A program made the position numbers and the translations under genes. A DNA stretch of 49,166 nucleotides from Nitrospirales bacterium (GTDB lineage: Bacteria > Nitrospirota > Nitrospiria > Nitrospirales > UBA8639), in contig JAJDBQ010000007.1 of assembly GCA_029261255.1 (NCBI GenBank), positions 1-49,166 on the forward strand, in the 5' to 3' direction. Positions 1 through 49,166 of this stretch are shown here, in pieces (position 1 is the stretch's first letter; the number at the start of each line of letters is the position of its first letter). The notes beneath the pieces are model-generated. The model saw only the letters and a program-made list of their open reading frames with translations. It was not told the origin of the DNA and searched no databases.

Positions 1-1178
1 ATCAAATCAATGGCTTTGTCCGGCAAAAACCGATCTCCAATATAGCGATGTGATAAACGCGCAGCCGCCACGAGCGCCGAATCTTTAATACGCACCCCAT
101 GATGCACCTCATATCGCTCCCTCAGACCACGTAAAATCGAAATCGTATCTTCAACCGAAGGCTGATCAACGACAACCGGTTGAAACCGCCGCTCAAGAGC
201 CGCATCTTTTTCGATATGCTTGCGATATTCATCTAACGTCGACGCACCGATTAAATGCAAGTCTCCTCTAGCCAACATAGGCTTCAATAAATTGGCCGCG
301 TCCATCGCGCCTTCCGCAGCACCAGCCCCGACTACGGTGTGCAATTCATCAATAAACAACAAAATCTGGCCTTGCGACGATTGTACTTCTTTCAATACAG
401 CCTTTAAGCGTTCTTCAAATTCTCCACGAAATTTCGCTCCGGCGATCAACGCACCCATATCTAGGACAACGAGCCGCTTTTGCTTCAGGCCTTCAGGCAC
501 ATCACCTTTGATAATACGTTGAGCCAATCCTTCGACAATGGCCGTTTTCCCCACACCTGGTTCGCCAATAAGCACGGGATTATTCTTGGTCCGCCGCGAT
601 AAGATTTGCACGACCCGACGAATTTCTTCGTCTCGACCGATAACTGGATCCAATTTTCCCTGACTGGCCGCCCGCGTCAGATCTCGGCCATATTTTTCTA
701 ATGATTGATATGTTCCCTCAGGGTCTTGGCTCGTCACTCGCTGATTACCACGAACCTCCTGGAGGCCAGCTAGCAATTTATCCCGTTTTAATCCCAAAGA
801 TTGAAAGATGCCACCCTCCTCGACCATCGCTAATAAGACATGTTCAACGCTCAGATACTCGTCTCGAAGCTCTTTCATCTCGCTTTCAGCGTGATTCATC
901 ACTTTTCCTAAGCGAGGCGTGATATGCACTTGTCCCGGCGCTGAACCGCTCACCTGCACTTGCGCAATTTTTTGGAGGACCTGCTCGGCGGCTTGACTCA
1001 CAGACTTAGGCGACACACCTGCTTGCTCAAGAATCGGAATAGTCGAACCATCCGCCTGCTCTATTAGCGCGAGGAGCAGGTGCTCAACGTCAATACCTTG
1101 ATGGTTTCGACGCATCGCCATCCCCGACCCCACTTGCAACGCTTCCTGTAACTTTAGTGTCATGTCATTGGGATTCAT
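1..1178 (-). CDS. clpB: ATP-dependent chaperone ClpB, N-terminal part (runs off the window edge)
   Basis: This is the first ~392 residues of the ClpB disaggregase, which works with DnaK to pull proteins out of aggregates in the cytoplasm. The N-terminal substrate-binding domain spans about residues 1-150. It is followed by the start of AAA+ module 1, with a Walker A motif (GEPGVGKTA, about residue 203) and a Walker B motif (LLFIDELH, about residue 274). The AAA small domain reaches the conserved DKAID stretch at the window edge. I chose the ATG at 1176-1178 because GGGGGAG lies about 8 bases upstream; a second in-frame ATG five codons in is possible. The C-terminal half, with the M-domain and second AAA+, is outside the window, so ClpB rather than ClpA/ClpC rests on overall resemblance. 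No heat-shock operator was recognised upstream. Confidence 0.93.
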
Positions 1179-1455
1179 CAGGCTTTCTCCCCCATCAATA
1201 GACTCAATATTCGTCCCTATCCTCTACCAAAAAGATAGTCATCTTTTGTTCCGATTCAACCCCTCAAAGAATTTTCCCCATCGAACATCGGAACGCAGCC
1301 AAGTACGATGTCCAATCATACGCTGGATCATGCTTACAGAGGGAGTAGAGAGAGTCGTAGTTAGCACAAATAGACAACACAAAAACTGCCATTAACACTG
1401 TGGAAGAGGGTTCGTTTAGATTACAGGAAAACTGACGTTGACTATGTAGCGGTCT

Positions 1456-3111
1456 TCATTGATCGGTCTCTACATTACTCAAGATTTGCTGATAATAGTG
1501 GTGAACATTCTCGCTGTGCTGACGATAGTCAGCTAGCAAACTTTCAGCAGTTTGATCGATGGTTTCCCCTCTCGGGTATCCCATTCTTATTGCACATTTG
1601 GCAAGCTCTTCTGCTTTCGAAGGAAGAAGATGCGTCTGCAGTTCATGCACCATTTGAATTTTATTTTCGAGATTTCGTAAAAAGATATAGGATGACTTAA
1701 GTTCCTTCATCACTCCAAGTTTCAATTTTCCAACTCGCACCAATCTCACTAAGCTTTTCAAAGTTTGACGATCACGGATACTAGGATATCGGTATCCCCA
1801 TCGAAGCTGAAGACCTTGGACGATAAATTCAATTTCACGTATACCGCCAATCCCGAGCTTCACATTGCGTTCGAGTTCCCCTCGACGTGTCATTTTAGAA
1901 ACCATTTGTTGTCGCAGCACATGAATCGCCGGAAACACATGAGGCGCTATTTCTCTAGTTCCATAGACAAACTTCCCTAACTTTCGGATGAACGATCGTC
2001 CAATCTGAAGATCGCCTGCAATGGGTTTGGCTTTTAAAAACGCCAAACGTTCCCATGTCCGACCGCGTGTTTGGTAATAGTGATTGGCATCTTCTACGGA
2101 ACAAGCCAAGGGCCCGACTTCGCCTTCTGGACGCAGCCGCATATCGACACGAAACAAAGCCCCTTCAGCCGTTGAAGCAGACAGGACATTGGTAAGTTCC
2201 CTTGCCAACGCATGGAAATATTCAGACCCTGCGATTGCCTTTTGCCCCTTTCCGCTGCTTGGCATGCTCTCTGGTGCTTGGTACACGTAGATTAAATCCA
2301 CATCCGAGCTATAATTTAACTCCCAGCCGCCCAGCTTTCCCATCGCCAACACAGATAACCCGATTCTGTTCTTCCCCTTGCCAGAGCCTGTGGCACTCCA
2401 ATCTCCATGCTGGCTTTTAAGTTTCTGATCGACCAATTCATATGCTGCCTGAATGACCACTGCCGCCAAATCTGACAGCACCGTGTATGTTTCAACTGGC
2501 TGGGCAATGGCAAGAAGATCACGAATCCCTAAGCGAAGCATTTCCCGTCGTTTACACCGTCGCAACGCTTCACATTTGGCCTCAAAGCTTTTCACACCTT
2601 TCTGCGTATTCTCTACTATTCCCAAAAGTGTGGACCGAGTTTGCCGCCGCACGAGCACTCGATCATCTTCGATCCAATAAACCAACAAGGGGTCTCGAAA
2701 CAGCGTCTGGGCCATCGACGGACTGTTACCAAAGACCGTACCGAGGACCTCGATAATATGCGGAGCTTTTGCCAAATATTGATAGAGCTGAAGACGGTGA
2801 ATACCCGAGTCGGCATACCGCTCCCATTCATTGAGACCCTGATCGGGGTCGGCAGTGTGCATCAGGCTTCCAAGGAGGGCAGGAAGAATCATCGCTAAAG
2901 CTTTACGCGTCGCTGGTTCCCCAGCCATCGCCTGTAGATTACGGTCAGCTTGTTGCCAATCTTGAAGCCCATAGGCTTGCAGGATACGAGTTACTTCTTT
3001 TGTGGCAAGATCCGATGCGAGCAGAAGGAGCGTGGGATCGGGCAGATGAGAACGGTTCCCCGTTTTCCTGAATGTCCCTCTTTTTTGGGTGTGTGTTGAA
3101 GAAGATTTCAT
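1456..3111 (-). CDS. GlnE-like deadenylylase (adenylyl-removing) half as a separate protein
   Basis: This 551-residue protein matches only the N-terminal half of the bifunctional GlnE enzyme, which is normally about 950 residues and removes or adds AMP on glutamine synthetase. Seen: a helical lead-in (residues 20-200), the nucleotidyltransferase core with SSDVDLIY at 268-275 (acidic pair D270 and D272), RVDMRLRPEG at 321-330 and GIGGIREIEFIVQ at 420-432. ELNYSSD and GGIREIEFIVQ are the forms found in the GlnE adenylyl-removing domain rather than the adenylylating one. The protein stops after the helical domain, with no second transferase module. That module is encoded divergently next door (3181-5439). 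The start lacks a good Shine-Dalgarno, and a TATAAT lies only about 12 bases upstream, so the mRNA may be nearly leaderless. Function is inferred from the family; activity is untested. Confidence 0.82.
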   Translation of the reverse strand: MKSSSTHTQKRGTFRKTGNRSHLPDPTLLLLASDLATKEVTRILQAYGLQDWQQADRNLQAMAGEPATRKALAMILPALLGSLMHTADPDQGLNEWERYADSGIHRLQLYQYLAKAPHIIEVLGTVFGNSPSMAQTLFRDPLLVYWIEDDRVLVRRQTRSTLLGIVENTQKGVKSFEAKCEALRRCKRREMLRLGIRDLLAIAQPVETYTVLSDLAAVVIQAAYELVDQKLKSQHGDWSATGSGKGKNRIGLSVLAMGKLGGWELNYSSDVDLIYVYQAPESMPSSGKGQKAIAGSEYFHALARELTNVLSASTAEGALFRVDMRLRPEGEVGPLACSVEDANHYYQTRGRTWERLAFLKAKPIAGDLQIGRSFIRKLGKFVYGTREIAPHVFPAIHVLRQQMVSKMTRRGELERNVKLGIGGIREIEFIVQGLQLRWGYRYPSIRDRQTLKSLVRLVRVGKLKLGVMKELKSSYIFLRNLENKIQMVHELQTHLLPSKAEELAKCAIRMGYPRGETIDQTAESLLADYRQHSENVHHYYQQILSNVETDQ

Positions 3112-3180
3112 GCAGTCTTGAAATTATACGAGACCGTACACCACCTTACAACGACATAATTTTTCAGTATACTCCAAGAT
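3112..3180. promoter_or_regulatory. Divergent, overlapping promoters between the two GlnE-half genes
   Basis: The 69-bp gap holds promoter-like motifs in both directions. On the minus strand, TATAAT (plus coordinates 3123-3128) is preceded at 17 bp by TTGTAA (3146-3151). On the plus strand, TATACT (3168-3173) is preceded at 17 bp by CTTACA (3145-3150). The two -35 boxes occupy the same bases, so polymerase could probably not bind both at once. Each -10 lies under 15 bases from its start codon, implying very short leaders. This is motif matching by eye, not a mapped promoter. Confidence 0.45.
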
Positions 3181-5439
3181 ATGACTTCTTCTGCCTTGTT
3201 CGAACAGATTCAAGCAGGTTCGACACATCTCCCTGAAAAATTGCTTCAAGACTTCTTCTCACAGATGGATTCTGACTATTTTGAACAATTTCCTCTTGAA
3301 ACCATTCTTGGGCATCTCGAGCTGACAGCCAAGCTGACGTTCGAATCTCCCTGTTCTGTCACGATCCACACTCTCCCCTCTCGACAGTATGAGATACATT
3401 TGGTGGCGTATGATTATTTCTCTGAATTTGCCACATTCTGCGGTCTGTTGGCCTCATTTGGGCTCGATATTCGAGAGGCCGCGATATTCACTTCTCGTGA
3501 AATCGTTTCTGGCTCCAAACCGAAAATAATCACTGGCAAAAAACTGAATCCATGGAAAGGCGTTCCGCTTAAGCGTCTCACAGGAGGTTTGTCGCGAAAA
3601 ATTGTGGTGGATGTGTTTCGAGTTCAAGCTCAGAAAAACTTTTCATTCGACTCATCAGCCCAACAAGCCTTTCAACAGCATCTCACATCACTGCTTCGAT
3701 TGCTGCAAAAAAATCACGTGCGCCAGGCCCGACGAGAGGTGAATCGACGGCTCATTGAACATCTTGGCGCAACGACCAAAACAACCGGAGAGATGCTCCA
3801 CCCCGTTCATATTACGTTTTCTAATCCCACATCTTCTCCAGATACGGTGTTAGATATTCGATCAACTGACACGCCAGCCTTTCTCTATGCCTTTGCCAAT
3901 GCGCTGGCTATGCGAGGCATTTACTTAGTCAAAGCTAAGATTGAAGTCAAAGACGATCAAGTGTTGAATCGGCTCTATGTCCGTGGGCGTCACGGGCGAA
4001 AAATCCAAAGCCAAACTGAACAGCAAGAGTTACGCACAGCAGCCGCACTCCTGAAAGAGTTTACGTACTATCTCAGTTGGGCGCCTGACCCTGGGAAAGC
4101 CCTTGATCATTTCGATCAATTTTTGGATCAACTGTTCGAGCAACCTCAGAAAGCGTCTGCCCTGAGCACCCTAGGACAAGCGTCCACATTGGAGCATCTC
4201 GCACAATTATTTGGAAGTAGCGACTATCTCTGGGAAGATTTGCTTCGGCGACAACATGACAATCTGTTGCCCATGATGCGTCAGTATCAAAAGGGTCCCC
4301 TCGTTCGCTCCAAAGCCCTTCTCAGTAAAACCATTGCTACACGGTTGAAAGAGGCCAAGACGATTCCTCAGAAAAAGCAGCAACTGAACCAATTTAAGGA
4401 TGAAGAACTCTTCAGAATTGACATGCGTCATCTGTTGGAAACCAGCTCTCTTCCCGATTTTTCCCACGCTCTCACAAATTTAGCTGATGTGATTGTCGAT
4501 CAAGCCCTCGAGCAATCATATATGGCGATACGACCAAAATCCTCAAAAACGCCAACACCTTCGATGGCTATTTTTGGATTAGGAAAATTAGGTGGAGGCG
4601 AATTGGGTTATGCGTCGGATATTGAGATTCTTTTTGTCTATGCCAATCCACAACCAACGAAATCACATCAAACATCCAAGATCACCACTGATTTCTATGA
4701 ACGATGGGCACAAGAATTTCTTCAATGGATCGAAGCAAAACAAGAAGGCATTTTTCATATCGACACCCGACTCCGTCCCAATGGTGACAAAGGCACATTG
4801 ACAAATTCTTTGGAAGAAATTGAGCAGTATTATCACATTCCAGGAAAGGCAGCCCCGTTTGAAAGACAGGCTTTCATTAAGCTTCGTTTTATTGCGGGGG
4901 ATCGTGCGTTAAGCAAAGCCGTTGAGGTCCATCGCAATCGATTTGTCTATGGAATGGACACTTGGGATTTGCCAACTGCGCTGCATCTTCGACAGCGACA
5001 ATTGACTGAGTTAATCCAGCCAGGTACGACCCATGTGAAATACGGCCAGGGAGGGTTGCTGGATGTGGAATACATGGTGCAATACCTTCAGCTCATTCAT
5101 GGACATGAATACCCATCGCTTCGAACACCCAATACTCTAGAAGCCATCGAAGAATTGTGCCATGCCTCTGTCCTCTCCCTATCAGAAAGGCAAGCCTTGC
5201 ACGATGATTATCTCTTTCTACGCCAATTGATCGATGCGCTACGCATCGTGCGAGGCAATGCCAAGGACTTGGTTCTACCGCCATCAGGATCAGACGAAAT
5301 GGTGTTTCTCGCTCGAAGATTAGGAATGGGGTCCACAGATTGGCAGAAAAGCGCTCAAGCCTTTGAGCAAACCACCCATGCACGAATGGCAAAAATTCAT
5401 GAACGTTTTCTGAAGCGTTTTTCAAAAAAGAAAGCCTGA
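3181..5439 (+). CDS. GlnE-like adenylylating half fused to two N-terminal GlnD-type ACT domains
   Basis: This 752-residue protein has an unusual order. Residues ~68-148 and ~221-275 look like the two ACT domains at the end of GlnD, which bind glutamine: VVDVFRV closes the first, and VLDIRSTDTPAFLYAFANAL opens the second. A helical linker follows. Residues ~330-740 match the C-terminal, adenylylating half of GlnE: GLGKLGGGELGYASDIE at 466-482, IDTRLRPNGDKG at 527-538 and GQGGLLDVEYMVQYLQL at 622-638. The usual D-x-D metal pair is D480-x-E482 here. No GlnD HD or uridylyltransferase domain is present. The partner deadenylylase half is divergent, and glnA is convergent downstream with its target tyrosine intact. 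I infer a split adenylylation system with a built-in glutamine sensor. An inactive, purely regulatory transferase is the alternative. Confidence 0.8.
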   Translation: MTSSALFEQIQAGSTHLPEKLLQDFFSQMDSDYFEQFPLETILGHLELTAKLTFESPCSVTIHTLPSRQYEIHLVAYDYFSEFATFCGLLASFGLDIREAAIFTSREIVSGSKPKIITGKKLNPWKGVPLKRLTGGLSRKIVVDVFRVQAQKNFSFDSSAQQAFQQHLTSLLRLLQKNHVRQARREVNRRLIEHLGATTKTTGEMLHPVHITFSNPTSSPDTVLDIRSTDTPAFLYAFANALAMRGIYLVKAKIEVKDDQVLNRLYVRGRHGRKIQSQTEQQELRTAAALLKEFTYYLSWAPDPGKALDHFDQFLDQLFEQPQKASALSTLGQASTLEHLAQLFGSSDYLWEDLLRRQHDNLLPMMRQYQKGPLVRSKALLSKTIATRLKEAKTIPQKKQQLNQFKDEELFRIDMRHLLETSSLPDFSHALTNLADVIVDQALEQSYMAIRPKSSKTPTPSMAIFGLGKLGGGELGYASDIEILFVYANPQPTKSHQTSKITTDFYERWAQEFLQWIEAKQEGIFHIDTRLRPNGDKGTLTNSLEEIEQYYHIPGKAAPFERQAFIKLRFIAGDRALSKAVEVHRNRFVYGMDTWDLPTALHLRQRQLTELIQPGTTHVKYGQGGLLDVEYMVQYLQLIHGHEYPSLRTPNTLEAIEELCHASVLSLSERQALHDDYLFLRQLIDALRIVRGNAKDLVLPPSGSDEMVFLARRLGMGSTDWQKSAQAFEQTTHARMAKIHERFLKRFSKKKA

Positions 5440-5465
5440 GCCAATTTCCATTGGCTCAGGCTTTT
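5431..5465. terminator. Bidirectional intrinsic terminator between the ACT-GlnE gene and glnA
   Basis: A perfect 13-bp stem (AAGCCTGAGCCAA at 5432-5444 with its complement at 5451-5463) closes a 6-base loop. It has T-rich flanks on both strands, so it can stop both convergent genes. The stop codon of the upstream gene (TGA, 5437-5439) lies inside the stem. Confidence 0.85.
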
Positions 5466-5516
5466 CATAGTGTTCGAGGGAGAATGTTCAGTCCACCCCA
5501 GATAACCTAGTTGTAT

Positions 5517-6926
5517 CTACACATCGTAATACATGAAAAATTCATGCGGATGGGGTCTGAGTCGCATCGGATCTACTTCGTTATCTCGTTTATAGGAAAT
5601 CCAGGCCTCGACTAAATCTTCTGTAAAGACTCCGCCTTTCAGAAGGAATTCATAGTCATTGGCCAGGTTGTCTAACGCTTCCTCTAAGCTCGACGGCAAT
5701 GTTTGAATATTACCTAATTCTTCAGGTTCCAAATCATACAGGTTTTTGTCCATCGCTTCGCCTGGATCGATTTTATTTTGGATGCCATCCAATCCCGCCA
5801 TCAACATGGCGCTGAAAGCCAGATACATATTGCACGACGGATCGGGGAATCGTACTTCAATTCGTTTCGCTTTCGGGCTGGGTGAATACATGGGAATCCG
5901 AATGCCTGCCGATCGATTACGGCTAGAATAGGCAAGCATCACGGGAGCTTCGAATCCTGGCACGAGTCGCTTATACGAATTCGTTGTGGGATTAGTCAAC
6001 GCCGCCAAGGCTGGCCCATGCTTTAATATCCCGCCAATGTAATAGAGGCACTGCTGTGAGACACCAGCGTAATCTTTGCCTGCAAAGTTGGGCTTCCCAC
6101 CTTTCCAAATACTTTGATGCGTATGCATGCCCGTGCCGTTGTCGCCAAATACTGGTTTCGGCATAAATGTGGCGGTTTTCCCATGACGTCGAGCCACATT
6201 ACGAACGATGTATTTATACATCATCATTTGATCAGCCATTTTCACCAACGTATCGAAACGAAGATCGATTTCGGCTTGTCCCCCCGTGGCGACTTCATGA
6301 TGATGCTTTTCAACATGAATTCCCACTTTTTCCATTTCGCGGCACATTTCAGATCGAATATCTTGTTGCGAATCGACCGGGGCTACGGGAAAGTACCCTT
6401 CCTTATGCCGAGGACGGGAACCGAGGTTTTCCCCATCTTTTCCTGAATTCCAAATGCCTTCTTCCGAATCCACAAAGTAATACCCAGAGTGACCATTTTG
6501 ATCAAAGCTCACATGATCAAAAATGAAAAATTCAGCCTCTGGACCCCAGTAGGAGACATCACCGATTTTGGTACTCTTCAGATATTGCTCAGCTCGCATC
6601 GCGACACCACGAGGATCGCGTTCATAGATGGTGCGAGTAATGGGATCTTGAACATTCCCGATCATGCTCATGGTGGGGATTTCCGTAAATGGATCCATCC
6701 GACAAGTATTGGGATCTGGCACGAGCAACATATCGCTATTTTCAATGGCCTTCCATCCACGAATGGATGATCCATCGAACCCGGAGCCTTCTTTAAATAA
6801 ATCCAAGGATAATTCTGAGGTAGGAATTGAAAAATGCTGCCATGTTCCAACCAAGTCGATAAATTTAAGATCGACCATTTCAACTTTATGCTTCTTGGCA
6901 AAATCCAACACTTCTTTCGGGGTCAT
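5517..6926 (-). CDS. glnA: Glutamine synthetase, type I (GSI-beta)
   Basis: Makes glutamine from glutamate, ammonia and ATP as a cytoplasmic dodecamer. At 469 residues it has the normal GSI length. Seen: the [12 protein letters not shown] segment near residue 50, the [10 protein letters not shown] metal/ATP region, NRSAGIRIP, and a complete adenylylation loop NLYDLEPEE with Tyr397 (codon 5736-5738). The intact tyrosine means the enzyme can be controlled by GlnE-type adenylylation, which matters because a split GlnE is encoded opposite. The start is supported by AAGGAGG about 7 bases upstream. It follows amtB by 83 bp on the same strand, consistent with a glnK-amtB-glnA transcription unit. No glutamine riboswitch or sigma-54 site was recognised in the leader. 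Confidence 0.97.
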
Positions 6927-7009
6927 TCACTTACCTCCTTCTTAAGTCATTCGTGTATAAAAACTAAACCTTTATTCACTACGCTTTGATTCGCCAGCCT
7001 CAAATTTCT

Positions 7010-8317
7010 TTAAGAATAAGCTCTCTCACTATGTTGGCTAAGATCCAAGCCCATTTCTTCATCTTGAGGGGAGACTCGAAGCCCAATGGTGAGATCGATC
7101 ACCTTCAGGATAATATAGGTCCCCACCACGGAAAACGCTAAGGTTACCAAAGCCAGGAAGACTTGTATACCGAACAATTCTGCATTGCCAAAAAACAAGC
7201 CTGTCGCACCAATCGACGCAAAGAGACCCGTCCCCAAGATACCCATAAAACCGCCAACACCATGAATGCCGACCACATCCAATGAGTCGTCATACCCTAA
7301 TTTCATTTTCCACACGACGGCGGCATAGCACAACATCCCGGCAACGAAGCCAAAAATCATGGCTGACATAGGACCCACAAACCCTGCGGCAGGAGTAATC
7401 GTCGCTAAGCCGGCAATAATTCCACTGGCAATCCCTAACACGGTTGGTTTACCTCTGTGCACCCATTCCGCCACCATCCAACTTATTCCACCTGCGGCGG
7501 CGGCAATATGCGTGGCAACGAAGGCCACGCCGGCGCCCCCATTGGCTCCCAATGCGCTACCCCCATTAAAGCCAAACCATCCAAACCACAGTAGTCCAGT
7601 TCCCAATACCGTCATGGGTAAATTATGAGGGGGCATCGGCTCTTTTCCGAACCCTTTGCGTGGACCTAACATCATCGCACACACCAAGGCCCCAAACCCT
7701 GAACTGATATGAATGACTGCTCCTCCAGCCCAGTCTAGCACTCCCATTTGTGATAACCACCCGCCACCCCATACCCAATGGGCCAAGGGCGAATAAATAC
7801 AGAGTGACCAGACGACAGAAAAAACAAGTAACGCTGTAAAATTCATCCGTTCGGCCACCGCACCCGTGATAAGGGCAACGGTAATCGCGGCAAACATCAG
7901 TTGGAAGATCATAAAGACTTGATGCGGAATCGTTGACGCATAATCTGGGCTTGGCTCCATACCAACACCCTGCAATCCCATCCACGCCAAGCTCCCTATC
8001 ACTCCACCAACATCAGGACCAAAGGCCAAACTATATCCACAGACCACCCACACCAACGTGATCAAACATAAGATGACTGCCGTATGCATGATAGTCCCGA
8101 GCACATTTTTACTCCGGACTAAGCCACCGTAGAATAAAGCCAATCCCGGAAGCATCATACAGAGCACCAACGCGGAGGACACCAACATCCAAGCCGTGTC
8201 GCCCGTATCAATAGTTGGCACACGGCCTTCCTCGGCCAATACCAAGGACCAATCTCCCATACTAATGACCATGCCAAACACCAGGCTGACCTGTATGAAT
8301 ATTTTGAATATCATCAT
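7010..8317 (-). CDS. amtB: Ammonium transporter AmtB (copy 1, PII-linked)
   Basis: An inner-membrane ammonium channel of 435 residues with a cleavable N-terminal signal (cleavage likely after VLA, residue 28) and 11 predicted membrane segments. Both pore histidines are visible: H203 in AGGAVIHISSG and H352 in VVGIHGVGG. The Phe-gate region GYSLAFGPDVGG is also present. GAAGGAG precedes the ATG. The gene lies 50 bp downstream of the PII gene and 83 bp upstream of glnA on the same strand, the classical glnK-amtB pairing in which PII plugs the channel when nitrogen is plentiful. The C-terminal tail (DEEMGLDLSQHSERAY) is nearly the same as in copy 2, so the two are probably paralogues. Confidence 0.96.
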   Translation of the reverse strand: MMIFKIFIQVSLVFGMVISMGDWSLVLAEEGRVPTIDTGDTAWMLVSSALVLCMMLPGLALFYGGLVRSKNVLGTIMHTAVILCLITLVWVVCGYSLAFGPDVGGVIGSLAWMGLQGVGMEPSPDYASTIPHQVFMIFQLMFAAITVALITGAVAERMNFTALLVFSVVWSLCIYSPLAHWVWGGGWLSQMGVLDWAGGAVIHISSGFGALVCAMMLGPRKGFGKEPMPPHNLPMTVLGTGLLWFGWFGFNGGSALGANGGAGVAFVATHIAAAAGGISWMVAEWVHRGKPTVLGIASGIIAGLATITPAAGFVGPMSAMIFGFVAGMLCYAAVVWKMKLGYDDSLDVVGIHGVGGFMGILGTGLFASIGATGLFFGNAELFGIQVFLALVTLAFSVVGTYIILKVIDLTIGLRVSPQDEEMGLDLSQHSERAYS

Positions 8318-8367
8318 TATCTCTCCTTCAACCCATCACATGAAATAGATTAAATAATGAAGCCGAC

Positions 8368-8727
<360 letters not shown>

Positions 8728-8868
8728 TTAAGAAACTGTGAGCCTCAACGTGGATGTATCATGATCAAAAATTTACCGAATACCCTTGAGAATTCTTATT
8801 GGGGCTGTTGAATATTTCATTTCTCTGGTACATAAATTCTCCTGGCTAGACTCTCGTAATGAACTGGA

Positions 8869-8990
8869 GGGAATGTTCAAAAAAGTTGGTCCAGCAAGGC
8901 CGCAGCCCTTTTGACGCGCGGAGCGTACTTCCAGTACGTGAGCACGATAAAATGGCGAGAACGACGCTGGCGGCTTTTTTCAACATTCCC
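8869..8990. repeat. Long palindromic repeat between amtB copy 2 and glnK
   Basis: A 122-bp element bounded by inverted ends: GGGAATGTTCAAAAAAG at the left, and the same sequence with one change, inverted, at the right. Inside are an AAGGCCGCAG block, a small GTAC-TTCCA-GTAC hairpin followed by GAGCACG, and GACGCTGGCGG. It starts three bases beyond the amtB stop codon. Its block order parallels the two elements at 15491 and 39132. It may also terminate transcription. Confidence 0.75.
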
Positions 8991-8993
8991 TTA

Positions 8994-10295
8994 TCAGCCG
9001 TAGGCTCGTTCACTATGTTGCGTAAGATCGAGCCCAAGCACTTCATCTTCCTTGCTCACCCGCAAGCCCACAACACCATCAACAATTTTCAAAATAACGA
9101 ATGTGCCCAATCCTACAAAAACCCACGTCACCCCTACACCAAGCGCTTGAATGAGCACTTGGCCTGGATTGCCGAAAAACAGCCCTGTGCCTCCGCCCAC
9201 ACTTGCGAATAACCCGGTAGCTAGAGCGCCCCAAGTTCCACCGATACCATGTATGCCCAGAACGTCTAAGGCGTCGTCATAGCCCATCTTATTTTTCAAA
9301 AAAACTCCCAAATAACACACAACACCACCGCCTAGGCCAATCAGCACAGCCGAAACGGGACCAACAAAACCAGCTGCTGGCGTAATGGCGACTAAACCAG
9401 CCACGGCTCCACTTGCAGCGCCCAATATCGTCGGCGTTCCTCGATACGCCCACTCCACAGCCAACCAGGCCAAGGCACCAGCTGCTGCTGCGACTTGTGT
9501 GGCCACGAACGCACTCGCCGCAATTCCGTCAGCTGCCAGAGCACTCCCAGCATTAAACCCAAACCATCCGACCCAGAGGAGTCCAGCGCCTATGACTGTG
9601 AATGGAAGATTATGAGGGCTCATATTATCCGACCCATATCCACGACGTTTGCCTAACACCAGCGCACAGACAAGCGCGGCGACACCTGAACTGATGTGCA
9701 CAACCGTCCCACCTGCAAAGTCTAGTTCACCGAGTCCACCGAGCCAGCCTCCACCCCAGACCCAATGGGCTAACGGAGCATAAATACATGTCACCCATAA
9801 AACAGCAAACAGGACAAATGCAGAAAATTTCATCCGTTCCGCAATGGCCCCGCTAATCAAAGCCACAGTAATGCCGGCAAACATAAGCTGAAACACCATG
9901 AATGCCGAATGCGGGATGGTTGAACCCTCTGTAGGCTCTGGCCCCACCCCGGCTAATCCCGCAAAATCTAGGTTTCCAATCAGTCCGCCCACATCTGGAC
10001 CAAACGCTAAGCTATAGCCCCAAAATACCCATACCACACTCACGAGACAAATCGAGATAAAGCTATGCATCATCGTACTCAACACATTTTTACTACGAAC
10101 CATGCCTCCATAAAACAAGGCCAGGCCGGGGACAATCATTGCCAAGACAAGCACTGATGAGGTTAAGACCCAGCTCGTATCTCCTGCATTCAGAGTTGGT
10201 ATTTCTTGAGCAAAAACAGAACTCGTTGAAATTGCTGATAAAATCATGAACATTAAAAAAGATACAACTATCTTGTCTTGTTTATCATTGAACAT
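8994..10295 (-). CDS. amtB: Ammonium transporter AmtB (copy 2)
   Basis: A second ammonium channel of 433 residues with an N-terminal signal peptide (cleavage near VFA, residue 29) and the full set of transmembrane helices. Pore histidines are H200 (AGGTVVHISSG) and H349 (VLGIHGIGG). GGGGGAT lies upstream of the ATG. It lies 27 bp downstream of a beta-barrel porin gene on the same strand, suggesting a porin-amtB transcription unit separate from the glnK-amtB-glnA unit. A palindromic repeat separates it from glnK. Close resemblance to copy 1, including the C-terminal tail, suggests duplication. Confidence 0.95.
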   Translation of the reverse strand: MFNDKQDKIVVSFLMFMILSAISTSSVFAQEIPTLNAGDTSWVLTSSVLVLAMIVPGLALFYGGMVRSKNVLSTMMHSFISICLVSVVWVFWGYSLAFGPDVGGLIGNLDFAGLAGVGPEPTEGSTIPHSAFMVFQLMFAGITVALISGAIAERMKFSAFVLFAVLWVTCIYAPLAHWVWGGGWLGGLGELDFAGGTVVHISSGVAALVCALVLGKRRGYGSDNMSPHNLPFTVIGAGLLWVGWFGFNAGSALAADGIAASAFVATQVAAAAGALAWLAVEWAYRGTPTILGAASGAVAGLVAITPAAGFVGPVSAVLIGLGGGVVCYLGVFLKNKMGYDDALDVLGIHGIGGTWGALATGLFASVGGGTGLFFGNPGQVLIQALGVGVTWVFVGLGTFVILKIVDGVVGLRVSKEDEVLGLDLTQHSERAYG

Positions 10296-10322
10296 TCGTA
10301 TCCCCCGATCTCTTCGGAAATG

Positions 10323-11489
10323 TTAGAAGAGGAGTATCACTTCTGTGGCTAACGTCTCTTGATGATTCGCTGCCCGAGTACCGAATTGGAAGGTGTTTTT
10401 ACTTGCCTTGTCATATCGAAATTCTAAACGGGTGATTAAAGATGGAACGGGCTTGTATTGCATTGTCACCGTTCCCTCCCTGAGAGTTTGTTTCGTTCCA
10501 GTGAGAAATCCATCCGCGTCCTTGAACCATTCTGCACGAAGGCGCAGACCCCATTGATCGTCAAAATCATGTATCACATATCCTGCAATGCCGTTCCATT
10601 GAGCATCCCTTCTCTTTGTCCCAACCGCCAACGCGTTCTCTTGTTCAGCATAGTAGCCTTCAAGAACCAAGGAGGTTTGCTCTAGGACTTGAGCCGTTAT
10701 GATCCCTCCAGCCTGAACAAGGTCCCGATTTTTGGTGCCCACGGTGCCTTCTGGTCCCCAGAACCCAAAGAGCGACACGCTCAACCAATCCAACGGCGTT
10801 AACCCCAATAACGCTTCAACCGACTTGCTGCGATTGAAATCGGAGGTTGAACCAAACCACGAGTTAATGACTCCAATCGAAAAAGCCACCTGTTCCGTAA
10901 ACTCATAGGAGGCTCGCAGGCCCGTCGTTGTGAACGGCTCACCCAATCCAAAGAGAAAGGAACGGGAAAAATTCGGATTCAACGGGCTTTCAATCACTTC
11001 GTAGCCGATAAGCGTATTCATCCGCCCTAAACGCACATCTACGCCATTCCCAATTGGCGCAATATATTGAACGTACGCTTCTTGATAATCAAAATCATCT
11101 GCGCCAGAACCCCCGGTGAGCTTTGCGTCTTCCCCAAAATTTAACTTAATACGAAATCCCGCACGATCAGCATGGGTGCCATCTGACTTGCCTTCTTTCT
11201 CGAACACCATTTGAGCCATATGGGCACGAAAGGAATTGGCATCAATATCAAAAATACGACCATTGTTAAATTGAGAACTCGGATTATTGAAATTATGAGT
11301 ATAAGAAGCATCCACATACCCATACAGATTGAAATCTTCTTTCGTTAACACGGCTGCCTGACTGAAGCTCCCACACCCGATGATGAACAGACCCATAATC
11401 ACAAACACCGAACAAACATTTCTCATCTTCGTCATTTTGTCCTCACTCATCACTTGAAGCGTTATTGCCAAATAATCTTGATTCTTCAT
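10323..11489 (-). CDS. Outer-membrane beta-barrel porin (OmpL-like, BBP2 type)
   Basis: Looks like a single-domain outer-membrane porin: a signal region (hydrophobic core around residues 25-45, cleavage near SQA) and then alternating short amphipathic strands with many Gly/Tyr/Asn turns. The sequence ends in a Leu-Leu-Phe C-terminus typical of barrels. GYVDASYTHNFN and FRAHMAQMVFEKEG resemble the putative porin-2 family. I kept the ATG at 11489 because AAGGAGG sits 5 bases upstream, but this makes an unusually long signal; in-frame ATGs at 11450, 11435 and 11426 are alternatives. It precedes amtB copy 2 by 27 bp, so it may bring ammonium or another small nitrogen compound through the outer membrane. 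Substrate is not readable from sequence. Confidence 0.8.
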   Translation of the reverse strand: MKNQDYLAITLQVMSEDKMTKMRNVCSVFVIMGLFIIGCGSFSQAAVLTKEDFNLYGYVDASYTHNFNNPSSQFNNGRIFDIDANSFRAHMAQMVFEKEGKSDGTHADRAGFRIKLNFGEDAKLTGGSGADDFDYQEAYVQYIAPIGNGVDVRLGRMNTLIGYEVIESPLNPNFSRSFLFGLGEPFTTTGLRASYEFTEQVAFSIGVINSWFGSTSDFNRSKSVEALLGLTPLDWLSVSLFGFWGPEGTVGTKNRDLVQAGGIITAQVLEQTSLVLEGYYAEQENALAVGTKRRDAQWNGIAGYVIHDFDDQWGLRLRAEWFKDADGFLTGTKQTLREGTVTMQYKPVPSLITRLEFRYDKASKNTFQFGTRAANHQETLATEVILLF

Positions 11490-11517
11490 CCAACCCTCCT
11501 TGGTTACAGCTGCGACT

Positions 11518-11883
11518 TCAGGATTGCAGCCTAAATTTCACATGTTCACGACCAAGCGCCATACGTTCTTGTCGTGACCAATTACCCCCATCTCTCAAAA
11601 AATCAACCTCGAAAAACCACAAAAAAAAGCCCTCATCCAGATTTTCCTGGTTGAGGACTCCATCGTCCGATACTTCAATTGCTCGATGTATGAAACGGCG
11701 TTGTCTCAGTTCATCGATTGTGTTCAAATAATTACCATTGAATTTGTCAGGTGTCAAGAGAAAATATTGAACAGAATCGACAGCCCTCCTCATTTGGTGA
11801 AAATTACTCAAAGGGACTCCCCTCTGAATTGTTCCCTTTTGAATACCGTTCGTATCCCAATAAGGGCCACTCCTAACTGGCAT
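11518..11883 (-). CDS. Uncertain small protein upstream of the porin gene
   Basis: An open frame of 121 residues, 28 bp upstream of the porin gene on the same strand. I do not recognise it. It has no signal peptide or membrane segment, is rich in charged residues, and has an aromatic patch (FFLWFFEV) near the C-terminus. The Shine-Dalgarno is weak (GGGAAG, about 9 bases upstream). Placement suggests a possible first gene of a porin-amtB unit, but it could equally be chance or a decayed gene. Between it and the next gene (11884-12047) I see nothing recognisable. Confidence 0.3.
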   Translation of the reverse strand: MPVRSGPYWDTNGIQKGTIQRGVPLSNFHQMRRAVDSVQYFLLTPDKFNGNYLNTIDELRQRRFIHRAIEVSDDGVLNQENLDEGFFLWFFEVDFLRDGGNWSRQERMALGREHVKFRLQS

Positions 11884-12047
11884 GGATCTCTGACTTCCCC
11901 TTATAAGAATACCAAAGAAACGCGTCCTGACAAGAACAAACCAGCAATAACCACTTATGGTGACACGAGCTCTGTAGAATCAATTGACTCATGATCTCGA
12001 TCGTCGCTACGGCAACATCCTCATGGAGAAATTTGTTGCAGCCTGGA

Positions 12048-12461
12048 TTAATGCTCTGTTTCCGGTTTTTGAGGAAGAAAGGTCGGTGGGAGACGGATTT
12101 TCCAAAAACCCCAAGCCAGAAAGCCCCAGCCTATGAGAAACGCTAATCCCCCTAAAGGCGTGAGCATACCCAACTTGCGAATGTCCGTGACAGACATGAT
12201 AAAAAGACTGCCAGAAAAAATCAGTATACCAAGGAAAAAACTCCAGCCTGCCCTGACAAATGCTCGATGATTTAACACAAGCGCGCTCAATCCAGCAATG
12301 AGCATGGCTAACGCATGCACTAACTGGTACCGCACTGCTGTCTCAAACACCGCCATCATTTTCTCAGATAAAATAGGACGGAGACCATGCGCGCCGAACG
12401 CTCCGGCAGCCACCCCGATCATCGCCATTAACGCACCAACAATGAGAATTCGATTTGCCAT
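12048..12461 (-). CDS. DUF423 family small membrane protein
   Basis: A 137-residue protein with four predicted membrane helices and the family's opening AGAFGAHGL (residues 20-28). The block ending TPLGGLAFLIGWG is also conserved. The family (YwdK/YgdD-like) is widespread in bacteria with no settled biochemical role. It follows a DUF2061 gene by 21-22 bp on the same strand, so the two are probably co-transcribed. The C-terminal tail after the last helix is short and polar, likely cytoplasmic. Confidence 0.88.
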   Translation of the reverse strand: MANRILIVGALMAMIGVAAGAFGAHGLRPILSEKMMAVFETAVRYQLVHALAMLIAGLSALVLNHRAFVRAGWSFFLGILIFSGSLFIMSVTDIRKLGMLTPLGGLAFLIGWGFLAWGFWKIRLPPTFLPQKPETEH

Positions 12462-12482
12462 ATTCTTGCCCTTTATTTCATC

Positions 12483-12704
12483 TCAAGGAGAACTGGTTGG
12501 AGGTATTTCTCGACCCCAGGTCACGGTTTGCCACATACGTTCATGCCCCCAAAACAGCCCAACTTTAATGAGGGAATCAGCAAACCCCGCATACAATGCC
12601 ATTGAAACCTCACCAGAGATTAGCCATACCACAACTGTCGTCACTAAGACAGCAATCACTCGCCAACTCAACCCTTTCACCACGCTGCGTAGATGCGTTT
12701 CCAT
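12483..12704 (-). CDS. DUF2061 family small membrane protein
   Basis: About 73 residues with two hydrophobic segments, matching the DUF2061 pattern: an opening METHLRSVVKGLSWR, then an Ala/Val-rich helix, a turn with SGEVSMALYAG, and the C-terminal ERMWQTVTWGRE. Function unknown. I prefer the ATG at 12704 because GAGG lies 6 bases upstream and this matches how the family usually begins; an ATG four codons earlier (12716) is in frame. Probably in one unit with the downstream DUF423 gene. Confidence 0.85.
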   Translation of the reverse strand: METHLRSVVKGLSWRVIAVLVTTVVVWLISGEVSMALYAGFADSLIKVGLFWGHERMWQTVTWGREIPPTSSP

Positions 12705-12784
12705 ATGTTCCCTCATCTCGCGTATTTAAATATTCATGTATAAAATTCACCAAATCGAATAGCCTATTATTCAGAAATATTGAC

Positions 12785-13252
12785 TCACAGATGTGGTCCT
12801 GATTTCTTACCTTTTCTTGGTCGATCTTTTTTTGCATACACAAAATCTTCTAACGAATAATAGTCAAGAACCGAAGCAATGGCATTCCGAACGTCCAACA
12901 TAATTCCTTGAATAGGACAAGTCGCCGTGTCCGCATGAGGACAATCCTCGCATTTTTGATACGCCGTTTGACTCACGCAGGCAATCGGTGCCAGCGGACC
13001 GTCTAAAATGCGAATAATTTGACCCAGCGTAATTTCATTGGGCGCTTTAATTAAAAACACCCCACCGTTCATCCCACGTCGACTACCTATCAATCCAGCA
13101 TTTTTCAATGCTAAAAGAATCGTTTCCAGAAAACCCAGCGGGATCTTTTGCCGATCGGCTAGGATTTTTCGTTGAACTAACCCACTCCCATATTCCTGAG
13201 TCAATTCGATCATGGCCCGCAGGCCATACTCACTTTTCTTAGAAAATCGCAT
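12785..13252 (-). CDS. Rrf2-family transcription regulator with four cysteines (Fe-S candidate)
   Basis: A 155-residue winged-helix regulator of the Rrf2/IscR/CymR family. The DNA-binding part covers residues 1-80, with RFSKKSEYGLRAM at the N-terminus and the wing GSRRGMNGGVFL. The sensor loop holds C92, C101, C104 and C112 (CVSQ, KCEDC, TCPIQ). IscR uses three cysteines here for a 2Fe-2S cluster, so an Fe-S or redox role is plausible. The basic tail (KKDRPRKGKKSGPH) is unusual. No clear Shine-Dalgarno. The targets are unknown; the gene sits upstream of DUF2061-DUF423 and downstream of a phosphoesterase gene on the same strand. Confidence 0.9.
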   Translation of the reverse strand: MRFSKKSEYGLRAMIELTQEYGSGLVQRKILADRQKIPLGFLETILLALKNAGLIGSRRGMNGGVFLIKAPNEITLGQIIRILDGPLAPIACVSQTAYQKCEDCPHADTATCPIQGIMLDVRNAIASVLDYYSLEDFVYAKKDRPRKGKKSGPHL

Positions 13253-13348
13253 ATATTCACACTAAGTTAATCAAGTTTGATAACAATATATGAATATACA
13301 GTTTTTTTCAATATTCTGTGCAAATGATGTCCGCCTGAAAGCCGCCTA

Positions 13349-15073
13349 TCACTTAAAAACACATGCCCGCTGACCGATTGCGGCGACATTGCATATTCGG
13401 CCATCAACTCGAGGATGAATTGGCTCGCTTCTCGCCTCAAGGATTGCTCGAAGACGCGTCTTGAGCCCTCCCCCAACAGATACCCTTTCTAGAGGCTTCA
13501 ACATGTCATACCCATCTCCACCATCAGCAAGAAATTTATAGGTAATAGCTCGGAGAGGTCGATCAGGAAGCCCCATGATTTCTCCATCTTGCACAAGAAA
13601 GATGTCATCAACTCTATGCCCTTGTGCCTTACGAGGATCGTACGTAAAGGAAAATCCGCTGATCTGCAACCAATGGCCTCGTCCAGGCCACCCTTCCGCA
13701 GCCCGCTCTAACACGGCATCCAACTTATGGCTATCAAGTGCAACTTGAACCAATTGACTGTCATACGGCAAAAGTTCTTCTAAATGCCGTCGAGTGATAG
13801 ATCCGGGAGGAATATCTTGGTTCGCACGCAAAGAACCGGCATTAATAAATGCAATATCAGCATCTGGGACAATAGTGCGAACCTGGTCAGTCACCCAGTT
13901 TCCTAGATTAGTTTCATAGCTCCGGATCTCTACTTCTTCACCAACAAGGGACACAGCTGACTCCCCTACCGATCGCTCGAGACAGCTGGCTTCTTCATTT
14001 TTCTGCGAACAAAACCAGGCCTCATGCTCCTTTAAAATTCGATCGACCTGTTGTTGCACCTTAGGATCTGGAGTTAAGTGATCACGATCGAGAAAGCGGT
14101 AGCCAAAAGATACAGAAGGCTTCTGCTTGATCATTCGTATATGCGCGACCGTGGCTGTACGGGCATCAGCATCAGCTTTTAATATCCAGCGCCCATTGAT
14201 TTCGACATGTTGCCGTTGATGGTTATGACCACCAATAATCAAATCTGGGCCTCGCTCACCCAGCTGCTCCAAAATTTCTCGATCTCTTTCCACAGCGAGG
14301 TGAGTGAGAGCGATAACAACTTCAGCCCCGTGCTTGCGAAGCATTGTTGATTGCGCCTCAGCCACAGCAAGGGGATCGAGAAATTTTTCAACATACGCAA
14401 TATCATGAGCTGGCTTCAGATTAGTCGTCAGACCAAACAGCCCAACGCGTATTCCACCGCTATTCACAATCGTTGACATCTTCAATTTGTTGGAGGCGGC
14501 AATCGAAGTTCCCTCTTTCTGGGAAAATTGAATATTTGATCCAAGCCAGTCAAATTCAGATTCGTCGATTCGCGCTTGCAGCAGTGCCGTATGTTTTTGT
14601 TTTGATTTATCAAATTCATGATTGCCGAACACGACAAACATCTGAGGATCATGAACGCCTGGTGCCCCGTCCAACGCATTCATCATTTTCACCATGTGGG
14701 CACCTTGTGTTTGTTGCGAAAGAAGCGAAGGAAATAGAAAATCCCCTGCATGCAGGACCAGCACATCGGAGCTTTCCTGTTCCAGTTGTCGGCGCAGAGC
14801 CCTGACAAGACTCATCCCACCTCGCTGACCACCATCCACGCCTTCAACACGATAGACATCGTTAATAGCCAAGATCACCACTTCACGTTCAATCTGATCA
14901 TCCACCGCTGCGTGGCTTAGCCAAACAGGGAGAGCCAAAAAGATGAAGATCGCCAACAAAACCCTTAAACTCCTGGGCCTAGAGTTCAAGAACACAAAAA
15001 CGCTCGCTACCTTGCACTGAGGTACAGCATCTTGATCTGCTACAACTTTAGAATGGCCATATCGCTCTGGCAT
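13349..15073 (-). CDS. Exported 5'-nucleotidase / UshA-like metallophosphoesterase
   Basis: A 574-residue protein with a membrane/signal segment (about 36-55) and the two-domain build of UshA-type 5'-nucleotidases, which remove phosphate from nucleotides in the periplasm. Metal-site motifs seen: NDVY (71-74), GD (110-111), GNHEFD (150-155), ALTHL and GGHNH. The C-terminal substrate domain has NAGSLRANQDIPPG, LLPYDSQLV and DGGDGYDM. The first motif is normally N-D-x-H, and here the histidine is tyrosine, so one metal ligand may be missing. The N-terminus before the signal core is about 35 residues, longer than usual, so the true start may be downstream. Specificity (nucleotide or other phosphate ester) cannot be fixed from sequence. 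Confidence 0.85.
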   Translation of the reverse strand: MPERYGHSKVVADQDAVPQCKVASVFVFLNSRPRSLRVLLAIFIFLALPVWLSHAAVDDQIEREVVILAINDVYRVEGVDGGQRGGMSLVRALRRQLEQESSDVLVLHAGDFLFPSLLSQQTQGAHMVKMMNALDGAPGVHDPQMFVVFGNHEFDKSKQKHTALLQARIDESEFDWLGSNIQFSQKEGTSIAASNKLKMSTIVNSGGIRVGLFGLTTNLKPAHDIAYVEKFLDPLAVAEAQSTMLRKHGAEVVIALTHLAVERDREILEQLGERGPDLIIGGHNHQRQHVEINGRWILKADADARTATVAHIRMIKQKPSVSFGYRFLDRDHLTPDPKVQQQVDRILKEHEAWFCSQKNEEASCLERSVGESAVSLVGEEVEIRSYETNLGNWVTDQVRTIVPDADIAFINAGSLRANQDIPPGSITRRHLEELLPYDSQLVQVALDSHKLDAVLERAAEGWPGRGHWLQISGFSFTYDPRKAQGHRVDDIFLVQDGEIMGLPDRPLRAITYKFLADGGDGYDMLKPLERVSVGGGLKTRLRAILEARSEPIHPRVDGRICNVAAIGQRACVFK

Positions 15074-15177
15074 AGAATCTCAACTCTCTCTAGAATATTC
15101 CTGACAAAGTTCTCCGTTCATAACTCCTAATGTAGCAAATTCAAATCAATTCTGAAAAATTTACAAGGAGGCCGCAT

Positions 15178-15468
15178 ATGACATACACAAAACTTTCCTC
15201 AGAGCAGATCAGCTCCAAGCTCACTGAACTCCCTGGTTGGAAGCTCCATGACTCTAAGTTACAGCGGGAATTTACATTTATCGATTTTGTGGAAGCTTTT
15301 GGATTTATGTCCCGAGTTGCATTACTCGCAGAGACAGCTGGTCACCATCCGGAATGGTTCAATGTGTACAACATTGTTCGAATTGATCTTGCCACGCATG
15401 ATGTTGGTGGAATCAGTCAAGCTGATATTGATCTTGCGACTAAGATCAATCGCCTTTACGGAAAATAG
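15178..15468 (+). CDS. phhB: Pterin-4a-carbinolamine dehydratase
   Basis: A 96-residue cytoplasmic enzyme that dehydrates 4a-hydroxytetrahydrobiopterin. The signature is visible: [14 protein letters not shown], followed by the second histidine and aspartate in [17 protein letters not shown]. Full length for the family. The start is fixed by AAGGAGG 6 bases upstream of the ATG. It stands alone, divergent from the phosphoesterase gene and followed by a palindromic repeat. No aromatic amino acid hydroxylase is nearby, so its partner is not evident here; the family also acts as a recycling or accessory protein in folate/molybdopterin contexts. Confidence 0.95.
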
Positions 15469-15490
15469 AGCGTAACAAGATTTCACGTAA

Positions 15491-15631
15491 GGGCACCTCT
15501 AAAAACCAAGATTTTTTTGTGAGTGCAAGGAAGCCACGCGCGCAAAACCGCAGTGTATGGGCGAATACATGAGGATTTGAGCACGAGGCTGACGCCGCGA
15601 TCGCGAAAAAAGACGGTTTTTAGAGGTGCCC
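15491..15631. repeat. Long palindromic repeat, family copy A
   Basis: A 141-bp element with 17-bp perfect inverted ends (GGGCACCTCTAAAAACC at 15491-15507, complement at 15615-15631). The interior includes GCAAGGAAGCC, ACCGCAGTGTAT, a GTAT/ATAC hairpin, ATGAGGATTTGAGCACG and GGCTGACGC. The reverse complement of 39132-39274 matches it at most positions, so this is a dispersed family. It encodes nothing credible. Confidence 0.85.
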
Positions 15632-15776
15632 GTAAATAAAGCACGTCCATTGGGCGTTACCAACCTGTCCGTGAAAGCAGGGAACAACGAGTCGATTAAG
15701 ATTCAGAAAGCCTCCCCAAATAAGAGCATCGGATCAACAAATATCTGAATCGATGATCATGTGCGTGGTGTCTCCA

Positions 15777-16802
15777 TCAATGAAAAGAATAATGAAGGGT
15801 CAGGCCTACTGTCGCTTCAGTATTGGGGACATATGGCAAAAAGGTTAATCCAACATCCTTGTTCTTAGGCATGTGGCGCCAACTCAAAGCTTTCCCTATG
15901 ACATACCCTAATGCCGCACCCGCAAAAACATCTGACGAATAGTGTTCGTCGAGGTAAATTCGGGATAACCCAATGAGACTTGCCGCCGAATAGGCAATGA
16001 AAGGAATCGGTTGAGGGTAGGAGTCAGCAAACACCGCGGCTACGGTAAACGCTCGCGCAGCATGACCGGAAACAAACGAACGGTCAAAACTGAAATCTTG
16101 GAATGGAGTGTAAGAATGGGAGCCGCGCCCCCTATTAGGTCGACGCCGTCCCGCCGCTATTTTGACAAATCCAGTGGTCGCCTCGGTAAAGATTTGTGCC
16201 TCAAGGCTAATGAGGGCGGTCCGATAGAGTTTATCTCCTGCCTCGTTTTCCCTAAACCAAAACCCACTCGCGAGCAACCCTAGTTGTCCCGCCAAAAAGA
16301 CATAAGAAGTCCCCGCAGTCTCTAACCCATGCGCGACATCATTCTTAGTTTTGCCTTGATTGTTTTGAAAAGATTTTCGGATGTCCCCATCAACAGCCAT
16401 TAATCCACCAATACCGGCTGCAACACCTCCGAGGATTAACGCATCCGTTGCATCTATACGCAGGGGAGCTGTCAATAAATACTTCGCATCATCGAGCACC
16501 ACGCTACTAAGCGAAGGAAGTGCTTCAGATTGGATATGAGAAATTTCGTTTTCACTACGCGTATCTAATGATGAGACAATTGGATTTTGAATGCGATACT
16601 GGAGGTTGCGGACTGGCACTTCAATATAAGGACTTGTCACGAGAGTGCATCCGAAAGGGGAAGCAAGCAGAATCAGCAATAAGATTGAAAGACAAAAATA
16701 ATCACAGAAAATCTTGATGGGGACCTCCAAAAGTTCTGCTTTGCTAAACACGACTACTTTATGGAGAAAAAAAGATACGCCAGGATAGCAGAACACTATC
16801 AT
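15777..16802 (-). CDS. PAP2-superfamily phosphatase, membrane-associated
   Basis: A 341-residue protein with the three-part PAP2 active site: KIAAGRRRP (214-222), SFVSGHAA (242-249, His247) and SRIYLDEHYSSD (280-291, His287). Such enzymes remove phosphate from lipid phosphates or pyrophosphates at the membrane. There is a hydrophobic N-terminal segment (32-50) ending in a cysteine that is not a convincing lipobox, several hydrophobic helices (120-180 and 250-300), and a C-terminus ending LTLHYSFH that looks like a barrel strand. The start is uncertain. The substrate could be undecaprenyl pyrophosphate, phosphatidate or lipid A phosphate. It lies alone between a repeat and a long non-coding stretch. 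Confidence 0.85.
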   Translation of the reverse strand: MIVFCYPGVSFFLHKVVVFSKAELLEVPIKIFCDYFCLSILLLILLASPFGCTLVTSPYIEVPVRNLQYRIQNPIVSSLDTRSENEISHIQSEALPSLSSVVLDDAKYLLTAPLRIDATDALILGGVAAGIGGLMAVDGDIRKSFQNNQGKTKNDVAHGLETAGTSYVFLAGQLGLLASGFWFRENEAGDKLYRTALISLEAQIFTEATTGFVKIAAGRRRPNRGRGSHSYTPFQDFSFDRSFVSGHAARAFTVAAVFADSYPQPIPFIAYSAASLIGLSRIYLDEHYSSDVFAGAALGYVIGKALSWRHMPKNKDVGLTFLPYVPNTEATVGLTLHYSFH

Positions 16803-17750
16803 GTTGGGTTAAGTCTGACAAAACTCATTCAAGAACACTAATATCGGACTTCACGGTTGAGCCATAGGCAGAAATCCTGTTACGGCAATTGAAGGCAAGA
16901 AACAAGATATCGATCAAGATCGTCAGCCTTAATCTCACATACTATGCCAAACTCTATAGGATTTAACTCATCTGCTACGACCGTACTCAGGCCACGTCCT
17001 CATACTCTCATTTCTCTAATGATCCAAGCTGGATCTAGACCGGCTGAAATGGCCGACTTATCACAAGTGCTCATACGACAGAATTTATGTAAGCCAGCAT
17101 ACATCTCATAGTTGCATATCGCATTACACTCACTTTCTGAATCATAGAAAAGTTCTATTGTTGTACTCTGCATTTCAAAGCTGAACGGACTCATCACTCC
17201 CTTCCATCCTTGCGCATTCTATATCTTAAAAAATACACTAACTAGCCATTTCTGTTTGTGATCTTATTCAGATTTCTTCTACTCCAAAACCCAAACAGTC
17301 CTATTCGAAAAATCTAGAACATGAAGAGTTCACAGACACAACCAGATGTATACAAATTCATCGAGCCATGGGTAAAGATCGATCAGTTCTTACGCCGTTC
17401 ACTCAACACTTTCAAGGCTACCTCGTGGTAAAAAAGCTTAAGGATACAAGCACATTTCAATGTCGATTCTAGTGAAGATCATCATGGTATTTGCTAGCAC
17501 TTGAAACTGTAGCCTAGGTATACTCACACGGAGTAAAGATGTAGCATCTGCTCAATCTAGATTTATTAATTATGCTTACTCTTGAGGTAAGTCCATCTTT
17601 ATTTTGTTAAGAAAATCGTTACTATTTCAACCGCAATGAACCACGACTTTGTACAAATTGAGACAGCATACCCTCCACGCATCCAAGAATGCTCTCTGCG
17701 CGACAAATCGAAAAGAAAACGGGTCGCGTGACATACACTTGGGCATCAAC
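16803..17750. other. Long AT-rich stretch with no confident gene
   Basis: About 950 bases with no recognisable gene. One 65-codon frame (minus, 17197-17000, GTG start) has a good Shine-Dalgarno (GGAAGGGAG) and five cysteines (in ECNAIC, KFCRMSTC), but I know no family for it and do not call it. The 3' part presumably carries the promoter of the lipoprotein barrel operon. A longer in-frame start for that operon exists at 17649 but gives no signal peptide at its N-terminus. Confidence 0.4.
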
Positions 17751-19076
17751 ATGATGCAGCTTCTCATCTGCATTCTCGCAATCTTTTCCTTGGCTAGCGG
17801 TGGCTGTGCTTCGAAACCAACGTCATTTCCTGCGAATCAAGCAATGCATTCCTCAGAGCCAGTGCATCAGATAGAAGAAACTGTAGAGCCTCAGAAAGAT
17901 GAGGAAGATGGATTATTCTATAGACTCCTTGCAGCCCCTGAGTATATTTGGGAGGGCGTAACCTACCCGATTAAAAAAATGAGTATTTTCTATGAAAAAG
18001 TCGATCTCCTCGAACGTGCACTCGATGTCTTCCTCAATGAGGCTCGGACAGGTGGGATCTTCCCACGATTTGAATTCGGTGGAGCGATTGGAGGCGGTAT
18101 AGGGCTCACCGCTTTCCATAATAATCTGTTCAACAAGAAAAAACAGATTCGCGCATCGTATTTATTTGGTGTTCCTGACAATCACGCGGGAGAATTTTTC
18201 TATAAAGATCCTGCTTTTCTTGGAACATCATATACATTAGAAGCGAATCTGCTTGGACTTGACGTTGACCAAGCTCGCTTTTTCCCTGGGGGGAACCATG
18301 CACCAAAGGCTCGCAATCGAGGGAGAACAAATTTTGAGCTCGATGAAGTTTCAGGCGACATAAAAGTTGGCAAACAGGTTGTCGGTGACTTTAGTTCGTT
18401 TCTGCAAGGTCGGGTGTTCACAGCAGATGCAAAAGCAGGGAAAGGCCGAGATATTCCCTCGAACATACCCGGGGTAAACTCTTCTCTCACAGCCGTAGAG
18501 GTCGTACCTCAGATAACCTATGATTCTCGTGACAGCCCGTTTCGTCCAGCGGCAGGGTGGCTCGTTGATGCGACATTCTCTTATACCAACCAAGTGAATG
18601 GCGATGAATTTGAATATGTCGGTTATACCGTGGAAGTACAACGATATATCTCTTTTTTTCGCGGAAATCGTGTGCTATTGCTCAGAGGATATCTTGCTAA
18701 ACTCAATTCGGTGAATGATCGTTTAATCCCCTTTTACGAATTGAATCAATTGGATCGAAATCATGGCTTGCGAGGCTATGAACGTGGACGCTTCTCTGAT
18801 GAAGGAGCGCTGTTATTCAATGCAGAATGGCGTTACCCAGTCTGGGCACAGACTGAAGGTTCCCTCTTTGTTGATGCTGGCCAAGTATTCAATGAATATC
18901 GAGATCTGAACACAAGAACCTTTAGAGTGTCGCTTGGCGCCGGACTCCGGTTTGTGACAAAAGAAAATTTTTCATTTCGAGTCCAAGTGGCTGGCAGTGA
19001 GGACGGGGTAGAGGTGTTATTGAAAGGTGATGTGGAGTTCCAGAGAAAACGAGGCACCTTCCTTGGTGGATTGTAA
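17751..19076 (+). CDS. Lipidated Omp85/BamA-TamA-type outer-membrane barrel protein
   Basis: From the ATG at 17751 the protein starts with a short lipoprotein signal ending LASGGC (Cys19). A linker and a small domain follow, then a C-terminal barrel resembling the bacterial surface antigen (Omp85) barrel: FGGAIGGGIGLTAF, ITYDSRDSPFRPAAGW, GLRGYERGRFSDEGALLFN (the RGY-type motif) and SLFVDAGQVFNEY. POTRA repeats are not evident. A longer frame opens at 17649, but only the internal Met gives a signal peptide. Its TAA overlaps the next ATG (TAATG), so it is translationally coupled to the kinase-like lipoprotein. Likely sits in the outer membrane. A transport or assembly role is inferred from the barrel only. 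Confidence 0.78.
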   Translation: MMQLLICILAIFSLASGGCASKPTSFPANQAMHSSEPVHQIEETVEPQKDEEDGLFYRLLAAPEYIWEGVTYPIKKMSIFYEKVDLLERALDVFLNEARTGGIFPRFEFGGAIGGGIGLTAFHNNLFNKKKQIRASYLFGVPDNHAGEFFYKDPAFLGTSYTLEANLLGLDVDQARFFPGGNHAPKARNRGRTNFELDEVSGDIKVGKQVVGDFSSFLQGRVFTADAKAGKGRDIPSNIPGVNSSLTAVEVVPQITYDSRDSPFRPAAGWLVDATFSYTNQVNGDEFEYVGYTVEVQRYISFFRGNRVLLLRGYLAKLNSVNDRLIPFYELNQLDRNHGLRGYERGRFSDEGALLFNAEWRYPVWAQTEGSLFVDAGQVFNEYRDLNTRTFRVSLGAGLRFVTKENFSFRVQVAGSEDGVEVLLKGDVEFQRKRGTFLGGL

Positions 19077-20935
19077 TGATGAGACACCAAAGAAGTGAGT
19101 CGCGCGACGACAATGGACAAACTATACCGAATGGACAGCTGAGAATGAATAAGAACAACCTCAGCATGAACGATTTGGGCGTGCGTAGGAGAAGCCGAAT
19201 ACATTGGATCATGTTATTCATATTCATCTTCTTGAGTGGGTGCTATAACCACGTTGATCTCTCTCGTCCGATTATCCTAGAAGCGAATGATCGACAACCG
19301 ATCCCTGAACCTGAGGCAGAGACGGAGGGCCAGTGGTTCACCTGGGATGGTGCACATAAGATGATCTTCTATAGAGTCGGTCAACTCTTGAACCTTGGTC
19401 GCTCATTTCGAACACTCGGCACGTGGGTTGGCCTTGCCGATCCATTGGAAGCCGGAAATGTGAATGCCTTAGACGAGGTTCCCAATTCCACGTGGTTTAC
19501 AAACCGGCACTTTGTGTCAGCGCTTTCTCAAGAAGAGCTGCGTCGTGGATCCAACACGAACCGAAGACCTGACCCTGAGGGCACATGGTCAGTCATCAGT
19601 GCGAAAGAAAGCCTCGGATCAACGCCCGGGTTTGTGATTCGTGATCAAAAGCAAGATGTCTATGTGATGAAATTCGATTCACTGTTGAATCCAGAAATGA
19701 CCACGGCCTCTGAGATGATTACGCCACGATTCCTGCATGCAGCAGGATATAACGTGCCTGAACATTTCCTTGTGACATTAGATCCAGATAGGTTGGTTGT
19801 TGATCCAAAAGCGAAAATTCGCGGAAAATATCGCCAGCGACTGCCCATGACTGAAGAAGACGTCAAAGCGACCTTGGATCGCGTGCCTCACCGCTCGGAT
19901 GGAACCATACGGGCCGTGGCAAGCAAGTTTCTTCCAGGCATTCCTAAAGGACCATTTCTCTATGAGCAAAAGCGGCCAGATGATCTCAACGATCGGATTC
20001 GCCATGACAATCGTCGCGAACTCCGTGGCTTGGCCGTCTTAGCGGCTTTTTTGAATCATACTGACACCAAAGCGGCGAATGCACTCGACATGTATGATCC
20101 AGAAAAGCAGTACCTGATTCATTATTTAATCGATTTTTCTTCAACCTTAGGAGCTGACAATGCCGACCCTCAGTTGCCTCGTTACGGCAATGAGTATTTT
20201 CTCGACTTTGCAACGGTTGGACGGTCAATGGTGTCACTTGGAGCGTATGTGAAGCCTTGGGAAGTGCCACTCCATATTGACCATCCATCTGTCGGGTATT
20301 TCAACGCCGAATATTTCGATCCATCTCGATGGCGTCCAACCTTTCCAAATCCTGCATTTCTGCAAATGAGCCTACGAGATGCGTATTGGGGAGCGAAAAT
20401 CGTCACTTCATTTACAGACGAGGACATTGACGCGATCGTCCACAAAGGCGAGTACACAGATCCCAGAGCCGAACAATACGTGGCCAATGTTCTCAAAACA
20501 CGACGAGACAAAATTGGCAGATACTACTTCAACTTGGTGAATCCACTCGACCGTTTTGCCCTGAAAGAAATAGAAACTGGCACTCAGCTTCTCGTTTTTG
20601 AAAATTTGGCACTTACCCATGGTTACGCACCCGCGAACGACGCCACCTATCGTTACAGTATTCGGCGACATGTCCCCTGGGGGCATGATTCACTGCTACT
20701 GACAGATCAGGATATCCAAAAGCAGCAGATTATCCTCGATAGAGGATTTCTGCCAGTTTGGAGTGACCGGACCTCAACCGCCAGGAGCGTAGAACCAAAA
20801 CCTTCAATTATCTATATCGCTATCCAAACCAGCTACGATCAAGGTGAACATTGGAGTAAGAGTACGAACGTGTATCTTAAGTTTAAACCCGAAGATAAGA
20901 CGTTTCACCTTGTCGGAATTGAACGAGAGTCTTGA
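19076..20935 (+). CDS. Lipoprotein with a protein-kinase-like (HipA/CotH/FAM20-type) catalytic domain
   Basis: A 619-residue protein with a lipoprotein signal ending FLSGC (Cys56; the true start may be Met24 or Met31). Residues ~170-370 show kinase-fold landmarks in order: a strand with lysine (DVYVMKFD, K199), an alpha-C-like ASEMITPRF (E213), HAAGYNVPEHFLV (as in HipA), the catalytic-loop-like NHTDTKAANALD (H328, D330, N335) and LIDFSSTLG (D353, in the DFG position). The C-terminal ~200 residues are of unknown fold. I know no named family. It overlaps the upstream barrel gene by one base, and a third lipoprotein follows. If active, it would phosphorylate a target in the periplasm or at the outer membrane. 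The call rests on motif order, not on a database match. Confidence 0.65.
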   Translation: MMRHQRSESRDDNGQTIPNGQLRMNKNNLSMNDLGVRRRSRIHWIMLFIFIFLSGCYNHVDLSRPIILEANDRQPIPEPEAETEGQWFTWDGAHKMIFYRVGQLLNLGRSFRTLGTWVGLADPLEAGNVNALDEVPNSTWFTNRHFVSALSQEELRRGSNTNRRPDPEGTWSVISAKESLGSTPGFVIRDQKQDVYVMKFDSLLNPEMTTASEMITPRFLHAAGYNVPEHFLVTLDPDRLVVDPKAKIRGKYRQRLPMTEEDVKATLDRVPHRSDGTIRAVASKFLPGIPKGPFLYEQKRPDDLNDRIRHDNRRELRGLAVLAAFLNHTDTKAANALDMYDPEKQYLIHYLIDFSSTLGADNADPQLPRYGNEYFLDFATVGRSMVSLGAYVKPWEVPLHIDHPSVGYFNAEYFDPSRWRPTFPNPAFLQMSLRDAYWGAKIVTSFTDEDIDAIVHKGEYTDPRAEQYVANVLKTRRDKIGRYYFNLVNPLDRFALKEIETGTQLLVFENLALTHGYAPANDATYRYSIRRHVPWGHDSLLLTDQDIQKQQIILDRGFLPVWSDRTSTARSVEPKPSIIYIAIQTSYDQGEHWSKSTNVYLKFKPEDKTFHLVGIERES

Positions 20936-20975
20936 GCTTTTTTTCAGCAACACCACTTCGGTAAAATAATTCCCC

Positions 20976-21842
20976 ATGAGAACAGGATCAAAATTTATAG
21001 GCTATCTCGCACTGCTCTGTATCCTGAACATGGCATTCGGGTGTGCCACCACAAACAAACCCGTCGTCCATACAGTCCCCTATCAATCAAATGTAGCCTG
21101 TGCAGTCGAAAGCACCGATTGTCCTTGGAGTCGCCTAGAGCAGCAAGCCAAAGACTCGGCTCTCATTAATTGTCTGTTATCCGGTGCAACAGTCCTTGAA
21201 ACGGAGCCATCAAGAAAAGATTCTGCCGATGAGCCTTCAATTATTGTCCCCATACCGCCAAAATATGGCTATGAGTTTGTAATCAAACCTGACGACGTAG
21301 GACTATGCGGAGAGCAGGAATCTGCTTGCATGATAGCCAGTCGACCTGATCTCGAGCTTACATGGGCGGGATGCGGTCCGGAGTTGCTAGGCGAGGAGCA
21401 ATTAAGAGGTGGTGAGAATAGGGCAAATGCAGACCAGCTGACAGAGCGTTCAGTGGTGACAGGCAGCTTGATGGTGTCGACTAATACCTTTCTAGCGCCT
21501 GCAGGATTAGACGGTCCAGACCAATTTTATACATTCACGCTTGAGAAAGAGACGTATGTTGAAACAGCTGTCGGAGCGAACTCATCCGAATGGTCAGCGA
21601 CGAAGGGACATCGTGCACCCTGGCAGCCTGGGCTCTTTCTCCTTGCCGACGATGGCCAAATAATTCGAACGAGCCACCTCTGGCGTGCTGGCATCAGTTA
21701 CGTACTTCCTCTGAAATTGCCCCCGGGGACCTACTACCTGGTTGTCGATAGTTCACAACGAGAATTCTCACGAGGTAATGGTCTTTATCGGCTATATCTT
21801 GGTCTCAACGCCAGTCATTTGGGATCATTTCATCCACAATAA
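20976..21842 (+). CDS. Lipoprotein with a C-terminal PPC-like beta domain
   Basis: A 288-residue lipoprotein with a clean signal ending AFGC (Cys23). Residues ~45-150 are cysteine-rich (seven cysteines after the lipid site, some likely disulphide-bonded). Residues ~175-285 resemble a pre-peptidase C-terminal (PPC-like) beta-sandwich, with DQFYTFTLEKETYVE, PGLFLLADDGQII and LPPGTYYLVVDSS. Such domains bind or help export other envelope proteins. It lies 40 bp downstream of the kinase-like lipoprotein on the same strand and is probably the last gene of that three-gene unit. I do not recognise a specific function. Confidence 0.7.
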   Translation: MRTGSKFIGYLALLCILNMAFGCATTNKPVVHTVPYQSNVACAVESTDCPWSRLEQQAKDSALINCLLSGATVLETEPSRKDSADEPSIIVPIPPKYGYEFVIKPDDVGLCGEQESACMIASRPDLELTWAGCGPELLGEEQLRGGENRANADQLTERSVVTGSLMVSTNTFLAPAGLDGPDQFYTFTLEKETYVETAVGANSSEWSATKGHRAPWQPGLFLLADDGQIIRTSHLWRAGISYVLPLKLPPGTYYLVVDSSQREFSRGNGLYRLYLGLNASHLGSFHPQ

Positions 21843-22037
21843 ATTTTCCTACCACTATAAAACGTTATCTATGAGCGAAAACCATGGCTCGTCGTCATGA
21901 CAACGCGTTATCATGCACATGTGGATATATGAAGGCTCGGAATGCATGAACAATCCTACGAGCCATAGAATAATCTCTGGGCAACACCAGTACGCGCAGT
22001 TCGTTCACCCGATAAGGCAGATGAAGAGGGTACGGGT

Positions 22038-22475
22038 ATGTTGACGGTTGTCGAAAAAGTTATTTTCCTCCAACATGTGGATGTATTTTCAGAAATATCG
22101 ACAGAGCAAATGGCCTATCTCGCTGCGATCGTCGAAGAAGTGTCGTTTCCAAACGAAAAAGATATCTATCAAGAACAAGATCGTGCAGATGCCATCTATC
22201 TCGTGTTGGAAGGACAGGTAAGCCTCCACCGAAATGGGACGGAGATCGCCGTGATGGGTCCACAACAGGCCTTTGGAACATGGGCTTTGTTTGACGAAGA
22301 ACCTCGAGTGGCCACCGCCACCACATTGGAACATACCCGTCTTCTGCGGGTGGGCCGAGACGATTTCATCGATCTTCTCTCCGATCATGTGCAAATCACA
22401 CAAGGAGTGCTTCGAGCTCTCTCACATCGCTTACGTGGACTCATCGGAGAACCGGGAGCGAGAGCCCCTCGATAA
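22038..22475 (+). CDS. Stand-alone cyclic-nucleotide-binding domain protein
   Basis: A 145-residue cytoplasmic protein consisting almost only of a CRP-type cNMP-binding domain: LFSEI-type opening (VFSEISTEQM), YLVLEGQVSLH, the phosphate-binding-cassette-like FGTWALFDEEPRVATATT, and the C-helix. No DNA-binding domain follows, so it cannot act as a CRP-type regulator itself. The cassette lacks the classical GE-x-A-L-x7-RxA in full, so nucleotide binding is doubtful. The stop lies 15 bp before the histidine kinase gene, suggesting a shared operon, perhaps as a sensory input to it. Confidence 0.85.
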   Translation: MLTVVEKVIFLQHVDVFSEISTEQMAYLAAIVEEVSFPNEKDIYQEQDRADAIYLVLEGQVSLHRNGTEIAVMGPQQAFGTWALFDEEPRVATATTLEHTRLLRVGRDDFIDLLSDHVQITQGVLRALSHRLRGLIGEPGARAPR

Positions 22476-22490
22476 GGAAACCATTCCCTG

Positions 22491-25022
22491 ATGATACCGC
22501 CGCAGGACAACCCAAATACCACGCTCGATGCTGCTGCGATGTTTCACGCGGTATTGGATACTGTTGGGGAAGGCATTATCACCATTGATTCTGCCAGTAC
22601 AATTGTTCTGGTGAACAAAGAAGTTCAACTCACTTGGGGTTATACGGAAACTGAACTCATCGGCAAAAGAATCGAACTCCTTATGCCAGAAAAATATCGT
22701 GAACGTCATGTGGAAGGACTGAAACGATACATCGATACTGGTGTACCACGGATTATGGGGACTCGTGTAGAATTGGAAGGACTGAGGAAAGATGGGTCGG
22801 TCTTTCCGCTAGAGATTCGAATGGCAGAAACGACAGTCGGCGATCGAGTTTTGTTTACCGCAGCAGTCCGCGACGTGACAGATCGAAAGGCAGGAGAAGC
22901 CGCTCTCCAAAGACGTCACTCTATTGAAGACCTCATCGCCTCAATTTCGACCAAGTTTATTAATCTCCCCTCCAATGAGATCGATGCAGGAATCATTGAT
23001 GCGTTGCGCATGATTGGCGAAATGACTGGCGTGGATCGGTCATGGGTTGCCCTACTATGCGAGAACAAGCTGACGCTCGGGTTTACACATGAGTGGTGTG
23101 CTGAGGGAATTGCCCTCTCGCATAATAGTCTTCAACCTATTCACGTGGAAGAGATTCCTTGGGCAATGGAACAGTTCAGGCAGATGAAAACGGTATATAT
23201 CCCCCGTGTAGCAGATCTTCCGCCAGAGGCCAAGACTGAAAAAAAACAACTCCAAACCTATGACGTCCAGTCGGTCATCATGGTTCCCATCATGTACCGA
23301 CGAGCGCTGATGGGAATCGTGTCATTTGACTCCGTTCGTACCGAAAAAACATGGACAACAGATGATATGGCTCTCCTTCGCATTACAGGAGAAATCTTCG
23401 CGAATGCACTCGAAAGAAAAGAAACAGAAGAAGCCATTGAATGTCTGATGCGTCGCAACGAATTAATTTTACGATCGGCAGGAGAGGGTATCTATGGCGT
23501 AGATTTACAAGGGAATACGACATTCGCCAACCCCGAGGCGGCACGCATGCTCGGATGCACAGTAGAGGAGTTGATCGGCAAACCCCAGCACGCAACCCTG
23601 CATCACACCAGACCTGACGGGACACCCTACCCAAAAGAGGATTGCCCTATTTACAAGGCGTTTCAAGATGGTGCTATTCATCACATCGAAGATGATGTCT
23701 TTTGGCGCAAAGACGGGACAAGATTCCCCGTGGCCTATACCAGCACACCTATACGGCAAGATAGCGAAATTATTGGAGCCGTGGTGACATTCAAAGACAT
23801 CACCGAACGCAAAAAAGAGCAGGATATTCTAGAGAACTCTATTTCATTACTGAATGCCACGCTTGATTCCACGACTGATGGCATACTCGTTGCGGACCGA
23901 GAAGGACGTATCGTCAACTTCAACCAGAAATTTCTTGATATGTGGGGACTCTCGCCAATTGTTGAGACTTCACAGAACCACACGCAACTCATGACACAAG
24001 TTCTGGATCAATTACTAGAGCCTGCAATCTTTTCGGAAAGGTTGAAGGAAATCTATGCCGCCCCAGATACCGAAAGCTGTGATGTGATTGAATTTAAGGA
24101 TGGTCGGGTGTTCGAACGGTATTCTCAAGCTCAACGGATCGGAGGCATGAGTGTCGGAAGAGTCTGGAGTTTGCGTGATGTCACAGCTCGCAAACGAGGG
24201 GAAGAGGCTATTCAAGACGCCTATAACGAATTAGAACAAATGGTAGAAGAACGCACGAGGGAACTGCGGCAGAAACAAGCTCAACTCGTGCAGGCCGAGA
24301 AAATGGCATCATTGGGACAACTGGTTGCCGGCGTGGCCCATGAAATCAATACTCCCCTCGGTGCATTAAAAAGCAATCTCGATATCTTTACACGATCAGT
24401 ACACAAAATTAACGAACTAAAATTAAATCCAGAGATGCCAGTCGAATTTCGCGAATGCCCTGACCTGACTAAACGTTTGACCGTTCTTGAAACGTTAAAC
24501 GTCCACAATCAAACCGCGATTGAACGAATCGTGATGATCGTCAACAGCCTCAGGAAATTTGCTCGCCTTGACGAGGCTGAGCTGGACGAAGTCAACATTC
24601 ATGAAGGATTAGATAATACGCTCGTCTTGGTGCAGCACGAGCTCAAGAACCGAATCGACGTTGAGAAAGACTATGGAGAGCTTCCTCTCATCAAATGTTA
24701 TCCCAATCAACTCAACCAAGTGTTCATGAACTTACTTGTAAATGCCAGTCATGCAATTGAAGGCCAAGGAAATATTTCCATTCGCACTCATCACAACACC
24801 ACGAAAGCGTTCGTCGAGATAGAAGACACAGGGAAGGGAATCTCAGAGAAAGACCTGTTACGGATCTTCAATCCAGGCTTCACGACAAAAGGGTCTGGGG
24901 TGGGTACGGGACTTGGCCTCTCGATTGTCTATCAGATCATGAAGGATCACAACGGAACGATCGAGGTCGAGAGTAAGTTGGGCCAGGGCACGACCTTCCG
25001 AATCATACTCCCAATTCGTTGA
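22491..25022 (+). CDS. Soluble hybrid-input histidine kinase (PAS-GAF-PAS-PAS-HisKA-HATPase)
   Basis: An 843-residue cytoplasmic sensor kinase with no membrane segments. Order: PAS (~12-135, with LVNKEVQLTWGYTETELIGK), GAF (~145-315), PAS (~322-440, FANPEAARMLGCT), PAS (~447-575), a coiled coil (~580-605), HisKA with the phosphate-accepting H617 (GVAHEINTPLGAL), and HATPase (~730-843; N box NLLVNASHAI, G boxes EDTGKGIS and GVGTGLGLS). The lack of membrane parts points to an intracellular signal such as redox or a small ligand. A single-domain receiver follows 71 bp downstream, the likely partner, and the cNMP-domain gene precedes it by 15 bp. The signal is unknown. Confidence 0.93.
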   Translation: MIPPQDNPNTTLDAAAMFHAVLDTVGEGIITIDSASTIVLVNKEVQLTWGYTETELIGKRIELLMPEKYRERHVEGLKRYIDTGVPRIMGTRVELEGLRKDGSVFPLEIRMAETTVGDRVLFTAAVRDVTDRKAGEAALQRRHSIEDLIASISTKFINLPSNEIDAGIIDALRMIGEMTGVDRSWVALLCENKLTLGFTHEWCAEGIALSHNSLQPIHVEEIPWAMEQFRQMKTVYIPRVADLPPEAKTEKKQLQTYDVQSVIMVPIMYRRALMGIVSFDSVRTEKTWTTDDMALLRITGEIFANALERKETEEAIECLMRRNELILRSAGEGIYGVDLQGNTTFANPEAARMLGCTVEELIGKPQHATLHHTRPDGTPYPKEDCPIYKAFQDGAIHHIEDDVFWRKDGTRFPVAYTSTPIRQDSEIIGAVVTFKDITERKKEQDILENSISLLNATLDSTTDGILVADREGRIVNFNQKFLDMWGLSPIVETSQNHTQLMTQVLDQLLEPAIFSERLKEIYAAPDTESCDVIEFKDGRVFERYSQAQRIGGMSVGRVWSLRDVTARKRGEEAIQDAYNELEQMVEERTRELRQKQAQLVQAEKMASLGQLVAGVAHEINTPLGALKSNLDIFTRSVHKINELKLNPEMPVEFRECPDLTKRLTVLETLNVHNQTAIERIVMIVNSLRKFARLDEAELDEVNIHEGLDNTLVLVQHELKNRIDVEKDYGELPLIKCYPNQLNQVFMNLLVNASHAIEGQGNISIRTHHNTTKAFVEIEDTGKGISEKDLLRIFNPGFTTKGSGVGTGLGLSIVYQIMKDHNGTIEVESKLGQGTTFRIILPIR

Positions 25023-25093
25023 ATACTCTATTCCAACAATCGAACCTAAGTATTTGAATCATTCCTCAGATCTTTCAGAAGGAGAAAAAGACC

Positions 25094-25579
25094 ATGACTG
25101 ATACAGCAACTACGCCACCAACAATTGTCATACTAGATGATGAAGAACTTGTCATTACAAGTCTTCAGACTTTTTTAGATTTAGAAACGCCGTATCGCAC
25201 GGTCACCTTTACCTCTGCAAAATTGGCACTACAGCATATTCGAGATCATGACGTTGATCTGGTCATCTCCGATTATCTCATGCCTGAGATGGATGGGATT
25301 ACGTTCCTTAGTCAGGTCAGGGAATTGAAACCAGATATTCCACGAATCATTTTGACAGGGTACGCCGACAAGGAGAATGCGATTAAAGCCATCAATCAGG
25401 TTGGGCTATTCCAATACATTGAAAAGCCTTGGGATAACGAGGACTTGCATGTTATTGTTCGGAATGGCTTAGAAAAGATGCAGCTACTCAAAAAATTACA
25501 GATGAAAGTCCAGGAGATTACAAAAGCGCACGCAGAACTCAATACACTCAATCAGGAAATCATTAGGGCGTTCGCCTAG
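25094..25579 (+). CDS. Response regulator receiver with a C-terminal coiled coil, no output domain
   Basis: A 161-residue receiver: acidic pair D15/D16, phospho-acceptor D60 (LVISDYLMPEMDG), Thr in ILTGY and Lys in IEKPW. Past the receiver (~residue 125) only a coiled-coil helix remains, so output must run through protein contacts. AAGGAG precedes the ATG. It follows the PAS/GAF histidine kinase on the same strand and is probably phosphorylated by it. The receiver resembles those of RpfG-type regulators, but the HD-GYP part is absent and the stop codon appears genuine. Confidence 0.92.
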   Translation: MTDTATTPPTIVILDDEELVITSLQTFLDLETPYRTVTFTSAKLALQHIRDHDVDLVISDYLMPEMDGITFLSQVRELKPDIPRIILTGYADKENAIKAINQVGLFQYIEKPWDNEDLHVIVRNGLEKMQLLKKLQMKVQEITKAHAELNTLNQEIIRAFA

Positions 25580-25630
25580 GCTTCAGCCTTCTCTCACCTT
25601 TCCATTCAATGGCATTGCCCCACTCACGGC

Positions 25631-28399
25631 TTATATAGCCTGATCCACTTCGCGCAAGACCAGTTGGGCTGTTTCACGAACACCAGAATCATGGTCCTCA
25701 TTACACCCACGTACCAAATTCAGCAGTTCTTCAGTCTGGAATTCTGATACGGTGAAAATTGCGCATGTCCTGAGCCAAGAGTCGCGACCGCTTAATAGCA
25801 TCTTGATCGCTTCTCCTCGTTTTTCAATCCGTATCCCAAACAACTCCTGGCCAGCTTGCATCGTCTGTTCTTGAGAGACACCATCCACGATTGGAAGGAG
25901 ATATCGCTTTGAATCTTTTCTCAGGACACTATCCAGAAATTCAATAGCACTTGCACGCATAGTCTTCTGAGGGCTGACAAAAGCAGCATAGGCGCTAAAC
26001 ATATCCTTAGGGGGATACAACAGACCCAATAATCTAAACATCAATTCTATATTCTGGGTCATCTTTTCTTGCAAGGCTTTCTTCAATAGATCGGTTCCTG
26101 GACCTTCGTGAATCTCTCGATATAGGTGAAGAATGTGAAGGTACTCGTAATAAGACTGCGTTTCTTCAATCAACCACGTATCTACTTGATGTTGATCGAA
26201 TTGCAGATCAGGGTGATACGCACGGAGCTTATTCAAGGCCTTCATCACATGATATCTCAAGAGAGGATCGAGTTCTTCTCGACTTCGCATCAGCACATTC
26301 ACCGAATCTTGGGATGGAATCGCGGAAAACACCCTTGGGATATTCATACGAACGGAGAGATCCACGGTCTCGTCCGTCAGATTATCGTAGAGTGTGCCAA
26401 GAATGTTCGGATTAAAGGACGTCAACGATTGGCGAGCATCAGCACGGTATTGAGTACTGGCGAGCTTTCCTACTAACCATGTGATGAACTGCCGATCTCG
26501 AATACGTCCTGCACTGCGAATGACCTCTTTCACGACAAGAGGAGACGCATCTTCCCTGTGTTCAAGTAGAAAGTGACAAAAGGCTGGCTCATGAAGGCTC
26601 CCCAGTGCATTCAAGACCTGTGCTCGAATAACCTCCGCGTTCTCTCCGTTCCAGACGAGCAATCGCTCAATGAACTCACTGCTAATCAATCCTTGCTGCT
26701 CGAATGAACCCGATTCCGCAATAGATTGAACGGCTGCTGCTTGCACCCTCAAATCTGAGTGATTCAGATATTCTTGAACTCGCGCAAGATTGAGCCCTTT
26801 GTCCCTTTCCAACAGAAGCGAGACGGCTTCGCGCCTCACCTCCGAGTCACTATCAACAATAAGCCGTTCAATTTCTGATGTTAACGAACTAGGGTCTTGG
26901 GCTTTAAGCAGTCGCACGGCTTTTTGACGAACTTCGCTCGATGTATGTCGCAATAATGGCTGAACGGCTTGAACAAGGTCGACATGCTCCACTGACACAA
27001 GCAAATCCAAAGCATGAACCAACAGGCGTTCATTAGAACTATTGAGTGCAGCCACCAGCGTCTGAACCGTAGCCGCCTCAGTGATGTCCATTTTTAATTC
27101 ATTGGGATCAATATCTCTTCGTTCGAGAGCTTTCCTGAATGCACTCACATATTCCTTACGAACGGCAAACACCAAAAACACCCACATGATAAGCAAGGGT
27201 AGAGCCACGAAACTAATTTGCCTGACAGAGAGTTCGAGGATCATGGTAAACAGCAATAACAGTCCCCCACCCAGCCCCCGAAATAGTCTATCTAAAAACA
27301 TATCGATGAAGACTTTGATTCGCTTTTTTACCGCTAAAGGCAGCGGCAGATAGAGGAGCTCCCCAGCAGTTTTATCGATTGAATATCGAAAACTGCCTTC
27401 AGCCCCACGCAAGAGAACACCCATCCACAGGCCAGGCATCATCACCATCCCAATTGATCCAAGGAGTAAGCCGGCTGGAAGAAAACCTATTGCGCCACCA
27501 ACCCCAAACATCCGCAAAATTCGATAGGTGAAAAACGATTGAATGACAAGGGATACCACGCTCAGACGGCTATAGAATGTTCCGAGGAAAGCCGTGAGAT
27601 CCTCTTTTTCTGGAAAGGCTTCAACTGATACCGTTTTGAATTGAAAATCAACAAAGGTGGCCAAGACCATTCCTATAGAGAGAATCCCGACCATATACGT
27701 CAATTGCTTCGAGTCGCGAATCGTGCCAATCATATTTCCAAACGTCTCTGAGGCTGGATCTTCTTGAGGAACACGAGGCTTGAGAACGCCCTCCTCTTTT
27801 TTCTTGAGCATCGCAATCGCATTGAGAAACAAGAGGCAACAGCCTAGCAACCCCATACAGACGTACAGCAGATTCTCCGTTTGAACTCCAAGGTGCCGAA
27901 TAATAAGACTGGTCACCTCCCCTCCTGTCATGGCCCCAAGAATTCCCCCTAGATTGAGAAACCAAAAGACTCGCTTGGCTTGAGCTGCATCGAAAAGAGT
28001 ATTGGCTAAAAGCCAAAACTGCGTCGTGCCTAAAACCGCGTAAATACTGACCCAAATATAGAGAACAAAAAAGACCCATGCCTGATCTAATTGGATCAGC
28101 CATCGAAGAAGGAGGAGATTACCGATGAGCACAGCGATCGTGACGTTCATGACCTGAGTCAATGAAAACGAGCGGGCAGATCGAGAATAAAAGGTTGTGA
28201 TGGGTGCGACGACGAGCGCAATCAAAATAAAGACTAAGGGCAGTTGCTCTGGCCCGAGGCTAACCAGAAAGAGACTGTCCCTCACAGGTTTAAGGAAATA
28301 ATAGGTGATAAGAATCAGGTAATAGTAGGCAAACATAAAGGTGACAAGGAGGCCTTCACCTTTGCGAATATCTACGACGGATGAAAGAAGACGTGGCAT
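25631..28399 (-). CDS. ATP/ADP-translocase-like MFS transporter fused to HEAT repeats
   Basis: A 922-residue membrane protein. Residues ~15-415 hold about 12 hydrophobic helices resembling the nucleotide (Npt/NTT) branch of the major facilitator superfamily, including LKPVRDSLFLVSLG near residue 37 and TTQFWLLANTLFDAAQAKR. Residues ~435-920 are repeated amphipathic helix pairs typical of HEAT repeats (SEVRQKAVRLL, SEVRREAVSLL, LRVQAAAVQSI, SGVRETAQLVL), probably cytoplasmic. Such fusions occur in free-living bacteria, where ATP import is unlikely, so the substrate is open. It is convergent with the receiver gene. The cNMP-domain protein nearby is of a type sometimes found with these transporters (my recollection, not checked). 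Confidence 0.82.
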   Translation of the reverse strand: MPRLLSSVVDIRKGEGLLVTFMFAYYYLILITYYFLKPVRDSLFLVSLGPEQLPLVFILIALVVAPITTFYSRSARSFSLTQVMNVTIAVLIGNLLLLRWLIQLDQAWVFFVLYIWVSIYAVLGTTQFWLLANTLFDAAQAKRVFWFLNLGGILGAMTGGEVTSLIIRHLGVQTENLLYVCMGLLGCCLLFLNAIAMLKKKEEGVLKPRVPQEDPASETFGNMIGTIRDSKQLTYMVGILSIGMVLATFVDFQFKTVSVEAFPEKEDLTAFLGTFYSRLSVVSLVIQSFFTYRILRMFGVGGAIGFLPAGLLLGSIGMVMMPGLWMGVLLRGAEGSFRYSIDKTAGELLYLPLPLAVKKRIKVFIDMFLDRLFRGLGGGLLLLFTMILELSVRQISFVALPLLIMWVFLVFAVRKEYVSAFRKALERRDIDPNELKMDITEAATVQTLVAALNSSNERLLVHALDLLVSVEHVDLVQAVQPLLRHTSSEVRQKAVRLLKAQDPSSLTSEIERLIVDSDSEVRREAVSLLLERDKGLNLARVQEYLNHSDLRVQAAAVQSIAESGSFEQQGLISSEFIERLLVWNGENAEVIRAQVLNALGSLHEPAFCHFLLEHREDASPLVVKEVIRSAGRIRDRQFITWLVGKLASTQYRADARQSLTSFNPNILGTLYDNLTDETVDLSVRMNIPRVFSAIPSQDSVNVLMRSREELDPLLRYHVMKALNKLRAYHPDLQFDQHQVDTWLIEETQSYYEYLHILHLYREIHEGPGTDLLKKALQEKMTQNIELMFRLLGLLYPPKDMFSAYAAFVSPQKTMRASAIEFLDSVLRKDSKRYLLPIVDGVSQEQTMQAGQELFGIRIEKRGEAIKMLLSGRDSWLRTCAIFTVSEFQTEELLNLVRGCNEDHDSGVRETAQLVLREVDQAI

Positions 28400-28960
28400 A
28401 TAACTGGAGAGTATTTGAGTCTGGAAATTATAGAGATGACGTGAGAGACTGATCTTCCATGAGTAAACAAAAAAACGCGTGAGGACACATTACGCTAAGG
28501 TTAAATAGAATATTCAAACGGCCATCAGATCGTCGCCTCTGCTTTTGATATTAAGCTCCTAGCAATTCCGATGAGAATCATACAGACCCTAGAAAATCAC
28601 AGCAAGAGATTAGAAGAAAGCGTCTGAAATTTTGATCAGTCAATTGGAATTCTGAGAAAAACCTGCTACTTGGACTTTGGTTGCTCCAACACAGACTTAG
28701 TCAAGGCCGCACACATAATGTTAGTTTTGGAACTTGAATGCATTTCCCTCATAACATACAAGGGTACTCAATTATTGGTTCCGTGGGCACTCCTGATAAG
28801 GGGAAAAAGCAGCATGATGGCAATTCGTTCCGACAAAAACGGCTATATAATCATGAGAGCTGAGGGAAATCCTGTAACAATTATGAAGAGATGGCGACTA
28901 TACAGCAGTTGCACGTCATCAGCCCTGAACGAGCACTATAGACATCTCTGGAGGGTCTTC
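28400..28960. other. Intergenic stretch with no recognisable gene
   Basis: Upstream of the acetolactate-synthase remnant I see no known family and no strong repeat. A frame stays open from 28670 into the remnant, but residues before the Met at 28961 resemble nothing, so I treat that part as non-coding. The region must hold the promoters for the divergent transporter gene and for gdhA. Confidence 0.5.
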
Positions 28961-29146
28961 ATGAAAGCATCTAATCTCTTTGTTCGATCCTTAGAACAAA
29001 AAAGTGGTGGATATATTTTGGGTGTCCCTGGGGAGGAAAATCTCGACTTCCTAGAATATTTGAAAGGGTCAAAGATTAGGCTCATGCTCATTCGTCATGA
29101 TCAGAATAAAATAGGAGATTTCGAATGCCCGAACGCAATGAATTAA
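28961..29146 (+). pseudogene. 5' remnant of an acetolactate synthase large-subunit-like gene
   Basis: Opens with a good Shine-Dalgarno (GGAGGG) and an ATG. It encodes the start of a thiamine-pyrophosphate enzyme of the acetolactate synthase type: MKASNLFVRSLEQ, GGYILGVPGEENLDFLEYL and SKIRLMLIRHDQ. The match stops after codon 48 (29104), and the frame then runs into the gdhA leader and ends after 61 residues, inside gdhA. More than 90% of the gene is missing, so it cannot be an enzyme. The break lies about 10 bases before the gdhA Shine-Dalgarno, pointing to a deletion that joined the two genes. It may now act as a short upstream frame coupled to gdhA. Confidence 0.75.
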
Positions 29147-30474
29147 CGTTAGAACATTTCATGTCGGGATTAAAACGCAGAAATCCTGGTGAAACGGAAT
29201 TTCATCAAGCGGTTGAGGAAGTGGCCACCTATCTCATTCCCCACATCATGAAGTTCCCCAAATACCATTCTGCTCAAATATTAGAGCGAATGACCGAACC
29301 AGACCGTATCATTATTTTTCGGGTATGCTGGGAAGACGATCAAGGGAATGTCCGAGTCAATCGTGGATACCGTGTACAATTCAATAATGCGATTGGGCCT
29401 TATAAGGGTGGCCTGAGATTTCATCCGTCCGTCAATTTAAGCATTCTCAAATTTTTAGGCTTTGAGCAAATTTTCAAAAATAGCCTGACCACACTTCCCA
29501 TCGGCGCAGGTAAAGGTGGAGCAGACTTCAACCCTAAGGGAAAATCAGATGCGGAAGTGATGCGCTTCTGCCAAGCATTTATGACCGAGCTGTCTAAACA
29601 TATCGGAGAAAATATTGATGTGCCTGCAGGCGATATTGGAGTAGGTGCACGAGAAATAAGTTTTATGTTTGGACAATACAAACGACTCAAAAATGAGTTC
29701 ACCGGAACCTTAACCGGCAAAGGCCTGGAGTTCGGAGGAAGCAAGATTCGGAAGGAAGCCACGGGCTTTGGGTGTATTTATTTTATGCAAGAAATGCTGA
29801 AACACCAGTCTGACGAACTACAAGGAAAATCCTGCGCGATTTCGGGGTCAGGGAATGTGGCGCAATATGCAGCATTGAAACTCATCCAATTGGGAGCCAA
29901 AGTGATCACGATGTCTGACTCTTCAGGATTCGTTCATGATCCCGATGGCATTAATGAAGAGAAACTCGATTTCATCATAGATCTCAAGACCGTCAAACGA
30001 CAATCGCTTGCTGAATATGCCAAACATTACAAGCTTGCTTTCCACAAAGATCAACGACCGTGGTCAGTCCCCTGCCAATTAGCCTTTCCATGCGCAACGC
30101 AGAATGAACTGAACGAACAAGAGGCCAAAGCTTTACTACAAAAAGGATTTATAGGAGTAGCAGAGGGAGCCAATATGCCCACTACGATTGGAGCGATCCA
30201 AGCTTTTCAAAACGCGAAAGTTCTTTTCGCACCAGGGAAAGCCTCGAATGCCGGTGGGGTTGCGGTCTCGGGTCTAGAAATGACTCAAAACAGCATCCGG
30301 ATGTCATGGTCAAATGAAGAATTAGAAAAACGCCTACGCGATATCATGACCGACATTCATCAAAAATGCGTCGACCACGGATCAGAGAACGGATATATTG
30401 ATTATGTCAAAGGCGCGAATGTTGCCGGTTTTACCAAAGTTGCTGACGCCATGCTAGCCTATGGAGTCATGTAA
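29125..30474 (+). CDS. gdhA: Glutamate dehydrogenase, hexameric (NADP-type)
   Basis: Converts 2-oxoglutarate and ammonia to glutamate (reversible). At 449 residues it equals the bacterial hexameric class (about 447). Seen: GPYKGGLRFHPSVN (K94), GAGKGGADFNPKGKSD (catalytic K130), DVPAGDIGVGAREI (D170), the Rossmann loop SGSGNVAQYAA near 245, and EGANMPTT. AGGAG precedes the ATG. Preference for NADPH is inferred from similarity to GdhA. Its upstream region carries the 5' remnant of an acetolactate synthase gene, whose frame overlaps the first 22 bases of gdhA. Provides a low-affinity route for ammonia assimilation beside the GS route at 5517. Confidence 0.96.
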   Translation: MPERNELTLEHFMSGLKRRNPGETEFHQAVEEVATYLIPHIMKFPKYHSAQILERMTEPDRIIIFRVCWEDDQGNVRVNRGYRVQFNNAIGPYKGGLRFHPSVNLSILKFLGFEQIFKNSLTTLPIGAGKGGADFNPKGKSDAEVMRFCQAFMTELSKHIGENIDVPAGDIGVGAREISFMFGQYKRLKNEFTGTLTGKGLEFGGSKIRKEATGFGCIYFMQEMLKHQSDELQGKSCAISGSGNVAQYAALKLIQLGAKVITMSDSSGFVHDPDGINEEKLDFIIDLKTVKRQSLAEYAKHYKLAFHKDQRPWSVPCQLAFPCATQNELNEQEAKALLQKGFIGVAEGANMPTTIGAIQAFQNAKVLFAPGKASNAGGVAVSGLEMTQNSIRMSWSNEELEKRLRDIMTDIHQKCVDHGSENGYIDYVKGANVAGFTKVADAMLAYGVM

Positions 30475-30723
30475 CCAGGAAGAACGATTGCCTGGTAAGA
30501 ATTTAAACAGCAGCAAGAATGGTGAACCCCGGAGAAGAAGCATCTAGCCACCTGTTCCAGAGTTTAGAAGAGTGGAATCTCATCCTTCAGGGAGCTTCGG
30601 TGCATCATCCGCATCCTGTTGAACTCTGATAATAGTAAGTCTCAGAGACAGGAGTCTTTAAACATCCACACAGCCTAAAGTAATAAGACCAGACATGCCC
30701 CTTTTAACCCAACACGCCAACTC

Positions 30724-31089
30724 TCAGTTTTGAATTTTATCAAACACCGCTCGGGCCTTGGTAACCTTTCGCATCTGCGCTTCACCCCACTTATGAATCA
30801 CGGTTAACACAGGTATCAACGTGCGGTAGAGATCCGTGGCCGCATATTCCACGCGGGGTGGTATCTCTTGATAGTGCGTCCTTGTCACTAACCCATCCCG
30901 TTCAAGCTGTTTAAGCTGTTGAGTTAACATTTTTGGAGAGACGGCTGGGATTAAACGACGAATTTCGCCGAAACGCTTCGCCCCACCAGTCCCCACATGC
31001 CAGAGAATTTCTGGTTTCCACTGACCCGCAAACACGGCTAAGACTGGTGCCAGAGGGCAATCCGTCTCTTTCTGGGTGTTCTTTGTCAT
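30724..31089 (-). CDS. HxlR-family transcription regulator
   Basis: A 121-residue winged-helix regulator with the family's conserved N-terminal cysteine (C11, in DCPLAPVLAVFAGQWK) and LIPAVSPKMLTQQLKQLERDGLV. HxlR proteins often sense aldehydes, quinones or reactive electrophiles through that cysteine. AAAGGA precedes the ATG. It is divergent from the pirin / isochorismatase / ABM genes and probably controls them; a palindrome (TTAC-N6-GTAA) lies in the gap. The ligand is not known. Confidence 0.93.
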   Translation of the reverse strand: MTKNTQKETDCPLAPVLAVFAGQWKPEILWHVGTGGAKRFGEIRRLIPAVSPKMLTQQLKQLERDGLVTRTHYQEIPPRVEYAATDLYRTLIPVLTVIHKWGEAQMRKVTKARAVFDKIQN

Positions 31090-31101
31090 AATCTTTTTCC
31101 T

Positions 31102-31153
31102 TTACTTACTTTTAGGTAACTAGTTGACATTATATATCAAATTCCTATCTTAT
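31102..31153 (+). promoter_or_regulatory. Candidate HxlR operator and promoter of the pirin operon
   Basis: In the 169-bp divergent gap, a TTAC-N6-GTAA palindrome (31106-31119), with a further TTAC just upstream, sits immediately before a TTGACA (31124-31129). A TATCTT follows at 16 bp (31146-31151). The layout suits a regulator bound next to the -35 box and able to control both directions. Found by eye. Confidence 0.45.
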
Positions 31154-31258
31154 CTCAACAGCCACACATTCATCATATCGAACGATATTTTCTTTGATGT
31201 TTGGCAAACGTCCAAGCATCAGATGCTGGCCAAATGAACTTGCGAAAGGAAGGCAATC

Positions 31259-31957
31259 ATGACACTCGACATTCTTCAAAAAGACACGCTTCCGCTGGGC
31301 GGATTTGCTGGATTAAAAGAACATCAACTCGTGAAAGATCCGAAAGCTTGGGGACCTCAGAGCGATGGCGGGGCTTGGCCGGGGATCGGGAACTTTGTGT
31401 ATCTGGCCGACGCGACCTTTATGCCAAACGGCCAGACAGGTCTGCATCCCCACCACGAGATCGATGTCATTTCTCTTGTGGTGAAGGGACGCATTGCCCA
31501 CGAGGGTTCACTTGAGGATGGTAAAAGCCTCGAAACGCTTGAGGTGCAAGTACAACGGGCTGGAGGAGAAGGGTTTCAGCATAATGAAGTGAATCCCGAC
31601 GCAGACTGGAACCGCATGCTCCAGCTGTGGGTGCTGCCAGAGACTCCTGGACAACCGGCCGGGTACAAGGTCTACCAGCCACAATGGGGAAAAGGCCTTC
31701 AGCGGATCTACGGGGGATCGTCAGCTCAAGAGGAGACCTTCTCCAGTCACACACGCATCGATGTGGGGTTACTCAAGGCAGGAGAGACGGTCACGGTGTC
31801 CACACCGTTTCTCGCGTATCTGAGTCAAGGCGCTGGACTGGCCAATGGTCAAAACGTGACTGATGGCCAATTGCTTCGTGGACCGTCCTTGAATTTTGAG
31901 GCCACGGAGGATACGCAACTTTCCGTGGTGACCGTAGAGAACAAAATAAACGCGTAA
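31259..31957 (+). CDS. Pirin family protein (YhaK/YhhW type)
   Basis: A 232-residue bicupin. The N-terminal cupin has the metal-binding set HPHHEID (H63, H65) and, later, FQHNE (H108, E110), as in pirins with quercetinase activity. The C-terminal cupin has no obvious metal site. GAAAGGAAGG precedes the ATG. The opening of the family's usual metal motif is conserved, so a redox or dioxygenase-type activity is possible, but pirin substrates are rarely known. First gene of a three-gene unit divergent from an HxlR regulator, with higher GC than the flanks. Confidence 0.93.
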   Translation: MTLDILQKDTLPLGGFAGLKEHQLVKDPKAWGPQSDGGAWPGIGNFVYLADATFMPNGQTGLHPHHEIDVISLVVKGRIAHEGSLEDGKSLETLEVQVQRAGGEGFQHNEVNPDADWNRMLQLWVLPETPGQPAGYKVYQPQWGKGLQRIYGGSSAQEETFSSHTRIDVGLLKAGETVTVSTPFLAYLSQGAGLANGQNVTDGQLLRGPSLNFEATEDTQLSVVTVENKINA

Positions 31958-31988
31958 ACAACAATCAGAACTAAAGGAGATTTGACCC

Positions 31989-32582
31989 ATGCCCTATCAA
32001 CGATGGAATGCCGACAATTCCGCCCTCCTCCTAATTGATCATCAAGTGGGCACGATTACCTGGATGCACTCTGCGCCCCATGAAGAATGTAAGCGCTACA
32101 CCCTCGCCTTGGCACGAGCGGCGAAAGCCGTGGGCATGCCTATTGTGTTAACGAGTAGCATGGAAGATCACGCTCAGGGTCTGTTGTTTCCAGAATTTCA
32201 AGACATCCTGCCGGACGAGTACGCCAAGCGAGTCAAACGTGCAGGGATTGTCGATGCCTTCGACGACCCGAACTTTAAGCGCGCGGTGGAAACCACTGGC
32301 AAGAAGCATTTGATTATGGCTGGACTGCTGACGGAAGTCTGCGTGGTCTATCCAGCGCTAAGTGCCCTCTCGGATGGCTATCAGGTGCAGGTCGTGGCCG
32401 ATGCGTCGGGGGCGGCCACCCAGCTGAGCGATACCTTAGCCTTAGATCGCGTGCGTCAAGGGGGAGGATCGGTCGTCTCAACGGTTCAAATCATGTCAGA
32501 GATGGTGAGTAATTGGGCCGAAGGCGCCGGTCCACAGCTGATGCCCATTTTAGGCGAGCTGTACGCAGAACTTGCCAAGTGA
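31989..32582 (+). CDS. Isochorismatase-family cysteine hydrolase (YcaC-like)
   Basis: A 197-residue cytoplasmic hydrolase with the triad D17 (LLIDHQ), K84 (KRVKRAG) and C118 (LTEVCVVYPAL). The cis-peptide region AGLLTEVC is intact. These features and the length match the YcaC group, whose natural substrate is not settled; nicotinamidase-type activity is unlikely because the metal-binding histidines are not evident. AAAGGAG precedes the ATG. It lies 31 bp after the pirin gene, so the two are co-transcribed. Confidence 0.93.
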   Translation: MPYQRWNADNSALLLIDHQVGTITWMHSAPHEECKRYTLALARAAKAVGMPIVLTSSMEDHAQGLLFPEFQDILPDEYAKRVKRAGIVDAFDDPNFKRAVETTGKKHLIMAGLLTEVCVVYPALSALSDGYQVQVVADASGAATQLSDTLALDRVRQGGGSVVSTVQIMSEMVSNWAEGAGPQLMPILGELYAELAK

Positions 32583-32627
32583 GGTGGCCACAATGCTAGA
32601 GGTCCTGTCTCAATTATAAGGATGGAT

Positions 32628-33215
32628 ATGTCGAGTCAAAACATCACTAAGGAAACCTTGGGCACAACTACTGGCCCGGTCACGGTGGTGATCACCCATA
32701 AAGCCAAACGCGGATGTGAGGAACAATTTAAAGTCTGGTTAAAGGGGATCAACAAGGCAGCCAGCCAGTATGAAGGGTATATGGGAGTGCAGATCATTGA
32801 GCCGCATTCCACCTCTGATCGGGAATACGTCGTTATCGTTCGATTCGACAGTTATGAACATTTGAAAATCTGGAATGACTCGAATGTCCGCAATCAATAT
32901 TTAATAGATTTGCGCTCCCTCACAGAAGATGAATCGAAATACGCGCATCAAAGCGGCTTGGATTACTGGTTTTCTCTACCGGAAATACCAGGGAAAATGC
33001 CCCCTCCAAAACATAAGATGGCATTTGTCATATGGTTAGCCCTGACCCCTTTAATATTGTTGATCCCCCCGATAACAGAACCCTTGTTATCGGAATTGGC
33101 ACTACCCAATCCCCTACCGGCCTTAATCACCTGCGCAATGATGGTTGTACTCATGACGTATGCCGTCATGCCTTTGATGAGCCGAATGTTTAAACAATGG
33201 CTTTTCCCTCAATAA
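32628..33215 (+). CDS. ABM-domain monooxygenase-like protein with a C-terminal membrane domain
   Basis: About 195 residues. An antibiotic-biosynthesis-monooxygenase (ABM) fold covers ~20-100 (VTVVITHKAKRGCEEQF, YVVIVRFDSYEHLKIWNDS). After a linker, two hydrophobic helices follow (~130-155 and ~165-185). I prefer the ATG at 32628, six bases after AAGG, over the one at 32622, which abuts it. ABM proteins degrade or oxidise quinones, haem or polyketides. Here the domain would be held at the cytoplasmic face of the membrane. It follows the isochorismatase gene by 45 bp and is the last gene of the HxlR-linked set; a role in quinone or electrophile detoxification is inferred from the neighbours. 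Confidence 0.85.
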   Translation: MSSQNITKETLGTTTGPVTVVITHKAKRGCEEQFKVWLKGINKAASQYEGYMGVQIIEPHSTSDREYVVIVRFDSYEHLKIWNDSNVRNQYLIDLRSLTEDESKYAHQSGLDYWFSLPEIPGKMPPPKHKMAFVIWLALTPLILLIPPITEPLLSELALPNPLPALITCAMMVVLMTYAVMPLMSRMFKQWLFPQ

Positions 33216-33349
33216 TCTTTTCCCCTGAACTCATCAAAGGAAAGAAGACGAGCTTCGTTGAAAACGGCAAGGCTTCAGAAGGGGCAGAGTTAGAATCAGC
33301 TAATCCTCTGGCTTGTTCAGGGTTTTGTAGCGATGTAGTAAATAAAAGA

Positions 33350-33401
33350 GTTCTGTTGCAAATAGCCTTTTGACGTCAACAAAGCTATTTGCGACAGAAC
33401 C
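33350..33401. repeat. 51-bp near-perfect palindrome resembling fused IS6-family ends
   Basis: Arms of 17 bases (GTTCTGTTGCAAATAGC at 33350-33366 and its complement with one change at 33384-33400) flank a 17-base centre that itself contains the palindrome TTGACGTCAA. GGTTCTGTTGCAAA is the end sequence of several IS6-family insertion sequences; here two ends lie face to face with no transposase between. No flanking target duplication was found. It lies in the 343-bp gap between the ABM gene and the porin; nothing else is seen there. Confidence 0.6.
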
Positions 33402-33558
33402 AACAGAACTGGCTTCTATGGAGGTATGCCAGGTGCCATTGATAGATAAAAGAAACAGTCAGTGCCTGCTCCTTTTCCGTCAGCCATGGTGCAGGTAGTA
33501 TCCTCATCGCATCTTCTATCCGTATATTCCAAACATCCTATTCCACTAACAGGTTGAT

Positions 33559-35067
33559 ATGTTGCCACGAAATCAGAGAGCTGTGCCGAATGGCTTCAAT
33601 CAGGAGCTGCTGTCACTGCAGAGAACCAGTTCCTACAATCCGCTTCACGTTGGAACGGCGATCGTCGGTGGGTTCTTAGCCTTATGGTTGGTGAGTACAA
33701 CGGTTTTGGCACACGAACCAGAAAAGAGACACGAACCACCAGCGTTTCAACTACTCCGGGCAGAGGAAGACTATAGCTACCTCAAGGATAGAGACAGTCA
33801 CTTGTACGAAACAGATGCCTTTGATGTCATGAAATATATTCCACTCAATCAACAGGGAGACATCTATCTCACGTTGGGTGGAGGGTTCCGTTCTCGTATG
33901 GAATATTTTTCGAACCGGGAATGGGAAGCGGATGGAGATGAGAGTTTTTACTCACAGCGATTGAGCTTGCATTCTTCTGTATGGCTGGCCCCAAACATCC
34001 GTGTGTTTGGAGAACTCTATCATGGCTATACCAGCCATGAAAAAGAATTCACACAATTTGATGAACTCGATTGGCACCAAGGTTTCGTAGAACTCAAGCT
34101 TCCCTTGCAGCCCACAGAATATGCGTCGTTTCGATTTGGTCGCCAAGAAATGACGTTTGGAGCAACGCGTCTCATCGGCGTCAGAGAAGGCCCCAACATC
34201 AGACGCACCTTTGACGCATCACGCGCCATCTACAAGATTGGCGAGAATTCTGTTCAGGCCTTCTATGGCAGAGAAGTTCATCCAAATTTTTTCGTGTTCG
34301 ATAATGACTTCGTCTTGTTTGACTTCAATGACACCAGTTCAGAATTGTGGGGCCTCTATTCACAATTTTCGATCGACGGGGATATAGGCAATACGGAATT
34401 ATACTATTTGGGGTTTCAATCCGACCTATCGCGGTTTAAAGATGTGGTTGGAGCAGAAATCCGTCATACCATTGGTCTGCGTCGCTTTGGGGCAATCGGC
34501 CAAAGCTGGCACTACAATACCGAACTGATTTATCAGTTTGGTGAACTGGCCGGGCAGGATATTCGGGCATACAACATTGAAACTGATTGGCACTATGTCC
34601 TCATCCATACGCGATGGCAACCCAGTATCGGCCTGAAGTTTGAACTGACGAGTGGGGACAATCGGGCTGGTGACGACCGAGTGAACAGCTTTAACCCCAT
34701 GTTTGTGAATCCGGCGTATTATAGCTTGGCCGCCACCATTACGCCGGTCAATATTATCTCCATCCATCCTTCCCTGACTCTGCACCCGACTAAAAAATTA
34801 ATCGTCTATATCGAAGGGGCCATGTTTTGGAGAGAATCAAGGAATGATGGGTTATACCGGCCGCCACGATTCTCAGCACGCGATGGGAATGGTTCGCGAA
34901 AAAGGAAGATTGGAGACCAACTCGGTATGAAACTTCAGTATGCAATCAGTCGCCATTGGTCGTTCGATTTAGATTTCAGTTACTTCATCGCCGGTGGATT
35001 TTTGGAGGAGACGGGTGAAGCCGAAAACATCCTTCATCTAGCGCCTACGCTAAATTTCAAATTTTGA
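33559..35067 (+). CDS. Alginate-export-type outer-membrane porin
   Basis: A 502-residue protein with an N-terminal signal (core ~31-49, cleavage after VLA near residue 51) and a large beta-barrel resembling the alginate export (AlgE-like) family: GGGFRSRMEYFSNREW, FGRQEMTFGATRLIGVREGPNIRRTFD and GDNRAGDDRVNSFNPMF. The C-terminus ends LNFKF, with the aromatic residue expected for barrel assembly. In organisms without alginate genes these barrels usually carry other small anions or are of unknown use. The first ~30 residues form a long polar lead, so an internal start is possible. No alginate synthesis genes are nearby. Confidence 0.83.
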   Translation: MLPRNQRAVPNGFNQELLSLQRTSSYNPLHVGTAIVGGFLALWLVSTTVLAHEPEKRHEPPAFQLLRAEEDYSYLKDRDSHLYETDAFDVMKYIPLNQQGDIYLTLGGGFRSRMEYFSNREWEADGDESFYSQRLSLHSSVWLAPNIRVFGELYHGYTSHEKEFTQFDELDWHQGFVELKLPLQPTEYASFRFGRQEMTFGATRLIGVREGPNIRRTFDASRAIYKIGENSVQAFYGREVHPNFFVFDNDFVLFDFNDTSSELWGLYSQFSIDGDIGNTELYYLGFQSDLSRFKDVVGAEIRHTIGLRRFGAIGQSWHYNTELIYQFGELAGQDIRAYNIETDWHYVLIHTRWQPSIGLKFELTSGDNRAGDDRVNSFNPMFVNPAYYSLAATITPVNIISIHPSLTLHPTKKLIVYIEGAMFWRESRNDGLYRPPRFSARDGNGSRKRKIGDQLGMKLQYAISRHWSFDLDFSYFIAGGFLEETGEAENILHLAPTLNFKF

Positions 35068-35244
35068 GATGCATCCTACTGCCGGCTTGGCCTTTTGAAG
35101 CTTGTTGGCTACAGCTGCCTTTTTAATTGATAAGAGTCGCGAATTGCTGTTTTCGTCATAACCCTTAGATCTCTACAGACGAACGCAGTCAATTGAAAAC
35201 GAATGAGGTAAGGCCTGCGTTATGCTTTAATGTATTGATGCAAC

Positions 35245-35544
35245 TTAGGCATATCCTTTGCGACTGCGGAGACCAGCAACGTTTTGACCAATATACCGCC
35301 TGAAGGTGGATGCAGCCCACTGAAAATAGACAGCCACCTCTTGTCGGCTGGTCGACCCGAAATGTCGAGCCAACCAGCCAATCGGCCTGCGCGCTTCTGA
35401 GAGAAATCGAGTGCGGGCTGGCTCACGCAGATCTTCGTCGTTCACAGCATAGGCCCTACTGATAAAAGCAATGAAGGCAGGCAGTAAAAGGGGGGTACTC
35501 ATTATGACACCGTCCGATATGTGCAGTCTGGGTTTTCTGGCCAT
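35245..35544 (-). pseudogene. Internally deleted REP-associated tyrosine transposase (RAYT) remnant
   Basis: A 99-residue frame whose start (MARKPRLHISDGV) matches the opening of RAYT/TnpA-REP transposases. Its end (FLSEARRPIGWLARHFGSTSRQEVAVYFQ and on) resembles their C-terminal helix-turn-helix. The central catalytic part with the HuH and Tyr motifs is missing, about 150-200 residues shorter than a complete gene, so it cannot transpose. The deletion left the frame open. Family assignment rests on these two segments only. The remaining bases of the 35068-35862 gap show nothing certain. Confidence 0.55.
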
Positions 35545-35862
35545 GGCTCAAGAGTCATTGCTTGCCTCGATTCAGGCAATCACGCAAGCCTGACTGCTTT
35601 ATTTCGCAATGGCAAGCCAGAGGACTAATTTTCTAAACTGTTATCAGCTCTCCCTCTTTCCTCTCACTAAATGTAGATTCCCACTGGAAAGTATCTTAGA
35701 ATGTCGCGCTACACCAAATTCCTGCTTTTTGGCAACACCATTATTTCAGTTGGGAGAAGATGATGGAACGATATCGCTCGAGCTTGGAAGATCGACTAGA
35801 GGGCTTTCTACCCTTATTATGGTTTAACTAACCTGTCCACGAAATCCAGGGGGAACCTAACA

Positions 35863-36498
35863 TTGAAAACCAGAATTGTCCTCGGCGTTCTTCTCATTGC
35901 ATTCACAGGCTGCGCCACGATGAAAGACCTACCAACGCCTGATCAAGACACAGCTATCGAGCAATTTCTCAAAACACAAGCCGTCGAACGTAGCCTTCAC
36001 GTCAAAGATGCAACAAGTCTTCCACTCCCTAAAGGTGCAACAGTCAAACTAGAGACGACTGGGCTTACGATCGAACAGCGTTTTCTCATTGGAGCCGTTG
36101 GCCAATGGTTAGGAGAACAGGGATTTCGTCTCCCACCTGAAAGCCAAGAGGCCACGTACAAAATCCAGATCCTGGTACAAAGTTTAGGAACGGAACAAAG
36201 CCAGTCATTTCTTGGCATGCCGCCCGTTCAGAGTGTGCTACTACCTTTCGCCCTACCGGAAATCGCCATATACAAGGCTCACTATCAAGTAGGATTCACT
36301 CGATTTCGACTTGATATTTTTGAAACAACCACTGGTCAATTTATTCGTTCGACACCTTGGTTGCAGGCCTCCACCTTTTACAATGAATATACCCTGTTAT
36401 TTTTTATTGATTTTCATCGTACAAATTTGGTCGGACCATTTGAGGACCCAATCCCCACACCGAAATTTGAAAACGATGAAACGCAAGCCACGCCTTAA
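35863..36498 (+). CDS. Lipoprotein of unknown function
   Basis: A 211-residue protein beginning with TTG (AGGGGGA about 9 bases upstream) and a short lipoprotein signal ending FTGC (Cys17). After ~40 polar residues the mature part is mixed, with TTGLTIEQRFLIGAVGQWLGEQGF, YKIQILVQSLG and a short hydrophobic stretch near 190. It resembles small bacterial lipoproteins found singly; I know no function. Not part of an obvious operon. An ATG start is absent, which lowers confidence in the exact N-terminus, but the signal needs this start. Confidence 0.75.
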   Translation: MKTRIVLGVLLIAFTGCATMKDLPTPDQDTAIEQFLKTQAVERSLHVKDATSLPLPKGATVKLETTGLTIEQRFLIGAVGQWLGEQGFRLPPESQEATYKIQILVQSLGTEQSQSFLGMPPVQSVLLPFALPEIAIYKAHYQVGFTRFRLDIFETTTGQFIRSTPWLQASTFYNEYTLLFFIDFHRTNLVGPFEDPIPTPKFENDETQATP

Positions 36499-37051
36499 CA
36501 CTTGCCCGCTGCCCCCCTCTTGAAAATCTAAAAAAAAGAGATGTGATAATATTGAAACAACTACAGCCAATCCCAGTCCTTTCTTAGCTTCCTTGGGTCG
36601 GAAAGAGTAATCTCGCCTATAGATACCTAGAGTTGAGAATCACGGTCTTCGCATCCACCGTCTTGCCTGAAATGAACTGCCTGATAGAGTTGCTAATGGA
36701 GAATATCCAACAAACTGTGGATGGACCAGAACGAGTTGTACTGGTGTAGGGGTATCAACAAGCTATTTCGATGGGGTAGCCCTCGCATACATTACTGGGG
36801 ATGTTGAGTCGCCGGATTTCAGTATGGCTGCCAAGGTTATTCGGATGTGGTAGGAAATCGGCACACTATTCAAGAATAACTACAATCAAGAAATATCCGA
36901 GCTGATATCCTTTGGCTGAAACGAGGGATTCCGAACCGCCAAAGCCTCGCCACCTATCAGGATTCGTGGCGATTTAAAGGATGGAGAGTATGTTTTGGTG
37001 AAGTTGCGGAAAGACTGATTAATTTCTTTAATATCAATCAGTTAAGATAAA
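36499..37051. other. Gene-free stretch, possibly with a frameshifted gene remnant
   Basis: No intact gene. Around 36705-36855 short protein-like pieces appear in two adjacent frames (VDGPERVVLV, then STSYFDGVALAYITGD and SPDFSMAAKVIRMW), as if a gene had been frameshifted and worn away. I could not name the family. The rest shows nothing. Confidence 0.3.
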
Positions 37052-37127
37052 TGGTGGAGGGCAGGGGAATCGAACCCCCGACCTCAACGTTGCGAACGTT
37101 GCGCTCTCCCAACTGAGCTAGCCCCCC
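37052..37127 (-). tRNA. tRNA-Ala (anticodon CGC)
   Basis: A 76-base cloverleaf with acceptor GGGGGGC/GCCCTCC, D-arm GCTC-AGTTGGGA-GAGC, anticodon stem CAACG/CGTTG closing the loop TTCGCAA (anticodon CGC), T-arm GGGGG-TTCGATT-CCCCT, and an encoded CCA end. Anticodon CGC reads GCG. Confidence 0.97.
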
Positions 37128-37230
37128 ACACATTTTGAAGGTTGGGATAGAAAGACTGAAACGGAGAACTTACTTTCTTAAGCCGTACGAATTATAACGA
37201 AGCCTGATGGATCATGCTATCTCTTCGGCA

Positions 37231-37256
37231 AAAAGTTTTGTTTTCTCAAAACTTTT
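37231..37256. terminator. Bidirectional terminator hairpin downstream of purN
   Basis: A perfect 10-bp stem (AAAAGTTTTG at 37231-37240 with CAAAACTTTT at 37247-37256), a 6-base loop and T-runs on both strands. It lies about 190 bases past the purN stop codon on the minus strand, so it could end the purM-purN transcript. Confidence 0.6.
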
Positions 37257-37350
37257 TTGTACTTTGGCGTTTGTTGAATCTATCTGTACTCCATATTGGA
37301 TATTTAGTCTCGCTCAACGTCTCTACCTCCCGAATTTTCCCTCTTCGGAA

Positions 37351-37382
37351 AAATTCCCCGTCCTTACAATGGAGGGGGATTT
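37351..37382. repeat. Short palindrome AAATTCCCC...GGGGGATTT
   Basis: Arms AAATTCCCCGTCC (37351-37363) and GGAGGGGGATTT (37371-37382) form a 12-bp stem with one mismatch. The C-run/G-run arms flanked by AAAT/ATTT are a common type of small intergenic repeat in bacteria. Between tRNA-Ala and purN nothing else is seen. Confidence 0.5.
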
Positions 37383-37445
37383 CAAAATATTCGGAAAATT
37401 TTCTTCGACCAAGGAATAAATGATTGATAGGAATCCCCACTTACT

Positions 37446-38066
37446 TTACTGAAGAATTTTTACTGTTCGACCTTCAACTTGTAATCGCTTTTGAGCCATG
37501 AGTTGTAAGGCTTGCGGATATAACTGATGTTCCTGTTCTAAAATGCGACCGGATAGGGTCTCCACAGTATCCTGCTCATTGATCACGACGGACTTTTGAC
37601 AAATGATCGGACCCTCATCAACACCTTCTGTGACAAAATGTACTGAACAGCCACTGACTTTGGCTCCCCATTCCAGCGCCTGTTTTTGAGCATCCAATCC
37701 AGGGAACGAAGGAAGGAGGGACGGGTGAATGTTCACCATTTTTGATGGAAACATTCGAATAAGGGCTGGCGTCACTATCCGCATATAGCCTGCCAACACA
37801 ACGCATTCCACTCCATGCTCTTGAAGCATATTGCCCACGGCCAAATCATAGGCTTCTCGTCGATTGTTTTCTTGCGCAAACGGCTTGGGGTCAATGAACT
37901 CGGTCTTGATACCTCGTTCTTTTGCTAATTCTAGGCCTCCGGCCTTCTCTTTATTAGTGATGACAATCTTGACTACTGCATCAAGTCGGCCTTCCTGAAT
38001 GGCATCAAGGATAGCCACAAGATTTGACCCACGGCCTGAGATTAAGACTCCTAATGCTAATGCCAT
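37446..38066 (-). CDS. purN: Phosphoribosylglycinamide formyltransferase
   Basis: Third step of purine synthesis: transfers a formyl group from 10-formyl-THF to GAR. At 206 residues it is full length. Seen: LGVLISGRGSNL (phosphate loop at the N-terminus), LAGYMRIVTP, the active site NIHPSLLPSFPG (Asn and His) and VDEGPIICQ (Asp). It lies 12 bp downstream of purM on the same strand; the two form an operon. Start chosen as the ATG that opens the phosphate loop domain. Confidence 0.97.
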   Translation of the reverse strand: MALALGVLISGRGSNLVAILDAIQEGRLDAVVKIVITNKEKAGGLELAKERGIKTEFIDPKPFAQENNRREAYDLAVGNMLQEHGVECVVLAGYMRIVTPALIRMFPSKMVNIHPSLLPSFPGLDAQKQALEWGAKVSGCSVHFVTEGVDEGPIICQKSVVINEQDTVETLSGRILEQEHQLYPQALQLMAQKRLQVEGRTVKILQ

Positions 38067-38078
38067 TGTTCCGAAATA

Positions 38079-39116
38079 TTAGGTTGAATAGGTCAGCTTA
38101 GTATCGGATGACGAACAGGGCACAATTTCTCCCATTACCCAGCCTGCCATCCCCTGCCCTTGAATAGTCTTAATGATCTTTTCAACTTCAAGCGATGGCG
38201 CGACCACAATGAGACCGACACCCATATTAAACACGTTAAACATTTCTTCTTGTGCAATCTTGCCCGCTTGTTGAATCACCCCAAAAACGGGTAAGGGCTC
38301 CCAACTCTTATGATCGATCACGGCACCACTGCCTTCTGGAAGAATACGGGGCAGATTGCCGGTGATACCGCCTCCCGTGATATGGGCAAGGCCATGTATC
38401 TGACTCAGACCGAGTAAGGCTTTCACCATTTTGACGTAGATTGTTGTAGGCCGAAGCAAGGCCTCTCCGAGCAATTCCGATAAGTCCGGCACCTGCGTTT
38501 CTGGAGTCCAGCCCTGTTCTTCAAATAACACACGACGAGCTAGCGAATAGCCATTACTATGGAGACCGCTTGAGGCTACACCTATGACGACATCTCCATG
38601 CTGAATTTTTTCTTTGCCCAACATTTCGGAGCGTTCAACCACTCCGACCGCAAAGCCGGCCAGATCATATTCTGTTCCTGGATAACAGGAGGGCATTTCC
38701 GCCGTTTCTCCACCAATGAGTGCGCATTCCGCCTGCCGACAACCTTCGGCTATTCCTTGAACAATGGCCTCAGCCACATCGATCTCCAAATGCCCCGTTG
38801 CTAAATAATCCAAGAAAAAAAGTGGTTCCGCTCCACTCACCAGGATGTCATTCACACACATAGCCACCAGATCGATTCCAATGGTGTTGTGGCGATTCAT
38901 CATCTTGGCCAGCTTCACTTTGGTCCCTACCCCATCGGTACCTGATACGAGAACCGGTTCGCGATATTTTTCAGAAGGAAATCGAAACAGGCCTCCAAAG
39001 CCCCCTAAATCACCCATGACTTCTGGGCGAAAAGTTGAGCGTACCAACGGACCGATTCGCTTGACGAAATCGTCTCCCCGCTGAATATCCACACCTGCAT
39101 CGCGATATGTCGTCAT
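38079..39116 (-). CDS. purM: Phosphoribosylformylglycinamidine cyclo-ligase (AIR synthetase)
   Basis: Fifth step of purine synthesis: closes the ring of FGAM using ATP. 345 residues, normal length. Visible motifs: TYRDAGVDIQRGDDFV, VSGTDGVGTKVKLA, GIDLVAMCVNDILVSGAEP, ALIGGETAEMPSCY and HITGGGITGNLPR. AAAGGAA precedes the ATG. Its Shine-Dalgarno lies right beside a 143-bp palindromic repeat (39132-39274), so the repeat sits in the promoter or leader region between rlmD and purM. Confidence 0.97.
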   Translation of the reverse strand: MTTYRDAGVDIQRGDDFVKRIGPLVRSTFRPEVMGDLGGFGGLFRFPSEKYREPVLVSGTDGVGTKVKLAKMMNRHNTIGIDLVAMCVNDILVSGAEPLFFLDYLATGHLEIDVAEAIVQGIAEGCRQAECALIGGETAEMPSCYPGTEYDLAGFAVGVVERSEMLGKEKIQHGDVVIGVASSGLHSNGYSLARRVLFEEQGWTPETQVPDLSELLGEALLRPTTIYVKMVKALLGLSQIHGLAHITGGGITGNLPRILPEGSGAVIDHKSWEPLPVFGVIQQAGKIAQEEMFNVFNMGVGLIVVAPSLEVEKIIKTIQGQGMAGWVMGEIVPCSSSDTKLTYST

Positions 39117-39131
39117 TCCATTTCCTTTTTC

Positions 39132-39274
39132 AGGACACCTCTAAAAACCGTCCTTTTCCGCGATGACAGCGTCAGCCGCGTGCTCAAATCCTCATGTATA
39201 TGTCTATACACTGCGGTTTTCCGCGCACGGCTTCCTTGCCCTCACGAAAAAATCCTAGTTTTTAGAGGTGTCCT
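39132..39274. repeat. Long palindromic repeat, family copy B
   Basis: A 143-bp element with inverted ends (GGACACCTCTAAAAAC and complement). It matches the 15491-15631 element in the reverse orientation over its whole length, sharing GCAAGGAAGCC, AAACCGCAGTGTAT, ATGAGGATTTGAGCACG and GGCTGACGC. The right end overlaps the 3' end of rlmD and supplies its stop codon. Confidence 0.88.
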
Positions 39275-40679
39275 TCATTGAATTTTCTGAAGGCTGAGAA
39301 AACACCAGCTCCACTAACGTTTCCAGATGTGCCGTCTGAGGAAACATATCAAATGGTTGCATTCGTCGAATTTCATAGCCCTTCTCACACAACGATTTGA
39401 TATCCCTAGCTAACGAGGGTGCATCACAAGAAATATATAGCAATTTCGGTACGTGTAAGGCTCCCAGTTGTTCAATAATTTTAGAATTGAGCCCCGTACG
39501 TGGAGGATCTAGGAGAATAACATCGTAGGCCCCGGATTGCACCGTCATCAGATACGATTCAACTGAACTAATTTTCACGCGACACCCAACGATCTTGTTG
39601 ACGCGTAACGACTCACGAGCATCCTGAATAGCCGTAGGATTACCTTCAACACAGGTCACCAGCGCCCCCTGACTCGCCAGGGTTAAACCTAATGCTCCTG
39701 TACCCGCATACAATTCCAAAATCCGCAGACCTTTCGAGGCCCCTACCCATTCTCCTACAGTCTTACCTAGTAATTGGAAGAGGACCCAGTTCGCCTGCAT
39801 AAATGCGCGATAGCCCATTTTGAGACGCAATGCTCCGAATGTTTCCCATACATGATCCGCACCCCTCACGATCGGCTCCTGCTTGTTGCGTCTCCTCGAA
39901 TCGCGTTCGGATGGATCCACTCGTTCGTAGATCCACCCTTTGATGTTAGGTATCTCAGCACAGGCATTCATGAGACGCTCCACATGCTCCTTGGTCTTGG
40001 CTCGACCACGGAAGACTAAGAGCCCTCCCTCATCCAATTGCGACCAACGAATTTCGACACTTTCTAAATTCATGCCCGGCATAGCCAGACGGCGAAGTCC
40101 ATTTCGGATCGCATCTATCACTGTTCGAAATTTCTCATCGACCAGAAAACATGTCTCAACTCGTAGGAGGTGTTGAGTGCCTGCTTCAAAAAATCCCAGA
40201 AACACTCCGTCACTCCCCGACCCGATGCCCAAACGAAGGACTTGGCGATAGCCATAAGGTTTAGGAGAAGGGACAACTCGAGAAACCTGAAGCTCTGACA
40301 CCTTGCCAATACGACGGAGGGTATCTTCAAGAATCAATCGTTTTTGAGAGAGTTGTTCTTCATACTCAATATGCTGCAGCTGACACCCTCCACATTGTCC
40401 GACTAAGGGGCAGACAGGAATCACGCGGCCTTCAGCCGGATCTTGGACCTTGAGAATTTTTCCTTCTGTCACGCCTTTTCGTCGACGGAGAATTTCAACT
40501 TCAGTGGTTTCACCAGGAAGACCTCCTTCACACAGCACGACGTGGCCATCCACACGACTGAGGCTAAATCCACCAGCCACCAATTTTTCAATATGGAGAA
40601 GGTGAGTGGATCCGGGAGAGGGTGATTCAGTGGCTACACTAGTTTTTCGAGATTTAATGTTCTGGTCGGAGTTCGACAT
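39255..40679 (-). CDS. rlmD: 23S rRNA (uracil-C5)-methyltransferase, RlmD/TrmA family
   Basis: Methylates a uracil of 23S rRNA (U1939 by family). Order: TRAM domain (~residues 28-85), the Fe-S cysteine cluster CPLVGQCGGCQLQH, a central RNA-binding part, and the SAM domain with ELYAGTGALGLTLASQG, LLDPPRTGLN and the catalytic cysteine in YISCDAPSLARD. I start at the ATG at 40679, because the longer frame (to 40718) begins with TTG inside ntrX. It overlaps the ntrX 3' end by 26 bp. The last six codons (KDTSKN) and the stop TAG come from the inverted end of a palindromic repeat. Orthologue choice between RlmD and RlmCD is not certain. Confidence 0.93.
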   Translation of the reverse strand: MSNSDQNIKSRKTSVATESPSPGSTHLLHIEKLVAGGFSLSRVDGHVVLCEGGLPGETTEVEILRRRKGVTEGKILKVQDPAEGRVIPVCPLVGQCGGCQLQHIEYEEQLSQKRLILEDTLRRIGKVSELQVSRVVPSPKPYGYRQVLRLGIGSGSDGVFLGFFEAGTQHLLRVETCFLVDEKFRTVIDAIRNGLRRLAMPGMNLESVEIRWSQLDEGGLLVFRGRAKTKEHVERLMNACAEIPNIKGWIYERVDPSERDSRRRNKQEPIVRGADHVWETFGALRLKMGYRAFMQANWVLFQLLGKTVGEWVGASKGLRILELYAGTGALGLTLASQGALVTCVEGNPTAIQDARESLRVNKIVGCRVKISSVESYLMTVQSGAYDVILLDPPRTGLNSKIIEQLGALHVPKLLYISCDAPSLARDIKSLCEKGYEIRRMQPFDMFPQTAHLETLVELVFSQPSENSMKDTSKN

Positions 40680-42027
40680 TGAGGAGCTTAATCTTTCGGT
40701 GTAAATGACTACGTTCAATTTTTAATTCATCCGCTGTTTTGGACACATTCCAATTATTTTCTCTGAGCTTTTGCGAAATGACTTCCCGCTCAAACACATT
40801 CCTGGCTTCCCGCAGGGAATCATAATTCGTCCCGACCGATAATGATGGAACACCGCTTGGAGCGCGAACCTGTAAAAACATTTCAACATCTGGGCCATCA
40901 ATGACAGGCTTCGGGACCATAATCAATAACCGTTCGATCAGGTTACGGAGCTCACGGATATTCCCTGGCCAATCATGATGTTGTAAGGCTTCAAGACCAT
41001 GTACATTGAACTCTTTAGGCTTCATGCCCTGTTCCTCAGAATGCATTTTGAGAAAATGCTGGGCGAGCTCAGGAATATCATCTCGGCGTTCTTTCAATGT
41101 GGGCACGACGATGGGCAACACATTAAGTCGATAGTAGAGATCTTCCCGGAAATTGCCTTTCCCGATCTCCTCGGATAAATCCTTATTCGAGGCGGCAATC
41201 ACTCGCACCTGAACATTCAAGAGCTTTGTCCCACCCACCCTCGTAAACTGCTGCTCTTGCAACACGCGCAAGACTTTCGCTTGCGTGGCTAAACTCATAT
41301 CGCCAATTTCATCCAAAAATAAGGTGCCGCCATCTGCCAATTCAAATTTCCCGCGTTTCATCGCGGTCGCCCCACTAAACGCGCCCTTTTCATGCCCAAA
41401 CAATTCACTTTCAATCAGCGTTTCTGGAATCGCGGCGCAATTGATCTCAACAAACGGTTTGTTATGGCGAGGGCTTTGTAAGTGGATCGCACGAGCAACC
41501 AATTCTTTTCCTGTACCGTTCGCGCCAGAAATTAAGACACGACTATTGGCCGGTGCGGCCATTTCAATCATGGAGCGAAGCCGATTCATGATTGAAGACG
41601 AACCCACAAGTTCAAATCGTCGTTCAACTTGAATTCTGAGATTGAGATTTTCTTCTTCTAGCTTTCTTTGGTGCAGGGCATTCCGCACCAAGATCGTCAC
41701 TTTCTCCAAATCCAGTGGCTTTTCTAAATAGTCATATGCACCTAACTTCGTGGCTTTCACCGCTGTTTCAATTGAACCATGCCCAGACATCATCACAACA
41801 AGAATGCCCGGGAACTGCGATCGCAACCTCTTCAATGTTTCCAGACCATCCATTTCAGGCATCCAAATATCAAGGATTACAAGATCTGGAGCATCGCTGC
41901 GGACGAGTTTCATCCCTTCAAGTCCATTGGTCGCAGTGATGACCTGGTATCCTTCATCTTCCAAAATACTACTCAATGAGTTCAAAATGGCTGGTTCATC
42001 ATCGACAATGCAAATAGTTTCTGCCAC
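40654..42027 (-). CDS. ntrX: Sigma-54-dependent response regulator, NtrX type
   Basis: A three-domain activator. Receiver at ~1-115 with acidic pair (IVDDE) and phospho-acceptor D53 (LVILDIWMPEMDG), AAA+ domain with Walker A GANGTGKE (~168-175), GAFSGA (216-221) that contacts sigma-54, and a FIS-type helix-turn-helix at the C-terminus (NVSKTADELKIERSHLHRK). I choose the GTG at 42027 over an upstream ATG at 42063 because GGAGGGGG lies a few bases before it and the receiver starts there. It follows the NtrY kinase gene by ~100 bp. Targets probably include nitrogen genes; no sigma-54 promoter was recognised in this window. Confidence 0.93.
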   Translation of the reverse strand: MAETICIVDDEPAILNSLSSILEDEGYQVITATNGLEGMKLVRSDAPDLVILDIWMPEMDGLETLKRLRSQFPGILVVMMSGHGSIETAVKATKLGAYDYLEKPLDLEKVTILVRNALHQRKLEEENLNLRIQVERRFELVGSSSIMNRLRSMIEMAAPANSRVLISGANGTGKELVARAIHLQSPRHNKPFVEINCAAIPETLIESELFGHEKGAFSGATAMKRGKFELADGGTLFLDEIGDMSLATQAKVLRVLQEQQFTRVGGTKLLNVQVRVIAASNKDLSEEIGKGNFREDLYYRLNVLPIVVPTLKERRDDIPELAQHFLKMHSEEQGMKPKEFNVHGLEALQHHDWPGNIRELRNLIERLLIMVPKPVIDGPDVEMFLQVRAPSGVPSLSVGTNYDSLREARNVFEREVISQKLRENNWNVSKTADELKIERSHLHRKIKLLNVELRPEH

Positions 42028-42130
42028 TAGACCCCCTCCATCAAGGATGTGAATGTTGTCCACTCATACGCACAGACCGATTCGACTCACGCCCAACACC
42101 CGACCATTCAGCCATAAACAATCGCGTGTC

Positions 42131-44464
42131 TCACAATGGTAAGTCGAACCGCAATACCGCACCCTTTGGATGATTATTTTCCGCATGGATGGTTCCATTG
42201 TGATCAGTAATAATTCGATGCACAATAGCCAATCCTAATCCTGTGCCCGTTCGCTTCTTTGAAAAATAGGGCACAAACAATTTCTCTTGGTCTTCCGCTT
42301 GTATCCCACTACCATCATCAGCCACTCGCACAATCGCGCGATTTCGTCGCCAGTCGGCCTCCGTCGTCACCCACACATGACCTTGATCATTGCTCGCTTG
42401 AATCGCGTTATCAAATAGATTCACAAACACACGCCGCATCTGCTCACGGTCGCAATTCAGATCAGGTAATGCCTCATCAAGCTGTAAGACAAACTCCACA
42501 TCGCGATGGGCACTCGTGTACAGGGAAATCACTTTTTGAATGATATCATGAAGTGACTCTTTCGACATCTTGGGTAAAGGCATACGTGCATATTTCGAAA
42601 ATTCATCGACCATGCCCTTTAAACTCGTGACTTCATTAATAATGACGCCGGTTGCTTGATCAAAAATCTCTTCGAAATCAGATGATTTCTCAAAGAACTT
42701 TTTCCGCAATCGCTGCGCAGATAATTGTATCGGAGTCAACGGGTTTTTGATTTCATGAGCAATGCGCTGCGCGACCTCCTGCCAAGCCGCCGTTTTCTGC
42801 GCCTTAATGAAATCTGTTCGATCTTCAAAAACAAACACAAACCCTAAATCTTCGCCTGCTTCATTTTGCATTCTGGAAATACTCAGACCTAAGGTCAAGA
42901 GTCGTCCGTTGGGTGTCTCCATCTGCCCTTCCATCGATAAACTATCCGTTTGTTCGACGAGCATTTGGTCATAGGCCTTCTGAAACAAGGACAAATTAAA
43001 TTGTTTAAAGGCTTCATACACTGGGCTTCCACGTAATTCATCGCCTTTGACCCCGAGAATGCGCTCGCCAGATGGGTTGAACCTCGTCACTAGTCCCGCC
43101 ATGTCAATAGACAGCACGCCAGCCGCAATCGTTTCTACCACCGCTTCCGTATACGCACGTCGTTGATCAATTTCGACATTCGATTGGATGAGTGACATGT
43201 TCATTTCTTCTAAACGAGATTTATTGGTGCGCAAATCAGTGGTCATGCGATTAAATGATTGCACTAATGTCCCGATTTCATCAGTCGCTTTCACATCAAT
43301 GTGAATATCTAAGTTGCCTTTGGCAATCGCCTCCGTCCCTTCAGCCAGACGTTGAATCGGGACAGTAATACCTCGAGCCACATAAAACCCAAACCACGTT
43401 GCGCCAAACAGAATCAGTAAGGTCACCACCGCAACAAAAAGATAGGCCCCCCCCTTAATGGGGTTTTTCATGGACTTAATCTGACTATATTCTTCAAATT
43501 GCTTAGCAATGGCATCCATTTTCCGTAACAACGATTCCGGCACATAGGAAGACACGACCACCACACCTTTCACTTGGTCAGTATTTCCGCTTCCCATGAT
43601 TGGAGCTGCCGCACGAATCAATCGACCCACTGGAGCTTCTTGCGCTGAGGCCTGAGCTTTCGCTCTATCTAACACTTGCAAGACTAATTGCCCGACCGGA
43701 AGACTCAGAACGGTATCAGAGAGCTTCGGATCCATCATTCGCGCTAAGGTTTCCATTTTCGGCGAAAAGACTTCGACCCCAGCCAAATGAAATTCATGCT
43801 GCATTCTGGCCAGCATGGACTTCAATAATTCCCGGTGTTCAGGCTTCAAGATATCTTCGCGAAAAATTTCTTTACTGATCACCCGAGCCGTATCCGCGGC
43901 TAAGACTTCGCGATCTTTTTGATACAAATGGGCGACATCTTCTGAATCTCGCAACACATGCATGACCTGGTCACTAAACCAAACATCAATCACTTCACTA
44001 ATCACCCCACTGGCGACCAACGCCAACAGGACGGTCGGAATCAACGCAAACCCAATAAAGGCTGCAACGAGTTTTGACCGAAACCCTTTTCCGACTAAAC
44101 GATTGCGTTTTTCAAAAAAAGCTCTGATTAAATTCCTGGAGAGCAAGAGTGTTAAGGCCACCAGACCCACGCCGTCCAGGTACACCAAAAACAGCACAAG
44201 CGCATAACTCGGGCTTGGCAGAATCGAATCCGGCAAGAGAGGACCAGAGAGCCCATACCGTGCGTAATAGATCGTCAACGCCAAGCACGGCAGTAGCAAG
44301 ACCAACACAATCCAGACCGGGGTATAGTGACGACGACGACGTTTGAGGGCCGCTTCGCTTGCATTTGACTGCGATGAGGATGACGACTCAGATGGAGACG
44401 CCGTGCGGGGATATTTTCGGGAGTCCGGTAGATGTTCAGAGATCAGGTTCACGGGGCTTGGCAT
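42131..44464 (-). CDS. ntrY: Membrane histidine kinase, NtrY type
   Basis: A 777-residue sensor kinase. Membrane segments: ~48-70, ~85-110, ~132-155 and ~345-365, with a periplasmic sensor part between the last two. HAMP at ~365-420 (VPIQRLAEGTEAIAKGNLDIHI), PAS at ~440-545, HisKA with the phospho-acceptor H570 (RIAHEIKNPLTPIQLS), and HATPase (NLFDNAIQAS, DDGSGI, GTGLGLAIV). This order matches NtrY, and the cognate NtrX is directly downstream. A long Ser-rich cytoplasmic N-terminus precedes the first helix, and no strong Shine-Dalgarno supports the exact start. Confidence 0.92.
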   Translation of the reverse strand: MPSPVNLISEHLPDSRKYPRTASPSESSSSSQSNASEAALKRRRRHYTPVWIVLVLLLPCLALTIYYARYGLSGPLLPDSILPSPSYALVLFLVYLDGVGLVALTLLLSRNLIRAFFEKRNRLVGKGFRSKLVAAFIGFALIPTVLLALVASGVISEVIDVWFSDQVMHVLRDSEDVAHLYQKDREVLAADTARVISKEIFREDILKPEHRELLKSMLARMQHEFHLAGVEVFSPKMETLARMMDPKLSDTVLSLPVGQLVLQVLDRAKAQASAQEAPVGRLIRAAAPIMGSGNTDQVKGVVVVSSYVPESLLRKMDAIAKQFEEYSQIKSMKNPIKGGAYLFVAVVTLLILFGATWFGFYVARGITVPIQRLAEGTEAIAKGNLDIHIDVKATDEIGTLVQSFNRMTTDLRTNKSRLEEMNMSLIQSNVEIDQRRAYTEAVVETIAAGVLSIDMAGLVTRFNPSGERILGVKGDELRGSPVYEAFKQFNLSLFQKAYDQMLVEQTDSLSMEGQMETPNGRLLTLGLSISRMQNEAGEDLGFVFVFEDRTDFIKAQKTAAWQEVAQRIAHEIKNPLTPIQLSAQRLRKKFFEKSSDFEEIFDQATGVIINEVTSLKGMVDEFSKYARMPLPKMSKESLHDIIQKVISLYTSAHRDVEFVLQLDEALPDLNCDREQMRRVFVNLFDNAIQASNDQGHVWVTTEADWRRNRAIVRVADDGSGIQAEDQEKLFVPYFSKKRTGTGLGLAIVHRIITDHNGTIHAENNHPKGAVLRFDLPL

Positions 44465-44619
44465 GAGTCAAGATTCATGTAACACACTCTCTCTAGAATC
44501 ATTATTATCGAAGGCGTGGGACTTCGCAAGGGAGAGGCATCGTATCTTGGCGATTCCCATCGCCAAGACCCTCAAGAACCTCAGTTACATAAGATGAAGA
44601 AGAAAGCGAACGAAGCCAC

Positions 44620-45027
44620 TCAAGATGACGAAGGCACACCTGACGTGGCACTGACATATTTCATCCTCAGGGTATACAACATATCCCCGATGATGGATGC
44701 TTCTTCAGTCGACAGGTTTCCCTTTGTTTTTTCCTCAAGCATCGACAAGATATCAATAATTTCTTTGGCCTGAGGTAAATTGACGGGAGAAGGAGGTTGT
44801 TCAGGATCCAAGGTCTCGCCCATTAACATAAGGGACGATGTGCCGAGCGAAAAGACAAACGATGAAAAGGTGAGAGGAGGCATCTGAGGAATCGGTTCAG
44901 AAGAATCAAATGAGGCCTGAGGCTCAGGCGCTTGAGAGGTTTCAGGCATTGGAGTTGACGGTTCATCAGATGCTGCCCGTCCGCGTTTATCCCGAACGAC
45001 AAACCCTTGCTCTTCTTCACTCATCAT
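44620..45027 (-). CDS. DUF1844 family protein
   Basis: A 135-residue protein. The acidic, Pro-rich N-terminus (1-50) is likely disordered. The rest matches DUF1844: FSSFVFSLGTSSLMLMGE, then DPEQPPSPVNLPQAKEIIDIL, and an Asp/Leu-rich C-terminus. AAGGAGG precedes ATG-ATG. The family's role is unknown. It lies upstream of ntrY on the same strand with a 155-bp gap. Confidence 0.9.
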   Translation of the reverse strand: MMSEEEQGFVVRDKRGRAASDEPSTPMPETSQAPEPQASFDSSEPIPQMPPLTFSSFVFSLGTSSLMLMGETLDPEQPPSPVNLPQAKEIIDILSMLEEKTKGNLSTEEASIIGDMLYTLRMKYVSATSGVPSSS

Positions 45028-45158
45028 TCAACCTCCTTATAGAAAAAAACAGTATCATTAACAAAGGGTGGCGATCAACAAATCAGTCATTACAAAAGAC
45101 ATCCAACACAGTATAATAGCCCAAACGTGAGCACCAATTCATTCAAAAACGCTGAAAC

Positions 45159-46079
45159 ATGAAAACCCCATCGCACACCCCGTCTTCGCCCAATGCTCAA
45201 AAGGAGCATTGCTCATCCGATGTCATCGATATTATGGCCACCTTGCGAGGACCGGAGGGCTGTCCATGGGACCGCGAACAAACACCCGAATCATTGAAAC
45301 CCTATCTTCTTGAAGAAGTCTATGAAGTCCTCGAAGCCATTGATGGCAAAGATCCCGTTCATTTAAAAGAAGAATTAGGGGATCTCTTGCTTCAAATTCT
45401 GTTTCACAGTCAGATCGCATCGGAAGAAGGCCATTTTTCATATCAGGACGTCGAAAAGACCTTAGGCGAAAAACTGATTCGGCGACACCCGCATGTCTTT
45501 CAAAAACAGGACAAGAATTCTGCAACGACTTCTGGTGAAGTTGTCCGTCAATGGGAACAATTGAAACAAGAAGAAAAAGGCCCCAATCAGGCAGCAGCTT
45601 CTGTATTGGCCACTATTCCTATCGCCTCTCCTGCTCTGCAACGAGCCCTCCAAGTACAAAAGCGGGCGTCACGGGTGGGCTTCGATTGGAACACGATTGA
45701 ACCCGTACTTGAGAAATTCAAGGAAGAACTCGATGAACTGTACGAAGCGACGACGAATGCATCTCAGCCACTCGATCATTCAACAACATCACCCAAGACA
45801 AACACGATTGATCCCCACATTGAATCCGAATTCGGCGACGTCTTATTTTCCCTCGTAAATGTCTCACGGTTTCTTCGTATTAATCCCGAAGAAGCTCTCC
45901 GAAAAGCCACCAATAAATTTGTCAACCGCTTTCAATATGTTGAATCCCAAGCCATCGGACAAGACAAGCAGATCAAGGATTTTCCACCAGAACAACTTGA
46001 TCTTTGGTGGGAAACAGCCAAGCAACAGGAAGCCTCGCCTTCTCAGCTACCTCCTACCCTCGAGGGACCTAACCCATGA
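45159..46079 (+). CDS. mazG: Nucleoside triphosphate pyrophosphohydrolase MazG
   Basis: Hydrolyses (d)NTPs to NMP and pyrophosphate, limiting damage from abnormal nucleotides and lowering ppGpp. 306 residues. N-terminal MazG fold with GCPWDREQT and LLEEVYEVLEAID, then the E-x-x-E / E-x-x-D metal site in EELGDLLLQILFHSQIA. A second MazG repeat follows (ASRVGFDWN, FKEELDELYEA, SEFGDVLFSLVNVSR). A low-complexity linker and a Pro/Ser tail make it about 40 residues longer than E. coli MazG. The stop codon overlaps the next ATG (ATGA), so the two genes are translationally coupled. Confidence 0.96.
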   Translation: MKTPSHTPSSPNAQKEHCSSDVIDIMATLRGPEGCPWDREQTPESLKPYLLEEVYEVLEAIDGKDPVHLKEELGDLLLQILFHSQIASEEGHFSYQDVEKTLGEKLIRRHPHVFQKQDKNSATTSGEVVRQWEQLKQEEKGPNQAAASVLATIPIASPALQRALQVQKRASRVGFDWNTIEPVLEKFKEELDELYEATTNASQPLDHSTTSPKTNTIDPHIESEFGDVLFSLVNVSRFLRINPEEALRKATNKFVNRFQYVESQAIGQDKQIKDFPPEQLDLWWETAKQQEASPSQLPPTLEGPNP

Positions 46080-46702
46080 GTGACGAAGAACCAACAGAGG
46101 GTCGCCGCGTTGGCATTCATCCTCTCATTGTCCTATTTGGGGTCATCTTTGGGATCTGGCTCTTCATCACCCTGATTATCCCGAAATCTAAAAATACTCC
46201 AGCACACGGACCTGGGGCTTCACCCAATACCGTTACGCCATTACCCAACATTGTCTCCAGTGATTTCATCCCAAGTTTTAAGGTGACAGGCACAGTGATT
46301 GGGATGAATGCCATGACAATACTCGTGCCTTCGGCGACCACAGACAGTCAGATCATCGCGCTTCTGCAGTCATTCCAAAAAGCCCGCCTGAACGGATCAC
46401 TTGTCGAAATTCTTCCAGCTACCACTCCCGAAGATAATCTTGGAGCGTTTGCGATTGCAGATATTTATCTATTTTCTGAAGAAGAATATGCGAATGAGGA
46501 ATCGGCCAAATCGTTAAGTCGTGGCGCCCATGCCCCGGGTGAGTTCTACCCCAGCTCGATTCCCTATGAAGTGGCCATGGAAAAAGTCCGCGGCCATTAC
46601 GTCACTGACTTGTACAATAAGAAGAATCCCGAGTACGCGTCTATTGGATTCGGTGAAGATGAAACTGGCGTCTATTCTAAACGTTACCAGCGGGTCTTCT
46701 GA
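46076..46702 (+). CDS. Membrane-anchored protein of unknown function, coupled to mazG
   Basis: A 208-residue protein with one membrane helix (~14-37) and a C-terminal soluble part outside the cytoplasm. I recognise no family. Visible blocks are FIPSFKVTGTVIGMNAMTILVP, a small alpha/beta-like domain up to ~140, and a C-terminus rich in Tyr/Glu (EDETGVYSKRYQRVF). The ATGA overlap with mazG makes co-translation very likely. An association with nucleotide clean-up is possible but only positional. Confidence 0.75.
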   Translation: MSDEEPTEGRRVGIHPLIVLFGVIFGIWLFITLIIPKSKNTPAHGPGASPNTVTPLPNIVSSDFIPSFKVTGTVIGMNAMTILVPSATTDSQIIALLQSFQKARLNGSLVEILPATTPEDNLGAFAIADIYLFSEEEYANEESAKSLSRGAHAPGEFYPSSIPYEVAMEKVRGHYVTDLYNKKNPEYASIGFGEDETGVYSKRYQRVF

Positions 46703-46771
46703 AGAGTCGGTCAGGGGAGACTGAGGTAGGCTTTGCTACGGTAGGAAACACGAGCGAGAGGATGCCATCAC

Positions 46772-47182
46772 TCAAATCCCTATTTGATCTTTAAGCATTT
46801 GTCGTAAGTTGACTTTTTCAGCCTTCATCCATTGATCCAGTAATCCAAAGAGATTGCTCAGGTCATCACCTTCAAATGGGCCAACCATGATGTCCAACCG
46901 TTCATCCAACTGCCCATCCGCATCGACAATCTCTAACTTCCGATCAGCAATCGCTCGAACGAGTAATTGATTACACCGCATTTGCTGGCCCACCGATCCT
47001 CCGGAAAACTCCAGGATCGTATTTTTAAGATAATCCAACTCGTGCGCAATTGACACTTTAATTCTCACGCCCTGTGGCGTGGCCCAGTTTGGCCGCTCGA
47101 CAGAATAATCATATGAAAACGCCTGTTCTTGCGGTTCACGATACGGACCCATCACATTCAAAATAGTTAAATCCGAAGGCAT
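46772..47182 (-). CDS. Small conserved-looking cytoplasmic protein, unknown
   Basis: 136 residues from the ATG at 47182 (AGGAGAGAGAGAAG upstream; this also avoids overlap with the rhodanese gene, which a longer frame starting at 47266 would have). No signal or membrane segment. Features: FSYDYSVERPNWATPQGVRIKVSI, a helical C-terminus (LSNLFGLLDQWMKAEKVNLRQML). It looks like a folded single-domain protein, but I know no family. It follows the rhodanese gene by 19 bp and is convergent with the mazG pair. Confidence 0.7.
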   Translation of the reverse strand: MPSDLTILNVMGPYREPQEQAFSYDYSVERPNWATPQGVRIKVSIAHELDYLKNTILEFSGGSVGQQMRCNQLLVRAIADRKLEIVDADGQLDERLDIMVGPFEGDDLSNLFGLLDQWMKAEKVNLRQMLKDQIGI

Positions 47183-47201
47183 TGTTCTTCTCTCTCTCCT
47201 G

Positions 47202-47849
47202 TTAGGATGGAGCAGATGTGGACACCGTGGCATCCACCTGACTGATGAGTTTGGACTTTGAAGCAATTTGGATTAATCCACCAGCATCATTTCCCTCGGT
47301 CGGACCCGCCCAACTCTGCAGCCCATCCTTAATGTGATACACATTGCCGAAATCATGCCGACTCAGAAAATCGCAGGCTAAACGACTACGGTCTCCACCC
47401 GCGCAATAGACCATGATGTGTTCAGCGGTCAGCGGAATTTCCGCCTGATAACGCGTCTCCAACTCTTCCACAGGAAGAAGTTGCGCTCCTGGAATATGCC
47501 GTTTAGAAAATTCTGCCGTGGTACGCACATCCAACCACAACATTCGATCATTTTTTGAAGCACCGACCAGAAACCCTTCAGCCTCTTTAGCAGAAATTTC
47601 GTGATAGAGCCGACCCGCTCGAATGAGGTGCGTCGAGGCTGGCTTGCCTTGAGCTAACAGCGCCGTCTGGATTCGCAAAGGCTCAACTGTTGTTTCAATG
47701 AGAGGAGAAAGAGCTTTGATTTTTTGATCCAAATAATACCGCTCCCGTTTGATGCTTGCGAGTTCCTCCCGCAAGCGCCACACCATCCACAGAGCGACCG
47801 TGGCGACAAGCAGGCTAAAGATGCTGACAGCGAGTCCGAATCCACTCAT
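47202..47849 (-). CDS. Membrane-anchored rhodanese-domain protein
   Basis: 215 residues. An N-terminal membrane helix (~5-24) and coiled coil (~25-60) precede a rhodanese domain (~80-190) with [19 protein letters not shown] and the active-site loop [12 protein letters not shown] (catalytic Cys, C-x-x-G-x-R pattern). Such domains carry sulphur or act as redox switches at the membrane. The domain is cytoplasmic or periplasmic depending on the orientation of the single helix, which is not settled by the sequence. Probably in an operon with the next gene. Confidence 0.88.
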
Positions 47850-47915
47850 GTTGACTTATTCAATGAAAGAAATGAAAAACCCTGGAGAAGAGCAAGAATA
47901 CAGAGGGAGAGTGAA

Positions 47916-47993
<78 letters not shown>

Positions 47994-48012
47994 ATTATCA
48001 CTAACTCAATAT

Positions 48013-49119
48013 TTACAGGTCTAAGATCTTCACCGCCAACCCGTGAGCCTCACCGACTGCTTGGCAAATCAATTGGCCCTCATAAACACTCACGCCTCTG
48101 CGCAAACCCGGATTGACTAGAACGGCCTCTTGCAACCCATTTTCAACCAGCTGGACTATAAAAGGTAGCGTAGCGTTGGTCAAGGCATAGGTTGCGGTAC
48201 GAGGTACAATACCTGGGATATTCGACACCCCATAATGAAGTACTTTGTCAACGAGATAGACCGGATCAGTATGAGTCGTTTGGCGAGTGGTCTCCGCGCA
48301 CCCACCCTGATCAACCGAAACATCAATGATGACAGAACCCGGCTTCATATCAGACACCATCTCTCTGGTAATAATCCGAGGCGTCCGCGCGGCTGGAAGA
48401 TACACAGCTCCAATGACCAAATCTGCCTGTGTTAGATGTTCCTGAATCGTGGATTGGCTAGAAACCACAGTGGAAATACGGTTTTCATAGGAAACATCCA
48501 AGGACCTCAATTGACAGAGATCGAGGCTTAGCACCGTGACCTTTGCCCCCATACCAACGGCAATCTTCACGGCCTCAGTCCCAACGACTCCTGAACCCAG
48601 GACCACCACGTCCCCTGATGCCACACCTGGAACGCCTCCCAACAATGTTCCTGACCCACCTTGTAGTTTTTCTAAAAAATGCGCCCCAATCTGCACCGAC
48701 ATTCGACCCGCAATTTCACTCATGGGACGTAAGAGCGGAAATTGGCCTTGGCTATCTTCTGTCGTTTCATAGGCAATAGCGGTACAACCGCTCTTCAAAA
48801 GGTTTTCCGTCAAAGCCTTTGAGGCGGCTAAATGGAGATAGGCAAATAACACATGATCACTCCTCAATAACCCCCATTCTTCAGGCTGTGGTTCCTTCAC
48901 TTTCACGATCAACTGGGATTCGCCAAAAACCTGTTGGGCTGTGGGAAGAAGAACGGCGCCTGAATGACGATAGGCCTGATCCTCAAAGCCACTCCCCTCT
49001 CCGGCCCCTTCTTGAACCAGCACCCGATGACCGCGCCCACATAATTCCTTGGCGCCATGAGGCGTCAGCGCCACACGGAATTCATGATCTTTGATTTCCT
49101 TAGGAACCCCAATCATCAT
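48013..49119 (-). CDS. ald: Alanine dehydrogenase
   Basis: Interconverts L-alanine and pyruvate plus ammonia with NAD. 368 residues, family length. K75 ([10 protein letters not shown]) and H96 (AYLHLAAS) are the catalytic pair. The Rossmann loop [16 protein letters not shown] is intact, as are the NAD-binding DVSVDQGGC and [23 protein letters not shown] precedes the first ATG. Upstream (49120-49166) is only leader sequence to the window end. It adds a second ammonia-linked dehydrogenase to the GdhA at 29125. Confidence 0.97.
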
Positions 49120-49166
49120 GGACAGACTCCTTTAGTGTTTTCTGAAAAAATCAACGAAAAATTCTC

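Follow-up and report, generated by a model that had tools for sequence, protein, structure and literature searches.

Adenylylation of glutamine synthetase (GS) is classically controlled by a two-tier cascade, in which GlnD reads glutamine and PII-UMP relays the signal. How such control might be exerted where GlnE is divided over two genes, and where its adenylylating half is joined to ACT domains of the GlnD type, is the question raised by a locus in a Nitrospirales bacterium (contig JAJDBQ010000007.1, positions 1 to 49,166, the whole of these 49,166 nucleotides being called the window). A sequence-only reading had proposed that split and fusion make this enzyme a direct glutamine sensor working without PII uridylylation, and that its altered metal pair may be tuned or inactive.

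The halves of GlnE in separate genes

Both open reading frames were found where the sequence-only reading had placed them (Table 1). Their products, P1 and P2, each matched the two GlnE families above the curated cut-offs in Pfam profile searches (P1: PF03710, E 4e-62, and PF08335, E 3.5e-24; P2: PF03710, E 5e-42 at residues 338-581, and PF08335, E 2.9e-15 at 618-743), and the NCBIfam equivalog cut-offs for whole GlnE were reached by neither. No further GlnE was found in the window's genome, which is 88% complete, P1 and P2 being the only PF03710 proteins detected. Between them they supply an AR half of the N type and an AT half of the C type, and they share with Escherichia coli GlnE (PDB 1v4a, N half; 3k7d, C half) both families, the conserved carboxylates and GlnA Tyr397. 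They differ from it in that AR and AT are not covalently linked in one chain of about 950 residues but encoded by two opposite-strand genes, in that the AT half is preceded by a GlnD sensor module, and in that P2 has D-x-E where P1 retains D-x-D. The residue counts in Table 1 refer to 57 rows of P1, 54 of them distinct (59 minus two fused GlnEs, L118 and L150), and to 51 rows of P2 (58 minus seven duplicate loci).

Since a phmmer comparison of P2 with 1v4a and 3k7d was ambiguous (106 v 103 bits), as was the tree, half-specific profiles and signature columns were used to assign the halves. The tree was built from 24 of the 32 fused loci and from P1 and P2 of the window and 23 further loci; in it P2 sits, with a long branch (1.36 changes per column), on the branch joining N and C halves, so that the tree alone does not group it with the C halves. 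By the profiles, all 24 P1 rows preferred fused N halves and all 24 P2 rows fused C halves, with 46/46 leave-one-out controls correct. A swapped assignment, with P2 as AR, was rejected because profiles and signature columns agreed, only three columns being discriminating. The broken-frame GlnE of Halomonas was excluded from tree and profiles; the Nonomuraea halves, which in the tree pair with each other and off the N halves, were excluded from the profiles. On this sequence evidence P1 is identified as the deadenylylase-type and P2 as the adenylylating-type half of a split GlnE, as had been read. Forcing P1 together with the fused N halves of the phylum gave a p-AU of 0.044, a borderline value obtained with long branches, which touches on whether the split predated the GlnE fusion.

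Table 1. Features of the P1/P2 locus and its surroundings (positions within the window).
Feature	Position	Strand	Remarks
P1 (551 aa), separate AR half of deadenylylase type, corresponding to the GlnE N-terminus	1456..3111	-	PF03710 + PF08335
P1 metal pair D270-x-D272, aligned with E. coli GlnE D173/D175	2296..2304	-	57/57 P1 rows, 54 distinct; earlier set 24/24
P1 third carboxylate D323	2143..2145	-	57/57 P1 rows
P1-P2 divergent intergenic gap, 69 bp	3112..3180	.	both promoters presumably inside
P2 (752 aa), GlnD-type sensor module followed by an AT half of adenylylating type, corresponding to the GlnE C-terminus	3181..5439	+	
P2 residues 20-300, GlnD C-terminus homologue (linker helices + ACT1 + ACT2)	3238..4080	+	
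P2 ACT1 (58-176)	3352..3708	+	conserved DYFSEF in place of RPG-type ligand-loop motif
P2 ACT2 (206-300)	3796..4080	+	loop D-T-P-A/G-F-L; A233 in 47 of 51 rows, G in the other 4
P2 AT half (331-745)	4171..5415	+	PF03710 nucleotidyltransferase + PF08335 helical domain
P2 metal pair D480-x-E482, aligned with E. coli GlnE D701/D703	4618..4626	+	51/51 each
P2 third carboxylate D528	4762..4764	+	51/51
glnA, encoding a type I glutamine synthetase that has Tyr397	5517..6926	-	presumed P1/P2 target
GlnA Tyr397 codon	5736..5738	-	
PII (glnK/glnB type), T-loop Tyr51	8368..8706	-	flanked by two amt-type genes

A GlnD-type sensor module ahead of the adenylylating half

The ACT domains ascribed to P2 found little echo in Pfam, where the region gave only a sub-threshold ACT_ACR9 match (E 0.025), but the NCBIfam models of GlnD did match, best over residues 19-287 (E 5e-20) and 141-287 (E 9e-23), although in both cases far below the whole-GlnD cut-offs. 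When P2 was compared, profile against profile, with 11 GlnDs from its own order, it aligned with GlnD model positions 681-920 (99.3% probability, E 1.5e-20). As the full-length structural model was of low quality over the catalytic half (mean pLDDT 53), statements on the fold were drawn from a model restricted to residues 1-330 (mean pLDDT 74.7, pTM 0.75), in which two beta-alpha-beta-beta-alpha units were predicted at 58-176 and 206-300. ACT-like domains were among its best solved structural matches; the closest solved fold was that of the mycobacterial 180-kDa glutamate dehydrogenase (7jsr, 9hv0; E 9e-6, probability 1.0), a different enzyme with about 13% identity to the P2 sensor, the matched region of which we take to be ACT-like.

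Judged by these comparisons, the N-terminus of P2 is a sensor module of the GlnD type, composed of a linker and two successive ACT domains homologous to the pair in GlnD and standing in place of the AR half of fused GlnE, and the proposed fusion is thereby confirmed. The homology extends over P2 1-330 and the C-terminal linker, ACT1 and ACT2 of GlnD, the PII uridylyltransferase/uridylyl-removing enzyme. P2 is nevertheless no whole GlnD, with UTase and HD in one chain: it has PF08335 but no HD match, its catalytic domain is of the GlnE type, the sensor is N-terminal and the ligand-loop motif is changed.

In the accessible part of PMC3173338 the ACT pair of GlnD is regarded as a glutamine sensor, and the loop glycine of the ACT ligand site is described as nearly invariant. 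This beta1-alpha1 glycine is gone from ACT1 of P2, a domain that also varies more than ACT2 or the AT half does, and is mostly replaced in ACT2 (Table 1); because of this loss the ligand of P2 may differ or may not bind. The likeliest reading is still that P2 directly senses a nitrogen-status ligand, glutamine being the probable one. Of the direct glutamine sensor first proposed, the homology to the GlnD sensor has thus held, the lost glycine counts against it, and P2 may be called a putative sensor. In plants, GlnD-type ACT pairs of ACR proteins (ACR11), which lack a GlnE-type enzyme, are proposed to act on GS in the accessible parts of PMC3173338 and PMC12702975, the latter, a 2025 study, giving normal GS activity for acr11 mutants.

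Distribution of the pair and absence of glnD in a clade of relatives

Of 379 Nitrospirota genomes, 164 were found to carry P2, and every one of these belongs to the window's class, which includes Nitrospira; the search covered Nitrospirota genomes and plasmid records, and close relatives were also sought by a single pattern scan of GTDB species. At the 32 fused-GlnE loci the ACT module was not found once, and two fused GlnEs with long open frames (1306 and 1311 aa) were rejected as ACT fusions, there being no ACT match in their extensions. P1 and P2 were adjacent on opposite strands in all 53 loci (50 distinct) that gave near-full-length readings of the two, by which an assembly or frameshift artefact was rejected. 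The divergent arrangement seen in the window recurred in 49 of the 53 and gave way to a convergent one (tail to tail) in four. In many relatives glnA lies away from the pair. Tyr397, present at position 397 of the window's GlnA as had been noticed, was kept in 40/40 GlnA rows read (37 distinct). No description of a split GlnE with an ACT-fused AT half was found in the openly available literature, in line with the novelty initially supposed.

Control without PII uridylylation, as first suggested, does not fit the window's own genome: no full-length glnE was found elsewhere in it, but a full-length GlnD is encoded (702.7 bits, over cut-off), and its PII has Tyr51. GlnD, as a part of the bicyclic cascade, is thus present there and missing in a clade of relatives, for which the suggestion is plausible. 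GlnD scored over cut-off in 152 of 217 genomes of the class, with at most four candidates scored per genome, and a match of GlnD strength was absent from 49 of 65 genomes of a related group. On retesting 22 of these 49 with a GlnD protein of the same genus, glnD was absent from all 22, single-contig genomes included, and such queries recovered GlnD in 6/6 controls, which rejects a search artefact; glnD was also gone from its locus in 6/6 loci compared. In a further tree, the 10 glnD-less rows included form a single clade (support 100/100). P2 was retained, with catalytic residues intact, in 40 of 41 glnD-less genomes, and median dN/dS in the clade was low, at 0.048 for ACT2, 0.098 for the whole ACT module, 0.057 for the AT half and 0.132 for P1. 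Tyr51 was kept in 25/25 PII read (one per genome) and in 13/13 glnD-less genomes read.

Proposed mechanism and competing explanations

We regard it as fairly probable that P1 and P2 form a split GS adenylylation switch, in which the ACT module of P2 reads a nitrogen-status ligand, most likely glutamine. Binding of this ligand to the module would lead P2 to adenylylate GlnA Tyr397, and the AMP would be taken off GlnA by P1. Where GlnD is kept, as in the window's genome, an input of PII/PII-UMP would probably be added on top; where glnD was lost, the ACT module and ligand-bound unmodified PII would carry all control, and P1 would need switching without PII-UMP. Against this switch count the lost loop glycine, the D-x-E pair and other altered positions of P2, the lower conservation of ACT1, the position of P2 in the tree, the Tyr51 kept by PII where glnD is absent, and the GlnD of the window's own genome.

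The locus could also represent ordinary GS adenylylation in two pieces, driven by PII (by PII-UMP where GlnD exists), with the ACT module as a dimerisation or docking part or as a binder of another ligand and without direct glutamine control. The GlnD and Tyr51-bearing PII of the window's genome, the frequency of GlnD in the class, the lost loop glycine and the retention of Tyr51 even without GlnD all speak for this. The glnD-less clade cannot make PII-UMP by GlnD, yet keeps both halves and the module under purifying selection, and we hold this explanation to be rather unlikely.

P2 might alternatively be a dead or very weak relative of AT, whose ACT module regulates P1 or GlnA non-covalently while P1 performs all chemistry. 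The D-x-E noticed earlier was indeed found in place of D-x-D in 51/51 rows, and P2 departs from fused GlnE at further conserved positions (N403, K/R520, F560, Y631). Exchanges between D and E in the position of the second carboxylate are, however, known in the nucleotidyltransferase fold; D480, E482 and D528 are invariant, other conserved positions are fixed as well, and purifying selection acts on the AT half (median dN/dS 0.057 and 0.102 in two sets). Because D-x-E is fixed throughout, P2 looks tuned rather than decayed, and because of the invariant carboxylates and the selection on the AT half an inactive P2 is unlikely; of the two options left by the sequence-only reading the former is thus preferred, and a P2 without chemistry of its own appears quite improbable. 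A precedent for D-x-E is not stated in the accessible parts of PMC6361787 or PMC11646218. The long branch of P2 and its altered catalytic positions would also suit an enzyme that adenylylates or nucleotidylates another protein, e.g. PII, with GlnA not the main target. This we consider very improbable, as P2 adjoins P1 on the opposite strand in 53/53 loci and glnA in the window, and GlnA retains Tyr397, although the argument from neighbourhood is weak since glnA stands apart from the pair in many relatives.

For the glnD-less Nitrospirales clade the split switch can be taken further, with more reserve: it may possibly work there without PII uridylylation, the GlnD sensor having moved onto the AMP-transferring enzyme, which would give one-step glutamine control and make GlnD dispensable, whereupon it was lost. 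Retention of Tyr51 without GlnD is not what a loss of uridylylation would predict. Across a bacterial class, a GlnD sensor is grafted onto the AMP-transferring half, with the opposing half a free protein, and the one lineage without GlnD offers a natural experiment, in relatives of major nitrifiers, on how the cascade can be rewired so as to shorten it. The prediction is that GS adenylylation responds to glutamine in these bacteria without a uridylyltransferase. As to promoters, no sigma-54 type pattern with up to four mismatches was found within the P1-P2 gap; one match with three mismatches lies between P2 and glnA, and five with four mismatches lie upstream of PII.

Locus and identity of the two GlnE halves

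The genome holding the window (4.36 Mb, 251 contigs, 88% complete) carries P1, a stand-alone half of the N-terminal GlnE type, and P2, in which a GlnD-type sensor module (ACT1 and ACT2) is fused to a half of the C-terminal type. Both match PF03710, the nucleotidyltransferase domain of GlnE, as well as its helical companion PF08335, and a genome-wide search of this 88% complete genome revealed no third PF03710 protein. In all 53 loci where both genes were read, they are adjacent on opposite strands. They diverge at 49 of these loci and converge at four, so that a shared divergent promoter is not universal; the tail-to-tail loci (L136, L137, L138 and L140) come from other orders of the class.

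Features of the window discussed in the text
Feature	Position	Strand	Description
P1	1456-3111	-	551 aa; head to head with P2
P2	3181-5439	+	752 aa; head to head with P1
glnA	past P2	-	followed by amt-type gene, PII gene and second amt-type gene (-)
Translocase-domain protein	25631-28399	-	922 aa; TLC-type ATP/ADP translocase domain, then HEAT repeats
Dehydrogenase gene	29125-30474	+	Glu/Leu/Phe/Val dehydrogenase family
NtrX/NtrY-like pair	40654-44464	-	sigma-54 type response regulator and histidine kinase with NtrY_N match

Single-sequence comparison with the halves of Escherichia coli GlnE gave P1 181 bits against the deadenylylase-type half (AR) and 133 bits against the adenylylating half (AT), and was near equal for P2 (106 v 103 bits), without a clear assignment. 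Ordinary single-chain (fused) GlnEs for further comparison were taken from E. coli, from plasmid-borne loci and from members of the phylum outside the window's class. In a tree of 96 rows, with 24 fused GlnEs among the sources, P1 and P2 rows each formed one group (100/99 and 100/100, respectively); P1 joined the N halves other than that of Nonomuraea on a branch short of full support (93/83), and P2 was placed on a long branch between the N-half and C-half sets. With one profile per type of half, each built from 23 sequences of fused GlnEs, the N profile scored higher for P1 (24/24, mean +72 bits) and the C profile for P2 (24/24, mean +33 bits); a leave-out control assigned 46/46 fused halves correctly, and the three columns separating N from C halves all agree with the profiles. 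As passages of PMC12409994 assign adenylylation to the C half and deadenylylation to the N half of the E. coli enzyme, P1 is, by its sequence, of AR type and P2 of AT type, from which we infer their cellular functions.

Active sites and sensor module

In P1 the D-x-D pair and the third Asp are invariant (57/57 rows, 54 distinct), and D-x-D is present in all 24 fused C halves. P2 has D480, E482 and D528 in 51/51 rows, alongside other P2-specific states (N403 and Y631 in 51/51, F560 in 49/51) and K (45) or R (6) at position 520. A D-x-E metal pair probably has precedents, which passages of PMC6361787 and PMC11646218 did not confirm. Since the changes form a fixed set while all three carboxylates are kept, the residue pattern of P2 points to tuning.

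GlnD models match residues 19-287 of P2 (E 5e-20). In profile-profile comparison the 51 P2 N-termini matched 11 GlnDs of the order (99.3%, E 1.5e-20), aligning over the whole GlnD C-terminal module including the linker helices. The predicted structure of residues 1-330 shows two ACT-type units; the five solved entries passing E 0.001 were all large mycobacterial glutamate dehydrogenase, followed by plant ACT-like domains (probability 0.95-1.0, E 0.035-0.17), and microcompartment shell proteins matched with lower probability. On the structure matches plus the sequence evidence P2 is a GlnD-GlnE chimera. A stray ACT domain at its N-terminus was rejected by GlnD homology and structural matches together.

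The glycine of the ACT beta1-alpha1 loop, described as nearly invariant in passages of PMC3173338, is absent from ACT1 of P2, where the loop reads DYFSEF, and its position in ACT2 holds Ala in 47/51 and Gly in 4/51 rows; on sequence grounds, this loss counts against simple glutamine binding. As the new loops are strongly conserved (D78, F234 and L235, each 51/51), the ligand site is remodelled, not decayed.

Distribution of P2 and loss of glnD

A P2 query (E 1e-55) matched 164 of 379 Nitrospirota genomes (at least 90% complete, plus the window's own at 88%), all 164 from the window's class; at least 20 genomes of the class have no match, and 195 more non-matching genomes beyond those itemized make the class denominator inexact. 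PF03710 was also searched for in 245 Nitrospirota genomes; among the matches listed, frames measured 534-755 aa in the class, and in other classes mostly 930-1,110 aa, where a frame often held two domains. An ACT profile found no match in 32 fused-GlnE loci.

The sequence-only reading had proposed glutamine sensing without PII uridylylation. For this organism the proposal fails, because a full-length GlnD (702.7 bits, over the cut-off, with PF08335, HD and ACT matches) lies on another contig and PII has Tyr51. GlnD exceeded the cut-off in 152 of 217 class genomes. Genomes lacking a GlnD-strength match are concentrated in g12, a group at genus level: in 49 of the 65 g12 genomes the best match was about as strong as the ACT part of P2 gives, or weaker. 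Outside g12, genomes below the cut-off had mostly partial GlnD matches, and no GlnD-strength match was found in five (G038, G050, G201, G286 and G288). A g12 GlnD as query, applied to 22 of the 49 genomes, yielded weak ACT matches or nothing in 22/22 and recovered full GlnD in 6/6 controls. The locus of a GlnD-bearing genome is ordered nadE-x-amt-glnB-glnD-glnA and six glnD-less loci nadE-glnB-glnA, one of them with a 445-aa ORF, transposase-like by eye, between nadE and glnB. As the ten sampled glnD-less rows form one clade in the P1+P2 tree (100/100), a single loss of glnD fits; of the three g12 rows that have glnD, one falls with another genus.

Among g12 genomes examined for both, P2 is kept in 40/41 without and 11/12 with glnD. 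In the glnD-less clade the ACT module had a median dN/dS of 0.098 (ACT2, 0.048), the AT half 0.057 and P1 0.132. These values indicate constraint without fixing its exact size, because dS is about 1, so that synonymous sites are close to saturated, and the pairs compared are non-independent. PF00543 matches numbered 1 to 8 per genome in 20 g12 genomes searched, with several extra PII-like matches each in G043, G051, G165, G219, G335 and others.

Proposed control and published accounts

To the observed identities, homology, conservation and glnD loss we add a mechanism whose catalysis, ligand and direction of control we infer. Under nitrogen excess the ACT module of P2 would bind a ligand, probably glutamine, and thereby raise AMP transfer onto Tyr397 of GlnA, which P1 would reverse by phosphorolysis. 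The sensor module of P2 occupies the place that the AR half has in fused GlnE, ahead of the AT half. Where GlnD is retained, PII and PII-UMP could add control; where it is lost, control would have to come from the ACT module, unmodified PII or both, since GlnD could no longer make the classical activator of deadenylylation. Retention of PII Tyr51 in 13/13 glnD-less genomes (e.g., at loci L200 and L201) speaks against this reading.

In open-licence full text, judged by titles and abstract starts, no description was found of GlnE divided into two proteins, of its fusion to ACT domains or of glnD loss. Whether Nitrospira carry glnE has already been remarked on in print, as a freshwater nitrifier study reports streamlined Great Lakes Nitrospira without it, the passage on glnE making no mention of a split (PMC9239080). 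The legend of a figure in a review of comammox Nitrospira names GlnD, GlnB, GlnA and NadE, and section 6 of the review is silent on which of them are present (PMC6311188). Two 99% complete genomes of the same order, G230 and G179, have GlnD and no P2 match, opposite to what the glnD-less genomes show. At 1.8 Mb, G179 is small and possibly belongs to the streamlined type that the freshwater study reports to lack glnE (PMC9239080).

Elsewhere in the window, the NtrX/NtrY-like pair is possibly a nitrogen-related two-component system. The dehydrogenase gene probably encodes glutamate dehydrogenase and could offer a second route for ammonium assimilation. The protein with a TLC-type ATP/ADP translocase domain is unexpected in a relative of free-living nitrifiers.
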